Source of the DNA: Nitrospira sp.
Lineage (GTDB): Bacteria; Nitrospirota; Nitrospiria; Nitrospirales; Nitrospiraceae
Reading direction: 5' to 3'
Length of the DNA: 64,000 bases
Assembly (NCBI GenBank): GCA_005116955.1
Contig: SWDI01000002.1
Coordinates: forward strand, 63,315-127,314
Part shown: positions 1 through 64,000 of the stretch, piece by piece
Numbering within the stretch: the stretch's first letter is position 1
Layout of the letters: the number at the start of each line of letters is the position of its first letter
Position numbers and translations under genes: made by a program
Notes under the pieces: generated by a model
The model's database searches: none
What the model was told of the DNA's origin: nothing
What the model saw: only the letters and a program-made list of their open reading frames with translations

Positions 1-28
1 TAGTCAGCCTCGCCAGGCGGCAGACTAC

Positions 29-469
29 ATGGCTCGTGCTGCCGGAGCTCGCGGGATGCTCCATGAAAGTCTTCCGCCTCCGTATATTCCAAGACTTGCG
101 TCACGCCTCTATGCACAAGGGAAGAGCCCCGATGTGGCTATCGAGTTTCTCGAGGCGATGTTGTTACAGGCTACTGATCCATTAATTCGAGATCAGTTGC
201 ATCGCCGGATCAGACGGGTTGGGTTGGAGCGGGATCTGCAGATAATCGAACGAGCTGTTCAGCAGTATGAAAAGGCAAGGCAAAGAAAGCCTATGGCGCT
301 AAACGACCTTGTTTCCAGTGGCATGCTGAAGACAATCCCAGAGGAGCCCTACGGTGGGTCCTATGTCTTCGATCCCAAGACTGGTGAAGTCTCCAGTAGT
401 ACTCACAACGAGCGGATGCGCGCATATCGGGCATCGGATTCGATGGTTAGAAAGGGAGATGTGGAGTAG
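29..469 (+). CDS. Hypothetical protein, possibly the C-terminal part of a TPR-type protein (start uncertain, near window edge)
   Basis: ORF ends directly before the ABC transporter ATPase ORF; helical, TPR-like composition. Confidence 0.5.
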   Translation: MARAAGARGMLHESLPPPYIPRLASRLYAQGKSPDVAIEFLEAMLLQATDPLIRDQLHRRIRRVGLERDLQIIERAVQQYEKARQRKPMALNDLVSSGMLKTIPEEPYGGSYVFDPKTGEVSSSTHNERMRAYRASDSMVRKGDVE

Positions 470-1441
470 GTGCTTATGTCTACGATAGGCAACTCGATAC
501 TCAAGGCCGAAGGGCTCAGTAAGACTTTCAAAGTTGGGTTTTTGGGCCGATCGGTCACGGCAGTTCATGGTCTTGATCTTGACGTTCGTAAAGGGGAAGT
601 CTTTGGATTTCTCGGGCCTAATGGGGCCGGCAAGACGACGACGATCAAGATGCTGATGGGATTAATCTATCCCACGAGCGGGCAGGCCTGGCTCTTCGGT
701 CGCCCCATAGGGGATCAGGAGTCGAAGGCTCGGCTTGGGTTTTTGCCGGAATCTCCGTACTTTTATGATTATCTTACCGGCATTGAATTTCTCCAATTCT
801 ATGGTCATCTCTTCGGACTTCGTGGCGCGGCCTTAGGGAAACGTATTGATGAGTTGTTGGATCTCGTCGGGATGTCTCATGCCAGCCATCTGCAATTGCG
901 AAAGTTTTCCAAAGGGATGCTGCAGCGGGTGGGAATTGCCCAGGCACTCATCAACGACCCAGAATTGGTGGTATTGGATGAGCCGATGTCAGGTCTTGAT
1001 CCGATTGGGCGCAAAGAGATCAGGGACTTGATCCTGCGCCTGAAAGAAGCAGGGAAGACGATCTTTTTCAGTTCCCACATCCTGCATGATGCAGAACTGT
1101 TGTGCGATCGGGTTGCCATTATTCTTAAAGGTCGACAGGTGGCGTGCGGCCGTGTCAGCGACCTGATTGATGAAGGTGCGACTCACTCGGTCGAAGTTGT
1201 GATCGATGGGCTTGGTTCTGAGGGCCTGGTGCGTCTGCGTCAACTGGCTGATCGCGTCATTATTCAAGGCCCTCAGGTTTTGGCTGTGCTGCCAAGCCGC
1301 CAGCAAGTGGGGCAGGTTCTTGAGATCATCAGAGGAGCCAAAGCGACATTGGTTTCACTGACTCCACAGAAAGGATCACTTGAAGATTTGTTCATCCGAG
1401 AGGTCAAGAGCAAACAGCCGGAGTTGAGGGAAGCCGTATGA
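470..1441 (+). CDS. ABC transporter ATP-binding protein
   Basis: Walker A GPNGAGKTTTIKML, signature-like FSKGMLQRVGIAQAL, Walker B LVVLDEPMSGLDP. Confidence 0.95.
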   Translation: MLMSTIGNSILKAEGLSKTFKVGFLGRSVTAVHGLDLDVRKGEVFGFLGPNGAGKTTTIKMLMGLIYPTSGQAWLFGRPIGDQESKARLGFLPESPYFYDYLTGIEFLQFYGHLFGLRGAALGKRIDELLDLVGMSHASHLQLRKFSKGMLQRVGIAQALINDPELVVLDEPMSGLDPIGRKEIRDLILRLKEAGKTIFFSSHILHDAELLCDRVAIILKGRQVACGRVSDLIDEGATHSVEVVIDGLGSEGLVRLRQLADRVIIQGPQVLAVLPSRQQVGQVLEIIRGAKATLVSLTPQKGSLEDLFIREVKSKQPELREAV

Positions 1442-2199
1442 GAATTCTTTCTATCGCATTCAATACTTTTCGCGAAAACCTTCGCGAAAAACTGCTGTAC
1501 AATTTATTATTTTTTGCCTTGCTCATGATCGGGAGTTCGATCCTCCTCTCCAGAATCACGCTGGGTGATCACCATCGTCTGATTTTGGATCTTGGATTGG
1601 CCAGCATCAATCTGTTTGGCGTGCTCATCGCGATTTTCGTCGGGATTGGGCTTGTCAGCAAGGAAGTCGATCGAAAGACAATCTATACGATCGTGTCGAA
1701 GCCTATTCCTCGATATGAGTTCCTACTGGGCAAGTACTGTGGGTTAGTCATTACATTACTGGCAAATACAGTAGTGATGGTGGTTGGATTATTGATTGTG
1801 TTGCAGGTCATGGATGTGCCGGTCACCGGTTTGGTGTTTAAATCCCTGGCCCTCATCTTTTTGGAGTTGATGGTCATCACCGCCGTCGCCGTTCTCTTCT
1901 CGACGTTTACGAGTGCGACGTTGAGTGCCATTTTTACCCTGGCCGTATATGTGATCGGGCACTTGTCTGGTGACCTCAAGGAATTTGCGAAGAAACTAGA
2001 CGAAGTTAGCCAGATGGCCGTCAATGCCATTTACTATACGCTTCCGAATCTTGAGCGATTTAACCTCAAGGGGCATGTCATTCATCATCTTGATTTCGGT
2101 TTGACGGATATGGCTCTCACCTTGGCGTATGGGTTGACCTATGCGGCGTTTCTGCTCCTTCTGGCGAGTGTGATCTTCCAACGACGGGATTTTCAGTAA
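1438..2199 (+). CDS. ABC transporter permease (ABC-2 type)
   Basis: 4-bp overlap with the ATPase; multiple hydrophobic segments. Confidence 0.9.
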   Translation: MRILSIAFNTFRENLREKLLYNLLFFALLMIGSSILLSRITLGDHHRLILDLGLASINLFGVLIAIFVGIGLVSKEVDRKTIYTIVSKPIPRYEFLLGKYCGLVITLLANTVVMVVGLLIVLQVMDVPVTGLVFKSLALIFLELMVITAVAVLFSTFTSATLSAIFTLAVYVIGHLSGDLKEFAKKLDEVSQMAVNAIYYTLPNLERFNLKGHVIHHLDFGLTDMALTLAYGLTYAAFLLLLASVIFQRRDFQ

Positions 2200-2210
2200 C
2201 AGATCGAGAG

Positions 2211-2253
2211 GCCCTTCCTCATCGGGTACGTGCATGATGACGTGAGGAAGGGC
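2211..2253. terminator. Hairpin between convergent genes, possible bidirectional terminator
   Basis: GCCCTTCCTCA (2211-2221) pairs perfectly with TGAGGAAGGGC (2243-2253). Confidence 0.6.
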
Positions 2254-2298
2254 GAAGACTATCTTCTAAAGGTCAGATGAAGATGGATTCGATTAACC

Positions 2299-3990
2299 CT
2301 AGCTCGTGATGGCACCTTCCGAGGCGGACGAGACATGCCTAGCATATTTCCCCATCACACCCGAGGTGTAGCGTGGCACCGGTGGTTTGACCTTCTTCAG
2401 CCGAGAGGTGATTTCTTTCTGCGAGAGGGCCACATCCAAACGGCGTTTGGGAATATCGAAGGTAATCGTGTCGCCGTTCTTGACGGCTGCGATGGGCCCG
2501 CCCTTCGCCGCTTCAGGGGCGACATGGCCGGCCATCAATCCATGGGTGGCGCCTGAGAATCGGCCATCGGTGAGCAGGGCCACGGAATCGCCGAGGCCGG
2601 CGCCCACGATGGCAGCCGTCACGCCCAACATCTCGCGCATGCCTGGCCCTCCAGACGGACCTTCATACCGAATGACGACGACATCACCAGGCTTGATCTG
2701 CCCCGCCTTGACTGCCACGAAGGCATCCTCCTCCCGCTCATAGACCTTCGCCCGTCCCTGGAACTTGGTCATCGAATGGCCGGCAACCTTGACGACACAA
2801 CCTTCCGGCGCCAAATTACCCTTCAGAATGACCAGACCGCCTGTCGGTTTGATGGGGGAGGCGAGGGGACGCAAGACTTGTTGTCCTGGCGTTTCACGAG
2901 CGTTCACTGCTTCTTCACCGATCGTTCGACCGGTGACGGTGGGCTGATTCCCATGAAGGAGCCCGGCCTCCAGCAATCGTTTGGCCACCAGAGTTGTGCC
3001 ACCTGCTGCGTAGAGATCGGCGGCAGCAAATCGGCCCCCTGGTTTGAGGTCGGCCAGCAGAGGGACCTTGCGATTGATCTTGTCGAAGTCGTCGATACTC
3101 AGCTTGATCCCGGACTCGCGGGCAATGGCGAGGAGATGCAGGACGGCGTTCGTCGAGCCTCCGGTCGTGGCGACGGCGGCGATGGCATTCTCCAATGACT
3201 TTCTGGTGATAATCTGGCGAGGGCGCAGATTCTGCTTCACGAGCTCCATCACCATCTTGCCGCATTCAAAGGCGACATCATCTTTCCGTCCGTCCATGGC
3301 GGGCACTCCATTGAGGCCCATCGGTGAAATACCAAGGAATTCAAACGCAATGGCCATCGTATTGGCGGTGAATTGACCCCCACACGCTCCAGGCCCCGGG
3401 CACGCGTGATCTTCCAAGTCTTTCAGCTCGGCGTCGGTCATCTTTCCTGACGCATGTTTGCCGACTGCTTCAAAGACATCCTGAATGGTCACATCATGTC
3501 CTTGAAACTGTCCCGGCATGATCGAGCCGCCATACAGCATGAGCGACGGCAGGTTCAACCGAGCGAGAGCCATGACGGTTCCGGGAATTGTCTTATCGCA
3601 TCCGGATAGGGCAACGACGGCATCGAACAAATGTCCACGTGCCACGAGCTCGATCGAATCCGCGATAACCTCGCGGCTGATCAGCGACGCCTTCATCCCT
3701 TCTGTTCCCATCGAGATCCCATCGGATACCGCAATCGTGTTGTACTCGATTGGAGTCCCGCCGGCGGCTCGAATTCCCGCTTTCACTCGCTCGGAAAGCC
3801 GTCGCAAGTGAAAATTGCAGGGCATGACCTCGATCCAGGTATTGGCCACGCCAACGAGGGGTTTCGACAGGTCATCGTCCGTAAAACCCACGGCTTTTAA
3901 CATGGCCCTCGCCGGCGCGCGGCCGGCTCCAACGAGGAGATCATGACTCTGGAGCTTCATTGCTTTTTTCATCGGTCTTTGTGGCTCCAT
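2299..3990 (-). CDS. ilvD: Dihydroxy-acid dehydratase
   Basis: Full-length [49 protein letters not shown] motifs. Confidence 0.96.
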
Positions 3991-4619
3991 TACTGTACAG
4001 ACATATTGCTTGGTGGTGCAGGGGCTGCCTCATGGGGGTTCTTGCCGTGGGGAGTGGCACCATGGGGATTCGTACCGTAGGGCATCACGCCTCCATGTGG
4101 AGTGCCATGGCCCTTGGGCAGGTCCATCATCTTGGCGTGCTCGGACTGTTCCTTCGCCCGTTGTTCCGGAGTCAGCAAGCCCATCACATCGCGGCGTGTC
4201 TTGATGGAGGTCATCCGTAACCCGATTTGCAGATCTTCGCTTTGTCTCAGCTTGGTTTCGATCGCGGCGAGGTCGGACTGGTCATTGTCGGTCAGCGCCT
4301 TCAGCTCGCGCTCCGCGATTTGGATGTCGGCTTCGGCCTTGATCCGTGCTTTGTCAAGAGTGAGCTGGATGTCTTTCAGCTTGGCGACCTGATCCGCTGT
4401 AAGCCCGATATTTTTTTCGTGTTTCAAAAGATGTCGGAGCAGGTGGCCGGTGCCGCTATGCATTGTTCCCTTGCCATAGCCATGGGCACTCCCGCCGCCG
4501 TGCCCCCCTCCGGCATGACCATAACTCGGATCATTGGCCCACAGACTTGGTGTGTTCACCATGAACAGACATGCCGACGCGACGACAACAGCCACTGTCG
4601 TCTTTGTGAGAGAGATCAT
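3990..4619 (-). CDS. Periplasmic Spy/CpxP-like protein with His/Gly-rich ends
   Basis: Signal peptide [65 protein letters not shown] and [10 protein letters not shown] helices. Confidence 0.7.
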
Positions 4620-4723
4620 GAATTCCTCCTTGGTTGAGAGGCCCTGGAGTCGAAGATTGCCATAGCAGTCCGCGTAACGCAAGCGAGGGGCTTGCCGTTG
4701 CCGAGGTCGATCACGTTTCAGAT

Positions 4724-5782
4724 TCAACGCCGTCGGGCGCTCGCGAGAAGTTCCGTGCGCGGGTCCGAATGTTGCTGTTTGCTCAATCGTTCGTACAATA
4801 CCCGTTCGTCTTCGCTGATCCCGGACGGCATGACAATTTGCAACGTCAGGAACAGATCGCCATGCCCGCCTGTGGCCGAGGGAAGCCCCTTCCCCTTGAG
4901 TCGGAGTTTCCCGTCGGCCTTGCTGCCCGGTGGAACCTTGACCTTCACCGGTTCCACTAAGGTTGGCGCAGTCACCTCAGCCCCGAGCATGGCTTCCCAA
5001 GGATAGACGGGCAGGGTGACATGCAAATCCGAGCCTTGCCGGCGAAAGATAGGATCGGAGGGAATGACCACATGCAGATATAAGTCCCCGCGTTTTCCGC
5101 CATGAGCTCCAGGCTGGCCTTTTCCGGCAACCCGAACTCGTGTTCCGTCTTGCACGCCAGCCGGGATCCGCACTTCAATGGTCTTGGATTCGGTTGTCAC
5201 CCCGGTACCCTGACAGCTTATGCACGATCGGCTACGCACGGTGCCGCTTCCTTGACAGGTCGAGCATGTCCGAGGCTCACGCAGATTCACGCGCCGAGTG
5301 ACACCGGTGAGCACCTCGCGCAGTCCCAACTGGACGTCGGTTTCGAGGTCCTCTCCCGGCATTCCAGCTCCACTGCGTCCGGCTCCTTCGCGGCCGCGGT
5401 TCCCAAAGAGGTTTTCGAAAAAATCGGAGAATTGCTCGCTCCCGGCTCCGCCGCTTCCTGGACGGCTGGAGCCTCCATCGGAGCCCCATGGTCCGCCAAA
5501 CCCTTGTCCTCCGCTCTGCTGACGAGCTTTCTCGAATGCTTGCGCTTGTTCCCAGTCGGCTCCGTACTGGTCATACTTCTTCCGCTTCTCCGGATCGGTC
5601 AGGACTTCCTGCGCCTCATTGAGCTCTTTAAATTTCTTTTCCATCTCGGCCTTCTTCGCCCCGGCATGGAGATCGGGATGGTACTGGCGGGCGAGCCGGC
5701 GATAGGCTTTCTTGATGTCGTCGGGCGAAGCCGTGCGCGGGAGGCCGAGCACCTGATAGTAGTCGCGTGGGGTCGTTGCCAT
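4724..5782 (-). CDS. J-domain co-chaperone (CbpA/DnaJ-like) with two CxxCxGxG motifs
   Basis: J-domain [39 protein letters not shown] and CISCQGTG; DnaJ C-terminal domain. Confidence 0.9.
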
Positions 5783-5920
5783 ACGTGATTTTAGAAGATG
5801 AGAAACATTATCTTGTTCAGCTTACGGAGTGTAGATCTGGTTTGCAAGGGCCGAACGGATCAGCAAGAAGTCGAAGTTTTCTCCCGTGCCATGAGCCTAG
5901 ATTGAGTGCAGATTTCGCAT

Positions 5921-6006
5921 CCTCACCACGGCAGCGCAGCAGGCCCTCATGGCCCTGGCACGAGCCAATATCCTGGCCCTCAGCCCGACTTAGCCGGAGA
6001 TTAGGG
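5921..6006 (+). repeat. Truncated copy of a MITE-like element (86 bp, one terminus)
   Basis: Identical, in inverted orientation, to 16072-16157; ends with terminal repeat ACTTAGCCGGAGATTAGGG at 5988-6006. Confidence 0.85.
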
Positions 6007-6496
6007 GCCCGGCTATGGACTTGCCATTGCTGCCGCCACCATGGTGGGCCAAAGCATTGGAGCCGGCAAGTATACGAGGGCGAAACTCGAAAACTGGGAA
6101 GCCAATCGGCTGGCCATTATGATCATGACCGGTATGGGAATCCTCTTTTTCTTCTTTCCATACACGTTGCTTCGTGCGTTCACAACCGATGACGCGGTGA
6201 TCGAGCTCGGAACGACGTTTTTAAAGATTGTTGCCTTACTGCAAGTGCCGCTAGCCCTTACCATGGTGTTAGCTGGGTCGCTGCGGGGCGCCGGCGACAC
6301 CCGCTTCATCATGGGTGCCACGATGATTGGTATGTGGGGTGTCCGCGTGCCCTTGGCACTGGTCGCGGCCCTCTGGCTCCGCCAGTCCGTCTCATTCATC
6401 TGGGCAGCAATGATCGCGGACTGGACTGTGCGGATGGGGCTCTTACTTTGGCGCTATCAGTCCGAGCGCTGGCGGCAGATTCAGGTGATTCGATGA
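6007..6496 (+). pseudogene. 5'-truncated MATE-family efflux protein
   Basis: Frame reads GYGLAIAAATMVGQSIGAGKYTRAKLENWEANRLAIMIM...LAGSLRGAGDTRFIMGATMIGMWGVRVPLAL, typical of the C-terminal half of MATE transporters; N-terminal half missing. Confidence 0.8.
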
Positions 6497-6602
6497 GGAG
6501 CACGTCGCGAGCAAGTATTTCTGTTTCGGGAGAGTGCACGACTGCCATCTCTACCGGTGCGATTCCTGTTCTCGGCCTCGACTGTGACCGGCGAGCTATG
6601 GA

Positions 6603-7541
6603 CTATTTCCCAGTTTGAGTGAGTGTTTCTGGAACTTGCCCTGGCTGTCCCCAAGAAATCGTCCGATGGGGAAAGGGAATCTCAATGCCTTTGGCATCGA
6701 ACGTCTTCTTGATCCGCCGGTTCATTTCCCGTCCAATCCGCCATTGTTGACTGGGTTGGGTCTTGAGACGGCACCGGATGATCACGGCGGACTCATCGAA
6801 GCGATCGACCCCGAGCATTTCCAGCGGTTCCAGGATGTCCGGGGCGTACAACGGATCGGTCTGCAAATCCTCTGCGATTTCGATGAGGACAGCCATGACG
6901 CGATCTACGTCTTCCCGATAGGCCACGCCGACGTCAAGGACGGAATAGGAGTAGCCTTTCGTCATGTTCTTCACTCGGTCCACGATCCCATTCGGCACGA
7001 TGTGCACATTGCCGGACACGTCGCGCAGCGTGATGGTGCGTAGCTTGATCTCTTCGACCACGCCACTCACGCCGGCCACCTCGACGATATCCCCCACGCT
7101 GATGGAATCCTCCAGTAGGATGAAGAACCCCGAGATCACGTCTTTCACCAAACTCTGAGCGCCGAAGCCGATTGCTAATCCGCCTAAACCGGCGGCAGCC
7201 AGCAGTGGTTTGAGGTCGATCCCGATCTCGGATAAGATCATCATGGTTCCTACAGCCAGAATGAACACGCGCGCCACGTCGCGCAGCACATGTGTGAGCG
7301 TGTCGGCCCGTCGACGCTGTGCCGGACTCGGCAAAGTGCCTTCGTACAGATTTCGCAGACGCTTCAGAACCTGTTTTGTAATCACGAGCAGGAGCACCAT
7401 GGTCACACCGACGAGCAACACACGAATCCCCGACCCCATCCCCCACTCAATGAATCGTTCCATCAACCGCGTCACCCATCGCTCTTGCATCATGCGCCCT
7501 CCTCCTCGACGATTCGCTTCGTTCTCATGGATTATGTTCAC
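6603..7541 (-). CDS. MscS-family mechanosensitive ion channel
   Basis: GLGGLAIGFGAQSLVKDVISGFFILLEDSISVGDIVEVAGVSGVVEEIKLRTITLRD. Confidence 0.93.
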   Translation of the reverse strand: MNIIHENEANRRGGGRMMQERWVTRLMERFIEWGMGSGIRVLLVGVTMVLLLVITKQVLKRLRNLYEGTLPSPAQRRRADTLTHVLRDVARVFILAVGTMMILSEIGIDLKPLLAAAGLGGLAIGFGAQSLVKDVISGFFILLEDSISVGDIVEVAGVSGVVEEIKLRTITLRDVSGNVHIVPNGIVDRVKNMTKGYSYSVLDVGVAYREDVDRVMAVLIEIAEDLQTDPLYAPDILEPLEMLGVDRFDESAVIIRCRLKTQPSQQWRIGREMNRRIKKTFDAKGIEIPFPHRTISWGQPGQVPETLTQTGK

Positions 7542-7546
7542 AGCGC

Positions 7547-8782
7547 TTACGGAGCCTGTGGTCCCTCTCCCAGCACGCGGTTGATCGTCAAGCCCTGCAC
7601 CAGGATCGAGAAGACGACGACAGCATACGTGATCGTTACGAGTGCATCACGCGACGAACCAGGCGGCAGTGAAAGGGCCAGCGCTACGGAAATGCCGCCG
7701 CGCAGGCCGCCCCAGGTTAAAATCCTGATCGTCTTCTCATTGAACTCGCGCACAACACTCAACCCTTTGACTTGGAGCACCACAGTGATCCAGCGTGCCG
7801 CCAGCACCAAGGGAATGGCCACGAGTCCGGCGATCAGATAGGGTTGTTGGAAACTCAGTACAAGCACTTCCAATCCGATCAGCACGAACAAAACTGCATT
7901 CAACAACTCGTCCAACAATTCCCAGAAGTTATCGAGATGCTCCCGTGTCGTTTCCGACATGGCCCATTGCCGCCCATGGTTTCCGATGAGCAGCCCCGCC
8001 ACCACCACGGCGATGGGGCCGGAGGTGTACAACAGATCCGCCAACCCGAAGCTACCCATGACCAGCGCCAGGGTAATGAGAATCTCGACTTGGTAATTAT
8101 CGACCGAGCGGAGCATCCGATACGCGATGTACCCTAAGGCGAGCCCGAGCGCTGCTCCACCGAGCGCTTCCTCCGCGAAGAGTACCAGCACGTCGGTCAC
8201 TCGCACCGTCTCTTTCGGAACGAGATTCAAAACGACCAGAAATATCACGACGCCCACACCATCGTTGAAGAGAGACTCCCCGACGATCTTCATTCCCAGT
8301 GCCTTGGGTAAGCGGGCTTGCCTGAGGACTCCCATGACGGCGATCGGATCGGTTGGCGAAATCAACGCCCCAAACAGCAGGCAATAGAGAAAGGGCAGCG
8401 GTAGGCCGACGAGAGCAAACACCACATAGCTAAGCCCCCCGATCAGCAGGCTCGAGAGGATCGTCCCGATGACCGCCAGAGTGCCGATCACCCATTTGAG
8501 ATCCAGCAGCTCGTCCAGTTTGACATGCAACGCGCCAGCAAACAGCAAGAACCCCAGCATGCCATGCATCAGCGCTTCGTTGAAATCGATGGCGCCGATG
8601 AACCGTTGTGCCTCAGCCTCCACGCCGAATCCCAACTTGCCGAGCGCCAGCAGAATCAGCGAGAACACCAGCGCCACCGCCATCAGCCCGATCGTCATCG
8701 GTAATTTCAGCAGCCGGTGGTTCACATAGCTGAACAGGGCCGCCAAGCAAATGAGGATGGTGAGGGTGTGAATCAGTGTCAC
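7547..8782 (-). CDS. Na+/H+ antiporter, CPA1 family
   Basis: [51 protein letters not shown]. Confidence 0.92.
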
Positions 8783-8976
8783 GAGCAGTCTTCCTTTTCG
8801 ATTTCAGGCTTCCGCATGGTCATCTTGTCTCATCTCGACGGAAACGTCTGCTTTCGGTCTCCGACCGGACATTCTGGTCTGTCGCGGTGATGTCGTAAAC
8901 GACTGGGTGCCCAGCGTCTTCGCAGAACCACGAGAGGGCAAGAGCGAACTTGGGGTTTTCTTGACTACTGACGTGC

Positions 8977-9330
8977 TCAGTTCCGCTTCTGGGATCTCTT
9001 CGGCTTGAACTTTTCTTCTTCCACATCGATGACCGCTCCAGTTTCGGCGTCGATATGGACTTCCATGACTTTTTTCTCAGCCGTGACGACTTCGACTTCC
9101 CAGATCAACCGGTCATGCCTCTGTTCAAGCTCGGCTTCAATGACCGTACCTGACACTTTCTCCCGCGCCGTTGTGACGGCCTCATTGATCAATACTTTTG
9201 CTGCGGCTGCCTTCTCAACTTTATTTGGCTCTCCAAATGCCGAGCCAGCCTCCATCATGAAGCCGGCTGTCAATACGAGTGCGGCCAGCGTGAACCTTGT
9301 ACCAACTTCCTTGCACACGACTTCCTCCAT
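8977..9330 (-). CDS. PepSY-domain protein, probably exported
   Basis: RLIWEVEVVTAEKKVMEVHIDAETGAVIDVEEEKF. Confidence 0.75.
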   Translation of the reverse strand: MEEVVCKEVGTRFTLAALVLTAGFMMEAGSAFGEPNKVEKAAAAKVLINEAVTTAREKVSGTVIEAELEQRHDRLIWEVEVVTAEKKVMEVHIDAETGAVIDVEEEKFKPKRSQKRN

Positions 9331-9686
9331 GACGTGACTGTGAAATTCAAGATGATGCAGCTATCACTCTCGTTAGAGCCGTCCTCGCAACGTTTGCCTG
9401 GTCCTCTCGATGTAGTCTCGGCGTGTCGTATCAATCTCACTCGGTCTCGTCCTCACGATGCAGCCACACCCAGAATCGGGGCCAATGTACAGTGAGCCGA
9501 GCAGTGGCGCTCGAAAGAATACAAAGTTAGCAATTTCTATTTCGAAGTGCTTCATTCGAAGCAGCATGGAACCTCCACGACCTTATAGCAAGTTTCACGT
9601 CCCACACATTGTGTGAGTTGTGCAACGGACACACGTGAACGTCTCGTAAAAAAACGTACATTAGCTCGATGGGATGCGAACGAAGG

Positions 9687-9980
9687 CTACCCTTGAGGAG
9701 GGTGAAAGACTGCGCTTAACACAATCGGAAGAGGAGCTGCTGGTTGGAAACTCACCGAGAAACTGGAATGGCTTGGCTGTCCTGGTTTCGGAATGATGGG
9801 AGGAATTGAAAAGTCTTCAGAGAGCGATTCCACCGGCGTATCCGAGATGAGGAGACCCAATAGCGTGACCGGAGCTCCCAGCAGTTGGGACACCACGCAG
9901 AGACAGACGAAGCAGATGAGCACGGCTGTGGCTTTTCCATCAAACACACCGTGACATATCTCTCTATCAGAGGGACGCAT
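9687..9980 (-). CDS. Hypothetical small membrane/exported protein
   Basis: Internal start MRPSDREICHGVFDGKATAVLICFVCLCVVSQLLG; single hydrophobic segment. Confidence 0.4.
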   Translation of the reverse strand: MRPSDREICHGVFDGKATAVLICFVCLCVVSQLLGAPVTLLGLLISDTPVESLSEDFSIPPIIPKPGQPSHSSFSVSFQPAAPLPIVLSAVFHPPQG

Positions 9981-10079
9981 GGCACGTACTATACTCAAGC
10001 ACGGACTCGTGGGCAAGAGTAGTTCGTAAGGTTCTCTGCGAACTGGATCGGCTGGAGCACCATTCTGCACTCAAGTTAC

Positions 10080-10442
10080 TTATGTCATTCGCTGATCTGA
10101 CCAGGCATAGGTTGCGCCGAAACAGAGCCCAGCCACCGCTGCTTGGATGAAGGCGTCCTCCGTATAAATGGCAATAGACCACCAGACAATGGCAGCTATG
10201 AGACCTGATACTCCTCCAAGTAGAACCTTGCCTCCTGCAAGTTTTAGCCAGTCGGTGAAGGATACCCATGCACTCATGTATACGACGCCAGCGGCAATCG
10301 ATGCCCACAGATACATGAGATCACGATTGAAAAACCAGACTTGGATCGCTCCCGCGATCGTGCCAAGAATGATCCCCGTGATCGCTCTTTTTACTAAGGT
10401 GGAATAGTGAAACGTTGAATCGGACAATCTATCCTCCTTCAT
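10080..10442 (-). CDS. Hypothetical membrane protein
   Basis: ORF with several hydrophobic segments. Confidence 0.6.
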   Translation of the reverse strand: MKEDRLSDSTFHYSTLVKRAITGIILGTIAGAIQVWFFNRDLMYLWASIAAGVVYMSAWVSFTDWLKLAGGKVLLGGVSGLIAAIVWWSIAIYTEDAFIQAAVAGLCFGATYAWSDQRMT

Positions 10443-10497
10443 GCATCCAAGCTTCGTTTCATAATATAAGTTCGCCGAGTGCTGGCGTTAGAACCAA

Positions 10498-11262
10498 TTA
10501 ATAGAGCCACACTTGCCCGCCGGATCGTAACGCGACACCTGTCTGGGGCGTGACCTGCTCCATGCCAAACATCCAGCGGCGCTCGGGACGCATGAAGTAC
10601 AATTTCACGCTCTCAATGGTTGATCCACGGCCCGACTTCCCCTCAGGCTGAGTTCCGAGAATCTCCTGCCAGGCTGAACGCCATTGGGAGGGGCGCACGT
10701 GGATAGGATCGAACCCATACCACGCAGGATTAAGCCTGAAGAACCTAGTCCCATACGACGCAGACAGCTGAACCAGCCCTTCGTTCACACGCCCGGCTCT
10801 TTCGATGACCTCAGTGAGGGAAAGGCGACAAGATGGCGATAGTACGGACCGAAATGCCAAAAACTTACTATTCGAGAGGCGCCGGATACTGGCAAGCGGC
10901 AAGTCAGTGAGTACGATGTCGTTTGTGACCGTCCTAAGACGGACGAGTGCCTCCTCGACCCATCCCAACGTTCGCTCGACGGAAAAGCCATACAGGACAT
11001 CATTGCCGACATCTGTCACAAGCCCCCTGGTGGTCATCGGAGGACGAGACGCCAATTCAGTCCATAAGCTCGATTTGAGGATGCTGGGTAATGTCCGAAA
11101 CATAAAGTTGCTCGGAGCTCCATACGATCGTCCATGACCGAGTGCCGCCAGTACTTCGACGTCCGGTCCCCACACCGATCGAGACGTCGAGACGATGGTC
11201 TGGAAACCACGTGTCAGGTTGCTGGCGCCAAGCGCAACGACGCGACCGACCTCAGGAGGCAT
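10498..11262 (-). CDS. Hypothetical protein, possibly SGNH-hydrolase-like
   Basis: N-terminal VVALGASNLTRGFQ and later VTDVGNDVLYGF; tentative. Confidence 0.55.
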   Translation of the reverse strand: MPPEVGRVVALGASNLTRGFQTIVSTSRSVWGPDVEVLAALGHGRSYGAPSNFMFRTLPSILKSSLWTELASRPPMTTRGLVTDVGNDVLYGFSVERTLGWVEEALVRLRTVTNDIVLTDLPLASIRRLSNSKFLAFRSVLSPSCRLSLTEVIERAGRVNEGLVQLSASYGTRFFRLNPAWYGFDPIHVRPSQWRSAWQEILGTQPEGKSGRGSTIESVKLYFMRPERRWMFGMEQVTPQTGVALRSGGQVWLY

Positions 11263-11308
11263 ACCCAGCCATCAGAGTGTGTGTGACCGTGGGCTGAAGG
11301 CAAGCTCT

Positions 11309-11689
11309 CTAGTCAATATGAACCTGGCCCTGCCCGGTGGCTTCCAACATGACGACAACTGGCACTCCATCGTGGAGACAGCGATATGGCGTGATCATTG
11401 GATCGTTGGTTGTTAGACCAGCACAGCGTGATTCGATGTCCTTCGTGTCTCCAGGCTGAAACCTGAATCGCACCGCGACGATTCCTCCACTGACTCGATG
11501 TGTTTCAAAGATGTCATAGGAGGACTGGGGAATGACGTGTGAGACCCAGCCGTGGCCCATGCTCTCAGACTCTATCAATGCCTGATAGGTCTCGTAGTGA
11601 GACTCAAACGTTCCGATGCCATCAACGAGCCAGACTGCGCCGACAAGAACCGCCCCCACTATGAATAGGCTTGCCCCGATCTTCTTCAT
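11309..11689 (-). CDS. Hypothetical membrane-anchored protein
   Basis: N-terminal hydrophobic anchor MKKIGASLFIVGAVLVGAVWLV. Confidence 0.5.
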   Translation of the reverse strand: MKKIGASLFIVGAVLVGAVWLVDGIGTFESHYETYQALIESESMGHGWVSHVIPQSSYDIFETHRVSGGIVAVRFRFQPGDTKDIESRCAGLTTNDPMITPYRCLHDGVPVVVMLEATGQGQVHID

Positions 11690-11717
11690 ACATCAACGGG
11701 TATTGTCCTCGGAACGG

Positions 11718-13064
11718 TCACGAGACCGGTGGACAGGTGGTTTGCCTCGTATCGCGACCGAGCCCCTTCGTCACTTCAATCCGCGCGACACCTTTTACAT
11801 TGGCGCAGAGATCCCCGAGTCCCGGTGTGACCAGTCGGAACGGACCACCTTTTGTATCAGGCAACGGTGCTCCATCAAGCTCGTACACGAGAACTCCATG
11901 GTCTCTGGCTTGCTGGAGCGTGAGACAGGCTGAGTACTTCCCGTCTGCTGCATGAAATGCGATGTGATCCGCCTCGATTGCCAAAGCCGGAACATCGAGC
12001 AGTCCCTTCAACCGAATCCCCCGTCCTTTCATGCCCGGCATCACGGTGGCAATATCGAGCTGATGTTCTACCGGCAATGCTGCAATGGCGGCATGGTCAA
12101 ATGAGATGGGTTGAACAACGGCGCCTTCGATTCGGACCCGCCCTGAGCCGGTTTGTTCTTTCTCGGTAATCGTCTTGATCATCGCCGTCAGGGCTTCGTT
12201 GACAGGAGTGGGAATGCCTAACTTGCGACCCTGCTCCACAATGAACCCGTTTAAAGTGTCGATCTCCGTCCGCCGCCCCGCCTTCCAATCGTCGTACATA
12301 GACGTATGAATGTCGCGGATCTCTTGGGAGGCCTTGACCACTCGTTCAGGCATATCGAGCGGCAACGGTACCTTCAGCGCAGCCGAGATTGCCGCGCATT
12401 CTCCGACAATCTGTCGGATCACACCCGTCATCTCTGGGTGATCCAACGCTTTTGCCACACGATCATCAATGAGCACCGTGATCGGATTGAAGACGCAGTT
12501 CCAACACATCTTCTCCCACTTACTACGGCGAAGGTCTTTAGAGAGGTGGCAAGGAATGCCTGCTGAGGCAAACAGGTCACGGATGGCGAGAAGTCGTTCG
12601 CTCTCATGACCCATCAGTTCACCGATGGCGACAGCCCCCTTCTTATAATGGTTGATCATGCCCGGCTCGGCGATTTTGGAATAGATGTACGCGACTCCGC
12701 CCACGACGCAATCCCGCTGGATTCGTGCGATGAGCCGGTCTTCGGTATCGATCCCGTTCTGCAATGTCAGTAGCACTGTCTTATCCGTGAGTACGGGTTC
12801 AATCTGGTCCATGACCCCATCGAGGTCGTAGGCTTTCACTCCCAGAACTATGAGGTCTGGCTTCGGCAGCTCTCGAGCATCGGAGGCAACCGGTGGCCGA
12901 ACGGTGAACGAACCACCGGCACTGCGAATCGTCAGCCCATTCCGTTTGACTGCTTCAAGTGTCCTTGGTCTGAGAAGAAAAGAGACATTGGGGTTGTTCT
13001 TCGCCAGATGTGCTCCGAAGAACCCGCCGACCGACCCTGCACCCACGAATAAGATCTGTTTCAT
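11718..13064 (-). CDS. 2-dehydropantoate 2-reductase fused to a C-terminal sulfite-oxidase-like (molybdopterin-binding-like) domain
   Basis: N-terminus ILFVGAGSVGGFFGAHLAKN, LQNGIDTED, KWEKMCWNCVFNPITVL; C-terminus GRGIRLKGLLDVPALAIEADHIAFHAADGKYSACLTLQQA...LDGAPLPDTKGGPFRLVTPG. Confidence 0.85.
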   Translation of the reverse strand: MKQILFVGAGSVGGFFGAHLAKNNPNVSFLLRPRTLEAVKRNGLTIRSAGGSFTVRPPVASDARELPKPDLIVLGVKAYDLDGVMDQIEPVLTDKTVLLTLQNGIDTEDRLIARIQRDCVVGGVAYIYSKIAEPGMINHYKKGAVAIGELMGHESERLLAIRDLFASAGIPCHLSKDLRRSKWEKMCWNCVFNPITVLIDDRVAKALDHPEMTGVIRQIVGECAAISAALKVPLPLDMPERVVKASQEIRDIHTSMYDDWKAGRRTEIDTLNGFIVEQGRKLGIPTPVNEALTAMIKTITEKEQTGSGRVRIEGAVVQPISFDHAAIAALPVEHQLDIATVMPGMKGRGIRLKGLLDVPALAIEADHIAFHAADGKYSACLTLQQARDHGVLVYELDGAPLPDTKGGPFRLVTPGLGDLCANVKGVARIEVTKGLGRDTRQTTCPPVS

Positions 13065-13148
13065 CGCTCATCCTCATCCAGTTGCTTGCGAAGAGGCTGT
13101 ACTATAGCATGCACCTCCACAGAGACACAGCAGCGTACTCACTCACCA

Positions 13149-13889
13149 ATGCCTATGGCTCGTGGATCCAATCTTGGACTCTTGAAAGAAAAGCTGGCTG
13201 CTGCTGAGGCTATCACCGTCCTCACCGGGGCTGGAATTTCTGCCGATAGCGGCGTTCCGACTTTTCGCGGTACGGATGGGCTCTGGCGCAACTATCGCGC
13301 GGAAGAGTTGGCAACCCCTCAGGCCTTTGAACGTGATCCGCGACTTGTGTGGGAGTGGTACAACTGGCGGCGCGAGCTGATTACCACGAAACAGCCGAAC
13401 GATGCACACAAAGCTATCGTCGAACTGGAGCGTCGCTGTCCGGACTTTTGGCTGATGACGCAAAATGTGGACGGGCTGCATCGAGACGCTGGCTCACGGA
13501 AAATCTCGGAGATTCATGGCAATATCTGGAAGGTTCGCTGTACCGGCTGTGGCGTGGTGGAAAACAATCGCGATGTGCCGATTGCCATTCTTCCGTCCTG
13601 TCCCCGCTGTGGATCGCTGCTCAGGCCCCATATTGTTTGGTTCGGAGAATCCTTATCTCCTGACGATCTCGACGACTGCTCCAGGGCACTTAAGCACTGC
13701 GACGTCTTGCTCGTCATTGGCACATCCGGCGTTGTCTATCCGGCTGCAGGGTTTGCATCCGTTGCCAAAGAAGTTGGCGCATTCGTCGCCGAAATCAATC
13801 TCGACCCAACCCCACAGTCAGCACCGGTCGACCTCTCATTGCATGGCCGTGCAAAAGATCTTGTGCCGCTACTCCTCGAACCGCTCTAG
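13149..13889 (+). CDS. cobB: Sir2-family NAD-dependent protein deacylase
   Basis: LTGAGISADSGVPTFRG, TQNVDGLH, ELHGN-like EIHGNIWKVRCTGC, RPHIVWFGE. Confidence 0.93.
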   Translation: MPMARGSNLGLLKEKLAAAEAITVLTGAGISADSGVPTFRGTDGLWRNYRAEELATPQAFERDPRLVWEWYNWRRELITTKQPNDAHKAIVELERRCPDFWLMTQNVDGLHRDAGSRKISEIHGNIWKVRCTGCGVVENNRDVPIAILPSCPRCGSLLRPHIVWFGESLSPDDLDDCSRALKHCDVLLVIGTSGVVYPAAGFASVAKEVGAFVAEINLDPTPQSAPVDLSLHGRAKDLVPLLLEPL

Positions 13890-14594
13890 AAGCGGGAATA
13901 ACTCCTCCAAGCTTTTGACAGTTTGAACGCCTGCTGCCTGCTGCCTTCCGTCACGGTCCAACAGAACGGTGTGAAGGCCGGCTTTTTTAGAACCCTCCAC
14001 GTCGTCTCGCAGACTATCGCCGATATGCAGGGCCTCATCCGGATCGACGGCATGTTTCTCCAGCGCGAGATGAAAGATCTGGGGAGCAGGTTTTGCGGCT
14101 TGGGCCAAACTCGAGATGGTGACTGTGTCAAATGCCTCGGCGATCCCGAGTCCACGCAGCACGGTAAACAGACGAGAATCAAAATTCGAGATGATACCGA
14201 GCTCCAGATTCCGTTCTTTGAGCCGAGTCAATGTGGAAACCGTTTCAGGAAACAGACGCCATGATCGATGGTCCTCAAATACACGAAACACATGATCGAA
14301 GAACTCGTCGAATCGTTCGAACATGCCCACGCGATAAAAGACGTGGTGCACGATATCGAACCACCACAGCCGCTCACTCCGTTTGATTCGCGTCGGGTCG
14401 GTTACGGCAAAGATCGGCGGCGGGGCTTCGTGGAAGGCTCGGCTGAACGCGTGTTTAATCGCGACTAACGAGTCTGGTTTCTGGGGAAAGCCGAATTCAA
14501 CCGCATGGTGAAGGTAGATCTCAGCAACCGATCCGTGCACGTGAAAGAGGGTATCGGCTGCATCGAAAAACACAACTCGTATCGACGAACTCAT
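13869..14594 (-). CDS. HAD-superfamily hydrolase
   Basis: VVFFDAADTLFHVHGSV, LGIISNFDSR, KPAPQIFHLALEKH, HIGDSLRDDVEGSKKAGLHTVLLDR. Confidence 0.88.
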   Translation of the reverse strand: MSSSIRVVFFDAADTLFHVHGSVAEIYLHHAVEFGFPQKPDSLVAIKHAFSRAFHEAPPPIFAVTDPTRIKRSERLWWFDIVHHVFYRVGMFERFDEFFDHVFRVFEDHRSWRLFPETVSTLTRLKERNLELGIISNFDSRLFTVLRGLGIAEAFDTVTISSLAQAAKPAPQIFHLALEKHAVDPDEALHIGDSLRDDVEGSKKAGLHTVLLDRDGRQQAAGVQTVKSLEELFPLLERFEE

Positions 14595-14736
14595 GATGGG
14601 TTTACCGTGATCGCATTCGATTGCCTGGCCACGTACAGAAATACTTCGTGAATCCAATCACCTATCGATGGTTTTCTTGACAAAGCATACCCCCCTTGCT
14701 AGCTTCGAAGAAACTAAAAAGTGGGGAGCGTTGTTC

Positions 14737-15882
14737 ATGGCTTTGCCGATCTTTGTGGTGGACAGCAGCCCAGCAGTGAGACGGATGGTGGAACAGATCT
14801 CGACCCCGGAAGGGTTTGAGGTTGTTGGGTTTCAAGATGGACCGACTGCGCTTGAGGCCGCTCGGCGAAACTCGCCCTCGCTGATCATCGCGGACTATCA
14901 TCTCGACAATATGACCTTCTCAGGGTTTTGCAAAGAGATCAACAAGCTGGACAATCTGACGGAAACCTATCTCATTTCGTTGGTGAATCCGGCTGATCGG
15001 CCAGACGAAAACCTCCTTCGCACGTTGGGTGTCAAGGCCTTCATAAAGAAACCGTTTCAATCTGAGGATTTGCTTGATGTGCTGAAGGCTCTGCAACAGA
15101 AAACGGCTGCTACCTCGAACGTCAAAGGTATGAAACGGCGCGTCTGGCCGCCAACGTCGACTTCAACCGACTCTGATGATGAGGCGATCGACCATCTGTC
15201 AGGTGGCGATAGCCAGGAGGAGCCTATGAACCAGCCTGGCAGCCCGTCCACTACATCACCGGCACCATCGGTTGAGCATGCGGCTCCCGAAGATACCATG
15301 AGGGGGCTCTTTGACCAACTCTTGCAATCGATGACGAAACGAAGCGAGCTGAGCCTTGCCGAGCTGCTCCCTCGCGTGATTGAGGAGAAACTGGGAACCC
15401 ATGTCCGACCAATAGTTCAAAAAGAGTTGAACGCACAGCTAGGGAACATCCTCTCTCAGGAGTACCTCACCACGATCATTTACCCTCTGGTCTCTCAGGC
15501 ATTGCCTGCTCTCATCAAAAAGGAGCTCGAGGCCAGCGAGCCCATCGTCCGACAAACCGCGTCCGATGTGGCCAGAGCTTCTCTCGGAGAGAGCGTCGAT
15601 CGGCTGGTCAAGGATCAGGTCGAATCCGGAGTCCAGCAATACTTACCCGCAGCCGTGCGGGAACAGGTGGGAATAGTCGATCAGCTGGTCAAAGATGAGA
15701 TTCAACGTGCTGTACAGAAGCAGGCCCCGCTCCTGGCAGACGACATGGTGAAGGCCGCAGTTGGACAAACCGTCGAACAGGCCGTACAGAGAATCGTGCC
15801 TGATATTGCCGAGCAGCACATCAAGGCTGAACTCAAACGTCTGATCGAGACTGAAGAAGCGTCACACCCCTCTAAGATTTAG
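14737..15882 (+). CDS. Response-regulator receiver-domain protein with long helical C-terminal extension
   Basis: Receiver fold IFVVDSSPAVRRMVEQ, LIIADYHLDNMTFSG, AFIKKPFQSEDLLDVL; about 230-residue helical tail. Confidence 0.8.
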   Translation: MALPIFVVDSSPAVRRMVEQISTPEGFEVVGFQDGPTALEAARRNSPSLIIADYHLDNMTFSGFCKEINKLDNLTETYLISLVNPADRPDENLLRTLGVKAFIKKPFQSEDLLDVLKALQQKTAATSNVKGMKRRVWPPTSTSTDSDDEAIDHLSGGDSQEEPMNQPGSPSTTSPAPSVEHAAPEDTMRGLFDQLLQSMTKRSELSLAELLPRVIEEKLGTHVRPIVQKELNAQLGNILSQEYLTTIIYPLVSQALPALIKKELEASEPIVRQTASDVARASLGESVDRLVKDQVESGVQQYLPAAVREQVGIVDQLVKDEIQRAVQKQAPLLADDMVKAAVGQTVEQAVQRIVPDIAEQHIKAELKRLIETEEASHPSKI

Positions 15883-15991
15883 CCTTCTTGCTTCGCTTCC
15901 CTCGTCCAGCCTTGACCAGGGCCTTCACCCGCTTGACATTCTTCTGATGTTTCTTTCGTGTCTTCCGATCCTTCTCACGACCTCGTGCCAT
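15872..15991 (-). CDS. 39-aa highly basic small protein (below the ORF-track cutoff)
   Basis: Translated by hand: MARGREKDRKTRKKHQKNVKRVKALVKAGRGKRSKKAKS; AGGAGG Shine-Dalgarno directly upstream. Confidence 0.65.
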   Translation of the reverse strand: MARGREKDRKTRKKHQKNVKRVKALVKAGRGKRSKKAKS

Positions 15992-16071
15992 GATCCTCCT
16001 ACTGGAAAGTGGGTGATGCGTTCTTTATGGCCGATTGTATAGCACATGCCTCGCTAGGTCACAAGCTGAGA

Positions 16072-16266
16072 CCCTAATCTCCGGCTAAGTCGGGCTGAGG
16101 GCCAGGATATTGGCTCGTGCCAGGGCCATGAGGGCCTGCTGCGCTGCCGTGGTGAGGCGTAACAGCGTACGATCAAGCAATGTGGATGCCATGCCGGTTC
16201 CCGCTCCGCATACGATCGGACACCATCGTGGACGTTGCCAGTCCCGTACTTAGCCGGAGAATAGGG
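16072..16266. mobile_element. MITE-like element, 195 bp
   Basis: Terminal inverted repeats CCCTAATCTCCGGCTAAGT (16072-16090) and ACTTAGCCGGAGAATAGGG (16248-16266), 18/19 complementary; flanked by direct repeat CTGAGA at 16066-16071 and 16267-16272. Confidence 0.85.
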
Positions 16267-16342
16267 CTGAGAGCACATCCATTTTCTGCATCGTATAGAC
16301 ATGCTAAGATGCGCACCTTGTTTTTTAGAGGACCTTACAGCA

Positions 16343-19087
16343 ATGACCACACGTCAACTCGATAAAACGTATGACCCAAAAGCCGTTGAAGACCGTTGGT
16401 CCCGCGAGTGGATCGCCCGGGGGTATTTCCGTGCTGACGCGAAGAACCATCCAGGCCAACCCTACAGCGTTGTCATTCCTCCTCCAAATGTGACCGGCTC
16501 CCTCCATGTCGGCCATGCGCTCAACCATTCACTCCAAGACATTTTGATTCGGTGGCGGCGTATGCAGGGGCGTAACACGCTCTGGCTCCCCGGAACCGAC
16601 CATGCCGGCATCGCCACGCAAAACGTGGTGGAAAAACAGCTGATGGCTGAAGGGCTGTCACGAGAGTCGCTGGGACGGGAGCGCTTCGTCGAACAGGTGT
16701 GGCAATGGAAAGCAACGTCGGGCAACACGATCGTCAATCAACAGAAGCAGCTCGGTGAATCCTGCGACTGGGACCGTTTGCGATTCACGATGGATGAAGG
16801 CTTGTCTAAAGCCGTCATCGAGGTCTTCGTGCGTCTATATGAAGACGGGTTGATCTACCGTGGCGAGCGACTCATCAATTGGTGTCCACGCTGCCTGACC
16901 GCCCTTTCTGACATCGAAGTGGAACATGAAGAGGTGAAAGGTAAACTGTATCACCTCCGCTATCCGTTGGCGGACGATCCGAACACCGGTTTGATCGTGG
17001 CCACAACACGACCTGAAACGATGCTGGGCGACACGGCTGTTGCCGTGCATCCGGATGATCCTCGCTATCGCCATCTGATCGGCAAGAAGGTTCGTCTGCC
17101 GCTGACGACGCGTGAGATTCCGATCGTAGGAGATCGGATCCTGGTCGATCTGGAATTCGGCACCGGTGCCGTCAAGATCACGCCGGCTCACGACTTCAAC
17201 GACTACGAAGCGGGAGAGCGGCACGGACTCTCTCGTCTTGCCGTGCTGGATCATGCCGCATTGCTTGATGCTGCCGGGATGCAACAGGCAGGAGTCGAAT
17301 CATCGGTCGTCGAGCTGCTCCGTGGTCTTCCCGTCTCCAAAGCCCGTCCCAAGGTCGACACGCTGCTGCGCGAGCAAGGAATCCTGGAGAAAACCGAAGA
17401 CCATAAGATGGCCATCGGGAAATGCTATCGCTGCAAGACGGTCGTTGAGCCGTATCTGTCTCCCCAGTGGTTCGTCAAGATTCAACCTCTTGCCGATCCC
17501 GCTATCAAGGCAGTTGAAGAGGGACGGATCCGGATTATCCCCGAAGGCTGGGTGAACAATTATCTCGGCTGGATGCGGGACATCAAGGATTGGTGCATCT
17601 CACGGCAAATTTGGTGGGGGCATCAAATCCCTGCTTGGTACTGTCTGGCCTGTAATAGTCGTCAGATCGTCACGACAGATGGTCGGATCACCATTCTACA
17701 AGGCGCCGTACCAATTATCTCCAGATTGACTCCCGCTGGATGTCCGACCTGTCATGGCCAACAATTGCTCCGCGATCCGGACGTACTCGATACCTGGTTT
17801 TCCTCCGCCCTCTGGCCGTTCACAACACTCGGGTGGCCGGATCAGACGCCTGAACTCAAGACCTATTACCCGACCGCCACATTGGTCACCGGCCTCGACA
17901 TTCTGTTCTTCTGGGTGGCTCGCATGATCATGATGGGGCTCAAGTTCATGGGAGATGTGCCCTTCAAAGACGTCTATATCCATGCCTTGGTCCGCGACGC
18001 AGAAGGCCAGAAGATGAGCAAGTCCAAGGGCAATGTGATTGACCCGCTGCACGTCATGAATCAATTCGGCACCGACGCCCTTCGGTTCACTCTGGCCTCG
18101 ATGGCCTCGCCGGGACGCGATATCAAGCTGGCAGAAGAACGGATCGAAGGCTACCGCAATTTCGCCAATAAGATTTGGAATGCCGCCCGATTTGGGTTGA
18201 TGTATCTCGATGGACCACGTACCGCCCTGCCGCCGGCACAACGGACATTGCCTGACCGGTGGATCCTGAGCCGTCTCGCCCACACGATCCACATCGTCAC
18301 GACGGAGTTGGAGTCCTACCGCTTCGATCGTGCCGCGACAGCCCTCTATCAGTTCATCTGGCATGAGTACTGCGACTGGTATCTGGAATTGATTAAACCG
18401 GTCCTACAAACGCCAGAACACCCGGATGGAGCCAGCACAAGGCACACGCTTGTGGAGACACTGGAAACGACCATGCGGCTGCTGCATCCCTTCATGCCGT
18501 TTATCACAGAAGAAATTTGGCAGACCATTCCCCATCAGGGAGATAGCATCGTTGTGCAGACCTATCCGGACTCGGACCAGGCATGGGCCGCGCCTGATGC
18601 GGAACAACTGTTCGCATTATTGGAACAGACGGTGGGACTTGTCCGAACCAGCCGAGTCCTGTTGAATTACTCGCCGGGGCAGCAGATTCCGTTTCATGTC
18701 GGGCACGACGACCTGGACAGACAGCACCAGCTCCATCAGGTCCAACGACACCTGGCCCACCTCAGTCGCGGCACTGCCGATGTGAGCCCGCCGCAAGATT
18801 GGCCAGCGGCGAGATTGTTGCGGCTGGTCACGGAAGGTCTTTCTGTGGGTATTGCTGTCGCCGATGACGTCGACCTGAAGAAAGCGATTGAGCGTCTGGC
18901 TAAGCAAATCACGGAGACCGACAAGGAATTGCAACGGGTTGATGGGAAGCTGAAGAACGCCGAGTTTGTGTCGAAAGCTCCACCGGACGTGATTACCGAG
19001 CACCAGGAGCGGGTGCGGACCCTGTCCCGCGATCGTGCCTTACTGGACAACAGCGAACAGCAGCTTCGCACGATGTTGGGATCCTGA
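16343..19087 (+). CDS. valS: Valyl-tRNA synthetase
   Basis: PPPNVTGSLHVGHAL, KMSKSKGNVIDP; C-terminal coiled coil. Confidence 0.97.
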   Translation: MTTRQLDKTYDPKAVEDRWSREWIARGYFRADAKNHPGQPYSVVIPPPNVTGSLHVGHALNHSLQDILIRWRRMQGRNTLWLPGTDHAGIATQNVVEKQLMAEGLSRESLGRERFVEQVWQWKATSGNTIVNQQKQLGESCDWDRLRFTMDEGLSKAVIEVFVRLYEDGLIYRGERLINWCPRCLTALSDIEVEHEEVKGKLYHLRYPLADDPNTGLIVATTRPETMLGDTAVAVHPDDPRYRHLIGKKVRLPLTTREIPIVGDRILVDLEFGTGAVKITPAHDFNDYEAGERHGLSRLAVLDHAALLDAAGMQQAGVESSVVELLRGLPVSKARPKVDTLLREQGILEKTEDHKMAIGKCYRCKTVVEPYLSPQWFVKIQPLADPAIKAVEEGRIRIIPEGWVNNYLGWMRDIKDWCISRQIWWGHQIPAWYCLACNSRQIVTTDGRITILQGAVPIISRLTPAGCPTCHGQQLLRDPDVLDTWFSSALWPFTTLGWPDQTPELKTYYPTATLVTGLDILFFWVARMIMMGLKFMGDVPFKDVYIHALVRDAEGQKMSKSKGNVIDPLHVMNQFGTDALRFTLASMASPGRDIKLAEERIEGYRNFANKIWNAARFGLMYLDGPRTALPPAQRTLPDRWILSRLAHTIHIVTTELESYRFDRAATALYQFIWHEYCDWYLELIKPVLQTPEHPDGASTRHTLVETLETTMRLLHPFMPFITEEIWQTIPHQGDSIVVQTYPDSDQAWAAPDAEQLFALLEQTVGLVRTSRVLLNYSPGQQIPFHVGHDDLDRQHQLHQVQRHLAHLSRGTADVSPPQDWPAARLLRLVTEGLSVGIAVADDVDLKKAIERLAKQITETDKELQRVDGKLKNAEFVSKAPPDVITEHQERVRTLSRDRALLDNSEQQLRTMLGS

Positions 19088-19090
19088 AAT

Positions 19091-19972
19091 ATGGCCACTC
19101 TCCCCGCTGCAGAGATCCGCCGCGCCGTGCGTCAAGGGCTCGAAGAAGATCTGGCTCAGGGAGATGCCACGACCGCATCAATCTTTCCATCTCCGGTGCC
19201 GGCTTGTGCCGAGATCATCGCGCAACAGCTGTTGGTTGTGGCTGGCATGGCCGCAGCGGTTCAAACCTTTCTCATGGTCGATCCTTCGCTGCGGTTGTTA
19301 GTTTCCAAACGAGATGGCGACCGAGCGAAGAATGGAGAGTCGCTTCTTCAGATCGAGGGTGATGGGCGGTCCATCTTGCAGGCCGAGCGAGTTGCCTTGA
19401 ACTTTCTTCAACATCTGTCCGGGATCGCCACTGTGACGCAACGGTTCTGCCACGCCGTGCGCGGCTACCCCGCCAGTATTCTAGATACCAGAAAAACGCT
19501 TCCCGGCTGGCGTGCGCTTCAGAAGTGGGCTGTCTCGCTTGGCGGAGGGATCAACCACCGATACTCACTGAGTGACGGGATTCTGATCAAAGACAACCAT
19601 CTGGCCCTTCTTCAACGCACTCGACGACCGGTCGAACGGGCCTGTCGATTGGCACTTGCCCGTCGCTCGGACGCGCTCCCGATTATTGTCGAGGTCGAAT
19701 CCCTCTCTGAGGTCCGGCAGGCGCTCGCAGGAAAGCCTGATATTATTCTGCTGGATAACATGGCTCCGAACCTGGTCCAACGTGCCGTAGCCTTGATCAA
19801 GAAGCAGGCCCTGGTAGAAGTGTCGGGCGGCATCACACTCAAGAATGTTCGCGCCATGGCAGCCGCCGGTGCCGATCGTATCTCCATTGGAGCGCTCACT
19901 CATTCTGCCCCAGCAGCAACAGTCAGCCTTGTCATGACGCTGACTCGGCCTTCACGTCGCCGGCGTTCGTAG
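19091..19972 (+). CDS. nadC: Nicotinate-nucleotide pyrophosphorylase (carboxylating)
   Basis: EEDLAQGDATT, LDTRKTLPGWRALQKWAVSLGGGINHRYSLSDGILIKDNH, VEVSGGITLKNVRAMA. Confidence 0.95.
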   Translation: MATLPAAEIRRAVRQGLEEDLAQGDATTASIFPSPVPACAEIIAQQLLVVAGMAAAVQTFLMVDPSLRLLVSKRDGDRAKNGESLLQIEGDGRSILQAERVALNFLQHLSGIATVTQRFCHAVRGYPASILDTRKTLPGWRALQKWAVSLGGGINHRYSLSDGILIKDNHLALLQRTRRPVERACRLALARRSDALPIIVEVESLSEVRQALAGKPDIILLDNMAPNLVQRAVALIKKQALVEVSGGITLKNVRAMAAAGADRISIGALTHSAPAATVSLVMTLTRPSRRRRS

Positions 19973-20815
19973 TTGATGTCGTCCTCCGCCCCACTCAGCC
20001 TCGATCGTATTCGCAGCACCCTGGCGACCGAGTCACTTGGGCAGATCGTGTATCTGCACCACGATCTCCCCTCGACCAACACGGAGGCAGCTGCTCTGGC
20101 GCGAGCGGGTGCACGGCACGGCACCGTCGTGATTGCTGAACGCCAGTCAAGCGGCTACGGTCGACATGGGCGCGCCTGGTTCTCTCCGCCGGGGTTGAAC
20201 ATCTATTGCTCCATCATTGTACGTGGGATGGGTAACAACCTATCGCTTGCACAATGGTTATCCTGGGTGCCGCTTGTCAGCGCACTTGCCGTTACCGAGG
20301 CGATTCAACAGACGGCGGCTGTGTCCCTTTTGCTGAAGTGGCCGAACGACCTGCTTCTCCATGAACGCAAAGTCGGCGGGATTCTCTGCGAGAGCAGTGT
20401 GGCTACCATCAATGATCCGGTCGTGGTGATTGGCATTGGCCTCAATGTGAATGTCCCTCCGCTATCTTTCCCTGAAGAATTGCAGCCCATTGCGGCCTCA
20501 TTAGTGGAAGCCTCGCGACAACCGATCGACCGCAATCGGCTCATTGCGCAACTGCTTCTGGAGCTTGAACAGTGTCTTGGCGAGCTTCGATCTTCTGGAT
20601 CTGTCCGCTTGCGACAGGCCTATATGGCTCGCTGTGCCACGTTGGGGCGCCACGTTCGTGTCCTGTTCACGAATGATCATCCGATCGTCGGCATCGCAGA
20701 GGCCCTTTCTGCCGATGGTGCGCTACAAGTGAGAACGGTGTCGCCGCACCCTCGTTCACAACCGATGCCGCTTGTCGATGTCCGTGCAGCCGATGTCATC
20801 CATCTGAGAGAGTAG
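19973..20815 (+). CDS. birA: Biotin-[acetyl-CoA-carboxylase] ligase
   Basis: AERQSSGYGRHGRAWFSPPGLNIYCSII, LKWPNDLLLHERKVGGILCE, GIGLNVN. Confidence 0.93.
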   Translation: MMSSSAPLSLDRIRSTLATESLGQIVYLHHDLPSTNTEAAALARAGARHGTVVIAERQSSGYGRHGRAWFSPPGLNIYCSIIVRGMGNNLSLAQWLSWVPLVSALAVTEAIQQTAAVSLLLKWPNDLLLHERKVGGILCESSVATINDPVVVIGIGLNVNVPPLSFPEELQPIAASLVEASRQPIDRNRLIAQLLLELEQCLGELRSSGSVRLRQAYMARCATLGRHVRVLFTNDHPIVGIAEALSADGALQVRTVSPHPRSQPMPLVDVRAADVIHLRE

Positions 20816-20839
20816 CGAAAATACAGTAGGCCGGGTAGA

Positions 20840-21637
20840 ATGAGTGCGATGCTCTTAGCGATCGACATCGGGAACACCAACGTGGTCGCAGGGATCTTCG
20901 ACGGATCAACTCTGCTGACCCATTGGCGGTTGGCGACCGATCCCAAGACCACGGCCGATGAATATGGCGTCCTGTGCCTTAGCCTCATGGCCCGAGACGG
21001 ACGCCTCCCAGCGCACATCACCGGCTCGATCATCTCCAGTGTCGTTCCCGCCCTCACGGAGACGTTTGAGTCGATGGTTGAAACGTCCTTTGGCTCCACC
21101 CCGATCACCGTTTCTCCCGATATGGATACGGGTCTCACGCTGAAATATTCAAATCCGAAAGAGATCGGAAGCGACCGTATTGTGAATGCGGCGGCGGCTT
21201 ATGAGAAGTTTCACCGTGATCTCATCATCGTCGATTTCGGCACCGCGACGACGTTTTGTGCCGTCAACCGAGATGGAGAGTATCTCGGAGGGGTGATCGC
21301 ACCGGGTCTGACCATTTCCGCGGAGGCGTTGTTTACCAGGGCGGCGAAGTTGAGCAAAGTTGAGCTCGCCCGGCCTAAGACCGTCATTGGAACCGATACC
21401 ACCAGCAGTATTCAGTCTGGGCTCATCTTCGGCTATGCCGGTCTCGTGGACACGCTTGTTCAGCGGATGGAAAGGGAAATGGGGCGCACGTCCTATGTGA
21501 TTGCCACGGGTGGATTGGCCTCAGTGATCGCGCCGGAGGCGCGATCGATTCAACATCTGGAACCGTTTTTGACCCTTCATGGGCTGGAACTCCTCTATCG
21601 TCGTGCCCGAGGCGCGAGTCTGACGCAGTGGGTTTAG
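20840..21637 (+). CDS. coaX: Type III pantothenate kinase
   Basis: MLLAIDIGNTNVVAGIFDG, GSDRIVNAAAAYEKF, DFGTATTFCAVNRDGEYLGGVIAPG. Confidence 0.95.
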   Translation: MSAMLLAIDIGNTNVVAGIFDGSTLLTHWRLATDPKTTADEYGVLCLSLMARDGRLPAHITGSIISSVVPALTETFESMVETSFGSTPITVSPDMDTGLTLKYSNPKEIGSDRIVNAAAAYEKFHRDLIIVDFGTATTFCAVNRDGEYLGGVIAPGLTISAEALFTRAAKLSKVELARPKTVIGTDTTSSIQSGLIFGYAGLVDTLVQRMEREMGRTSYVIATGGLASVIAPEARSIQHLEPFLTLHGLELLYRRARGASLTQWV

Positions 21638-21726
21638 TCCTCTTCGTGCCCACGTCATTTTATTTTCCCCTTACCCGTTGACTTCTCTCCTCCTATGGAT
21701 ATCTCCACGCTTGTAGAGGTATCAGG

Positions 21727-22311
21727 ATGAGTAACGATCAAGAACAGAAAAAACCAAACGCTAATACAATCGATAACTTAGAGGAAACTGTTCCGGTTAT
21801 GGACGCAACAGGCTCCTCAGTTCAAGATGGACTGGCCAGTAAGACTGAAGAGTGTACAGCGCTCAATGATAAGTACCTCCGGCTGGCTGCGGAATTTGAA
21901 AACTACAAACGGCTGATACAGCGCGACCAGCGTGAGCAGATTCGATTTGGGAATGAACAGATTCTCAAAGAGCTGCTGCCGGTGGTTGATAACATGGAGC
22001 GGGCGATCAAAGCGGCTCGCACAAGCGGAGGCGATTCATCGCTCGTGCAGGGTGTGGAACTGACGCTCAAACAACTCTCCGGAACCCTGACTAAGTTCGG
22101 CGTGCAGGCGATCGAAGCGACCGGCCAGGAGTTCGATCCAAGCGCCCATCAAGCCGTCTCGTACGGACCATCGAACGACGTGCCCGCCAATAACGTATTG
22201 GACGAGTTTCAAAAAGGGTATCGGTTGCATGACCGGATTCTACGAGCGGCCATGGTTAGTGTGTCATCAGGGCCGGCCAATCCAAGCGAACATGACTCAA
22301 CGACGCATTGA
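21727..22311 (+). CDS. grpE: Nucleotide exchange factor GrpE
   Basis: YLRLAAEFENYKRLIQRDQ, LLPVVDNMERAI, upstream of dnaK. Confidence 0.94.
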   Translation: MSNDQEQKKPNANTIDNLEETVPVMDATGSSVQDGLASKTEECTALNDKYLRLAAEFENYKRLIQRDQREQIRFGNEQILKELLPVVDNMERAIKAARTSGGDSSLVQGVELTLKQLSGTLTKFGVQAIEATGQEFDPSAHQAVSYGPSNDVPANNVLDEFQKGYRLHDRILRAAMVSVSSGPANPSEHDSTTH

Positions 22312-22352
22312 CCTGATTCGGTCGTCGTTGTCGAGAAGGAAGGAGTTCACCA

Positions 22353-24272
22353 ATGGGTAAAGTCATCGGTATCGATCTCGGGACCACCAATTCTTGTGTG
22401 GCGATTATGAGCGGCGGAGACCCCGTCGTGATCGCCAACGCCGAAGGGAGCCGGACTACTCCTTCCGTCGTCGGCATCACCGATAAAACCGAACGGTTAG
22501 TTGGGCAAATTGCGAAACGGCAAGCCATCACCAATCCCGAGAACACCATTTACTCCGTGAAGCGCTTGATGGGACGCAAGTTCAAGAGTCGCGAAGTTCA
22601 AGAAGCCATGAAGCGGCTTCCGTACAAGGTGGTTGAGGCCGATAACGGTGATGCCCATGTAGAGTTGCGCGGTAAACGCTATAGCCCACCAGAAGTCTCC
22701 GCCATGATTCTGCAGAAAATGCGGCAGACGGCTGAAGACTATCTCGGTGAAAAGGTCACTGAGGCCGTGGTGACCGTCCCTGCGTATTTTGACGATAGCC
22801 AGCGCCAGGCGACCAAAGATGCCGGCCAGATTGCTGGGCTGAATGTCCTGCGTATCATCAATGAGCCGACAGCGGCCTCCCTTGCCTACGGTCTGGACAA
22901 GAAGAAAGACGAGCGAATCGCCGTGTACGACTTGGGCGGCGGCACCTTTGACGTTTCCGTTCTTGAAATCGGTGAAGGCGTCTTCGAGGTGAAATCCACC
23001 AATGGCGACACGTACCTCGGCGGTGATGACTTTGATCTCCGCGTGATGGATTGGCTGGTCGACGAGTTCAAGAAAGACCAGGGCATCGATTTGCGGAAAG
23101 ACCGGATGGCGCTCCAACGCCTGAAGGAATCGGCGGAACGGGCCAAGATCGAGCTGTCTTCGTCTCAAGAAACTGAGATTAATCTGCCGTTCATCACCGC
23201 CGATGCCAGCGGTCCCAAGCATATGGTCACCAAGCTCACACGGGCCAAGCTGGAACAGTTGGTCGATGATCTCATTCAGCGCACCATTGAACCCTGCCGC
23301 AAGGCCTTGTCCGATGCGAGCGTCACGGCCAAGGATATTCAAGAAATCGTCTTGGTCGGTGGTATGACCCGCATGCCCAAAGTGATTCAGGTCGTGAAGG
23401 AATTCTTTGGAAAAGAACCGCACCGTGGGGTGAATCCAGACGAAGTCGTTGCCATCGGAGCCGGCGTTCAAGGCGGAGTCCTCAAGGGCGAAGTCAAAGA
23501 CGTGCTGCTGCTCGATGTCACTCCATTATCGCTGGGCATTGAGACGCTGGGCGGCGTCTTCACCAAGCTCATTGAGCGCAACACGACTGTTCCAACCAAA
23601 AAGAGCCAAGTGTTCTCGACGGCGGCTGATAGTCAAACAGCCGTCACGATCCGCGTGTTTCAAGGTGAACGGGACATGGCCAATGACAACAAACTGCTTG
23701 GGCAGTTCGACTTGGTCGGTATTCCTCCAGCGCCGCGGGGCATGCCACAGATTGAAGTGACGTTCGATATTGATGCCAACGGCATTGTGCATGTGTCGGC
23801 AAAAGATCTCGCCACACAGAAAGAACAATCCATCAAGATCACGGCGTCCAGCGGGTTGAGTAAGGAAGAAGTTGAGAAGTTCGTTCGGGATGCGCAGTCG
23901 CATACAGAAGACGATAAGAAACGCCGCAAGCTGGCGGAAGCCAAGAACCAGGCGGATAATCTCGTCTATCAAACCGAAAAAAATATCACGGAATACGGTG
24001 ACAAAGTCTCCGACGAGGAAAAAACAAAAATCCAGGATGCCGTCGCCGCCGTCAAAAAGGCACTCGAAAGCACCGATGCCGAGGCGATTGAATCGGCGAC
24101 GCAGACACTTATGACGGCGTCGCACAAGCTTGCCGAAGAGATGTACAAGAAAGCCGCCGCATCTCCTGGCCCGCAACCAGATGCCTCGTCTTCCGGCAGC
24201 GCTGGTGAGACCAAGACCGACGAGAAAGTTGTGGACGCAGAGTTTGAAGAAGTAGACAAAGACAAGAAATAG
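22353..24272 (+). CDS. dnaK: Chaperone DnaK (Hsp70)
   Basis: [37 protein letters not shown], acidic C-terminal tail. Confidence 0.98.
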
Positions 24273-24293
24273 CATAGAATAACGCTTCAGAGT

Positions 24294-24334
24294 GTCCGAG
24301 TTCTCGGTGTAATCGGGAACTCGGACGGTTTTTT
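24294..24334 (+). terminator. Rho-independent terminator between dnaK and dnaJ
   Basis: GTCCGAGTTC (24294-24303) pairs with GAACTCGGAC (24317-24326), followed by a T-run. Confidence 0.8.
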
Positions 24335-24346
24335 ACTTCCTACGCA

Positions 24347-25480
24347 ATGGCGGCCGTGTCAAAACGCGACTACTACGAAACTCTCGGCGTCGATAGAAAC
24401 GTATCCGACGACGAGCTAAAAAAAGCCTATCGCAAGCTCGCGCGCCAGCACCATCCAGACCTCCATATCGGCGACCAGCAGAAAAAAACAGCCGAAGAGA
24501 AGTTTAAAGAAATCAACGAAGCCTATGAAACGCTGAGCGATCAGGACAAGCGGAAACGCTACGACACGTTCGGTCATGCTGGGGCACAACAGGGTGGGCC
24601 TGGTTTTGATGGGTTTGATTTCAACCGTGGCGGATTCGGAGAGGTGTTCAACGATATCTTCGAGGATTTTTTTGGCCAAGCCCGAGGAGGCGGGGCACCT
24701 CGCGCCGAACGTGGCAACGATCTCCAGTACAACCTCGAGGTTGATTTCGAAGAGGCTGTGTACGGGAAAGAGGCCAAGCTCAAAATCCCACGTTGGGAAA
24801 TCTGCGTCGATTGCAAAGGAACGGGTGCCAAGTCAGCGGCGTCCATCAAGACATGCGCCAGCTGCAAAGGTGCTGGTCAAATTCGATTTCAGCAAGGGTT
24901 CTTCAGCGTCAGCCGTCCATGCGGTCAATGTGAAGGCGCCGGTCACTTTGTCACAGAACCCTGCTCGACCTGCCAGGGACGTCAACGGGTTTACAAAGAA
25001 CGCACTATCGCCGTCCATATTCCAGCCGGTATTGAGACCGGCATGCGACTTCGTCTTTCTAATGAAGGAGAGCATGGTCCCAATGGTGGCCATCCCGGCG
25101 ACCTCTACGTGGCAGTTACTGTCAGGCCCCATAAAATTTTTCATCGCAAGGGGCTCGATATTGCCTGTGACGTGCCGGTCAATCTCGTCACGGCCACGCT
25201 CGGCGGAAAAGTGGAAGTCCCGACTCTCACGGGGGCAACCGTCATCAAGGTGCCGCCAGGCACACAACATGACAAGGTGCTTCGGATTAAAGGGATAGGG
25301 GTTCCAAGCCTGAAGGGTGGATCAACAGGCGATCAGGTCTATACGATCAAAGTTCAAATCCCTACCAAATTAACGGTCCGACAGAAAGAACTTCTGATGG
25401 AGTATGCGAAAGAAAGTGGCATGACTATGGAAGCCAACGGCGACGGCTTCTTCGATAAGATGAAAACCTTCTTCGAGTAG
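24347..25480 (+). CDS. dnaJ: Chaperone DnaJ
   Basis: J-domain with HPD, G/F region, four-part zinc finger. Confidence 0.96.
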   Translation: MAAVSKRDYYETLGVDRNVSDDELKKAYRKLARQHHPDLHIGDQQKKTAEEKFKEINEAYETLSDQDKRKRYDTFGHAGAQQGGPGFDGFDFNRGGFGEVFNDIFEDFFGQARGGGAPRAERGNDLQYNLEVDFEEAVYGKEAKLKIPRWEICVDCKGTGAKSAASIKTCASCKGAGQIRFQQGFFSVSRPCGQCEGAGHFVTEPCSTCQGRQRVYKERTIAVHIPAGIETGMRLRLSNEGEHGPNGGHPGDLYVAVTVRPHKIFHRKGLDIACDVPVNLVTATLGGKVEVPTLTGATVIKVPPGTQHDKVLRIKGIGVPSLKGGSTGDQVYTIKVQIPTKLTVRQKELLMEYAKESGMTMEANGDGFFDKMKTFFE

Positions 25481-25519
25481 TCTCCCCTACCCATCTGGGT
25501 TAATCCCTCTGAGTCCCTC

Positions 25520-26260
25520 ATGCCTGTGTTATTTGTTTCCCCTGAGTGCATCGATCAGCAGACCATCGTGGTTACCGGAGATGTGCTCGTGCATCTCCGA
25601 GACAGTTTGCGCATCACAGTCGGCGAGACGCTGTGGCTCAACAGTGGACAGGGAACCAAGTTTCGCGTTGACATCACTGATGTGTCCAAACGAGCGGTCA
25701 CTGCAGATATTCTCGAAACGATCCAGGAACCACCTCGCCAGACACCTCGCCTGATCCTCGGCCAATCGCTGCTTAAGGGGGAGAAGATGGACTGGGTGAT
25801 TCAGAAGGCGACTGAACTCGGCGTGAGCGAGATCGTGCCGATTGAAAGCCAGCACAGTGTGGTACAACTGAAAGCCGACCGCGTGGATCACCAGCTCGCC
25901 CGGTGGCAACGAATTGCCTTAGAGGCCGCCCAGCAATCCGAACAGTGGCGTATCCCCACTGTCGCGATGCCGCAATCTCTTTCAGCGCTTCTGACCAGCC
26001 TGGCGACCGGCACGCTCACACTCATGCTGGCCGAGCGGCGTGAGGGAAAGAGTTTGCAAACGGTTAACCTACCGCAAGATGCGACCGGCTCCATTCTGGT
26101 CTTGATCGGGCCGGAAGGTGGCTGGAGCCAAGAGGAAGCGCAGATTGCCGAGCATGCAGGAATCCAGCCCATTACCCTTGGTGAGCACATCCTGCGAGCA
26201 GAAACAGCCGCCATTGCTGCCATAAGTATTCTTCAATCGCGCCTTGGCACACTGAGCTGA
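25520..26260 (+). CDS. rsmE: 16S rRNA (uracil-1498-N3)-methyltransferase, RsmE family
   Basis: KGEKMDWVIQKATELGVSEIVPI, LIGPEGGWSQEE, LRAETAAIAA. Confidence 0.93.
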   Translation: MPVLFVSPECIDQQTIVVTGDVLVHLRDSLRITVGETLWLNSGQGTKFRVDITDVSKRAVTADILETIQEPPRQTPRLILGQSLLKGEKMDWVIQKATELGVSEIVPIESQHSVVQLKADRVDHQLARWQRIALEAAQQSEQWRIPTVAMPQSLSALLTSLATGTLTLMLAERREGKSLQTVNLPQDATGSILVLIGPEGGWSQEEAQIAEHAGIQPITLGEHILRAETAAIAAISILQSRLGTLS

Positions 26261-26610
26261 ACGGGAATGGCGGCATTGACTAGCGAACAATGTGGCTCTG
26301 TGATTGTGCCTCGTTCTCGTCATCGCCTTGCTCCTCTCGTACATCTCTCTCAGTGTCGTGGATGCAGCCAGATTCCCACCGATCATACTGTCCGAAATTT
26401 CGAGGTCTCCTCTATGATCGTGGCGCTGCGGGTTCTGTATCCCCCATCGAGTATCGGGCTGTTGATTTCGGAGCGATTAGTCAGTGATGATGAATCGAAC
26501 AGGCGCTTGCACGCGATAGGCTGGTGGATAGCCTGTGAGGCTTGTGCCATTGACGGGAGCGAGCGTGGGGACGCTGCTTTCAATCCCGGGTCTGGCTGGT
26601 TACTAGAGGG

Positions 26611-27396
26611 GTGGACATTCGCATGTTCGATTGGTTGACTCAATCAGAGATGTGGATCGCGCTGGGCACGCTGACGGCTCTCGAAATTGTCCTCGGGATC
26701 GACAATATCATCTTTATCTCCGTCCTCGTGAGCCGGCTCCCTCAGCACCAGCGAAACCTAGCACGCCGTCTTGGGCTAGGCCTGGCGATGATCGCACGAC
26801 TGGGATTGTTATTCTCGATTTCGCTTGTGATGGAGCTGACGGCTCCCTTATTCACGATACTAAGTCAAGCAATCTCAGGGCGAGATCTGATTCTCATCAT
26901 TGGTGGACTGTTTCTCCTCGCGAAAGCCACTCACGAAATTCATGAAAGCGTAGAGGGCGAGGATGACCAAGCAGCCTCGTCGGTTCCAGCCAATTTCGGT
27001 ATGATGTTGTTGCAGATCACTGTGCTAGATCTCGTCTTCTCGTTAGATTCCGTCATCACGGCCGTCGGTCTCGTGGATGACGTCTCCGTCATGGCGACGG
27101 CGATTATCATAGCCGTGCTCGTCATGTTGTTCGCCGCCCGTTCGATCGGTGAATTCGTCGATGCCCATCCAACGATCAAGATACTCGCGCTATCGTTCCT
27201 AATCCTTGTCGGAGTGACTCTGATGGTGGAGGGGTTCGATGTCCACGTCCCGAAGGGGTATATCTACTTCGCGATGGCCTTCTCAGTTGCCGTAGAGATG
27301 ATCAACCTGCGAATCCGCGCACGTACTAACCCACCCCGTAAACTGCACAACCGTTACGCGAGCGGCAAGACAGAAGGTCCAGCCCAAGACCACTGA
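26611..27396 (+). CDS. TerC-family integral membrane protein
   Basis: ALEIVLGIDNIIFISVL, DLVFSLDSVITAVGL. Confidence 0.93.
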   Translation: MDIRMFDWLTQSEMWIALGTLTALEIVLGIDNIIFISVLVSRLPQHQRNLARRLGLGLAMIARLGLLFSISLVMELTAPLFTILSQAISGRDLILIIGGLFLLAKATHEIHESVEGEDDQAASSVPANFGMMLLQITVLDLVFSLDSVITAVGLVDDVSVMATAIIIAVLVMLFAARSIGEFVDAHPTIKILALSFLILVGVTLMVEGFDVHVPKGYIYFAMAFSVAVEMINLRIRARTNPPRKLHNRYASGKTEGPAQDH

Positions 27397-27461
27397 CATC
27401 GACCTCACGGCAACCATACAAGCCGATCATCTTGCTCCTTGGAAATAGTGTAAACAGATGG

Positions 27462-28922
27462 TCAGGCAGACTGAGTTGGGTGTCTGGGAGAAGGTCGTGA
27501 TGATAGAGGTGCAGCCAATTGTTCGAGCGACTGCCCTTCCGCATTGATTCCCAACCACAGTTCAATCGCCGCGCCGAGCAGCATCATGCCTCCGCCCAGC
27601 AGATATCCATAGAAAACGCTCGTCATCGATGTTTCGATGAGCTTCCCGTAGAGCCACGGCGCCGCCACACCGGCCCCTTGTGCCACGATAAAGAAAAAGG
27701 CGATGGCCATGGCTCGGATCTCCATCGGAAATATTTCGCTCACCGTCAAATAAGCGGCACTGGCCCCGGCCGATGCAAAAAAGAAGATCAGCGACCAGAG
27801 CATCATATGCTGAGTGAGCGTCAAGGAGCCTATCCAAAACAGATATCCAGCAAACCCCAAAAGGAGCCCAGCTAGGCCGTAGGTCAAGCTGATCATGGGT
27901 TTGCGGCCGACCGTGTCGAATAGTCGACCTAATAGCAGCGGACCCAAGAAATTGCCGAGTGCGAAAGGCAAGATGTAGAGTCCGATGGTGCTGCTGAGCA
28001 CGCCATAATATTTCGTCAGCAGTAACGGATAGGTGAACGACACTGCGTTATACATGAACGATTGTGTGACCATGAGTCCGATGCCCAAAACCGTCCGCCG
28101 TGGATATGATTGGAAGAGTTCTCGGGCTACGGTCGCGATCGTTGCGTGGGGGCGGGTATGGACCGTGATCGTGCCTTGGGGGGCCGCTAGCGATGTGCCT
28201 TGATCGTACGCCACGTCCCGTTCGATCTGTGACACAATGGCTTCCGCGTCGTGAACCCGACCGTGGGTCATCAGCCAACGTGGGCTTTCCGGAATGACAC
28301 GTCGAACAATGATAATGGCCACTCCCAGGACGGCACCAAACACAAAGCACAGTCGCCAGCCGATAGATTCAGGAAAGATGGCCGGATTCAGTAACAGCAA
28401 CGTCAACAGGGCGCCAGCCGCCGAGCCGAGCCACCACGTCCCGTTGATTGCTAGATCGGTATGCCCACGGCTTTGAGCGGGAATTAATTCATCGATGGCC
28501 GAATTGATCGCGGCATACTCGCCACCTATCCCGGCGCCGGTCAGAAATCGGAAGAACATGAAGCTCGTCAAGTCCCAAGACAACGCCGTCAGCACTGTCG
28601 CTGTAAGATAGAGCGCCAAGGTGATCATGAACCATTTCTTTCGTCCCTGTCGGTCGGTGAGGTAGGAAAAGACCAGCGCGCCGACAACCGACCCGGCTAA
28701 ATACGCAGAGGCCGTGAGCCCTACTTCTGATTGCGTGAGGTGTAATGCGTCTGGGTGGGTCAGCATCGGACCGAGCGCGGCTACGATGGATACTTCAAGC
28801 CCATCAAGCAACCACGTGATCCCCAGTGCCACGACGACTCGCCAGTGCCAGCGGGCCCAGGGTAACCGATCCATGCGTTGTGGAATGTTGGTGGTGATCG
28901 AGATGCCGGACTCGGCAGACAT
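27462..28922 (-). CDS. Major facilitator superfamily transporter
   Basis: YLTDRQGRKKWFM, TGAGIGGEYAAINSAIDELIPAQSRG, RLFDTVGRKPM. Confidence 0.92.
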   Translation of the reverse strand: MSAESGISITTNIPQRMDRLPWARWHWRVVVALGITWLLDGLEVSIVAALGPMLTHPDALHLTQSEVGLTASAYLAGSVVGALVFSYLTDRQGRKKWFMITLALYLTATVLTALSWDLTSFMFFRFLTGAGIGGEYAAINSAIDELIPAQSRGHTDLAINGTWWLGSAAGALLTLLLLNPAIFPESIGWRLCFVFGAVLGVAIIIVRRVIPESPRWLMTHGRVHDAEAIVSQIERDVAYDQGTSLAAPQGTITVHTRPHATIATVARELFQSYPRRTVLGIGLMVTQSFMYNAVSFTYPLLLTKYYGVLSSTIGLYILPFALGNFLGPLLLGRLFDTVGRKPMISLTYGLAGLLLGFAGYLFWIGSLTLTQHMMLWSLIFFFASAGASAAYLTVSEIFPMEIRAMAIAFFFIVAQGAGVAAPWLYGKLIETSMTSVFYGYLLGGGMMLLGAAIELWLGINAEGQSLEQLAAPLSSRPSPRHPTQSA

Positions 28923-28969
28923 TCACCCTCGTAGCATAACGACGTGGCAGAAGACTCGTGCGGGAATCC

Positions 28970-30436
28970 CTACCATCCCAATTGCCAGCTCAGACCGTTT
29001 TGTTCCACAAGCGCGTCGGCTTCCTGTGGACCCCACGATCCAGCCGTGTAGACATGCATCGGTCGGGGGCTGAGCAAGAGCGGGTCGTAGAGTCGCCAGG
29101 CGGTTTCTGTAAAGTCCGAGGTCACGAACAACGTTTGGTCGCCGATCATGACGTCTCGCAACAGTGTTTCATAGGCTTCCGGCAGTTCCCCGCCGAAGGC
29201 ATGGCCATAGTCGAACCTCAATGCGCGATCGGCAAATTTGAAGGGCCTCCCGGGCATTTTCACGGAGAAGCAGAGAGAAAATCCTTCACTCGGCTGCAGC
29301 GTGATCAGTAACTTGTTGGGATTGAGGCTGCCTGGTTCCAAGGATCGAAAGACTTGAATGGGAGCCGAGCGGAAGGTGACGGCCACCTGGGTGATCTTGC
29401 GCGGAAGCCGTTTGCCGGTTCTTAAATAAAAGGGCACTCCCCTCCAGCGCCAGTTGTGGATCTCTAATTTCAACGCTACGTAGGTTTCAGTCTTGGAGTC
29501 TGGCGGCACACCTCGTTCTTCCAGATAGCCTGGAATTCGCTGGCCGGCGATGTCCCATGCCGAATATTGGCCGAAGATCACGTCCTGAGGGCGAATGGCT
29601 GAAATCGAGCGCAATACTTTCATTTTTTCCGCTTGAATCTCGGACGCTTCAAAGGAAGTTGGCACTTCCATGCCAACGACGGTCAGGAGTTGCGTCAAAT
29701 GGTTCTGGACCATGTCTCGCAAGGCGCCGGCCCCCTGGTAGTAAGCCCCGCGGTGTTCAACACCGAGGTCTTCGGCAACCGTAATTTCCACACTCTCCAC
29801 CGTATCGCGATTCCACAACGATTCAAAAATTGGGTTCGCAAAGCGAAAGGCCAATAGATTCTGTACGGTCTCTTTGCCCAAATAGTGATCGATGCGATAG
29901 ATCTGAGACTCTTCGAGATAGCGATGTAAGAGGGTATTGAGCGCGCGGGCCGAGTGAAAATCATGACCGAACGGCTTTTCAAAGACCACTCGCACCCACC
30001 CATGGCTCTTGAGCAATCCGGTTTGATCGAGCAGCTCCAGGGTTTCAGGGACAATCGTCGGCGGAAGCGCCAGGTAGAAAATTCGGTTTTGAGGCAGATT
30101 CCTCGCCACTTCAAACTGAGCGATATATTTGGCGAGTGCTTCGTAGTCCGTCAACTTGCCTTCGCGTAGAGGTTGATAATACACATGATCGTCACACCAT
30201 TGGCGGAGGTCGCTCGTATTACGCGACCCGGAACTGCCCAGGCCCTCGTACGCCCATAACCGGAAGGCTTCTTGACTAAGCTCCGGTAATGCAGCGCCGA
30301 CAATGAGGGTGTTCTGTTTTTCCAGTTCGCCGTAGGTGCGCAAGTGAAAGAGTGCGGGTAGGAGTTTTCGCCGGGTCAGATCACCGGTTGCTCCGAGAAT
30401 AATGAAGAGATGCGGCTCAACGCTTTGTTCTTTCAT
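28970..30436 (-). CDS. zwf: Glucose-6-phosphate 1-dehydrogenase
   Basis: FIILGATGDLTRRKLLPALF, RIDHYLGKE, KTETYVALKLEIHNWRWRGVPFYLRTGKRL. Confidence 0.96.
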   Translation of the reverse strand: MKEQSVEPHLFIILGATGDLTRRKLLPALFHLRTYGELEKQNTLIVGAALPELSQEAFRLWAYEGLGSSGSRNTSDLRQWCDDHVYYQPLREGKLTDYEALAKYIAQFEVARNLPQNRIFYLALPPTIVPETLELLDQTGLLKSHGWVRVVFEKPFGHDFHSARALNTLLHRYLEESQIYRIDHYLGKETVQNLLAFRFANPIFESLWNRDTVESVEITVAEDLGVEHRGAYYQGAGALRDMVQNHLTQLLTVVGMEVPTSFEASEIQAEKMKVLRSISAIRPQDVIFGQYSAWDIAGQRIPGYLEERGVPPDSKTETYVALKLEIHNWRWRGVPFYLRTGKRLPRKITQVAVTFRSAPIQVFRSLEPGSLNPNKLLITLQPSEGFSLCFSVKMPGRPFKFADRALRFDYGHAFGGELPEAYETLLRDVMIGDQTLFVTSDFTETAWRLYDPLLLSPRPMHVYTAGSWGPQEADALVEQNGLSWQLGW

Positions 30437-30461
30437 GTTCTTCTGGTGAAACCTGGTCGCG

Positions 30462-30659
30462 TTATTCGTCCGGCTCCTCGATCGGGCCAGCCCATTCACC
30501 TTTGGCCAGCGTGACTTCCTGAAACCCGCCGTCCGGCCATTGGAACTGTCCGGCCTCATCGACAAGCACGATAAAGGGATCGACCTCATGCGCTTGTCCC
30601 CGGAACCAGTACCAGCCTGGTTGAGTCGGCCCGTTCGTGCTCCAACGATAGGTCGGCAT
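30462..30659 (-). CDS. Hypothetical small protein
   Basis: MPTYRWSTNGPTQPGWYWFRG...; immediately upstream of zwf, same strand. Confidence 0.5.
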   Translation of the reverse strand: MPTYRWSTNGPTQPGWYWFRGQAHEVDPFIVLVDEAGQFQWPDGGFQEVTLAKGEWAGPIEEPDE

Positions 30660-30753
30660 CAGTTTCCCCTGAACGCTCCGTGATTGCGGCATTCCTTCTT
30701 CTCGTCACTTTTTGGTACAGTCTGTTCCATCACCTGTACGAACCTATCACGTC

Positions 30754-33273
30754 ATGTCCACACTTCCAATAGAAGATGTCCTGCCATCAATCCGTGAAGC
30801 GTTGAGCGCCGGTCCCAATGTGCTGCTCACAGCCCCTCCCGGCGCCGGGAAAACTACTCACATTCCACTCGCACTCCTCGAGTCGCCGTGGTCATCGAAC
30901 AGGAAACTTCTGATGTTGGAGCCACGGCGGCTTGCTGCACGAGCTGCTGCTCACCGGATGGCGGACCAGCTGCACGAGCCTGTCGGGGAAACCATCGGCT
31001 ATCGGATGCGATTTGACACGAAGATCGGGCCGAGGACGAAGCTTGAGGTTGTCACCGAGGGAGTACTGACGCGGCTGCTCCAAGAGGACCCATCATTGGA
31101 TGCCTACGGCATGGTGGTCTTCGATGAATTTCATGAACGAAGTCTGCAAGCCGACCTGGGACTTGCCCTCTGTCTTGAAGCTCAACGTCTCTTTCGCCCT
31201 GACCTTCGCCTCTTGGTGATGTCGGCGACCCTCAACTGCGGTCCGGTCAGCGAACTGATGGGTCATGCACCGCTCATTACCTGTGAAGGTCGGCTGTTTC
31301 CCGTTGAAACCCGATATCTGGACCAGCCCCTGACAGGGAGACTTGATCTTGCTGTGGTGCAACACATCCGACGGTCACTGGCGCACGATGACGGCAGCTT
31401 GTTGGTTTTTCTTCCCGGAATGGCTGATATCCGCCGGGTCGAGCGGACGTTGTTGGAGTCCAAACTGGGATCCTCAATACAGATCGCACCGTTGCACGGT
31501 GAGCTTCCGCAAGACATGCAAGACGCGGCGATTCGACCAGCCGCTCCTGGATCACGAAAAATCGTGCTCGCCACGTCGATTGCCGAAACCAGCTTGACCA
31601 TCGAGGGGGTGCGCGTGGTTATCGACGGAGGCTGGCTCCGCATTCCTCGGTTCGATCCTCGCTCCGGTCTGACTCGGTTGGAGACCATTCGCGTCACTCG
31701 AGATTCTGCTGAGCAACGCCGTGGCAGAGCGGGGCGTCTTGAACCAGGTATCTGTTACCGACTGTGGACCGAAAAGGAGCAGGTCTCACTTGCAGTCCAT
31801 CGTCCACCGGAAATTCTCGAGGCAGACTTAGCCCCGCTGCTGTTGGATCTTGCCCAGTGGGGCGCGCAGAGTCCGGATGAATTCTCCTGGCTCACCCCAC
31901 CGCCGCCTGGTGCGGTCGCCCAAGCCAAAGACTTGCTCATCCAGCTCGGCGCCTTCTCAACGGACGAGCGCCTGACAGATCATGGACGGCAAATGGCCGA
32001 ACTTCCGCTGCATCCCCGCTTGGCGCATATGCTGATTAGTGCCATTTCACTGGGGCTTGCCGATCAAGCATGCGACGTGGCGGCGCTGTTGAGTGAACGT
32101 GACGTCCTGCACGGACCGTCGGCAGGTCAGAATGCAGATGTGCGTGTCAGGCTGGATGTGCTTCAGGGCGAAGGTGATTTCAGCAGCCAGGCAGTCAATC
32201 GAACCGCACTCGAACGCGTGAGGCGAACAGCGCAACTCTGGCGACGACAGCTTAAGAGGCTGCCGAGGAAGCCCAACGGCGACGGACATGACCACCCGCA
32301 TGTGGCTGGTCTTTTGCTCGCACTGGCCTACCCTGATCGGATCGCGCAGCGACAACCTGCTGAGACTGCCAGCTACCGACTGGTGAATGGGCGCGGTGCG
32401 CGGTTCAGAAGACCTGATCCCATCGCGACGGAACCCTTCCTTGTCATCGCGGACTTAGATGGAGGAGGCCAGTGGGCCGATATTAACCTCGCAGCTCCGA
32501 TCACGTGTGAGGCCATCGAGTCGTTGTACCAGGAGCAGGTAATCGAAGAAGAATTGGTTGTCTGGGATGAGCGTATTGGTGCTGTTCGAGCCTCATGCCG
32601 TCGCAGCCTCGGATCCGTCATTCTTTCAGATGTCGCCCTTTCAAAACCAGATGAGCAGTCCTTAGTTCATGCGCTCTTACAGGGAGTAGGCAAAGTAGGG
32701 GTTCATATATTAAATATTCCGCCTGAGCTTCAACAGTGGCGATCTCGAGTCATGTGGGTTCACCGCATCGAAGCTCCTCACTCAGACTGGCCCGATCTTT
32801 CCGACAAGGCGCTACTGACGACATTGGATCAGTGGTTAGGGCCTTACGTCGCCGGAATCACGACACTCGATCGTGTGAAGCGGTTGGATTTGACCGTGCC
32901 ATTGCATGCCTTGCTTACGCGCGAACAGCAACGGCATCTCGACAGGATGGCCCCAACTCATATCACTGTACCGAGCGGCTCTCATCTCCGCATCGACTAT
33001 GATCAGCCAGACCTTCCGGTTCTCGCCGTACGACTACAAGAGATGTTCGGTTGTCAGGAGACGCCACGGGTGGCGGATGGAAAGATTGCCGTGATGCTGC
33101 ACCTCCTCTCTCCCGCCAAGCGCCCAGTGCAGCTCACACAAGACTTAGGCGGCTTCTGGAAGCGAGCGTATCAAGATGTCAGGAAGGAACTACGTGGTCG
33201 GTATCCAAAGCACCACTGGCCTGAAGATCCGCTGAATGCCGTGCCGACGGCAAAGGCAAAGCGGCGCAGTTAG
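30754..33273 (+). CDS. hrpB: ATP-dependent helicase HrpB
   Basis: TAPPGAGKTTHIPLALL, VFDEFHERSLQADLGLAL, QRRGRAGRLEPGICYRLW. Confidence 0.94.
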   Translation: MSTLPIEDVLPSIREALSAGPNVLLTAPPGAGKTTHIPLALLESPWSSNRKLLMLEPRRLAARAAAHRMADQLHEPVGETIGYRMRFDTKIGPRTKLEVVTEGVLTRLLQEDPSLDAYGMVVFDEFHERSLQADLGLALCLEAQRLFRPDLRLLVMSATLNCGPVSELMGHAPLITCEGRLFPVETRYLDQPLTGRLDLAVVQHIRRSLAHDDGSLLVFLPGMADIRRVERTLLESKLGSSIQIAPLHGELPQDMQDAAIRPAAPGSRKIVLATSIAETSLTIEGVRVVIDGGWLRIPRFDPRSGLTRLETIRVTRDSAEQRRGRAGRLEPGICYRLWTEKEQVSLAVHRPPEILEADLAPLLLDLAQWGAQSPDEFSWLTPPPPGAVAQAKDLLIQLGAFSTDERLTDHGRQMAELPLHPRLAHMLISAISLGLADQACDVAALLSERDVLHGPSAGQNADVRVRLDVLQGEGDFSSQAVNRTALERVRRTAQLWRRQLKRLPRKPNGDGHDHPHVAGLLLALAYPDRIAQRQPAETASYRLVNGRGARFRRPDPIATEPFLVIADLDGGGQWADINLAAPITCEAIESLYQEQVIEEELVVWDERIGAVRASCRRSLGSVILSDVALSKPDEQSLVHALLQGVGKVGVHILNIPPELQQWRSRVMWVHRIEAPHSDWPDLSDKALLTTLDQWLGPYVAGITTLDRVKRLDLTVPLHALLTREQQRHLDRMAPTHITVPSGSHLRIDYDQPDLPVLAVRLQEMFGCQETPRVADGKIAVMLHLLSPAKRPVQLTQDLGGFWKRAYQDVRKELRGRYPKHHWPEDPLNAVPTAKAKRRS

Positions 33274-33368
33274 TTTAAGCGCAGTGTCATTCAACAATCA
33301 CTTGAGATCTTACTGCAAGAGATCTCATAAACAAAGCATTCCATCGACTCACAGTTCTGTCAGTGTGC

Positions 33369-33680
33369 TCACCCATTCCCGCGTCGCTCCTCCCAGATTC
33401 GAAATGCCACAAGGTCCTGTGCGAGGCTATGGAGCAGTAGCGCCAATACCGCCGCATCATCGATGAATCCAACACCAGGGATAAAGTCTGGTATCAAGTC
33501 CACCGGGCTCACAACGTAGAGCAGGGCTCCCGCAAGCGAGGCAAGTGTGCGCACGGAGAGCCCCCGGTAGCTACCATCCTTCCAAGCCTTGAGAAGACGA
33601 CCCAACAGAGGAAGGTCAGACCGGAGACGCCCGATCGTGCGAAGCATCTCAAAGAACCTCGTGGACATTTTCATCTTCAC
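33369..33680 (-). CDS. DUF1232 (YkvA-like) membrane protein
   Basis: YVVSPVDLIPDFIPGVGFIDDAAVLALLL. Confidence 0.88.
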   Translation of the reverse strand: MKMKMSTRFFEMLRTIGRLRSDLPLLGRLLKAWKDGSYRGLSVRTLASLAGALLYVVSPVDLIPDFIPGVGFIDDAAVLALLLHSLAQDLVAFRIWEERRGNG

Positions 33681-33789
33681 CTCCAGAACGACCGGTTTTC
33701 TTGTTCTTCATGAGAGAACACATTGCAGACATTGTCGTAAAGCATACCAAAGACAGAGAATGTTTTGAAGCCATACCAGAACAACGGTA

Positions 33790-34926
33790 TTAGAACGACT
33801 CGGTCAGCGCTCGATGCAACACATTCATCGCTGCTACAATATTTTCCGGGTTCTGCTGCATACGGCTTCCTAAGACAAAGATGGCATCTCGACCTAAGAC
33901 CGAACCCAGTTGCACTATGCGCTCAATCCCGATGCGCCCACCGATTGCCGGCATTATCGGTTTGATAGACCCCCAAGCCTGCCGACACTGGTCCGCCACC
34001 GAAACGCACTCCTGTTGCGACATCGGATAACCAGAACCGAACGCTGGATAGATGCTGAGGTCTGAGCCGACCAATCGAGTCAGAAGCCCATAGACGACAG
34101 GAGCAGCGAGCCCACCCCTGCCTTGATCAACCAAGGTGCCAAGCATGGACGGATGGCTTGCAATCGGCAGAGCAATCTCATCGTCTGACCGAAGCGTTCT
34201 CATGGCGTCGAAGCCGGTCAAGCCAGGCGCGACCAAGAGACCTGATGCACCCAGGGTCTTCGCCAACGTTGCTCGCCGACGCATTGTATCCAACGAACCA
34301 CTGATATGCGCAAAATACAGGCAAGGTCTTCCGCGCCGAATGCTTGCTCGCACAATGGTTTCGGCACAACGGGCCACGCGTTCTTCAAAGGGACACCATC
34401 GTTGATCGACTAGACTCTGGTCGTCCTTGATCATATCGACGCCGCCTTCGACAAATTGAATAGCCAACTCGGCAAGCTCCTGAGGAGTGCGGCCTAACGG
34501 CTTCAGTACCGCGCAGAGGAGTGGGCGATGGGACCGAACGACTGCTTGTCTGAGTCCATCAATCCCAAATCGTGGCCCCGGCCACGAAGAGAGCAGCCCG
34601 TTTGTCATTGCGAACGACAGCAACCTGATGTCACCACGAAGACTGCTTGTCCCAAACAAGACATTGAGCAAATCGCTGCACTCGCCACTGAGCAGGTCGC
34701 CGCGGAAGCGGATGGTGGCGTGATATCGACCTCCGACAGTTGCCCGCAGATCTTCCAGTTGTCCTAGAATCGTGGATTGGAGCGAAAGCGGAAGAAGATT
34801 GCTCTCGGCTTCAATGGTCTGATCAATACAGATACGCTCCGCCGTGCGTCGAGCGGATGACTCAGGTCCATTGATCTCATAAATCGCTGTGAGCCACTCC
34901 GAAGAATCATGGACAGTGAGACTCAT
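33790..34926 (-). CDS. RuBisCO-like protein (form IV, large-subunit homologue)
   Basis: CAVLKPLGRTPQELAELAIQFVEGGVDMIKDDQSL, ASHPSMLGTLVDQGRGG; substitutions at several RuBisCO active-site positions. Confidence 0.85.
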   Translation of the reverse strand: MSLTVHDSSEWLTAIYEINGPESSARRTAERICIDQTIEAESNLLPLSLQSTILGQLEDLRATVGGRYHATIRFRGDLLSGECSDLLNVLFGTSSLRGDIRLLSFAMTNGLLSSWPGPRFGIDGLRQAVVRSHRPLLCAVLKPLGRTPQELAELAIQFVEGGVDMIKDDQSLVDQRWCPFEERVARCAETIVRASIRRGRPCLYFAHISGSLDTMRRRATLAKTLGASGLLVAPGLTGFDAMRTLRSDDEIALPIASHPSMLGTLVDQGRGGLAAPVVYGLLTRLVGSDLSIYPAFGSGYPMSQQECVSVADQCRQAWGSIKPIMPAIGGRIGIERIVQLGSVLGRDAIFVLGSRMQQNPENIVAAMNVLHRALTESF

Positions 34927-35079
34927 AGAGGGCGCCTCACGCTATCAGTGATTCTGCGGCGGCACGTCGAAAATTAGTCGCCGAAAAAACTCAGTAGCAG
35001 ATAGATCTCGAGTGCCATGGCAAGCCCGAGTAACTGCTAGTCAACCTTCAGACCAATACCCGATCAACTTGACCGGAAA

Positions 35080-35355
35080 TTATTCCGTCTTGGCCTTTAG
35101 TTCCTTCACTTTACCCTTGGCTCGTTCACCGGCGGCCTTGATATTGCCTTTGGCCCGTTCACCCATGGCTTTCATTTTATTGCCCTGGGCTTCTTCTACC
35201 TTGGCCTTGGCTTCTCCCTTTGCTTCCTCGACGGTGGCTTTGGCTTCCCCCTTCACCGCTTCCATGGTTGCAGCGGTCTCGCCTGCATGCGTGAACGACG
35301 GGGTAAGAAACAGAATCGCACCCAACGATAGCACTGTTAGAAATGACAAGCGCAT
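35080..35355 (-). CDS. Exported low-complexity Lys/Glu/Ala-rich repeat protein
   Basis: Signal peptide MRLSFLTVLSLGAILFLTPSFTHA followed by EAKGEAKATVEEAKGEAKAKVEEAQGNKMKAMGERAKGNIKAAGERAKGK. Confidence 0.65.
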   Translation of the reverse strand: MRLSFLTVLSLGAILFLTPSFTHAGETAATMEAVKGEAKATVEEAKGEAKAKVEEAQGNKMKAMGERAKGNIKAAGERAKGKVKELKAKTE

Positions 35356-35506
35356 AAGGACTCTCCTTTGCAATAAGGTGAATGAACGCCAGAACCTGGC
35401 CTATTTATGAGCGATCTCAAGTTTCGATGGAAATTCTGAATCTGCTTCGAGTTTGAGTACTTTCATCTGGGTTAATGTGAATAGCAGCTAGGAGCGACTA
35501 TGGCGA

Positions 35507-37252
35507 TTAACGAAACAGTCGTACAGGCACTTTCCGTCCTTTGATCCGAGCGCGGCCAAGCTGGTCGACAATACGAGCAGCGAGGGATTCCGGGACATCG
35601 ACGATGGAAAACCGATCTTCGATTTCGATCGCGCCGATGACGTTGGAGTTAACCTTCACCTCGTTAGCGATTGCGCCCACGAGGTCGCCTGGCCTGATAC
35701 CGGCTTCGTGTCCAGCGCCGATGTACACCCGTGCCATGCCGGTCTCCCGCTGTCCACCTTGACGAGGCGGCCCAGTCGGCCGACGCTCAGGTCGGGAGGA
35801 TGTGCTGCGGGATCGGTCGTCATAGCGACCGGCCTGCCGAACCGGCCTGCCGAATTCTGGCTGTCTGGCAGACACACCGTGAATCTCTTGTTCTGGACGT
35901 TCCCCACCCTGCGCCCGAACTAGCAGTTTGATCGCGGCTGCTGCCACATCGGTCGCTGAATGGGAGGCGGCCAGCCGATCAACAAGGGGTGTGAATCCAT
36001 CCAGCTTCCCATCGCGCAAGACCTCTGCCATCGTCGCGTGGATCCGCTCCAACTGTTTGGCTCGAAGATCGGCGACGCTGGGCACCGGCAAGACGGTGAC
36101 CTGAGCTTTTGTGTGTTGCTCAATCGTTCGCAGTAGACGTTGTTCTCGAGGATCAAGGATCGTGATAGCCACGCCTTCTCGACCAGCTCGGCCAGTCCGA
36201 CCGATCCGATGCACATAGACTTCAGCTGACGACGGGAGATCATAGTTGATCACGTGTGATACTTGGGGGATATCCAAGCCACGCGCAGCCACATCGGTTG
36301 CCACCAGCAACTCAGTTTGCCCGCCTTTGAATGCCTGCATCACACGGTCACGCTGCCCCTGGTTCATACCGCCATGAATCGCTTCGGCTCGATGGCCACG
36401 ACCTGTCAGCATTGCCGTCACTTCATCGACTTCTAGTCTGGTTCGACAGAAGACCAGTGCGGACTTCGCACCGGACACGTCGATCACACGGGCAAGCGCC
36501 GCCCCTCGATGCGGTCTCGTGACAATATAGGCCACTTGCTGGACGCGGGGGGCCGTGCCGGCTTTGACCGGTTCTTTTGCAATCGTAATCTCGACGGGAT
36601 TGTGGAGATGCCGGTGGGCGATCGAGCGAATCCGTGGAGGCATCGTCGCGGAGAACAAGGCGGTCTGTTTGGTCTTTGGCGTTCCGGTCAGGATCGCGTC
36701 CAGGTCATCCGCAAACCCCATGTCAAGCATTTCATCTGCCTCGTCCAATACGACGATCTTCACTTCCTGCAGCTTCAGCGTGCCACGGCGGATATGATCC
36801 AAGGCTCGGCCCGGTGTGGCGACGATCACGTCGACTCCCCGCTTGAGCGCATGCAACTGCGGACCGATGGCTTGCCCACCATAGACCGCTAATACCGTCA
36901 TGCGTAATTCCTTGCCGTACCGCTGCATCGCCTCTCCGACCTGAATCGCCAACTCGCGGGTCGGGACGAGCACAAGCGCTGATGGGCGAGCCTTGACTTC
37001 ATGACCGATTCGCTGCAGCAACGGCAACGCAAATGCCGCGGTCTTGCCGGTTCCGGTCGCCGCCTGTCCGAGCAAATCTCGGCCTGCAAGGAGCGGCGGA
37101 ATCGCTTCGCGTTGGATGGGGGTGGGTTCTTCGTAGCCCAACGTTTCCAATGTCGTGAGAAGCGGTGCTTCAAGTCCCAAGGAAACGAATCCTGGTGAAA
37201 ATCCTGTTGCGGTCGGGCTGGTGGACCCCGAAGGGTGACTCTGTTTCGTCAC
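35507..37252 (-). CDS. DEAD-box RNA helicase with C-terminal DbpA-like RNA-binding domain
   Basis: AATGTGKTAAFALPLL, VLDEADEMLDMGFADD, SATMPP, HRIGRTGRAGREG; C-terminal RVYIGAGHEAGIRPGDLVGAIANE. Confidence 0.94.
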   Translation of the reverse strand: MTKQSHPSGSTSPTATGFSPGFVSLGLEAPLLTTLETLGYEEPTPIQREAIPPLLAGRDLLGQAATGTGKTAAFALPLLQRIGHEVKARPSALVLVPTRELAIQVGEAMQRYGKELRMTVLAVYGGQAIGPQLHALKRGVDVIVATPGRALDHIRRGTLKLQEVKIVVLDEADEMLDMGFADDLDAILTGTPKTKQTALFSATMPPRIRSIAHRHLHNPVEITIAKEPVKAGTAPRVQQVAYIVTRPHRGAALARVIDVSGAKSALVFCRTRLEVDEVTAMLTGRGHRAEAIHGGMNQGQRDRVMQAFKGGQTELLVATDVAARGLDIPQVSHVINYDLPSSAEVYVHRIGRTGRAGREGVAITILDPREQRLLRTIEQHTKAQVTVLPVPSVADLRAKQLERIHATMAEVLRDGKLDGFTPLVDRLAASHSATDVAAAAIKLLVRAQGGERPEQEIHGVSARQPEFGRPVRQAGRYDDRSRSTSSRPERRPTGPPRQGGQRETGMARVYIGAGHEAGIRPGDLVGAIANEVKVNSNVIGAIEIEDRFSIVDVPESLAARIVDQLGRARIKGRKVPVRLFR

Positions 37253-37495
37253 GGAAACCGTTACCTTTCTGCCGATGATGGTCGTGGAATCGTGGAGAGT
37301 AAGGAACGACGACTCACAGCAAGCGTGATGTTACGTTGGAATGGGATGATAGCGCAAGACCAGGAGCAGCCTGTTTTTAAAAATCGTCACCAGGCAGGTC
37401 GCGAAGCACCAAAGGCTCAAGCCGAGCCTCGGAACAGGATCGATTCACCGTGCGTCGGGTTCGCATCATGTTGTCCGAGGGGGATGGCTCTCACA

Positions 37496-37544
37496 AGCTG
37501 GGCGGACAGGACAGTACCTGTCCGCCCACACAGGGTCACCAGCT
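37496..37544. terminator. Strong GC-rich hairpin in intergenic region
   Basis: GGGCGGACAGG (37500-37510) and CCTGTCCGCCC (37517-37527) are perfectly complementary; possible outer pairing AGCTGG/CCAGCT. Confidence 0.5.
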
Positions 37545-37596
37545 GATATGAGACATCCTCTGTCCGGCAAAGCAATCCGGGGAGAAGCCTGCCGCC

Positions 37597-37917
37597 TTAT
37601 GGCTTCGGTAGAGCCAACGCACGCACAGGAACCAACCGATCTTCTGTCGGGATCAGGAACATCATTTGTGCAAGGGCTCGGTATCTCGCTTCCAATTCAC
37701 GGCATCGATTCACGAATCGGCTGGCGGATATTCGAGGGAAATAGTCGCGGTGCTGCTCGTAAAAGAGCGCCCGGCGTCCCCAACGCTCCGCCTTGAAGAT
37801 GCACAACCGGGTAACCAATTCAAAAAGATGCTTTGGTGACAACGGTGTGGGTCTCCGTTTCATTGGTGCGGGGATAACAGATGTGGAGAGGGTGAGTCCT
37901 TTTGTCACATTCTTCAT
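37597..37917 (-). CDS. Hypothetical protein
   Basis: Internal start MKNVTKGLTLS preceded by AAGGAGG Shine-Dalgarno. Confidence 0.55.
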   Translation of the reverse strand: MKNVTKGLTLSTSVIPAPMKRRPTPLSPKHLFELVTRLCIFKAERWGRRALFYEQHRDYFPRISASRFVNRCRELEARYRALAQMMFLIPTEDRLVPVRALALPKP

Positions 37918-38144
37918 AGCGCGTCCTCCTTGTGCTATGTGCCTGAACGATCGTCTTGAGCATCGCGACGTAAGCGCCTTGCGCGCCCACAGCTTCGGCT
38001 CATCCTTAGATGACGTTATAATCCCAGAAGATGAAGAGAGCATTAGGAGAAGATGAAAACTTCTTCATAAATGGCGAGAAGTTATGCCTCCCCCACAATC
38101 CTGCATGGCGTGAGAGGAGGGAACAGGCAAGACGACGAGGTTGG

Positions 38145-38609
38145 CTATTCGACGCAGGTGCAGCCTGGGAGGATTTCGGTCGCAATGTAGGTCAGGTTGT
38201 TCGTGTAGGACATAAAACCCTTCCGGCGTCCAAAGAGGGTCAGCACACAGTCTGCTCCCTTGTGGTTGATAAAAAACCGGTAGTCAGTGCCAGATGGAGC
38301 GGCAATGGCGAAGGGGCGTGGTCCGAGATCGTAGGTCGTGAGGGTGGAGATGGTCTTGTGTGCAAGGGCATCCGCAATCTCAGACTTTTCACCCTCCTGA
38401 GTGAGCATGTTCGACAGGTGGTGAGTAAACGACGTGCGGCAGGATTCCTCCGAGAGATTCGTTACCTTGGCCACCGAGGCACAGCCTGATGCTGTCAGGG
38501 CCACCGCCAGGGAGAACGCGCATACTCGGTGGGCTGGGTACGCCAGCCATGCCATATGACGCAGCCTGGCCATGGAGCGGAAGTGTAGCCTCCCCCTGTC
38601 CGTTTGCAT
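38145..38609 (-). CDS. Putative lipoprotein (start uncertain)
   Basis: Lipobox-like FSLAVALTASGCASVAK. Confidence 0.55.
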   Translation of the reverse strand: MQTDRGRLHFRSMARLRHMAWLAYPAHRVCAFSLAVALTASGCASVAKVTNLSEESCRTSFTHHLSNMLTQEGEKSEIADALAHKTISTLTTYDLGPRPFAIAAPSGTDYRFFINHKGADCVLTLFGRRKGFMSYTNNLTYIATEILPGCTCVE

Positions 38610-38622
38610 AACCTGATCCTTC

Positions 38623-39402
38623 TTATCGCTCAGGGGGCACAAAGCTGACGTTGGCGAGGGCCGTGGTTTTGACTGGCGGATAGGTTCCCTCGAATCTGGC
38701 CGGAAACACGTACAGGCGCTCCCTCACTGAGAACAGCAGCCGATACTCTTGTTCTGCATCACTGCGCAGATATAGCGTGAGCAGCGAGGAGGTTGATTGT
38801 TTATCGACCCGAGCCCAGTTCAGTCCGAGTTGCGTAGGAACCACATAGAGGCCCGCGATAATCATGGCGAATGCGATATACGCCATCGACAGATCAATGA
38901 GCCCGCCCATTGTTTTGAACCGCGCCACGAGCAGTTCGAGTGCCGAGCTCGATAAGAGCAGAATTGCAACAACACCGATCGTGGACAGAACAATAGCCGA
39001 TGTGACATAGCCGAATGTGCTTAGGACGAGGGTCATCACCAAGAGCGCGAACAAGAACCATGGCCCAGACTGAACCACGGCCTGGGAGCGCTTGAACTGA
39101 GCGCTCCCAGTCAAATCGTCCTGATCGGCGATCACTGCGAGGTTCGTTGTAGCCAGATACCCGAGGTAGAGCAGGAGTAACAGCGGCACCCAGCTTTGGC
39201 TGAAATAGGTTGCCGTCGGAACTTCCTCTAAGATCCACGAGGCTCCGAATTCTGAAAAATAGGCTTTCGTATAAAACGATCCCGAGAGATACGCCACCCC
39301 ACTCAGGGCAGCCAACCCGGCTAACGCCTTCGGCGCCTGCTCGATGAGTCGTCGAGCCCCAGCTCGAGCAGATTCAGTCTTGTTTGGGGCGTCGCGGGGC
39401 AT
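38623..39402 (-). CDS. Hypothetical multi-pass membrane protein
   Basis: Several hydrophobic helices. Confidence 0.6.
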   Translation of the reverse strand: MPRDAPNKTESARAGARRLIEQAPKALAGLAALSGVAYLSGSFYTKAYFSEFGASWILEEVPTATYFSQSWVPLLLLLYLGYLATTNLAVIADQDDLTGSAQFKRSQAVVQSGPWFLFALLVMTLVLSTFGYVTSAIVLSTIGVVAILLLSSSALELLVARFKTMGGLIDLSMAYIAFAMIIAGLYVVPTQLGLNWARVDKQSTSSLLTLYLRSDAEQEYRLLFSVRERLYVFPARFEGTYPPVKTTALANVSFVPPER

Positions 39403-39429
39403 GGGGCACGATGGAGAACACGGAAATGG

Positions 39430-39813
39430 CTAGCTCGTAAAGGCGGCGGCAGCCTCTTCTTCCGTGTTGCACAATTGAATACTTTCTCCATACACCCGGT
39501 TCAGCAGGTCAAAGCCGCTGGCTTGAAGAGCTTCTTTGACCATTCCCTTCGCAGCAGCAATCTTCATCTGCCCTTGAACATTGTTGAGCTGCTTGCAGGC
39601 CAGTATCAGGACTCGGATCCCTCCGCTGCTGATATAGTCGATATCAGCCAGATTGAGGATGACCTTTTTCGCACCCGCATCCACGATCTTTTTCATGTCC
39701 TGGTTTCCCTGTTCCGCGGTGGTGGCGGAGAGGCTGCCCTGCATCTTGACGAAAGTAATCCCGGCATTCTGGCGAGAGGTCACCGTCAATGCGTGTCTGG
39801 TTCCTTGATCCAT
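39430..39813 (-). CDS. STAS-domain anti-sigma-factor antagonist
   Basis: KVILNLADIDYISSGGIRVLILACKQL with candidate phospho-serine in ISSGG. Confidence 0.88.
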   Translation of the reverse strand: MDQGTRHALTVTSRQNAGITFVKMQGSLSATTAEQGNQDMKKIVDAGAKKVILNLADIDYISSGGIRVLILACKQLNNVQGQMKIAAAKGMVKEALQASGFDLLNRVYGESIQLCNTEEEAAAAFTS

Positions 39814-39989
39814 AATTATGTCCCTTTCCGATTAGGAGAAGATCGGCATTCTATCCTAGCAGGCTCATAAAAAACCAATTCGATCAGTCGGTGTCGTCCG
39901 ATACGATCAACGATACATTCTTGCACAGCACTCGCTGCAATCGACGACCCCACCTTTGAAGAATCAGCCAATGTTCCGCCTACACCTCG

Positions 39990-42764
39990 TCAACGTGCCG
40001 CTTGGACCTTTGACAAGGCTTCCTCCAGCGTAGAGGCATGGAGGCTCATCATTAAAGCCCCACTCAATTGCAATACTGTGCGAACGTGCTCATTCCCGCC
40101 GGAGAGCACAACTTTTCCGTCGGTTTGGGTCATCGCCATGACGGCTTTCAGGATCACCCGCAGCCCGATCGAGGAGATGTACGAAATGCGGGAGAGATCC
40201 AGTACAATCTTCCGTTCCCCCTGCTCGATATGGTCCATAAGGCTGCGCTCAACCTCTGGCGCACTGTTCGTGTCGAAGCGAGCCTGCGGAGTGACGATCA
40301 TCACGGTACCGTTTCGGTATGATTCAACGCGTGTCCTGAGATTCTTTGGGTCTCGGCGTGATGATGGCAGCGCTCCGACTTTGAACGAGCCGATCTCGGT
40401 CTTGTCAGGAGCCTTCGTGGTCGTGGACGTTTTAGATACCAACTGTTTTTTCACTGTCAAGACGTTGCGCCCCACAGTGCGATGGTACGACACCTCATCA
40501 AACATGGAGCGCACCAAGTGAATTCCCAGACCACCGATCTCGCGTTCATGAAGTAGTAGCGACAGATCAGGAGGCGCGACCGTTAACGGGTTGAAGGGAA
40601 TACCATCATCCGTAATGGTGAAGATGACGCAGGTATCACGCACTTCGCCCTCGACCTCAATGTGATGCTCCGTCGGGTCGTTGGGGAAGGCATATTGCAC
40701 CACATTATTGAGCAGATCATCCAGCGCCATATTGAGGGTCGGAATGAGCGGCTTGGCTGTTTCCCATTGTGCCACATACTGCTCAAAGTCCATCTGGAGG
40801 TCTGGAATGGCTATCAATTGATTGGGCATCGTTCGGCGGAAGACCCGAGCTGCCACGTCGGACGGGGCGACCCCGTGATACCGCAGTCCCAGCATGGTGA
40901 TATCGTCCGCCTGCGGGACTTCGCCCGCAAAGGTTCTCACTGCCTGCATGACTTCACCGAGGCGATCGACCACTGAGACGGCTTGGGATTTGGCGAGGAT
41001 TGTTTTTAGCCGGTCGTTACCGAACAGTTCGCGCCGCCGATTATCCGCTTCGGTAACCCCATCGGTGTACAAAAAGAGCTCATCTCCCGGACCCAATTGG
41101 ATGGTCGTCTCCTTGAAGGCGATGCCCGCCATGGGACCGACCATGGGGCCGTTGATGCCCGTCAGCCACTCAAACTGTCCATCCTGCCGTTTCAGCAGCG
41201 GAGGATTATGGCCGGCGTTCGTCGTGACGAGCGAGCCATTGCGGAGATTCAAGATACCGAGATACAAGGTCACAAACATGCAGGAATCGTTGTCCGCACT
41301 CAGCGCATCGTTGACATGCGTGACGATACTGGCAGGTGAGGGATCGGAGGCTGCCAGTGTCTTCACCATAATCTTGGTCATGGCCATGAAGAGCGCGGCT
41401 GGGACACCGTTGCCCGATACATCACCAATTACGAAACAGAGCCGATGCTCATCGACCAGGAAGAAATCATAGAGGTCGCCACCGACCTCCAGAGCCGGTT
41501 CGAGCACCGCGTAGAGTTCGATCTCTCTCCGATCCGGGAAAGCCGGGAATACGCGTGGGAGCATACTCCGTTGAATGTCCCGACCGACATTCAGTTCTTC
41601 CTGCATGCGGGCCTTCGCAGCCTCCATGACCGCCAACGAATCCGCGAGCCGCGCATTGGCATCTTCGGCAGCCTGTTCGGCGTGTTTCAATGCCGTAATG
41701 TCGGTCGCGATAAAGACAATCCCGCCATCATGCGTCTTCCGCTCATTGATTTGAAGCCACTCTCCACTGGACCGGTATTGAATGTAGGGTGTGACAGGAT
41801 TTCGATGCACATCGAGACGCCAGTGCATCCAGGGTTCGAGATTCCCGATCGCCGCTGGAATATCACCGCGTTCGGCGGTCCGGCGAACGATCGATTCGAA
41901 CGCGTCGCCTGCGTGAACTTCAGGCCCAGTCCCAGACATGACTTTGCGATATTTTCGATTACAGATGACCAGACGGTCGTCCACATCGAAGAGAGCAAAC
42001 CATTGGGGGACGCTTTCGATGGCTTCGATCAGTCGAGCATGGCTATCGCGTGCCAGGCTTGATGCCGCCGTCACTTGCCGATCAATGATGGCCAGGAGGG
42101 TCGAGAGTGAGACGGCGACCACCGCGAGGAGATCAACCTCGATTCCAGGCGGTGGAGCACTGGACGCGATGCCGGACATACCGTACGTCGGAATCATCCC
42201 GATGAAGTGGGACCCAGATAGCGCAAGTCCCATGGCGCTCGCCTTTTCTGTCACTCGCCAGTTTCTGTGCGTGATATTCCACGATCCGATCACGATGCCG
42301 ATAATGCTGAGCGCCACGATCCCAACCGTCGACAGCACAAAGAGCAACAAATCATTCTGGAGATCGATCGGCTGGTGGACCGCCATCATACTGGCGAAAT
42401 GAGTCAGGGTCATACAGCCACCCATCAGCATGCCCCCAGAGATGAGACGCATCCGACTGTCGATATGGCTGCTGATCAGGTATACAGCGACGGCTCCTGT
42501 CGCCCCGGCGGAGAGAAATGAAAGCACGGCAAGCCCTGAATCCTGTGCTGCTGAGACCGAGGGACAGAATGCCAGATTGCCGATATAGTGAATCGCCCAG
42601 ATTTCAAGACCCGCGGCGACGGCACCGATCGTCAGCCATCGGAACCTGACGGGGCCTTGGTCGGGAGCGCGCATCCGTTCGGCGATACTGAGGATGACAT
42701 AGGCAGCCGAGCCACCCAGCAGCAAAGAGGACACACCTAGCAAGGGATCGCACATTCCGAGCAA
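39990..42764 (-). CDS. Multidomain regulator: MHYT-like membrane sensor, PAS, PP2C/SpoIIE phosphatase, HATPase (RsbW-like) and STAS
   Basis: WAIHYIGNLAF, THFASMMAV, SHFIGMIPTY; GDLYDFFLVDEHRLCFVIGDVSGNGVPAALFMA; DDLLNNVVQYAF; IVLDLSRISYISSIGLRVILKAV. Confidence 0.88.
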   Translation of the reverse strand: MLGMCDPLLGVSSLLLGGSAAYVILSIAERMRAPDQGPVRFRWLTIGAVAAGLEIWAIHYIGNLAFCPSVSAAQDSGLAVLSFLSAGATGAVAVYLISSHIDSRMRLISGGMLMGGCMTLTHFASMMAVHQPIDLQNDLLLFVLSTVGIVALSIIGIVIGSWNITHRNWRVTEKASAMGLALSGSHFIGMIPTYGMSGIASSAPPPGIEVDLLAVVAVSLSTLLAIIDRQVTAASSLARDSHARLIEAIESVPQWFALFDVDDRLVICNRKYRKVMSGTGPEVHAGDAFESIVRRTAERGDIPAAIGNLEPWMHWRLDVHRNPVTPYIQYRSSGEWLQINERKTHDGGIVFIATDITALKHAEQAAEDANARLADSLAVMEAAKARMQEELNVGRDIQRSMLPRVFPAFPDRREIELYAVLEPALEVGGDLYDFFLVDEHRLCFVIGDVSGNGVPAALFMAMTKIMVKTLAASDPSPASIVTHVNDALSADNDSCMFVTLYLGILNLRNGSLVTTNAGHNPPLLKRQDGQFEWLTGINGPMVGPMAGIAFKETTIQLGPGDELFLYTDGVTEADNRRRELFGNDRLKTILAKSQAVSVVDRLGEVMQAVRTFAGEVPQADDITMLGLRYHGVAPSDVAARVFRRTMPNQLIAIPDLQMDFEQYVAQWETAKPLIPTLNMALDDLLNNVVQYAFPNDPTEHHIEVEGEVRDTCVIFTITDDGIPFNPLTVAPPDLSLLLHEREIGGLGIHLVRSMFDEVSYHRTVGRNVLTVKKQLVSKTSTTTKAPDKTEIGSFKVGALPSSRRDPKNLRTRVESYRNGTVMIVTPQARFDTNSAPEVERSLMDHIEQGERKIVLDLSRISYISSIGLRVILKAVMAMTQTDGKVVLSGGNEHVRTVLQLSGALMMSLHASTLEEALSKVQAAR

Positions 42765-42960
42765 CGGTGAAGCTCCTGTCAGGACGTTCGTTCCATGCGC
42801 GGATCAGCAATTATGACACGCGCGTTCGAATCGTCGGCGGTTGCGCCAAGGCGGAGGAGAGGATCCCCCGAACCTGGCCGTATCACCTACCATGAGAAGT
42901 CGCAGCTCGCAAGCAAGAGGGCGCCACGGTACTTCTTCACAGGCTGTATCACAACTGCCG

Positions 42961-43968
42961 CTACTGCACCGGTTGATTGAGGCGGTCCCAACGTGGAGTC
43001 CTCGAGCCGAGATCAACAGACCAATAGATACACATCGCTTGCCCTAGAATGTGCTCCTTGCTGATCGGTCCCAAAAATCGGCTATCCAGACTCTCCTCCC
43101 GATTGTCACCCAAGACGAAATAGCTGTCGGGAGGTACGGTGACTGGCCCAAGGTTATCACGGACGTTTCCAGACAGGCTCGATGTGTCGGTATGTTCCAC
43201 ATAGGGCTCGGTCAAGGCTTCATCGTTCACCGAGACCACCTGATTGTGAACTTCGATCCGATCGCCAGGAACCCCGATCACGCGATGGAGAAAAAGTGTC
43301 CCATTGCTGTCTGGATAGCGATAGACGACGACTTCGCCGCGTTGAGGTTCTGCAGCATGATACGCAGCCCTATGCGCGATCACATGGTCTCCCGGCAAGA
43401 GCGCCGGGACCATCGCCTCATGTGAGATCTGGAACCGATGTGACCAGGCCCGCACCGCAGGCAACAGGTCCGGCAGACGGTCCGTCACGAAATTCCAGCG
43501 GAGTTCTTGCATTCTGGACGTCGGGCTGAGAACTTCGTTGTCATACCCCTCGACCAATCGCTGGGCTTCTGGAACCGACAACATTGAAGCATAGTATTGC
43601 GCGAGATGGTGCTCCCAGAATTGTTCCGGGGCCAGATCGAACAGCATGACTTTGAGTGAGCGCACAAATGACTGCGCGATGCGTTCCTTCTCGGATGGCG
43701 TGAATGGACTGGTCAGATCAGACTCGATCTCTAGCTGATGGCTGAATCCCGCCACATCGGCTTGGTCCGCAATAGACTGGTACAAACGATCCGATAACAC
43801 CTCCAGGCTGGCCAACTGGTGAAAGACAGCCTGTGACTCGGTGGTACTGTCAGTGGGAGGCACAGGAGCCGTGCTGCATCCAGCCCAGAGGCCACTCCAT
43901 GCGATAAGCAGGCAGAGAGCAACGTGATTCGAAGATCGTACAAGGGGGTGGGACAGGTAGGAGAGCAT
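42961..43968 (-). CDS. Lipoprotein homologue of signal peptidase I with an extra N-terminal domain; predicted catalytically inactive
   Basis: Lipobox IAWSGLWAGCS; FQISHEAMVPALLPGDHV, RGEVVVYRYPD, RVIGVPGDRIEV, LGDNREESLDSRFLGPI. Confidence 0.85.
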   Translation of the reverse strand: MLSYLSHPLVRSSNHVALCLLIAWSGLWAGCSTAPVPPTDSTTESQAVFHQLASLEVLSDRLYQSIADQADVAGFSHQLEIESDLTSPFTPSEKERIAQSFVRSLKVMLFDLAPEQFWEHHLAQYYASMLSVPEAQRLVEGYDNEVLSPTSRMQELRWNFVTDRLPDLLPAVRAWSHRFQISHEAMVPALLPGDHVIAHRAAYHAAEPQRGEVVVYRYPDSNGTLFLHRVIGVPGDRIEVHNQVVSVNDEALTEPYVEHTDTSSLSGNVRDNLGPVTVPPDSYFVLGDNREESLDSRFLGPISKEHILGQAMCIYWSVDLGSRTPRWDRLNQPVQ

Positions 43969-44149
43969 TGGGAGGCTCAGTCAACGCTCCTCTCGTTCGT
44001 GAATCGCAGGAGGATACCGCACTGGGGCCTGATAGGAAAGGGTATTCAGTGAGTGGGGGGATGCCAACCCCGTCCCTCATTGAAACGGGGGACGTTCAGG
44101 GAATAAACCTCGTCGGCTCTGAGCAGGCCCAGCACCGAGCCATATCCGG

Positions 44150-44902
44150 CTATGTTCCCCGTTCGCCCAACCGACGGTGAAATAGCTCCAACACCATGTC
44201 GTAGCAGATCCGGGCCGCTGCCGGATCATAGCGAGGACCTTCGTCACGCATGAATGCATGCACGGCGTTGAACTCGTGCCACTGGAAATGCACGTCGGCA
44301 TCGCTCAGTGCGTTGTAGATAAGCGCCCGCCCTTCGCGGGGAATGTGCGGGTCCTGTCGGCCCCAGATCATCAACAATTCCCCTGTAATCTTGCCGATTC
44401 GATCTAAACTGTCGTCATGCGTACCCTGCCCCAGGCTGCGTTTGTGGATGTCCGTGGCGTAGAAACAGGCAGCGGCCAGCACATGGGGCTGCATCGCCGC
44501 GCGAAATGCCAAATGTCCTCCGATGCAAATCCCGATCACGCCCAACCTTCCCGTGCAGTGCGGTGACGATGCCAGATAGTCCAGTGCCGCGCGCGCATCG
44601 CCGTCGTAGCTCGACAAGGTCTTCGTGATCTTATATTGATTGCCGCGAGCCGCGCCCGCTTCGTCATAGGCTAATACCGTCCCGGCAGGCTCCAGCTCGT
44701 GGTAAATTTCAGGCACGGCCACCACAAATCCATGGCTCGCCAGCATGGCCGCCGTACGCCGGATCGGTCCCGTGACCTGGAAAATCTCCGAGTACAGGAC
44801 AAGCCCCGGATAGCGTCCCTCCGCCACAGGGCGAACGAGATAGGTCCGCATCGGCCCTGTCGGAGTCGTGAGATCAACCGAGTCAATGTCGGTAATAATC
44901 AT
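44150..44902 (-). CDS. Dienelactone hydrolase family protein
   Basis: RLGVIGICIGGHLAFRAAM nucleophile elbow with Cys; overall alpha/beta hydrolase layout. Confidence 0.88.
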   Translation of the reverse strand: MIITDIDSVDLTTPTGPMRTYLVRPVAEGRYPGLVLYSEIFQVTGPIRRTAAMLASHGFVVAVPEIYHELEPAGTVLAYDEAGAARGNQYKITKTLSSYDGDARAALDYLASSPHCTGRLGVIGICIGGHLAFRAAMQPHVLAAACFYATDIHKRSLGQGTHDDSLDRIGKITGELLMIWGRQDPHIPREGRALIYNALSDADVHFQWHEFNAVHAFMRDEGPRYDPAAARICYDMVLELFHRRLGERGT

Positions 44903-45034
44903 TGGCTACTCCAATGACAATGAGCTGTCAGCCCACGCACTTCTTAAGTACGATGCGGCATGAATCGAGTATAGATCAACTCCGGCAAACACCGTATGAA
45001 CAACAGAAAATCTTCCACTGCCAAATCTGCTCTC

Positions 45035-46228
45035 TTACGTCTGACCATCGCGTGGCCAAGCCGAGCAGTACCCCGAGCGTTTGAACCTGTGCGGTGTCAG
45101 AATCTTGAGAAGGGTGTGGGGTGTGAATGCCAAATCTCGATAGGTTCGCTTCCCGATCATGACGTCCGTCACCACTTCACAGAGGCGTTGACCCTGTTGA
45201 GAAAACGCCCACGATCGGATGCGTGGAAAGTCGTACAGCAGTCGAGCCAGCCATCGTCCTGCTCGTAGTTCAGGAAGGATCGTCTCAGTGAGTGAGCGGG
45301 TGTACTCACTTCGGACGGACTCCTCTTCAAACCGCCCATCAATCAACGATTGTGCGGCCATCAGACCACTGCGAATGGCGAACGAAATCCCTTCCCCTGT
45401 GACGGGATCGGCGAAGCCTGCGGCATCACCGACCAACAGGATTCGTTTGTCGACGAATGGTCCTCGTCGCGGTCGAAGGGGAATGAGAAAGCCATGTTGC
45501 TCAACCCGCGTGACAGATCCGCAGCCGAGCACATCGAGATAGCGCACCATCGAGGATTTGAGATCACTCCCCCGCTGCCTCGTCGACAGAACACCGATCG
45601 AGAGATGCCGTCGCTTGGGAAAAGCCCAGGCATACCCATGAGGCAGCAGATCAAAATCAAATCTCGCTGTGTTCTGAAATCTGTCCAGCTGGTCAGGAGG
45701 CACCGTCACTTCATATTCAAGCGCCGGAATAAGGACACGTCCATCGGCCATTCCCATGGATCGGGCAACCGTGCTGAGCGCCCCGTCGGCTGCGATGACG
45801 AACTTGGCCTTCATCGAGCCCCTGTTTGTCGCAACGGTGACGAAATCACCGTGGAACGACACCGTCTCGACGGCACATTGTTGGTGGACGACTGCTCCGG
45901 CTGTTTGCCCAGCGGAAAGAAGGGCATAATCAAACTGATCGCGCATCGTCATGGAGACGATCGGAGTCAGTCGATGCGTGGTGAAGGATAATCCGGCAGG
46001 AAGAAAATTGAGCTGTGCCGTATGGCAATCTTGTTCGACGACGTGACGCACATCCACGGGCAGCGCTTGCATGGCCCGTCCCACGAGCCCACCACCGCAC
46101 GTTTTGTACCGTGGTAGGGTAGCCTTTTCGATGACGGCGACCGCCACACCCGCTTTGGCCAGACCCCATGCCGCGCAAGCTCCGGCCGGCCCACTGCCGA
46201 CCACAATGACGTCATACGTGATGGACAT
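45035..46228 (-). CDS. Geranylgeranyl-reductase-family FAD-dependent oxidoreductase
   Basis: VIVVGSGPAGACAAWGLAKAGVAVAVIEKATLPRYKTCGGGL; LLVGDAAGFADPVTGEGISFAIRSG. Confidence 0.9.
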   Translation of the reverse strand: MSITYDVIVVGSGPAGACAAWGLAKAGVAVAVIEKATLPRYKTCGGGLVGRAMQALPVDVRHVVEQDCHTAQLNFLPAGLSFTTHRLTPIVSMTMRDQFDYALLSAGQTAGAVVHQQCAVETVSFHGDFVTVATNRGSMKAKFVIAADGALSTVARSMGMADGRVLIPALEYEVTVPPDQLDRFQNTARFDFDLLPHGYAWAFPKRRHLSIGVLSTRQRGSDLKSSMVRYLDVLGCGSVTRVEQHGFLIPLRPRRGPFVDKRILLVGDAAGFADPVTGEGISFAIRSGLMAAQSLIDGRFEEESVRSEYTRSLTETILPELRAGRWLARLLYDFPRIRSWAFSQQGQRLCEVVTDVMIGKRTYRDLAFTPHTLLKILTPHRFKRSGYCSAWPRDGQT

Positions 46229-46577
46229 AGTTCAAGTCTGTGTCTATTGCGATGAGGCATGCCCCCTGCTGTACCTGGTGCGACACAGATGTGATTGCAC
46301 GCTTCACGAGACACCTCTTTGGTCTTGGGTTGCCGTAGGATACCGCACCAGGCGCTGATGGGAAAGGTAATCTCATCACGACCGGGATGGCCATTCATTC
46401 AGCTGAGCAGCCGAGAATCGCTCGGCGTGGTGTCTCGATGAAAGGTCAGGCCATCTTCTGTCTTCAAATGTGGTAGCCTGTGGAGAGGGAAAACCGTCCC
46501 ACACCTGCGTGTGGCAATCACGTTGGTTGACTCCCTCACCCGCCACGCTTGGTGGGGAATTGGGATGCTGGGAATAT

Positions 46578-47264
46578 ATGGCAGGTTTCATTCTGCTCGT
46601 GATCATCGTCGGTCTGGTGATTCTCGGGCCACAATTCTGGACCAAGCGGGTCTTTGCCAAGCATAGCGCCCCTCGTCCTGACTATCCGGGAACCGGGGCA
46701 GAATTGGCTCGGCATCTGCTCAATCGGTTTGACATGCAGCACATCACTGTTGAACCGACCGAGACGGGTGACCACTATGATCCGGTCAGTAAAGCAGTCC
46801 GTCTGACGCCCGCGATCTTCGAGGGAAAATCCCTCACGGCGATTACGATTGCCGCCCACGAAGTCGGGCATGCCATTCAAGACCATCAGGGGTATCAGCC
46901 GCTGGCGGAACGCACCAAACTCGTGCGAATCGCGCAGGGCGCGGAGAAGGTCGGAGCGGTCCTGATGATGGGGATTCCCATCGCAGCCGCAGTCGCACGC
47001 ACCCCGGCTGCGAGTGTCATTGTTCTGATGGCTGGACTGGCGACGATGGGGATTTCCACGCTGGTCCACCTCGTCACGCTACCCGTCGAGTGGGACGCGA
47101 GCTTCCGGCGTGCCCTGCCCGTCCTCCGACAGGGCCAGTACCTAACGCCTGACGATGAACGGGGGGCTCGTAGCATTCTGACCGCCGCCGCCCTGACCTA
47201 CGTGGCGGCCTCGCTCGCCAGTCTGCTCAACCTATGGCGCTGGATCGCCTTCCTACGGCGCTAA
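46578..47264 (+). CDS. Neutral zinc metallopeptidase, YugP-like
   Basis: AHEVGHAIQDHQGYQPLAERTKLVRIA; membrane segments. Confidence 0.9.
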   Translation: MAGFILLVIIVGLVILGPQFWTKRVFAKHSAPRPDYPGTGAELARHLLNRFDMQHITVEPTETGDHYDPVSKAVRLTPAIFEGKSLTAITIAAHEVGHAIQDHQGYQPLAERTKLVRIAQGAEKVGAVLMMGIPIAAAVARTPAASVIVLMAGLATMGISTLVHLVTLPVEWDASFRRALPVLRQGQYLTPDDERGARSILTAAALTYVAASLASLLNLWRWIAFLRR

Positions 47265-47413
47265 GCCGGGCCCGGCACACAGGCTCGCCCATCATCAGAT
47301 CTGGTCCAACCTGCGTCGAGAGCCGTGGTGAAGGCGGGCAGCCACAATCGCAACTCGACCCGTTGTTCAGCTCAAGAGACTGCATTTAGGCGGTTGCTGG
47401 GGAGGACTGCGTC

Positions 47414-48802
47414 TCATTGCAAGAGCTTTTGCTTGATCGCCGTCAGGTTCTCAGGGGTCGATCGCACGCGAATCGTGAGTCCCTCGGCATCGTAGTCTTC
47501 GGACAGGATCCGCATCCGAGTGCGGATCTCTGCCAGGATCTTTTGAGCTGTAAACGGAATATGCAATTCTTCGTCGATCATCTCGCTCTCAAAGTACTGC
47601 ATGATGCGCTCACGCAACATCTTCAGATCGTCCTGGCTCCTCGTGGACAGACACACGGCATCGGGATATTCAGACTTCAGCAAGGCGATTGCGTCCGAGC
47701 CGAGCCGATCTTGCTTATTGAGCACCAAGAGACTGGGACTATCCGTGGCGCCAACTTCGGCTAACACCTTCTGCGTCACCTCAAGTTGAGACCGGAAGGA
47801 CGGATCTGAGGCATCGACGACAAACAACACCAATGAGGCACAGGCCGCTTCATCCAGCGTCGACTTGAACGAGGCCACCAGGTCATGCGGGAGTTTTTTG
47901 ATGAATCCCACCGTATCGCTCATGAGCACTTTGGGACGTGTTTCGGGATAGAGTGGACGGATCGTGGTATCGAGTGTGGCGAACAACTTGTCGGCCACCA
48001 GCACATCGCTGCCCGTCATCGCTCGCATCAACGAAGATTTGCCAGCATTGGTGTACCCGACAAGCGCGACGGTCAATTCATTGTCCCGTCTCGCGCGACG
48101 CGTGAGATGCTCGTCCCCGATGGCCGCTAATTCGGTTCTGAGCTCTTTTAGGCGATCACGAATTCTTCGCTTGTCGAGCTCAAGACTCGTCTCGCCTGCC
48201 CCTTTGCCGCCGACCCCCCCGCCCTGCCGCTCGCTCCCACCACCGGATTCACGCACTCGTGGTGCCAGATAATTGAGCCTTGCGATTTCCACTTGGAGTC
48301 GGGCTGCTCTGGTTCGAGCATGTCGACTAAAAATCTCAATGATGACCCCGGTGCGATCGAGCACCGGCACGCCGGCGGCACGTTCGAGATTCTTCAATTG
48401 CGACGGCGACAGATCACAGTCCACGATGACCATCTGCGCCTGTTCGCGTGGGATGGGTACGGTCTCGCTCGGTTCATCCGATTCGCTTTCTTCTGACTCC
48501 TCTGCTTGGTCTGATACAGCAGCCTCGTGCTTCAAGGCCGCTTTGTGCATCGGTTTCCCAAATGACGCCGCGATGGTTCCCGGCCCACCGGTCCATCGTG
48601 CTAATTCGGTGAGTTTGCCCTGCCCGAGGACCGTCGCAAATGTATCGGAACTCCGCTTTTGAGTCAGCTGGCCGACAACTTGGTACCCGAGGGTTTTTAC
48701 CAGACGTGTGAGCTCGTGCAGCGAGCTCTCCAGCTCCTCCCTCGTCACACGAGGGGTCTGAATCGCCACCAGCACGGCACGGGATTGTGAGGGAGTCGTC
48801 AT
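47414..48802 (-). CDS. hflX: GTPase HflX
   Basis: VALVGYTNAGKSSLMRAMTG, LMSDTVGFIKKLPHDLVASFKSTLDEA, LVLNKQDRL. Confidence 0.95.
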   Translation of the reverse strand: MTTPSQSRAVLVAIQTPRVTREELESSLHELTRLVKTLGYQVVGQLTQKRSSDTFATVLGQGKLTELARWTGGPGTIAASFGKPMHKAALKHEAAVSDQAEESEESESDEPSETVPIPREQAQMVIVDCDLSPSQLKNLERAAGVPVLDRTGVIIEIFSRHARTRAARLQVEIARLNYLAPRVRESGGGSERQGGGVGGKGAGETSLELDKRRIRDRLKELRTELAAIGDEHLTRRARRDNELTVALVGYTNAGKSSLMRAMTGSDVLVADKLFATLDTTIRPLYPETRPKVLMSDTVGFIKKLPHDLVASFKSTLDEAACASLVLFVVDASDPSFRSQLEVTQKVLAEVGATDSPSLLVLNKQDRLGSDAIALLKSEYPDAVCLSTRSQDDLKMLRERIMQYFESEMIDEELHIPFTAQKILAEIRTRMRILSEDYDAEGLTIRVRSTPENLTAIKQKLLQ

Positions 48803-48887
48803 CGTGTCCTATTCCTGGGCTACATTGTGGGTGAAAGGGGTCTGATCTTAACAGGGAATTTCGTGTTTAGGGCAGCTCATGTCGCGG

Positions 48888-50033
48888 TTATGTATCGAGA
48901 ACGTCTTTCACAACGAAGTGCGGGACGAAGCGGCTCTGATTCCCGTGAATCAAACCACGATCTTCCCGAATCCCCATTCCCGCCGGCTCGTCCCCGACCA
49001 CCCAGGATCCGATCACCGGATGCCATCCCTCAAACACCGGCAACGGCATGTACTGCTGATAGACTGAGAGCTGCGTATCGTAGGGTCCGGCGGTCGTCAG
49101 TACCTGATCCCCGTTCACGATCGAGATATTGGCGCCTTCGCGTGACCAAAATGGCTTCTTGACATAGGCCGCACAGTCCCCCGGTCCAGAAAAGAAGGCG
49201 GGCAATAGGTTCGGGTGATCGGGATACCACTCCCACAGCAACGCCAGCAGACCTTTGTGGCTCAGCACCTGCTTCCAGGCCGGCTCCAGCACCATCATCG
49301 AAGACCGAGGCAGCTTCGCCGCAAATGCGTCCTGACACATCCATTCCCAGGGATAGAGCTTGAAGAGCGAGGAAATCGGCTCGTTCCGGTGATCCACAAA
49401 CCGCCGCAGCTCCGGCTCCCACCCGATCTGTTCGATCGGCAAGGTCTGCACGCGCCACCCGGCCTGGTTTGCTGTATCGGCCAGATAGGTCACCGTCTGC
49501 CGGTCCTCGTCGCTTCCATCCAAACAGGCCAAATGCAGCAGATCGTTCGAGGATTGCCGACGGATCGTGCGCCACTGCCCGATCAACCGCTCATGCAGAC
49601 TGTTGAATTGATCCGCCTCCGGACAGGTCTCTCGCAGCCATCCCCATTGTCCGACTGCGGCTTCCAGCAACGAGGTAGGCGTATCGGCGTTGTACTCGAG
49701 TAATTTCGGCGAACCGATCCCGTCATACCAGAAATCAAACCGTCCATAGAGCGACGGCTCCTGCCGCTCATACGAATCGATGATCCGGGGCCGCCACTGT
49801 TCGAGAATGTGGAGATCGGCAAACCGATCCTCGCGGATGATCCGCTCGACGGCCTCGACACAGAGCCGATGCAGCGAGCCCGTGGCCGATGCGAGACCGT
49901 CGACCTGCGTCTCGCTCAACTCATAGGCGACATCTTCTCGCCAATAGCCGCCGTCCAGACTGTGATAGGTGACACCGACTTGGTCGAGTTGCGCGGGCCA
50001 ATCAGCGCGCGGTTGCCTCACACGACGATGCAT
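48888..50033 (-). CDS. Glutathionylspermidine-synthase-family protein (preATP-grasp/ATP-grasp)
   Basis: YGRFDFWYDGIGSPKLLEYNADTPTSLLEAAVGQW; VKKPFWSREGANISIV. Confidence 0.9.
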   Translation of the reverse strand: MHRRVRQPRADWPAQLDQVGVTYHSLDGGYWREDVAYELSETQVDGLASATGSLHRLCVEAVERIIREDRFADLHILEQWRPRIIDSYERQEPSLYGRFDFWYDGIGSPKLLEYNADTPTSLLEAAVGQWGWLRETCPEADQFNSLHERLIGQWRTIRRQSSNDLLHLACLDGSDEDRQTVTYLADTANQAGWRVQTLPIEQIGWEPELRRFVDHRNEPISSLFKLYPWEWMCQDAFAAKLPRSSMMVLEPAWKQVLSHKGLLALLWEWYPDHPNLLPAFFSGPGDCAAYVKKPFWSREGANISIVNGDQVLTTAGPYDTQLSVYQQYMPLPVFEGWHPVIGSWVVGDEPAGMGIREDRGLIHGNQSRFVPHFVVKDVLDT

Positions 50034-50035
50034 GG

Positions 50036-50341
50036 CTATGCCCCCTCTTCCGGCTTATAGAATTGGCCGCCAGTCTTGCCGAAGCCGCCGCGTTGGCATA
50101 CGACCGTGAGATCATCGCCTGATGGAACGTCGAATCTCGGTATGGCAGGAACGACCAACTCCAGGTTGGTCATCTGATCGCCTCGCACAGACCGTCTATC
50201 TGATCCCTGCCCGACCGCGATCCACACCATCGCTCCTAAGCCATCCGCCGCCTCGGCCAGACTCACCCGCACCTCGGGTGAATACCGCAGATGAGAAGGC
50301 ACCGGACTGGGCACAGGCCCATCCGGCCTTTTCTTGTCCAT
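50036..50341 (-). CDS. Hypothetical protein adjacent to the glutathionylspermidine-synthase-like gene
   Basis: Start MDKKRPDGP; 2 bp gap to the next gene on the same strand. Confidence 0.6.
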   Translation of the reverse strand: MDKKRPDGPVPSPVPSHLRYSPEVRVSLAEAADGLGAMVWIAVGQGSDRRSVRGDQMTNLELVVPAIPRFDVPSGDDLTVVCQRGGFGKTGGQFYKPEEGA

Positions 50342-50633
50342 GGGAACCTTTCGCTCAAAACAGTAGACCTGGGAAGGAACAGGGAGATGGGCTGCGCTCA
50401 CGGCCAGCCGTGACAGGCACGTGCAGACATCTTACACGGATTGAGGGCTCGCTGGGTGAGTCAACTGCGGGCACATCATGATACCGGCTGTTGATGCTCA
50501 AGCGCACACCGTCAGAGAGGTGCCTGCACGGCTCAAGATCCGTCTCCTCCATATCTTTGCGACTTCAATGGGCCATTGCTGCTAACATGTCTCGCGCCGC
50601 AGAATCTCGCAACGATGACCACAAGGAGCGACC

Positions 50634-51449
50634 GTGAACCGAATGCCCCTCCTCGCCGCCTCCATTCTGTTGTCACTGACTGGCCTTCTTTCCGCCTCTG
50701 CGGCCCAGGCAGAAAATGGCTCTCTCAATAGCGGCTCTAGCTCGTCGCGGAACGCAGCGATCCAAAAGACCAGCAGCACTGACGAATCGCCAGCTGGTCG
50801 CACACAGACAAACGAAGCCGATGGGCCGTCCCCAGAGGCCGCTCATATCAGCAAGACTCTGGAACCCGTGGGCGTTCTCTTGCTCCTGCTGTTCCTGGGA
50901 GCGGCGACAATTTTCTACTACCTCAAAATACAGCGCCCCTCCCTCCCCGACTTTTCCGGACTCCCCGGGCGCGACCCCGCCCTTGACAACCGGTCAGAAA
51001 CGCCGTCTCGCACACACAAACGAAACCTGTCGATTGACCAGGTCACCTCCGCGGATAAAGCCACCTTCCAGCAACTGCTGACCGACGTCCATGCAGCCTG
51101 GAGCAGGCAGGACCTGGCAGGATTGGGGCAATTCGTGACACCGGACATGCTGAACTACTTCAGCGCCACCCTGGCCGATCACACCAAACGGGACATCCAG
51201 AACCATGTGGAAGATGTGACCTTGCTCCAGGCCGAAGTCCTGGAAGCCTGGATGGAAGGCACCGCGTACTATGTGTCGGCAGGGCTCCGCTGGAGCGCCC
51301 GTGACTACAACCTGTCCCTGACCAAGCAGCGCGGAGAGCCAGGATATGTCGTCACAGGCAGCGAAGAGACGCCAACTGAGTCACGCGAAATTTGGACCTT
51401 CGTGCGCGATCAAGATGGCACATGGCTGCTCTCAGCGATTCAGCACTAA
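50634..51449 (+). CDS. Tim44-like domain membrane protein
   Basis: VHAAWSRQDLAGLGQFVTPDMLNYFSATLADH...EAWMEGTAYYVSAGLRWSARDY...EIWTFVRDQDGTWLLSAIQ. Confidence 0.85.
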   Translation: MNRMPLLAASILLSLTGLLSASAAQAENGSLNSGSSSSRNAAIQKTSSTDESPAGRTQTNEADGPSPEAAHISKTLEPVGVLLLLLFLGAATIFYYLKIQRPSLPDFSGLPGRDPALDNRSETPSRTHKRNLSIDQVTSADKATFQQLLTDVHAAWSRQDLAGLGQFVTPDMLNYFSATLADHTKRDIQNHVEDVTLLQAEVLEAWMEGTAYYVSAGLRWSARDYNLSLTKQRGEPGYVVTGSEETPTESREIWTFVRDQDGTWLLSAIQH

Positions 51450-51561
51450 GAAAAGCGGGACGTGCGGAACCGGCGGGATCAGACGTGAAATGTGAACGGT
51501 GAAACGAGCCAAGAGAGGGGGTTGTCTGGTCAACCAATCGCCCCCCTGCCAGAGAAACCAG

Positions 51562-51593
51562 AGCCCATTCATTCACCACTGTATGAATGGGCT
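51562..51593. terminator. Hairpin between convergent genes
   Basis: AGCCCATTCAT (51562-51572) pairs with ATGAATGGGCT (51583-51593). Confidence 0.55.
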
Positions 51594-51694
51594 TAGAGCC
51601 GCTGCAGTGACTGGCCACGCAATTAGATTCCGGCCCACGCGTGCTGCGTCTGTATCACGAAGGCTGAGGTACCCCCGTCCTCATGCTCGTACTC

Positions 51695-52300
51695 TCACTG
51701 GCCTTCCGGTTTCCACTCACTCGCCAATTTCTTGGCCTTGGCAATTTGAGCCTCCGTCATCCCTTTGGCCAGGATATCACGCAGCATGGGCGCGGACTTA
51801 TCTCCGTTCGTCGCGGCCAGACTGACCCACTTATACCCCTGGACTTTATCTTGCGGCACACCTTCCCCGTCATCGTACATAATCCCGAGTTTCGTTTGAG
51901 CGAGCGCGTCTCCTCGGTTGGCCCCGAGACGGAACCATCGTAGGGCTTGCTGATAGTCCTTCGGACCGCCTTCGCCATTAAAATACAAGGTACCCAGGCT
52001 GAACTGCGCCCTGGCATGTCCCTGCGTCGCCGCTTTGGCATACCACTTTCTGGCTTCTGCATCATCCTGCGGTACCCCCCGGCCCTTGTGATACAGCATC
52101 CCCACGTGATACTGCGCCATGGCATCGCCCTGCTCCGCCAGCGGCTGCCATTCACGCATAGCAGTAGCGTAGTCTTCAGCGTCATGGGCCGTCATGCCAG
52201 CCTGAAAATCGGCCCATGCCGGCACAGCAAGACAGAAGATCGACAACACAAGGGTACTCGCGAATCGAAACGTCATAGGCTCCTCATGAAAATGGCGCAT
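51695..52300 (-). CDS. Sel1-repeat protein, exported
   Basis: Repeats AMAQYHVGMLYHKGRGVPQDDAEARKWYAKAATQGHARAQFSLGTLYFNGEGGPKDYQQALRWFRLGANRGDALAQTKLGIMYDDGEGVPQD. Confidence 0.92.
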   Translation of the reverse strand: MRHFHEEPMTFRFASTLVLSIFCLAVPAWADFQAGMTAHDAEDYATAMREWQPLAEQGDAMAQYHVGMLYHKGRGVPQDDAEARKWYAKAATQGHARAQFSLGTLYFNGEGGPKDYQQALRWFRLGANRGDALAQTKLGIMYDDGEGVPQDKVQGYKWVSLAATNGDKSAPMLRDILAKGMTEAQIAKAKKLASEWKPEGQ

Positions 52301-52619
52301 TTTAAAAGAATCGCGTTGGGAGGTGCAAGGTCAACCATGAGGCAGTCAGCGGCCACACATGCGCCAGAGTGGGGGCACTAGAGAATAGGTGGCTACGGAC
52401 AGCACGACACCAACCAGCGATCCCAGCAGGTCTGTGACAGAACGACCAGCAACAGGAGCAGAAACAGGGTGAGCATCATCAGTACCGTGAGAGACCGATG
52501 TCGTTCGAAGAACGTGCGGGGGTGGTGATCGGCGAAGGACTCGGCAAAAGATCAAACCGATTTCTTCTTCGGGCCGCTCAATTCTTTCTACCAAAGACTC
52601 CCACCCTCTTGGTGTCAGC

Positions 52620-53015
52620 CTATCTGCTCCGGTACTTCTCAGACAGGTGTGTGACCGCTTGTCCGGCATGTTTCGTCGCCACGTCCGCATGACCGGCTTT
52701 CCCATGCTCAATGGCCTGTTTGAGTTCCTTGATCCCTGCATCCACATGCGGAGTCTCGCCGGCCTTCAGGGCAGACTGGAGCGCTGCTTCCGCACTGGTC
52801 AGGAGTGCACCCACATGACCCTGTTGGCCATGGTCCGCCGCTTCTGTGGCAAGCATGATGGCATCCTGGCGGTGCTGCTCCTCCGCACGCACTACATCCC
52901 GCCTGGCCCCGCCTTCACCAAAGACCGGTTGCAACGGCAGCACTGTGGCCGTGGCGAGGATGAACACTGTGCCCAGCATCACAGCAAGTCGTGTCGTATA
53001 TCGTCTCATTGGCAT
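52620..53015 (-). CDS. Small metal-binding protein (SmbP-like)
   Basis: Signal peptide then EAADHGQQGHVGALLTSAEAALQSALKAG...KELKQAIEHGKAGHADVATKHAGQAVTHLSE. Confidence 0.75.
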   Translation of the reverse strand: MPMRRYTTRLAVMLGTVFILATATVLPLQPVFGEGGARRDVVRAEEQHRQDAIMLATEAADHGQQGHVGALLTSAEAALQSALKAGETPHVDAGIKELKQAIEHGKAGHADVATKHAGQAVTHLSEKYRSR

Positions 53016-53227
53016 GCTCCTTTCTCTAAAAGGTGGACCACCCTCCGAAAAACCGTCTTCTTGAAGGAACGGACACTGGATGGCACCTTCCAGCTTTTGC
53101 TGAAGGTACTGTACCATGCATCACTCTGGAGTTTCCCCAAGGCCAGTTGCCAGCAAACAACACCATCAATCTTGGCGTCGAACCGGCTAAAACCCTCGCG
53201 CGGGTCCTGTAGTGCCATCCAGCCGTC

Positions 53228-53377
53228 CTAGTCTTTCCCAACTGGGACGTGGCCAAGCCGTCCACAACCTAACTGCGATGACTCTCTGGACGAATCAAGG
53301 GCGACAGCATGAAAGCCCTTCTTGGGCCTACCGACATCCACACCGATGACGATGGAACTGGGCTCGTGTTGATTCAT
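53228..53377 (-). pseudogene. N-terminal remnant of a DUF429-like protein
   Basis: Hand translation MNQHEPSSIVIGVDVGRPKKGFHAVALDSSRESSQLGCGRLGHVPVGKD then stop. Confidence 0.6.
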
Positions 53378-53466
53378 GTCGATTCAAGAGCTGGACAAGA
53401 CGCCCGGTACATTTCTTTATTCTCTGTTTCCGCACGATATCCAATCTCAGCCCATGCTATACTATG

Positions 53467-53670
53467 CCCATGCTCAAACGAACTCTGAATAAGACGAATC
53501 CGTACCTCGCCGACCCTGCTAGACGCCGCACTATGTTTCAGATGACTGTCTACACTTCTACGGACATTGAGGGCGTCAAACTCACTTCGTCCGACTTAAA
53601 TGGTATGATCAAGCCCTCCCGCCGAATTACTCCCCATGAATCTGCAAAGTCCTCTCGATCACGACGCTGA
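53467..53670 (+). CDS. Hypothetical small protein, convergent with and overlapping Fic
   Basis: MPMLKRTLNKTNPYLADPARRRTMFQMTVYTSTDIEGVK; alternative starts at 53464-53470. Confidence 0.5.
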   Translation, partial: PMLKRTLNKTNPYLADPARRRTMFQMTVYTSTDIEGVKLTSSDLNGMIKPSRRITPHESAKSSRSRR

Positions 53671-54286
53671 ATAACTTCTCCATCGGGCCGTAATTTCGAT
53701 CAAGACCAGCTCTCACCGCCGCAAAGTACTCCTCTCTTTTTTGACCCGAGAACTTGTCGAAATACAGAGCTGGCAGTCCTGCCTGAAGTCCCATGAGAAC
53801 AGCCAGGATGCGAGCCACACGACCGTTACCTTCCCGGAATGGATGAATCAGCACCAGCTCGACATGCACCTCTGCCAAAGCCGCGGCAAGATGCTCAACT
53901 TCGGCAGGACGGCAAGGGGTGTGACGTGCCAGCGGGCCTTGCTCGAACTCTACCAGCAGCTTTGGAATGTGTGCCGCAGCAGCAAACGCAACCTCCCCTT
54001 TCCTCACATTCACCTGCCGATAGTGACCCGCCCACGAATAGATTCGCCCTAGCCAGATCTTGTGAATGCGACAAACATCGGCACCTGTAAACCGGTGATC
54101 CTTGTCGTAAGCCGCCGCCAGTTCTTCGAGCGCGCGGACCTGTTCGCGCCCTTCAAGGCGATCCATCTCCCGTTTACTGGTGATATGCAGGAGATTCTTG
54201 AGGACGCGCCGATGAGAACCAGGCTCGAATTGATCCTCGTCAAAGTCAGCAGTGTCGTAGCGATCTTTCTTGCGCATACCCATCAA
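53627..54286 (-). CDS. Fic/DOC-family protein
   Basis: Fic motif HPFREGNGRVARI. Confidence 0.92.
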   Translation of the reverse strand: MMGMRKKDRYDTADFDEDQFEPGSHRRVLKNLLHITSKREMDRLEGREQVRALEELAAAYDKDHRFTGADVCRIHKIWLGRIYSWAGHYRQVNVRKGEVAFAAAAHIPKLLVEFEQGPLARHTPCRPAEVEHLAAALAEVHVELVLIHPFREGNGRVARILAVLMGLQAGLPALYFDKFSGQKREEYFAAVRAGLDRNYGPMEKLFSVVIERTLQIHGE

Positions 54287-55815
54287 GCTGATGTAGCTGA
54301 AGGCTCGCCACCTAAATCATTTGCGATCAGTCGGAACTGTTCGAGCGCAGCTTCGAGGTCGTCGACGATTTCCTGAGCGATAACGTCTGGATCAGGAAGA
54401 TTTGCGGAGTCCTCTAGGCTATCGTCTTTGAGCCAGAAGATGTCGAGGCTGGCTTTGTCGCGAGCGACTAACTCGTCGTAATCGTACGACCGCCAGCGGC
54501 CGTCTGGTTTCTTGTCGGACCAAGTGGATTTCCGGGTGTGGCGATTGCCTCCGGCCTGCTTGTCAGGCCGGTCGAGATTGCCGTTGTAGCATTTCACGAA
54601 CTCATCGAGGTCCTCACGCTTGAGCGGATCGGTCTTGAGCGTGAAGTGTTTGTTGGTGCGGAGGTCGTAGATCCAAAGCTTTTGGGTCCAAGGCGTCTCG
54701 CTCGCGGGTTTTTTGTCGAAGAAGAGGACGTTGGCTTTCACCCCCTGCGCGTAAAAGAGGCCCGTCGGCAGACGGAGGAGCGTGTGGACATCGCACTCGT
54801 GCAAGAGCTTGCGCCTGACAGTCTCCCCTGCCCCGCCTTCGAAGAGGACGTTGTCAGGCACCACGACCCCGGCGCGGCCATTCTGCTTCAGCAACGTTTT
54901 GACATGCTGGACAAAATTGAGTTGCTTGTTGGAGGTCGTGGCCCAGAAGTCGTCACGCTCGACGATGTCCCGTTCCTTGGAGACTTGGCCCTCTTCGCCG
55001 ACGATGGTCGTGCTGCTCTTCTTCCCGAACGGGGGATTGGTCATCACAATGTTGAACCGATCCCCAGGATCAGCAGCCAAGGAATCGACTCCTGCCGCGA
55101 TCGGGAGTTCTTTGTCGCTCCCAATCCCATGGAGCATCAGGTTCATCGCACAGAGCCTGGCCGTACTCTGAACCAATTCCCATCCCTTGAACGTGCCTTG
55201 TCGAAGAGCAATCTTTTCAGCCTTGGTCAGGTTGGGATTGTGCTTCACAATGTAGTCGTGTGCGGCCAGGAAAAATCCGCCGGTCCCGCAGGCTGGATCA
55301 CAGATGGTCTCATCGGGCTTGGGAGCAATCACTTCAATCATCACCGCAATCAGCGGTCGTGGAGTGAAGTACTGGCCCGCACCGGACTTGGTATCTTGCG
55401 CGTTTTTCTCCAGCAAGCCCTCGTAGGCGTCCCCTTTCACGTCTGCGCTCATCGTGGACCAGTCTTCTTTGTCGATGAGATCCACAATCAGCCGCCTCAG
55501 CTTGACCGGGTCCTGGAACTTATTCTGGGCCTTCGTAAAGATCAGGCCGAGCATGCCCTTCCCTTTGCCGAGTTCTTCCAGGAGATGACGGTAGTGATCG
55601 AACAGATCGTCGCCATCCTTCTTCAGCAGGCTGGGCCAACTGTACTTGTCAGGGATCTGGCTGGGCTGGTTGTACGGTGGCTTCGTGCGCTCGTCGGCCA
55701 TCTTGAGGAACAGCAAATATGTCAACTGCTCGACGTAGTCGCCATAGCTCATCCCGTCGTCGCGGAGAACGTTGCAGTAGTTCCAGAGCTTTTGGACGAT
55801 GGCAGAGGGGCTCAT
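54283..55815 (-). CDS. hsdM: Type I restriction-modification system DNA methyltransferase subunit
   Basis: ICDPACGTGGFFLAAHDYI, IVMTNPPFGKKS, GQYFTPRPLI. Confidence 0.96.
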   Translation of the reverse strand: MSPSAIVQKLWNYCNVLRDDGMSYGDYVEQLTYLLFLKMADERTKPPYNQPSQIPDKYSWPSLLKKDGDDLFDHYRHLLEELGKGKGMLGLIFTKAQNKFQDPVKLRRLIVDLIDKEDWSTMSADVKGDAYEGLLEKNAQDTKSGAGQYFTPRPLIAVMIEVIAPKPDETICDPACGTGGFFLAAHDYIVKHNPNLTKAEKIALRQGTFKGWELVQSTARLCAMNLMLHGIGSDKELPIAAGVDSLAADPGDRFNIVMTNPPFGKKSSTTIVGEEGQVSKERDIVERDDFWATTSNKQLNFVQHVKTLLKQNGRAGVVVPDNVLFEGGAGETVRRKLLHECDVHTLLRLPTGLFYAQGVKANVLFFDKKPASETPWTQKLWIYDLRTNKHFTLKTDPLKREDLDEFVKCYNGNLDRPDKQAGGNRHTRKSTWSDKKPDGRWRSYDYDELVARDKASLDIFWLKDDSLEDSANLPDPDVIAQEIVDDLEAALEQFRLIANDLGGEPSATSA

Positions 55816-55906
55816 GAAACGCGAACGGGGCTAGTGGATCTGAGAGAATGGAGAGGATTGGGGCTTACTGGAAGACTCATTGGACGCCACCTTTCACTGC
55901 GGCCCG

Positions 55907-56137
55907 TTATGACTTGGATGTCGGTGGCCCCGCTGCAACCAGCGCGGAACTTTCACGGTCGAGGCCGGCCAAGGCTTTCTGAATCAGCTCAACTTCCCGA
56001 GACTCAAAGTAGGGCTCGCCACATTGAGTGCAAACCCAGGCGGGCACCGCATCCCAAGACACGTGATAACCTTTTCGGTCCAGGCTGAAGGGAGCGTTCC
56101 CTTTCATCATCCGACCCTTGCAATGGATACATTCCAT
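55907..56137 (-). CDS. YgiT-type zinc-finger (MqsA-like) putative antitoxin
   Basis: MECIHCKGRMMKGNAPF...VPAWVCTQCGEPYFESREVELIQKAL. Confidence 0.82.
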   Translation of the reverse strand: MECIHCKGRMMKGNAPFSLDRKGYHVSWDAVPAWVCTQCGEPYFESREVELIQKALAGLDRESSALVAAGPPTSKS

Positions 56138-56139
56138 GG

Positions 56140-56451
56140 CTATCGCCTCCTTCGATAATCGGACGACCACTGTTCGGTATCAGGGAGATAGGCAGTAATC
56201 ACGGCCAAGTAATCCGTCTTCGGGGAGCACACCACATGGATCGCACGGTTCGCATCACCGAATCCTAAAAGCAAACAGCTGTGGCCTCGACTGTCGTGGG
56301 GATAGTCTTCCACAAGTTCACCCGTCATGACAACTCTTTCCACCTCTTCCGGCGTAATCATTCGTTCAGGCCGCGACATCTGGCGGATGGCATGCGGCAA
56401 GAACAATAGCTTCTTTTCTGCGGTCTGTTTCACAGCCTCCACGATCGTCAT
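56140..56451 (-). CDS. DUF4258-like putative toxin
   Basis: FLPHAIRQMSRPERMITPEEVERVVMTGELVEDYPHDSRGHSCLLLGFGDANRAIHVVCSP; paired with a YgiT-type antitoxin. Confidence 0.82.
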   Translation of the reverse strand: MTIVEAVKQTAEKKLLFLPHAIRQMSRPERMITPEEVERVVMTGELVEDYPHDSRGHSCLLLGFGDANRAIHVVCSPKTDYLAVITAYLPDTEQWSSDYRRRR

Positions 56452-57782
56452 CGGGTGACTCCATAGGGAGAAGAGGATTCCGCCGCGAGAGGAAGTTCAT
56501 GATATGAATCGGATCGTTGTGGTTGCTTGGTCGGAATTAACTTCCCCTCAAAGGCACGTTTAAGTATCGACTGCCGCAGGCGGTCGGCGCGAGCAAGACT
56601 GGCTTCGACAGAACCTTGGAGTTCCTCGATAACAGACAGCCGGAGCTCGACTTCGGCAACCATCATGCCTTGTTCCGCAAGGGAAGGGCAAAGGATGGAG
56701 AAAACTTTAATATCGCTCAGGCTAACATTGGCTCTTGCAACATCGACCTTCTCAGTGTGAATCGCTGCTTGTGTTCCAGGTGAAAGAAGATTGAGCATCA
56801 AGTATTTTGGGAGCATCCGTTCCTTATTCAGGCGAATCACCGCGACTGCCTGATTCACATTGCCTCCTTCAATTTCTGGAGTCGCGACTGCGGCCCTTCC
56901 GATAGATGCACCCACAATGTTCAAAAGCACATCGCCAGTTCTTAGTACCGATTTCCTCTCCTTTTCATTAAAGGCGGGAGGCAGGTGCGCGATGTCAGAG
57001 AGGTCGAGATTGCCCCATCCAACATTCTGGCTTCGCACGAACACAACTCCGCTATCTGCATACGTAAATCCTTGCCAGTTTGGGGACGAGCCCTTAGTGA
57101 CAAGGTCGGCAACTTCACCTATCTTCGTAGTTTGTCGGTTCTTGATCGGAACGAGGGCGCCTTCGACGGCGGCTTTGAGGACGGAAGCTTTGTAGCGCTT
57201 GAGATTGGCTTTGACGCGCTTGAGGTTTGCGACGGCTTCGTCGAGGCGGGAGAATTGCTTTTCGATCTCCGCGACGATCTCCTGTTGCTCATGAAAAGGT
57301 GGAACTGGGACATCCCAGTCAAGAACCATGGCCTTCGTCAATGCCTGCCGGGTAGCTCCTACCTGGACATTCATGACACGTGCCTGCTCATTCGGCGAGG
57401 CCAGGAAAAACGACAAAAATGATGATGACAGTTCTTCCTTCGGGCGTATTATGCAGACATGCTGGTTTACTCTGGCACCTGCCAGCGCATTAGGAGCAGT
57501 GGTTACTCGCCCAATCGACGCCCCTGTTATATTGAGCAAGACATCACTCGGCTGAACGATTACATGATCAAGTTTTCTGGCCTCGTCAGCATCGATAAAC
57601 GCAAGACCATCCGACTTAAAGCCTGAAGAATGAACATTCATCGAACGAATAAGAGGAACTCCCGAATCCTGATAAACAGATTCCCCCCCGCGCGGTGTTG
57701 AGCCACTGCCAACTTTGGTCGTGACCTCACTAATTTTTCTGTAATTCCAGAGGCTAGGGATCACTTCTCGACCATTCGTCAC
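56448..57782 (-). CDS. hsdS: Type I restriction-modification specificity subunit
   Basis: Two target-recognition-like halves (PLIRSMNVHSSGF / VFVRSQNVGWGNLD), central FHEQQEIVAEIEKQFSRLDEAVANLKRVKANLKRYKASVLKAAVEG; GTG start. Confidence 0.94.
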   Translation of the reverse strand: MTNGREVIPSLWNYRKISEVTTKVGSGSTPRGGESVYQDSGVPLIRSMNVHSSGFKSDGLAFIDADEARKLDHVIVQPSDVLLNITGASIGRVTTAPNALAGARVNQHVCIIRPKEELSSSFLSFFLASPNEQARVMNVQVGATRQALTKAMVLDWDVPVPPFHEQQEIVAEIEKQFSRLDEAVANLKRVKANLKRYKASVLKAAVEGALVPIKNRQTTKIGEVADLVTKGSSPNWQGFTYADSGVVFVRSQNVGWGNLDLSDIAHLPPAFNEKERKSVLRTGDVLLNIVGASIGRAAVATPEIEGGNVNQAVAVIRLNKERMLPKYLMLNLLSPGTQAAIHTEKVDVARANVSLSDIKVFSILCPSLAEQGMMVAEVELRLSVIEELQGSVEASLARADRLRQSILKRAFEGKLIPTKQPQRSDSYHELPLAAESSSPYGVTR

Positions 57783-57928
57783 GCGGCTAGCGCCCCGTTT
57801 AGTTCTTCAATGAGCCTGTTCAGCTCTTTACCGAACAGTTGATGCACTTTCCCAAGCCCACCTTCTTGCGCAAAGGGCACGTATTCAAAGTCGTCCGGTT
57901 CAACGACAAGGTGGGCCGCGACGTGGTC
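57779..57928 (-). pseudogene. Remnant of a second hsdR C-terminus
   Basis: Hand translation DHVAAHLVVEPDDFEYVPFAQEGGLGKVHQLFGKELNRLIEELNGALAA*, 29/49 identical to the C-terminus of HsdR at 58727. Confidence 0.8.
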
Positions 57929-57959
57929 TCACCCAGACAGACACACAAGAGGCGCAGAC

Positions 57960-58256
57960 TTAGCCTGACCTCGCCTTCCAGTACCCTGGTTCTCGTTTGA
58001 GGTGCATGACCGCGAGAATTTCGACTGCCTCAGGTTTTGTCCGATAGATGACGCCGTATGGAAAGCGGGGGAGCCTGCACTTATGGATATCGCCCTCGAC
58101 CTTGGGATACATATGCGGGCGACGGCTAATTCTATGGAGGGCATCTTCCAGAAGGTCGAGGAAACGACGATCAAGTCCTGGTTGTCTTGCCCCGTAAAAG
58201 CTTGCCGCTTCGTCCGTTTCAATTCGAGCTTCCCGATGCCACAAGATTCGCATCAA
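57960..58256 (-). CDS. RelE/ParE-type toxin
   Basis: ARIETDEAASFYGARQPGLDRRFLDLLEDALHRISRRPHMYPKVEGDIHKCRLPRFPYGVIYRTKPEAVEILAVMHLKREPGYW. Confidence 0.9.
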   Translation of the reverse strand: MMRILWHREARIETDEAASFYGARQPGLDRRFLDLLEDALHRISRRPHMYPKVEGDIHKCRLPRFPYGVIYRTKPEAVEILAVMHLKREPGYWKARSG

Positions 58257-58483
58257 GCGTGCTTCTTCCGAAGTTCAGCCATGACTGTATCGGAGTCGGT
58301 CAACTCGACTTCCCCACGATCGATCTGCTCGCAGCGACGTTGAATCTCCTCCCGCCACGTCTGTGACACCTTAAAATCCTCCTCGAAGTCGAGGCTTTCC
58401 AAGAGCGTTTCAGCAATCATGGCACGGGAGCCCGGCTCTAGCTGCATGGCCTCTTCCAGAACTTTCTTTGCATTTACTTTCAT
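58253..58483 (-). CDS. Putative addiction-module antitoxin
   Basis: EEAMQLEPGSRAMIAETLLESL...WREEIQRRCEQIDRGEVELTDSDTVMAELRKK; 4-bp overlap with toxin. Confidence 0.88.
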   Translation of the reverse strand: MKVNAKKVLEEAMQLEPGSRAMIAETLLESLDFEEDFKVSQTWREEIQRRCEQIDRGEVELTDSDTVMAELRKKHA

Positions 58484-58513
58484 AGTGTCAACCCCTCCTC
58501 CAGATCGCCTGGC

Positions 58514-58714
58514 TTACACGCCATTCCAGACCTCGTCGTCCTGGTTGTCCCACACATGGCGCATGGCCGGTTCCTGCGCCTGCTTCAATTCTTCGGTATG
58601 ACGGTCTCTCAGGCCGTGCTTGATTTCGATGTACTCGATGAAATCCAACACCTCCTGCGCGAGTGTGTCCGGAAGTTTCTGCGCCTCCTTGAAGATTCGT
58701 TCGGCTGTCGACAT
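58514..58714 (-). CDS. DUF2281-like putative antitoxin
   Basis: IFKEAQKLPDTLAQEVLDFIEYIEIKHGLRD. Confidence 0.7.
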   Translation of the reverse strand: MSTAERIFKEAQKLPDTLAQEVLDFIEYIEIKHGLRDRHTEELKQAQEPAMRHVWDNQDDEVWNGV

Positions 58715-58726
58715 ATATCCTCCGTT

Positions 58727-61534
58727 TTAGGCCACCAGGGCCATATTCAGGCTTTCTATTATGGTCTGAAGGCCGTCCGGAAACAATCGATAGGCTTTTC
58801 CCAACCCACCGGCCTGGGAAAAGGGTGCGTACTCGAAGTCGTCTGATTCAACCCCCATGTTTGCCGCAATATGGTCTCTAATCATGCTGAGCCACTGCCT
58901 CTGTTCATCGGTAAACTTCTTGCCTCCACCCTCCTGCTCTCCAAGCCAGGCGTTGAAGTTGGCATTGACCTTCTCGGGAAATGGCACTAGCTCGTTGTCC
59001 TGATGCGTGGCAAAGCGGACAAGGGAAACCAAGTCGGTGAGAATGCGCTTGCCGCTCGTGCCTTTGACCTTCGATTTCTCCAGCGCGGCGTAGGCCTGCC
59101 AGAGCTGGGATTCGTTCCAGAGGTAGGGCGGCTTTTCGATAGCGTTGGCCAGATCCTTGATGTCCTCGAACTTCAGCCGCTGCTTGTACGGCTTGCTGTA
59201 GAGGACTTGCAGGGCGGTGATCTCGTCCTTGTGCTGTGTGATGAACTGTTCGAACGATTGCACGATGGTACGAGCGCGCGCTAACGCGTCTGCACTGAAG
59301 CCTGCTTCGATGACCTGGTCCTGGCTGACATGGTCAATGGTCAGTTCGTTCTTCTTTTTGATCTCGACCAAGAGTTCGCGGAGCTTCGGATCGTGAAACG
59401 GTTTGGCCGCTGCTTGAATCAACTTGGTGGCCACCTGCTGAATCTGCTGCTCAGTCGGCTTTGTTGTGCCGAATTGCTGCGTGGCTCGTTCTTCCTGCCG
59501 ATCAGGATTAACCGCTTCCACGAGACCCCGGCTGAGATCCTTGAGCGAGAGGCCGCCGCTGGCTTTGCTGATGGCCTGTTCATCGGCCTTCGTGACGCGG
59601 TGCTCCATGCGGGCCAGCCGTCCGGCGATGCTGGTGAGCACATCCTCTTCCATATTCCCTAGAGCGACGGCTTGGAGCAGCTTCTCAAAGGCCACGCTGG
59701 GCTTTTTCTCCATTGGCCGGGCGTCAGTCTTGTCCTGCTCGCAGACGCCGACGGTATCGACGATAACAAAGTGGTCTTTGCTCGTGGCGTCGGGTGTGAC
59801 GGCCTTGAGATCGTCCGGCTTGATAACGCGGACGCCCCGGCCCTTCATCTGCTCGAAGAAGGTACGGGATTTGACCGCGCGCATGAAGACGACGATTTCG
59901 ACGGGCTTGATGTCGGTGCCGGTGGCAATCATGTCCACCGTGACGGCGATACGAGGATGGTAGCTGTTCCGGAAGCTCTTGATGAGGGTTTTAGGATCGA
60001 CCCCGGTGGTGCGATAGGTGATCTTCTGGGCGAATTCGTTGCCCTTACCGAATTCCTCGCGGAGTATTTCGACGATGTTTTCCGCGTGGGCGTCGTCCTT
60101 GGCGAAGATAAGTGTCTTGGGCACTTCGGTTCGGCCTGGAAAGATGTCAGTGAAGAGCTTGTCCCTGAAGGCTTTGACGATGGTGCGAATCTGGTCCGGA
60201 GCGACCACGTCGCGGTCAAGCTGGTCGGGATCGTAGGCGAAGTCGTCGTCGAGTCTTTCCCACCGCTTCGTCCGTGTCTCCCGATTCATCAACTGCACGC
60301 TATACCCGGCCTCGACCGTGGAGCCTGCCTGCGTAATAGCGGTGCGGATGCGGTACACGTCGTAGTTGACGTTGACGCCGTCAGCCACGGCCTGCTCGTG
60401 GTTGTATTCCATAACCAGGTTTTGGTTGAAGAAACCGAAGGTCTGTTTGTTGGGCGTGGCGGTGAGGCCGATGAGGTGGGCATCGAAGTATTCCAACACC
60501 TGCGCCCAGAGATTGTAGATGGACCGGTGGCATTCGTCGGTGACGATGACATCGAAGGTTTCGATCGGAATGGCCGGATTGTAGTCGATGGGCTCCGGTT
60601 GTTTGAAGAGCCGTTCGAGGCCTGAGACGGAGGCTTCCTCGTCTTCGTCCGACAGTTCCCGCCCTTTGATCATGGAGTACATGCGCTGGATGGTGCTGAT
60701 GCAGACCCGCGCGGTGGTATCCAGGGTATTGCCCGCCAGCCGCTGGACGATGAACTCTTCGGTGAACTTGAAGTTGTTGTAGGGTGAGACGTACTGCTGA
60801 AATTCTTTCAATGTCTGGTCGCCCAGGTTGCCGCGATCGACGAGGAACAGCACGCGCTTGGCTCCGGCGAACTTGATCAGCCGATAGATGAAGTTGATAG
60901 CCGTGAAGGTCTTGCCGCTGCCGGTGGCCATTTGGATTAAGGAACGCGGACGATCCTGGGCCAGCGACTTTTCAAGATTATTGATAGCCGTAACCTGCGC
61001 GGGCCAAAGGCCGGCGGTGCTGAGTGATGGCAGCGTTCTCAGTCGCCCACGGAGCGTCGGTGCTGCTTCCGCTGCGAGGGATGCGCCATGCAGATCTCTG
61101 GGAGCATCGCTATGCTTCGGGATGAAGGCCGCGAGCGCATCGGGTCGGTGAAAGCTAAACACTGGGCGGCTGCGAGGCTGGGGATCGAGGCCGTTCGTGA
61201 ATCGCATTTCCACGCCGGTGCTCTGATACAAAAATGGTAATGGCCGGATATGGGCAGGCAAATCGGCAGGGAGGCCTTTACTGTATTTCTCAGCTTGGAC
61301 TTCCACGCCGACGAGCGGAAACCCTTCCTTCTTCGCCTCAATGACTCCGGCGGCTTTTCTATCTATATACAGGAGATAGTCCGCAAAGCCGTGCCCGCTC
61401 ACGAGGGGGAAATTTCTGAGGGCGACTCCCCGACCGGCATGAAGATTGGCGCTCTTGTAGTCTTGGACTTTCCAGCCCGCCTGCACCAGCGCTTGGTCGA
61501 TATGCTCGCGGGCTTGATCTTCAGGAGTGGCCAT
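58727..61534 (-). CDS. hsdR: Type I restriction endonuclease subunit R
   Basis: Nuclease motif ADYLLYIDRKAAGVIEAKKEG; MATGSGKTFTAINFIYRL; VTDECHRSIYNLW. Confidence 0.95.
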   Translation of the reverse strand: MATPEDQAREHIDQALVQAGWKVQDYKSANLHAGRGVALRNFPLVSGHGFADYLLYIDRKAAGVIEAKKEGFPLVGVEVQAEKYSKGLPADLPAHIRPLPFLYQSTGVEMRFTNGLDPQPRSRPVFSFHRPDALAAFIPKHSDAPRDLHGASLAAEAAPTLRGRLRTLPSLSTAGLWPAQVTAINNLEKSLAQDRPRSLIQMATGSGKTFTAINFIYRLIKFAGAKRVLFLVDRGNLGDQTLKEFQQYVSPYNNFKFTEEFIVQRLAGNTLDTTARVCISTIQRMYSMIKGRELSDEDEEASVSGLERLFKQPEPIDYNPAIPIETFDVIVTDECHRSIYNLWAQVLEYFDAHLIGLTATPNKQTFGFFNQNLVMEYNHEQAVADGVNVNYDVYRIRTAITQAGSTVEAGYSVQLMNRETRTKRWERLDDDFAYDPDQLDRDVVAPDQIRTIVKAFRDKLFTDIFPGRTEVPKTLIFAKDDAHAENIVEILREEFGKGNEFAQKITYRTTGVDPKTLIKSFRNSYHPRIAVTVDMIATGTDIKPVEIVVFMRAVKSRTFFEQMKGRGVRVIKPDDLKAVTPDATSKDHFVIVDTVGVCEQDKTDARPMEKKPSVAFEKLLQAVALGNMEEDVLTSIAGRLARMEHRVTKADEQAISKASGGLSLKDLSRGLVEAVNPDRQEERATQQFGTTKPTEQQIQQVATKLIQAAAKPFHDPKLRELLVEIKKKNELTIDHVSQDQVIEAGFSADALARARTIVQSFEQFITQHKDEITALQVLYSKPYKQRLKFEDIKDLANAIEKPPYLWNESQLWQAYAALEKSKVKGTSGKRILTDLVSLVRFATHQDNELVPFPEKVNANFNAWLGEQEGGGKKFTDEQRQWLSMIRDHIAANMGVESDDFEYAPFSQAGGLGKAYRLFPDGLQTIIESLNMALVA

Positions 61535-61586
61535 GGGCGCTAAGGATACCTTGTTATCAGCGAGAAATCACGCCCCTCTCTGAGAA

Positions 61587-61710
61587 GTGCTGAGGACTGC
61601 CGGATAGGGCTGAGGTATGAGGACTGAGGACTGAGCGAGGGGAAAGAGCTGATGGCTGGAAATGGGACAGGGAGCTTATGGCGTATGGCTGATAGCAGAT
61701 GGCTTATGGC
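61587..61710. repeat. Low-complexity degenerate repeats (GAGGACTGA-like and TATGGCTGATAGC-like)
   Basis: Read directly: tgaggactgaggactgag and gcttatggcgtatggctgatagcagatggcttatggc. Confidence 0.6.
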
Positions 61711-62000
61711 AAAACCCAGCAACGGCTCGGGAATCTTGTTCTGACACCTTCGGGACGATATCCGACCAGCCTCACGCTGTGAGGACCCATTTCCCGACTC
61801 GACGGCGGGGTGTGTGCTCCACTCCCCTCGCTGCTCACGATTTCAATACCCTGCTCCGCCACGCCGTAGACTGGCATACTTCGACAACATAGAATAGCCT
61901 GTCTTCTTTATCCGGCCGGGACTGTTGCGGTTCGGAGCCTCCTCGCTTGTGCTGACGGGGGCACTCCCCACGTTTGAATGGTGAGGCATTCCCGCAGGCC

Positions 62001-62996
62001 ATGAACTACGTCGTTGGATGTGTCGTCACTCTGCTGGCTCTGTCAGGATGGGTGTATGCGCGATATGAGTCCGATCGTGCCGAGGTCACCGCACGGCTGG
62101 TCAGAGACAGCCACGTTGCAACCACGGCCTGCGGCCCCATCGAGTATTCGGAGGTCGGATCGGGCCCGGCCGTGCTCGCTATCCATGGAGCCGGTGGTGG
62201 CTATCCGCAAATGGCGGACTTTGGCGATACGCTGGCTCCTGCCGGATTTCGTGTGGTCGCTGTCTCCCGGTTTGGCTATCTCCGGACACCATCGCCCATT
62301 CATGCCGGTGTGAAAGAGCAGGCGTCGGCCCATGCGTGCCTGTTGGATAGCTTGGGGATCACGACTGCCGCCGTGTTTGGGGTGTCCGCCGGCGCGCCAT
62401 CATCCATACAGTTCTGCCTGGACTTTCCGGCCCGTTGCTCCGCCTTAGTCCTGCTCGTCCCAGCGGCCTTTCCCCCCGGTACAACCACGAAGGACACTAC
62501 CCCTCCATCCCCCTACATGTCATTTGTGCTCGACCATGTGCTGGGGTCAGACTTCTTGATCTGGACACTGACGCGAGTGGCTCCGCGCATGCTGATTGAA
62601 ACGGTCCTGGCGACACCGACCGAGGTGTATCGGAATGCCGATTCCAGCGAACAGGCACGAGCCCTCCGCATCATCCAAGACATCTTTCCGGTTAGCCGGA
62701 GGATTGAAGGCTTACGCATCGATGCCCGGATGGCCGCCCCCCTGATACCGGAGGAACTCCGTACGATCTCGGCGCCAACGCTTGCCATGAGCTGTGCAGA
62801 CGATCTGTACCGGACGCTGGCGGGAGCTTCGTATGCCGCTATGCACATTCCGGGTGCTCGCTTGGTCACGTTTCAGAGCGGCGGTCACGGCTGGCTTGGC
62901 CACAATGCGGAGGTGAATCGTGAGATCGCACAATTTCTTCAAGCGGTGACGTCGTCCAACGTAACAGGCAAGGGGCGGAACCGCACGAAAGACTGA
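62001..62996 (+). CDS. Alpha/beta hydrolase (start uncertain; 61974 possible)
   Basis: VLAIHGAGGGYPQMADFGDTLAPAGFRVVAVSRFGYL, AVFGVSAGAPSSIQFCL nucleophile elbow, C-terminal HGW. Confidence 0.9.
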   Translation: MNYVVGCVVTLLALSGWVYARYESDRAEVTARLVRDSHVATTACGPIEYSEVGSGPAVLAIHGAGGGYPQMADFGDTLAPAGFRVVAVSRFGYLRTPSPIHAGVKEQASAHACLLDSLGITTAAVFGVSAGAPSSIQFCLDFPARCSALVLLVPAAFPPGTTTKDTTPPSPYMSFVLDHVLGSDFLIWTLTRVAPRMLIETVLATPTEVYRNADSSEQARALRIIQDIFPVSRRIEGLRIDARMAAPLIPEELRTISAPTLAMSCADDLYRTLAGASYAAMHIPGARLVTFQSGGHGWLGHNAEVNREIAQFLQAVTSSNVTGKGRNRTKD

Positions 62997-63128
62997 GTTG
63001 TGAGGGCTGAGTCTGCGGGGAAATGGTTGAGAACTGAGGACCAAGGACTGAGTGCTAAATCCTCAGTCTGAATGCTGGGCGGAGTGGCCCGAGTTGACAG
63101 GTGTCATGCACCACATTACACTTAGGCC

Positions 63129-63410
63129 GTGATCAAGACCTTTGCCGACAAGCGTACAAGGGATCTGTACGAGAGCGGCAAATCTAAGCGGTTTCCACCT
63201 GATATGTAGGAGCGGGCCTTACGTAAGCTGGAATATCTTGATCTGGCGACCAGCGTGGCGGACTTAAAGATCCCTCCGAGTAACCGACTCCATAAGCTGG
63301 AGCGCGACCGGATGGGTCAGCACTCGATTTCCATTAATGACCAATGGCGTATCTGCTTTTGCTTGAAGAACGGAGATGCGTACGATGTGGAGATTACAGA
63401 TTATCATTGA
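63129..63410 (+). pseudogene. HigB-like toxin with in-frame TAG
   Basis: Hand translation VIKTFADKRTRDLYESGKSKRFPPDM*ERALRKLEYLDLATSVADLKIPPSNRLHKLERDRMGQHSISINDQWRICFCLKNGDAYDVEITDYH*; TAG at 63207-63209. Confidence 0.85.
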
Positions 63411-63422
63411 GCGAGGTGGCTA

Positions 63423-63737
63423 ATGAGTCTCCCCAATAAACGCGTGCGAAACGTTCGGCCAACTCATCCGGGTGTGATGCTGCGAGAGGACTTCCTGCCT
63501 GAATATGGATTGACGGTGTCCGGTTTTGCCAGATCGCTCCGGGTGTCCAGGCAAACCGTCAACGACCTGCTGCGGGAACGACGCGCGGTCAGTCCTGAGA
63601 TGGCGTTGCGGCTCTCGCGGTTATTTGGAAACAGCCCCGAATTCTGGTTGAATGCCCAGCGTGCAGTTGATTTGTGGGAAGCCGCACGGACTATCAAGAA
63701 GACGATCAATCATATCGCTCCGCTGCCTGCCGCCTAG
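63423..63737 (+). CDS. higA: HigA-family antitoxin (XRE-type HTH)
   Basis: RPTHPGVMLREDFLPEYGLTVSGFARSLRVSRQTVNDLLRERRAVSPEMALRLSRLFGNSPEFWLNAQRAVDLW. Confidence 0.93.
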   Translation: MSLPNKRVRNVRPTHPGVMLREDFLPEYGLTVSGFARSLRVSRQTVNDLLRERRAVSPEMALRLSRLFGNSPEFWLNAQRAVDLWEAARTIKKTINHIAPLPAA

Positions 63738-63790
63738 GGTTGCTTATGGGCGCAGAAGAGTCAGAGGCTCCCGACGATCGCGATCTTCCC

Positions 63791-64000
63791 TCATAGGGCG
63801 ACGGCAATCTTCAACACATCTTTTCGAGCCAGTCGACGGAGCCCACGCTCGGAGGCAACATCCACCCGTCGCTTCAGCAGTCGCTCCAAGTCAAGGACTA
63901 GCGCCGCATGGTCGAGCAAGCTCCGGCCCTCCTCCATGTCGACCAGAAAATCGATATCAATGTTCCGACGAGCGGTGCCGCGCGCGACCGATCCGAACAC
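63791..64000 (-). CDS. MNT-type nucleotidyltransferase (5' end beyond the window)
   Basis: FGSVARGTARRNIDIDFLVDM; runs into the window edge. Confidence 0.82.
   Translation of the reverse strand: MFGSVARGTARRNIDIDFLVDMEEGRSLLDHAALVLDLERLLKRRVDVASERGLRRLARKDVLKIAVAL

Follow-up and report, generated by a model that had tools for sequence, protein, structure and literature searches.

A candidate partner-switching module in Nitrospira: an MHYT-like/PAS/PP2C/HATPase/STAS protein and its stand-alone STAS neighbour

The 64,000-nucleotide stretch of Nitrospira sp. contig SWDI01000002.1 analysed here (the window) encodes a 924-residue protein in which a phosphatase, an RsbW-like ATPase and a STAS antagonist follow one another behind an MHYT-like membrane region, and a second STAS protein is encoded next to it. 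What, then, is the role of a second antagonist beside a chain that already carries its own? An earlier note on this DNA had proposed that the membrane sensor could drive an intramolecular switch that is read out by the free STAS protein. Here we compare the locus with known systems, follow its residues and its distribution through the genus, and weigh the readings that these leave.

Architecture of the locus and its precedents

The architecture that the earlier note had read by eye is borne out by Pfam, as all five domains of the fusion protein score above the curated cut-offs at the coordinates expected (Table 1), with PAS, PP2C, HATPase and STAS in this order in a single chain, and the gene just downstream indeed encodes a STAS-only protein (STAS2). 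The fusion ORF starts with TTG, with AGGAG (42777-42773) 8 nt upstream, and, judged by its end-to-end conservation across most of the genus, it is not a chance ORF. Its PDB matches include an RssB-like PP2C, Rv1364c (3ke6), SpoIIAB and SpoIIAA. Pfam gives no Response_reg match in the protein, which has MHYT and PAS at its N-terminus instead. The gap between the fusion gene and STAS2 is 176 bp, with co-transcription only putative; a promoter and terminator scan returned nothing above chance. Elsewhere in the window, a 378-residue ORF (33790-34926, minus strand) reads by eye like a RuBisCO-like protein.

Table 1. Features of the module, in window positions, with the evidence for each.
Feature	Position	Strand	Evidence
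924-aa MHYT-PAS-PP2C-HATPase-STAS protein	39990..42764	(-)	ORF + Pfam
MHYT-like membrane region, residues 1-236	42057..42764	(-)	Pfam PF03707, conservation
PAS domain (PAS_7), residues 249-364	41673..42020	(-)	Pfam, 1e-17
Linker helix, residues 363-400	41565..41678	(-)	model helix 356-400, identity profile
SpoIIE/PP2C phosphatase, residues 438-629	40878..41453	(-)	Pfam 4e-50, PDB matches
RsbW/SpoIIAB-like HATPase (HATPase_c_2), residues 651-773	40446..40814	(-)	Pfam 1e-17
Hypervariable tether, residues 776-812	40329..40439	(-)	identity profile; gene split here in relatives
C-terminal STAS domain (STAS1), residues 814-916	40017..40325	(-)	Pfam 1e-16
Stand-alone STAS protein (STAS2), 127 aa	39430..39813	(-)	Pfam 1.7e-17

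A whole circuit in one polypeptide, which the earlier note implied to be novel, already has a precedent in Rv1364c of M. tuberculosis, involved in SigF regulation, which carries PAS, PP2C, kinase and STAS in a single chain and autophosphorylates and dephosphorylates its own STAS (PMC7693655; PMC9138534). Rv1364c shares with the Nitrospira protein the PAS-PP2C-RsbW-like kinase-STAS order, the conserved STAS serine and the 3ke6 match. In contrast to it, with its 653 residues and no reported MHYT or membrane part, the protein described here is linked to an extra stand-alone STAS, has a C-terminal STAS that is split off in relatives, and carries Asp in place of the N-box Glu. PP2C and HATPase likewise share one chain, with STAS as a protein of its own, in HsbR/HsbA (P. 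aeruginosa) and CrsR/CrsA (Shewanella), where phosphorylation of the cognate STAS is established and the output runs through RpoS, FlgM or a diguanylate cyclase (PMC6482189); unlike our protein, HsbR and CrsR carry a receiver domain at the N-terminus, lack a fused STAS and have no membrane sensor described. The same three catalytic and partner domains, with key residues that align, make up SpoIIE/SpoIIAB/SpoIIAA and RsbU/P-RsbW-RsbV, but there they are separate proteins, without MHYT, that control an identified sigma factor.

On the sensor side, an N-terminal MHYT membrane domain is also the sensor of CoxC, MucR, NbdA and CdgB, whose outputs are LytTR or GGDEF/EAL, whereas here the outputs are PP2C and HATPase and the motif Met and Tyr are not conserved. 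Fusions of MHYT with histidine kinase, GGDEF, EAL, PAS and DNA-binding domains have been described (PMC11347149). No description of MHYT and SpoIIE in one chain was found in the literature searched, which was that of a single library; the two terms together brought up one paper, on c-di-GMP-related genes in Leptospira. The one-chain circuit and the PP2C-HATPase with a separate STAS are thus already known; what looks new is the MHYT-like sensor on a partner switch, found in this genus only among 296 genomes of the phylum, and a free STAS that is paired with a tethered one.

The sensor half and the catalytic residues

The N-terminal region matches MHYT (PF03707) in two stretches at 40.8 bits (cut-off 21), and a third motif was found by eye; the fusion is the sole MHYT protein found in the genome. 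The motif histidines His59, His122 and His186 are invariant in 23/23 orthologues examined, while Met is present in some orthologues and in motif 1 only, and Tyr varies. Since Met and Tyr are, with His, the presumed copper ligands, we file the region as MHYT-like and do not assume that it senses gas or copper; by family such sensing is possible, with a precedent in CoxC, whose MHYT domain senses CO with copper (PMC11347149). An MHYT domain is expected to have seven transmembrane segments; an AlphaFold model from 20 orthologues places seven helices at the N-terminus with low confidence (pLDDT 48.8), and simple hydropathy gives about four strong segments.

As mean pairwise identity over 20 genomes, conservation is 0.74 in the MHYT region, 0.79 in PAS, 0.88 in PP2C and 0.84 in the HATPase, and reaches its maximum of 0.93 in the helix 363-400, the most conserved segment of the protein. 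Because of this conservation, and because its position matches that of a coiled-coil linker reported to control PP2C dimers (PMC12143880), we propose that it is the signal helix to PP2C.

Conservation of single residues was judged in 20-23 orthologues. The metal-binding aspartates of PP2C (D430, just N-terminal of the Pfam domain, D448, D568, D620 and D621) are invariant, as are N687, D720-G721 (G1) and GGLG 744-747 (G2) of the Bergerat ATP site in the HATPase. The N-box Glu position, in turn, is Asp683 in every orthologue examined, against Glu in all five other HATPases compared, so that the kinase may be slow or inactive. S865 of STAS1 is invariant wherever STAS1 remains attached, and S63 is the matching conserved serine of STAS2; both fall on S58 in an alignment with SpoIIAA, just as N687 falls on N50 and D683 on E46 in one with SpoIIAB. 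The earlier note had staked its reading on HMM support for MHYT and HATPase and on the catalytic residues. Both profiles are recognised and the PP2C aspartates are kept, so that neither check refutes the reading, with two partial exceptions: the HATPase has Asp in place of Glu, and Met and Tyr vary in the MHYT motifs. Kinase activity and copper or gas sensing are therefore best called putative, and Asp683 and the degenerate MHYT ligands are the two main doubts about the module.

Distribution of the module, its tether and STAS2

Among the 54 genomes of the genus with at least 90% completeness, 43 contain all or part of the module, in most cases over its whole length and at 71-94% identity. That the genus is Nitrospira is probable from its genomes too: the 18-base sequence of the FISH probe Ntspa662 matches six of them and none from ten other genera, though not the window's own genome. 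End-to-end matches are confined to this genus in the 296 genomes sampled from the phylum; outside it, the match covers PP2C, sometimes extends into the HATPase and, in one genome of the same order (G036), reaches an adjoining separate STAS gene. A tblastn search of plasmids yielded no record covering 80% of the fusion protein, the best match being a Flammeovirga phosphatase gene that adjoins a separate antagonist gene.

STAS2 accompanies the module closely. It is present in 40/40 genomes of the genus whose module is untruncated and in 0/11 that lack the module (Fisher p = 4e-9 for module against STAS2 over the full table, uncorrected for kinship), and in G012 the fusion gene and STAS2 stay adjacent though their other neighbours differ. 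The STAS2 match of G022 is just 53% identical and lies upstream, not downstream, of the module. Three truncated modules were not taken as independent evidence of co-occurrence: that of G009 is cut by a contig edge; G297 appears to have undergone a single deletion that joins MHYT residue ~180 to STAS2 residue ~88 and takes out most of the module, with the neighbouring genes remaining (L112 8771-9355); and in G323 the module gene continues into a helicase gene, which in the window is several kb distant. The co-loss of STAS2 in G297 and G323 is not independent because it reflects contiguous deletions or rearrangements. The downstream 259-residue membrane gene, considered as a further partner, was rejected, because G297 retains it despite the deletion of the module. 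In G324 (L114 1774-7830) the module seems to be partly duplicated in tandem, with a full fusion and STAS2 followed by a second copy that corresponds to residues 556-924 and the first part of STAS2.

Set against 74-93% for the rest, the tether 776-812 has a mean identity of only 0.29 in the same 20 genomes, with 0.76 for STAS1 and 0.82 for STAS2. It is here that the gene is split in relatives. In six of them (G018, G016, G005, G306, G268 and G157) the frame ends after the HATPase and STAS1 is an ORF of its own, preceded by Shine-Dalgarno-like sequences at the junctions read, those of G018 and G306; the genus-wide matches indicate a like stop in G329 and G325, and the unfused relatives number at least six. 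STAS1 is truncated in G022. The unfused forms group on the tree, with about three state changes, which may have run either way, as the outgroup branch is very long. In G036 a Tll0287-like sensor sits on PP2C-HATPase with STAS separate, and in another genus (g3) receiver-PP2C, STAS and HATPase each have a gene of their own. Given these arrangements and the unfused relatives, covalent attachment of STAS is optional.

Other genes of these kinds occur elsewhere in the genome. A further STAS gene, with 87% identity to STAS2, follows genes for a histidine kinase and a LuxR-type response regulator (G000:C3:278195-278569; L063 7196-7579(+)), and extra STAS2-like copies are also found in G006, G011 and G330. 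A second partner-switch set (REC-HATPase, REC-PP2C and STAS) is encoded beside CheB and CheR genes (G000:C2:461887-464878; L062).

A proposed switch with two STAS substrates

The account that we favour, with some confidence, is that of a membrane-anchored partner-switching sensor phosphatase/kinase with two competing STAS substrates. The MHYT-like domain and PAS would sense a signal, and the sensor state would pass via the conserved helix to a dimeric PP2C and set its activity. The RsbW-like HATPase would phosphorylate the conserved STAS serine and PP2C would remove the phosphate. STAS1, tethered or encoded next door, may serve as a local substrate, a competitor or an occupier of the HATPase, and free STAS2 would be the diffusible output that frees an anti-sigma-type HATPase client or binds a downstream target, possibly with a sigma factor at the end of the pathway. 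The genome has RpoD-, RpoS-, FliA- and RpoH-like genes, as read from the translations of Sigma70_r3 matches; the search for a target sigma factor identified none, and 0/5 of these matches lie inside the window. Of the switch proposed in that note, the intramolecular part is weakened by the hypervariable tether and by relatives with STAS1 as its own gene, and the part given to the free STAS protein gains from its conservation and strict co-occurrence.

The HATPase and PP2C might instead act on the attached STAS1 only, with STAS2 serving another pathway. Rv1364c works on its own STAS in just this manner (PMC7693655; PMC9138534), and STAS1 is fused in most orthologues with its Ser kept; yet a domain that is encoded separately in at least six relatives, truncated in one and held by so variable a tether is an awkward sole substrate, and STAS2, whose occurrence strictly follows that of the module, is the more conserved of the two (0.82 vs 0.76), so that we regard such a closed circuit as unlikely. 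We find it rather unlikely, too, that the HATPase is no longer a kinase and acts as an anti-sigma factor or adaptor, leaving the protein mainly as a phosphatase under signal control that acts on STAS2 once a different kinase has phosphorylated it, for instance the REC-HATPase of the chemosensory locus. An Asp683 that is invariant in the genus, where five compared relatives have Glu, and at least one other RsbW-like HATPase in the genome speak for this, but the remaining motifs of the ATP site are all invariant, which would be unusual for a dead ATPase.

The N-terminal domain, finally, could be a mere membrane anchor or a sensor of something other than gas, with PAS as the real sensor. The variable Met and Tyr of the motifs and the lowest identity among the folded parts (0.74) are in line with this; three histidines kept at the motif positions in every orthologue examined and the demonstrated copper and CO function of the CoxC MHYT domain (PMC11347149) speak against it, and we consider it very unlikely. 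Within the favoured account of two competing substrates, a more specific version is possible, if doubtful: the MHYT domain would read a diatomic gas or the copper/redox state and feed it into partner switching by serine phosphorylation, the tethered STAS setting the threshold and the free STAS being the output. For a nitrite oxidiser, NO is a natural candidate signal.

If true, this would be a membrane gas-to-partner-switch pathway of a kind not described in the literature searched. More generally, the module would connect the MHYT sensor, known until now from c-di-GMP enzymes, histidine kinases and LytTR regulators, with partner switching by serine phosphorylation, and would do so in a genus of environmental importance and little-studied signalling. 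As the module occurs in nature both fused and split, it offers a ready comparison of the effects of tethering an antagonist.
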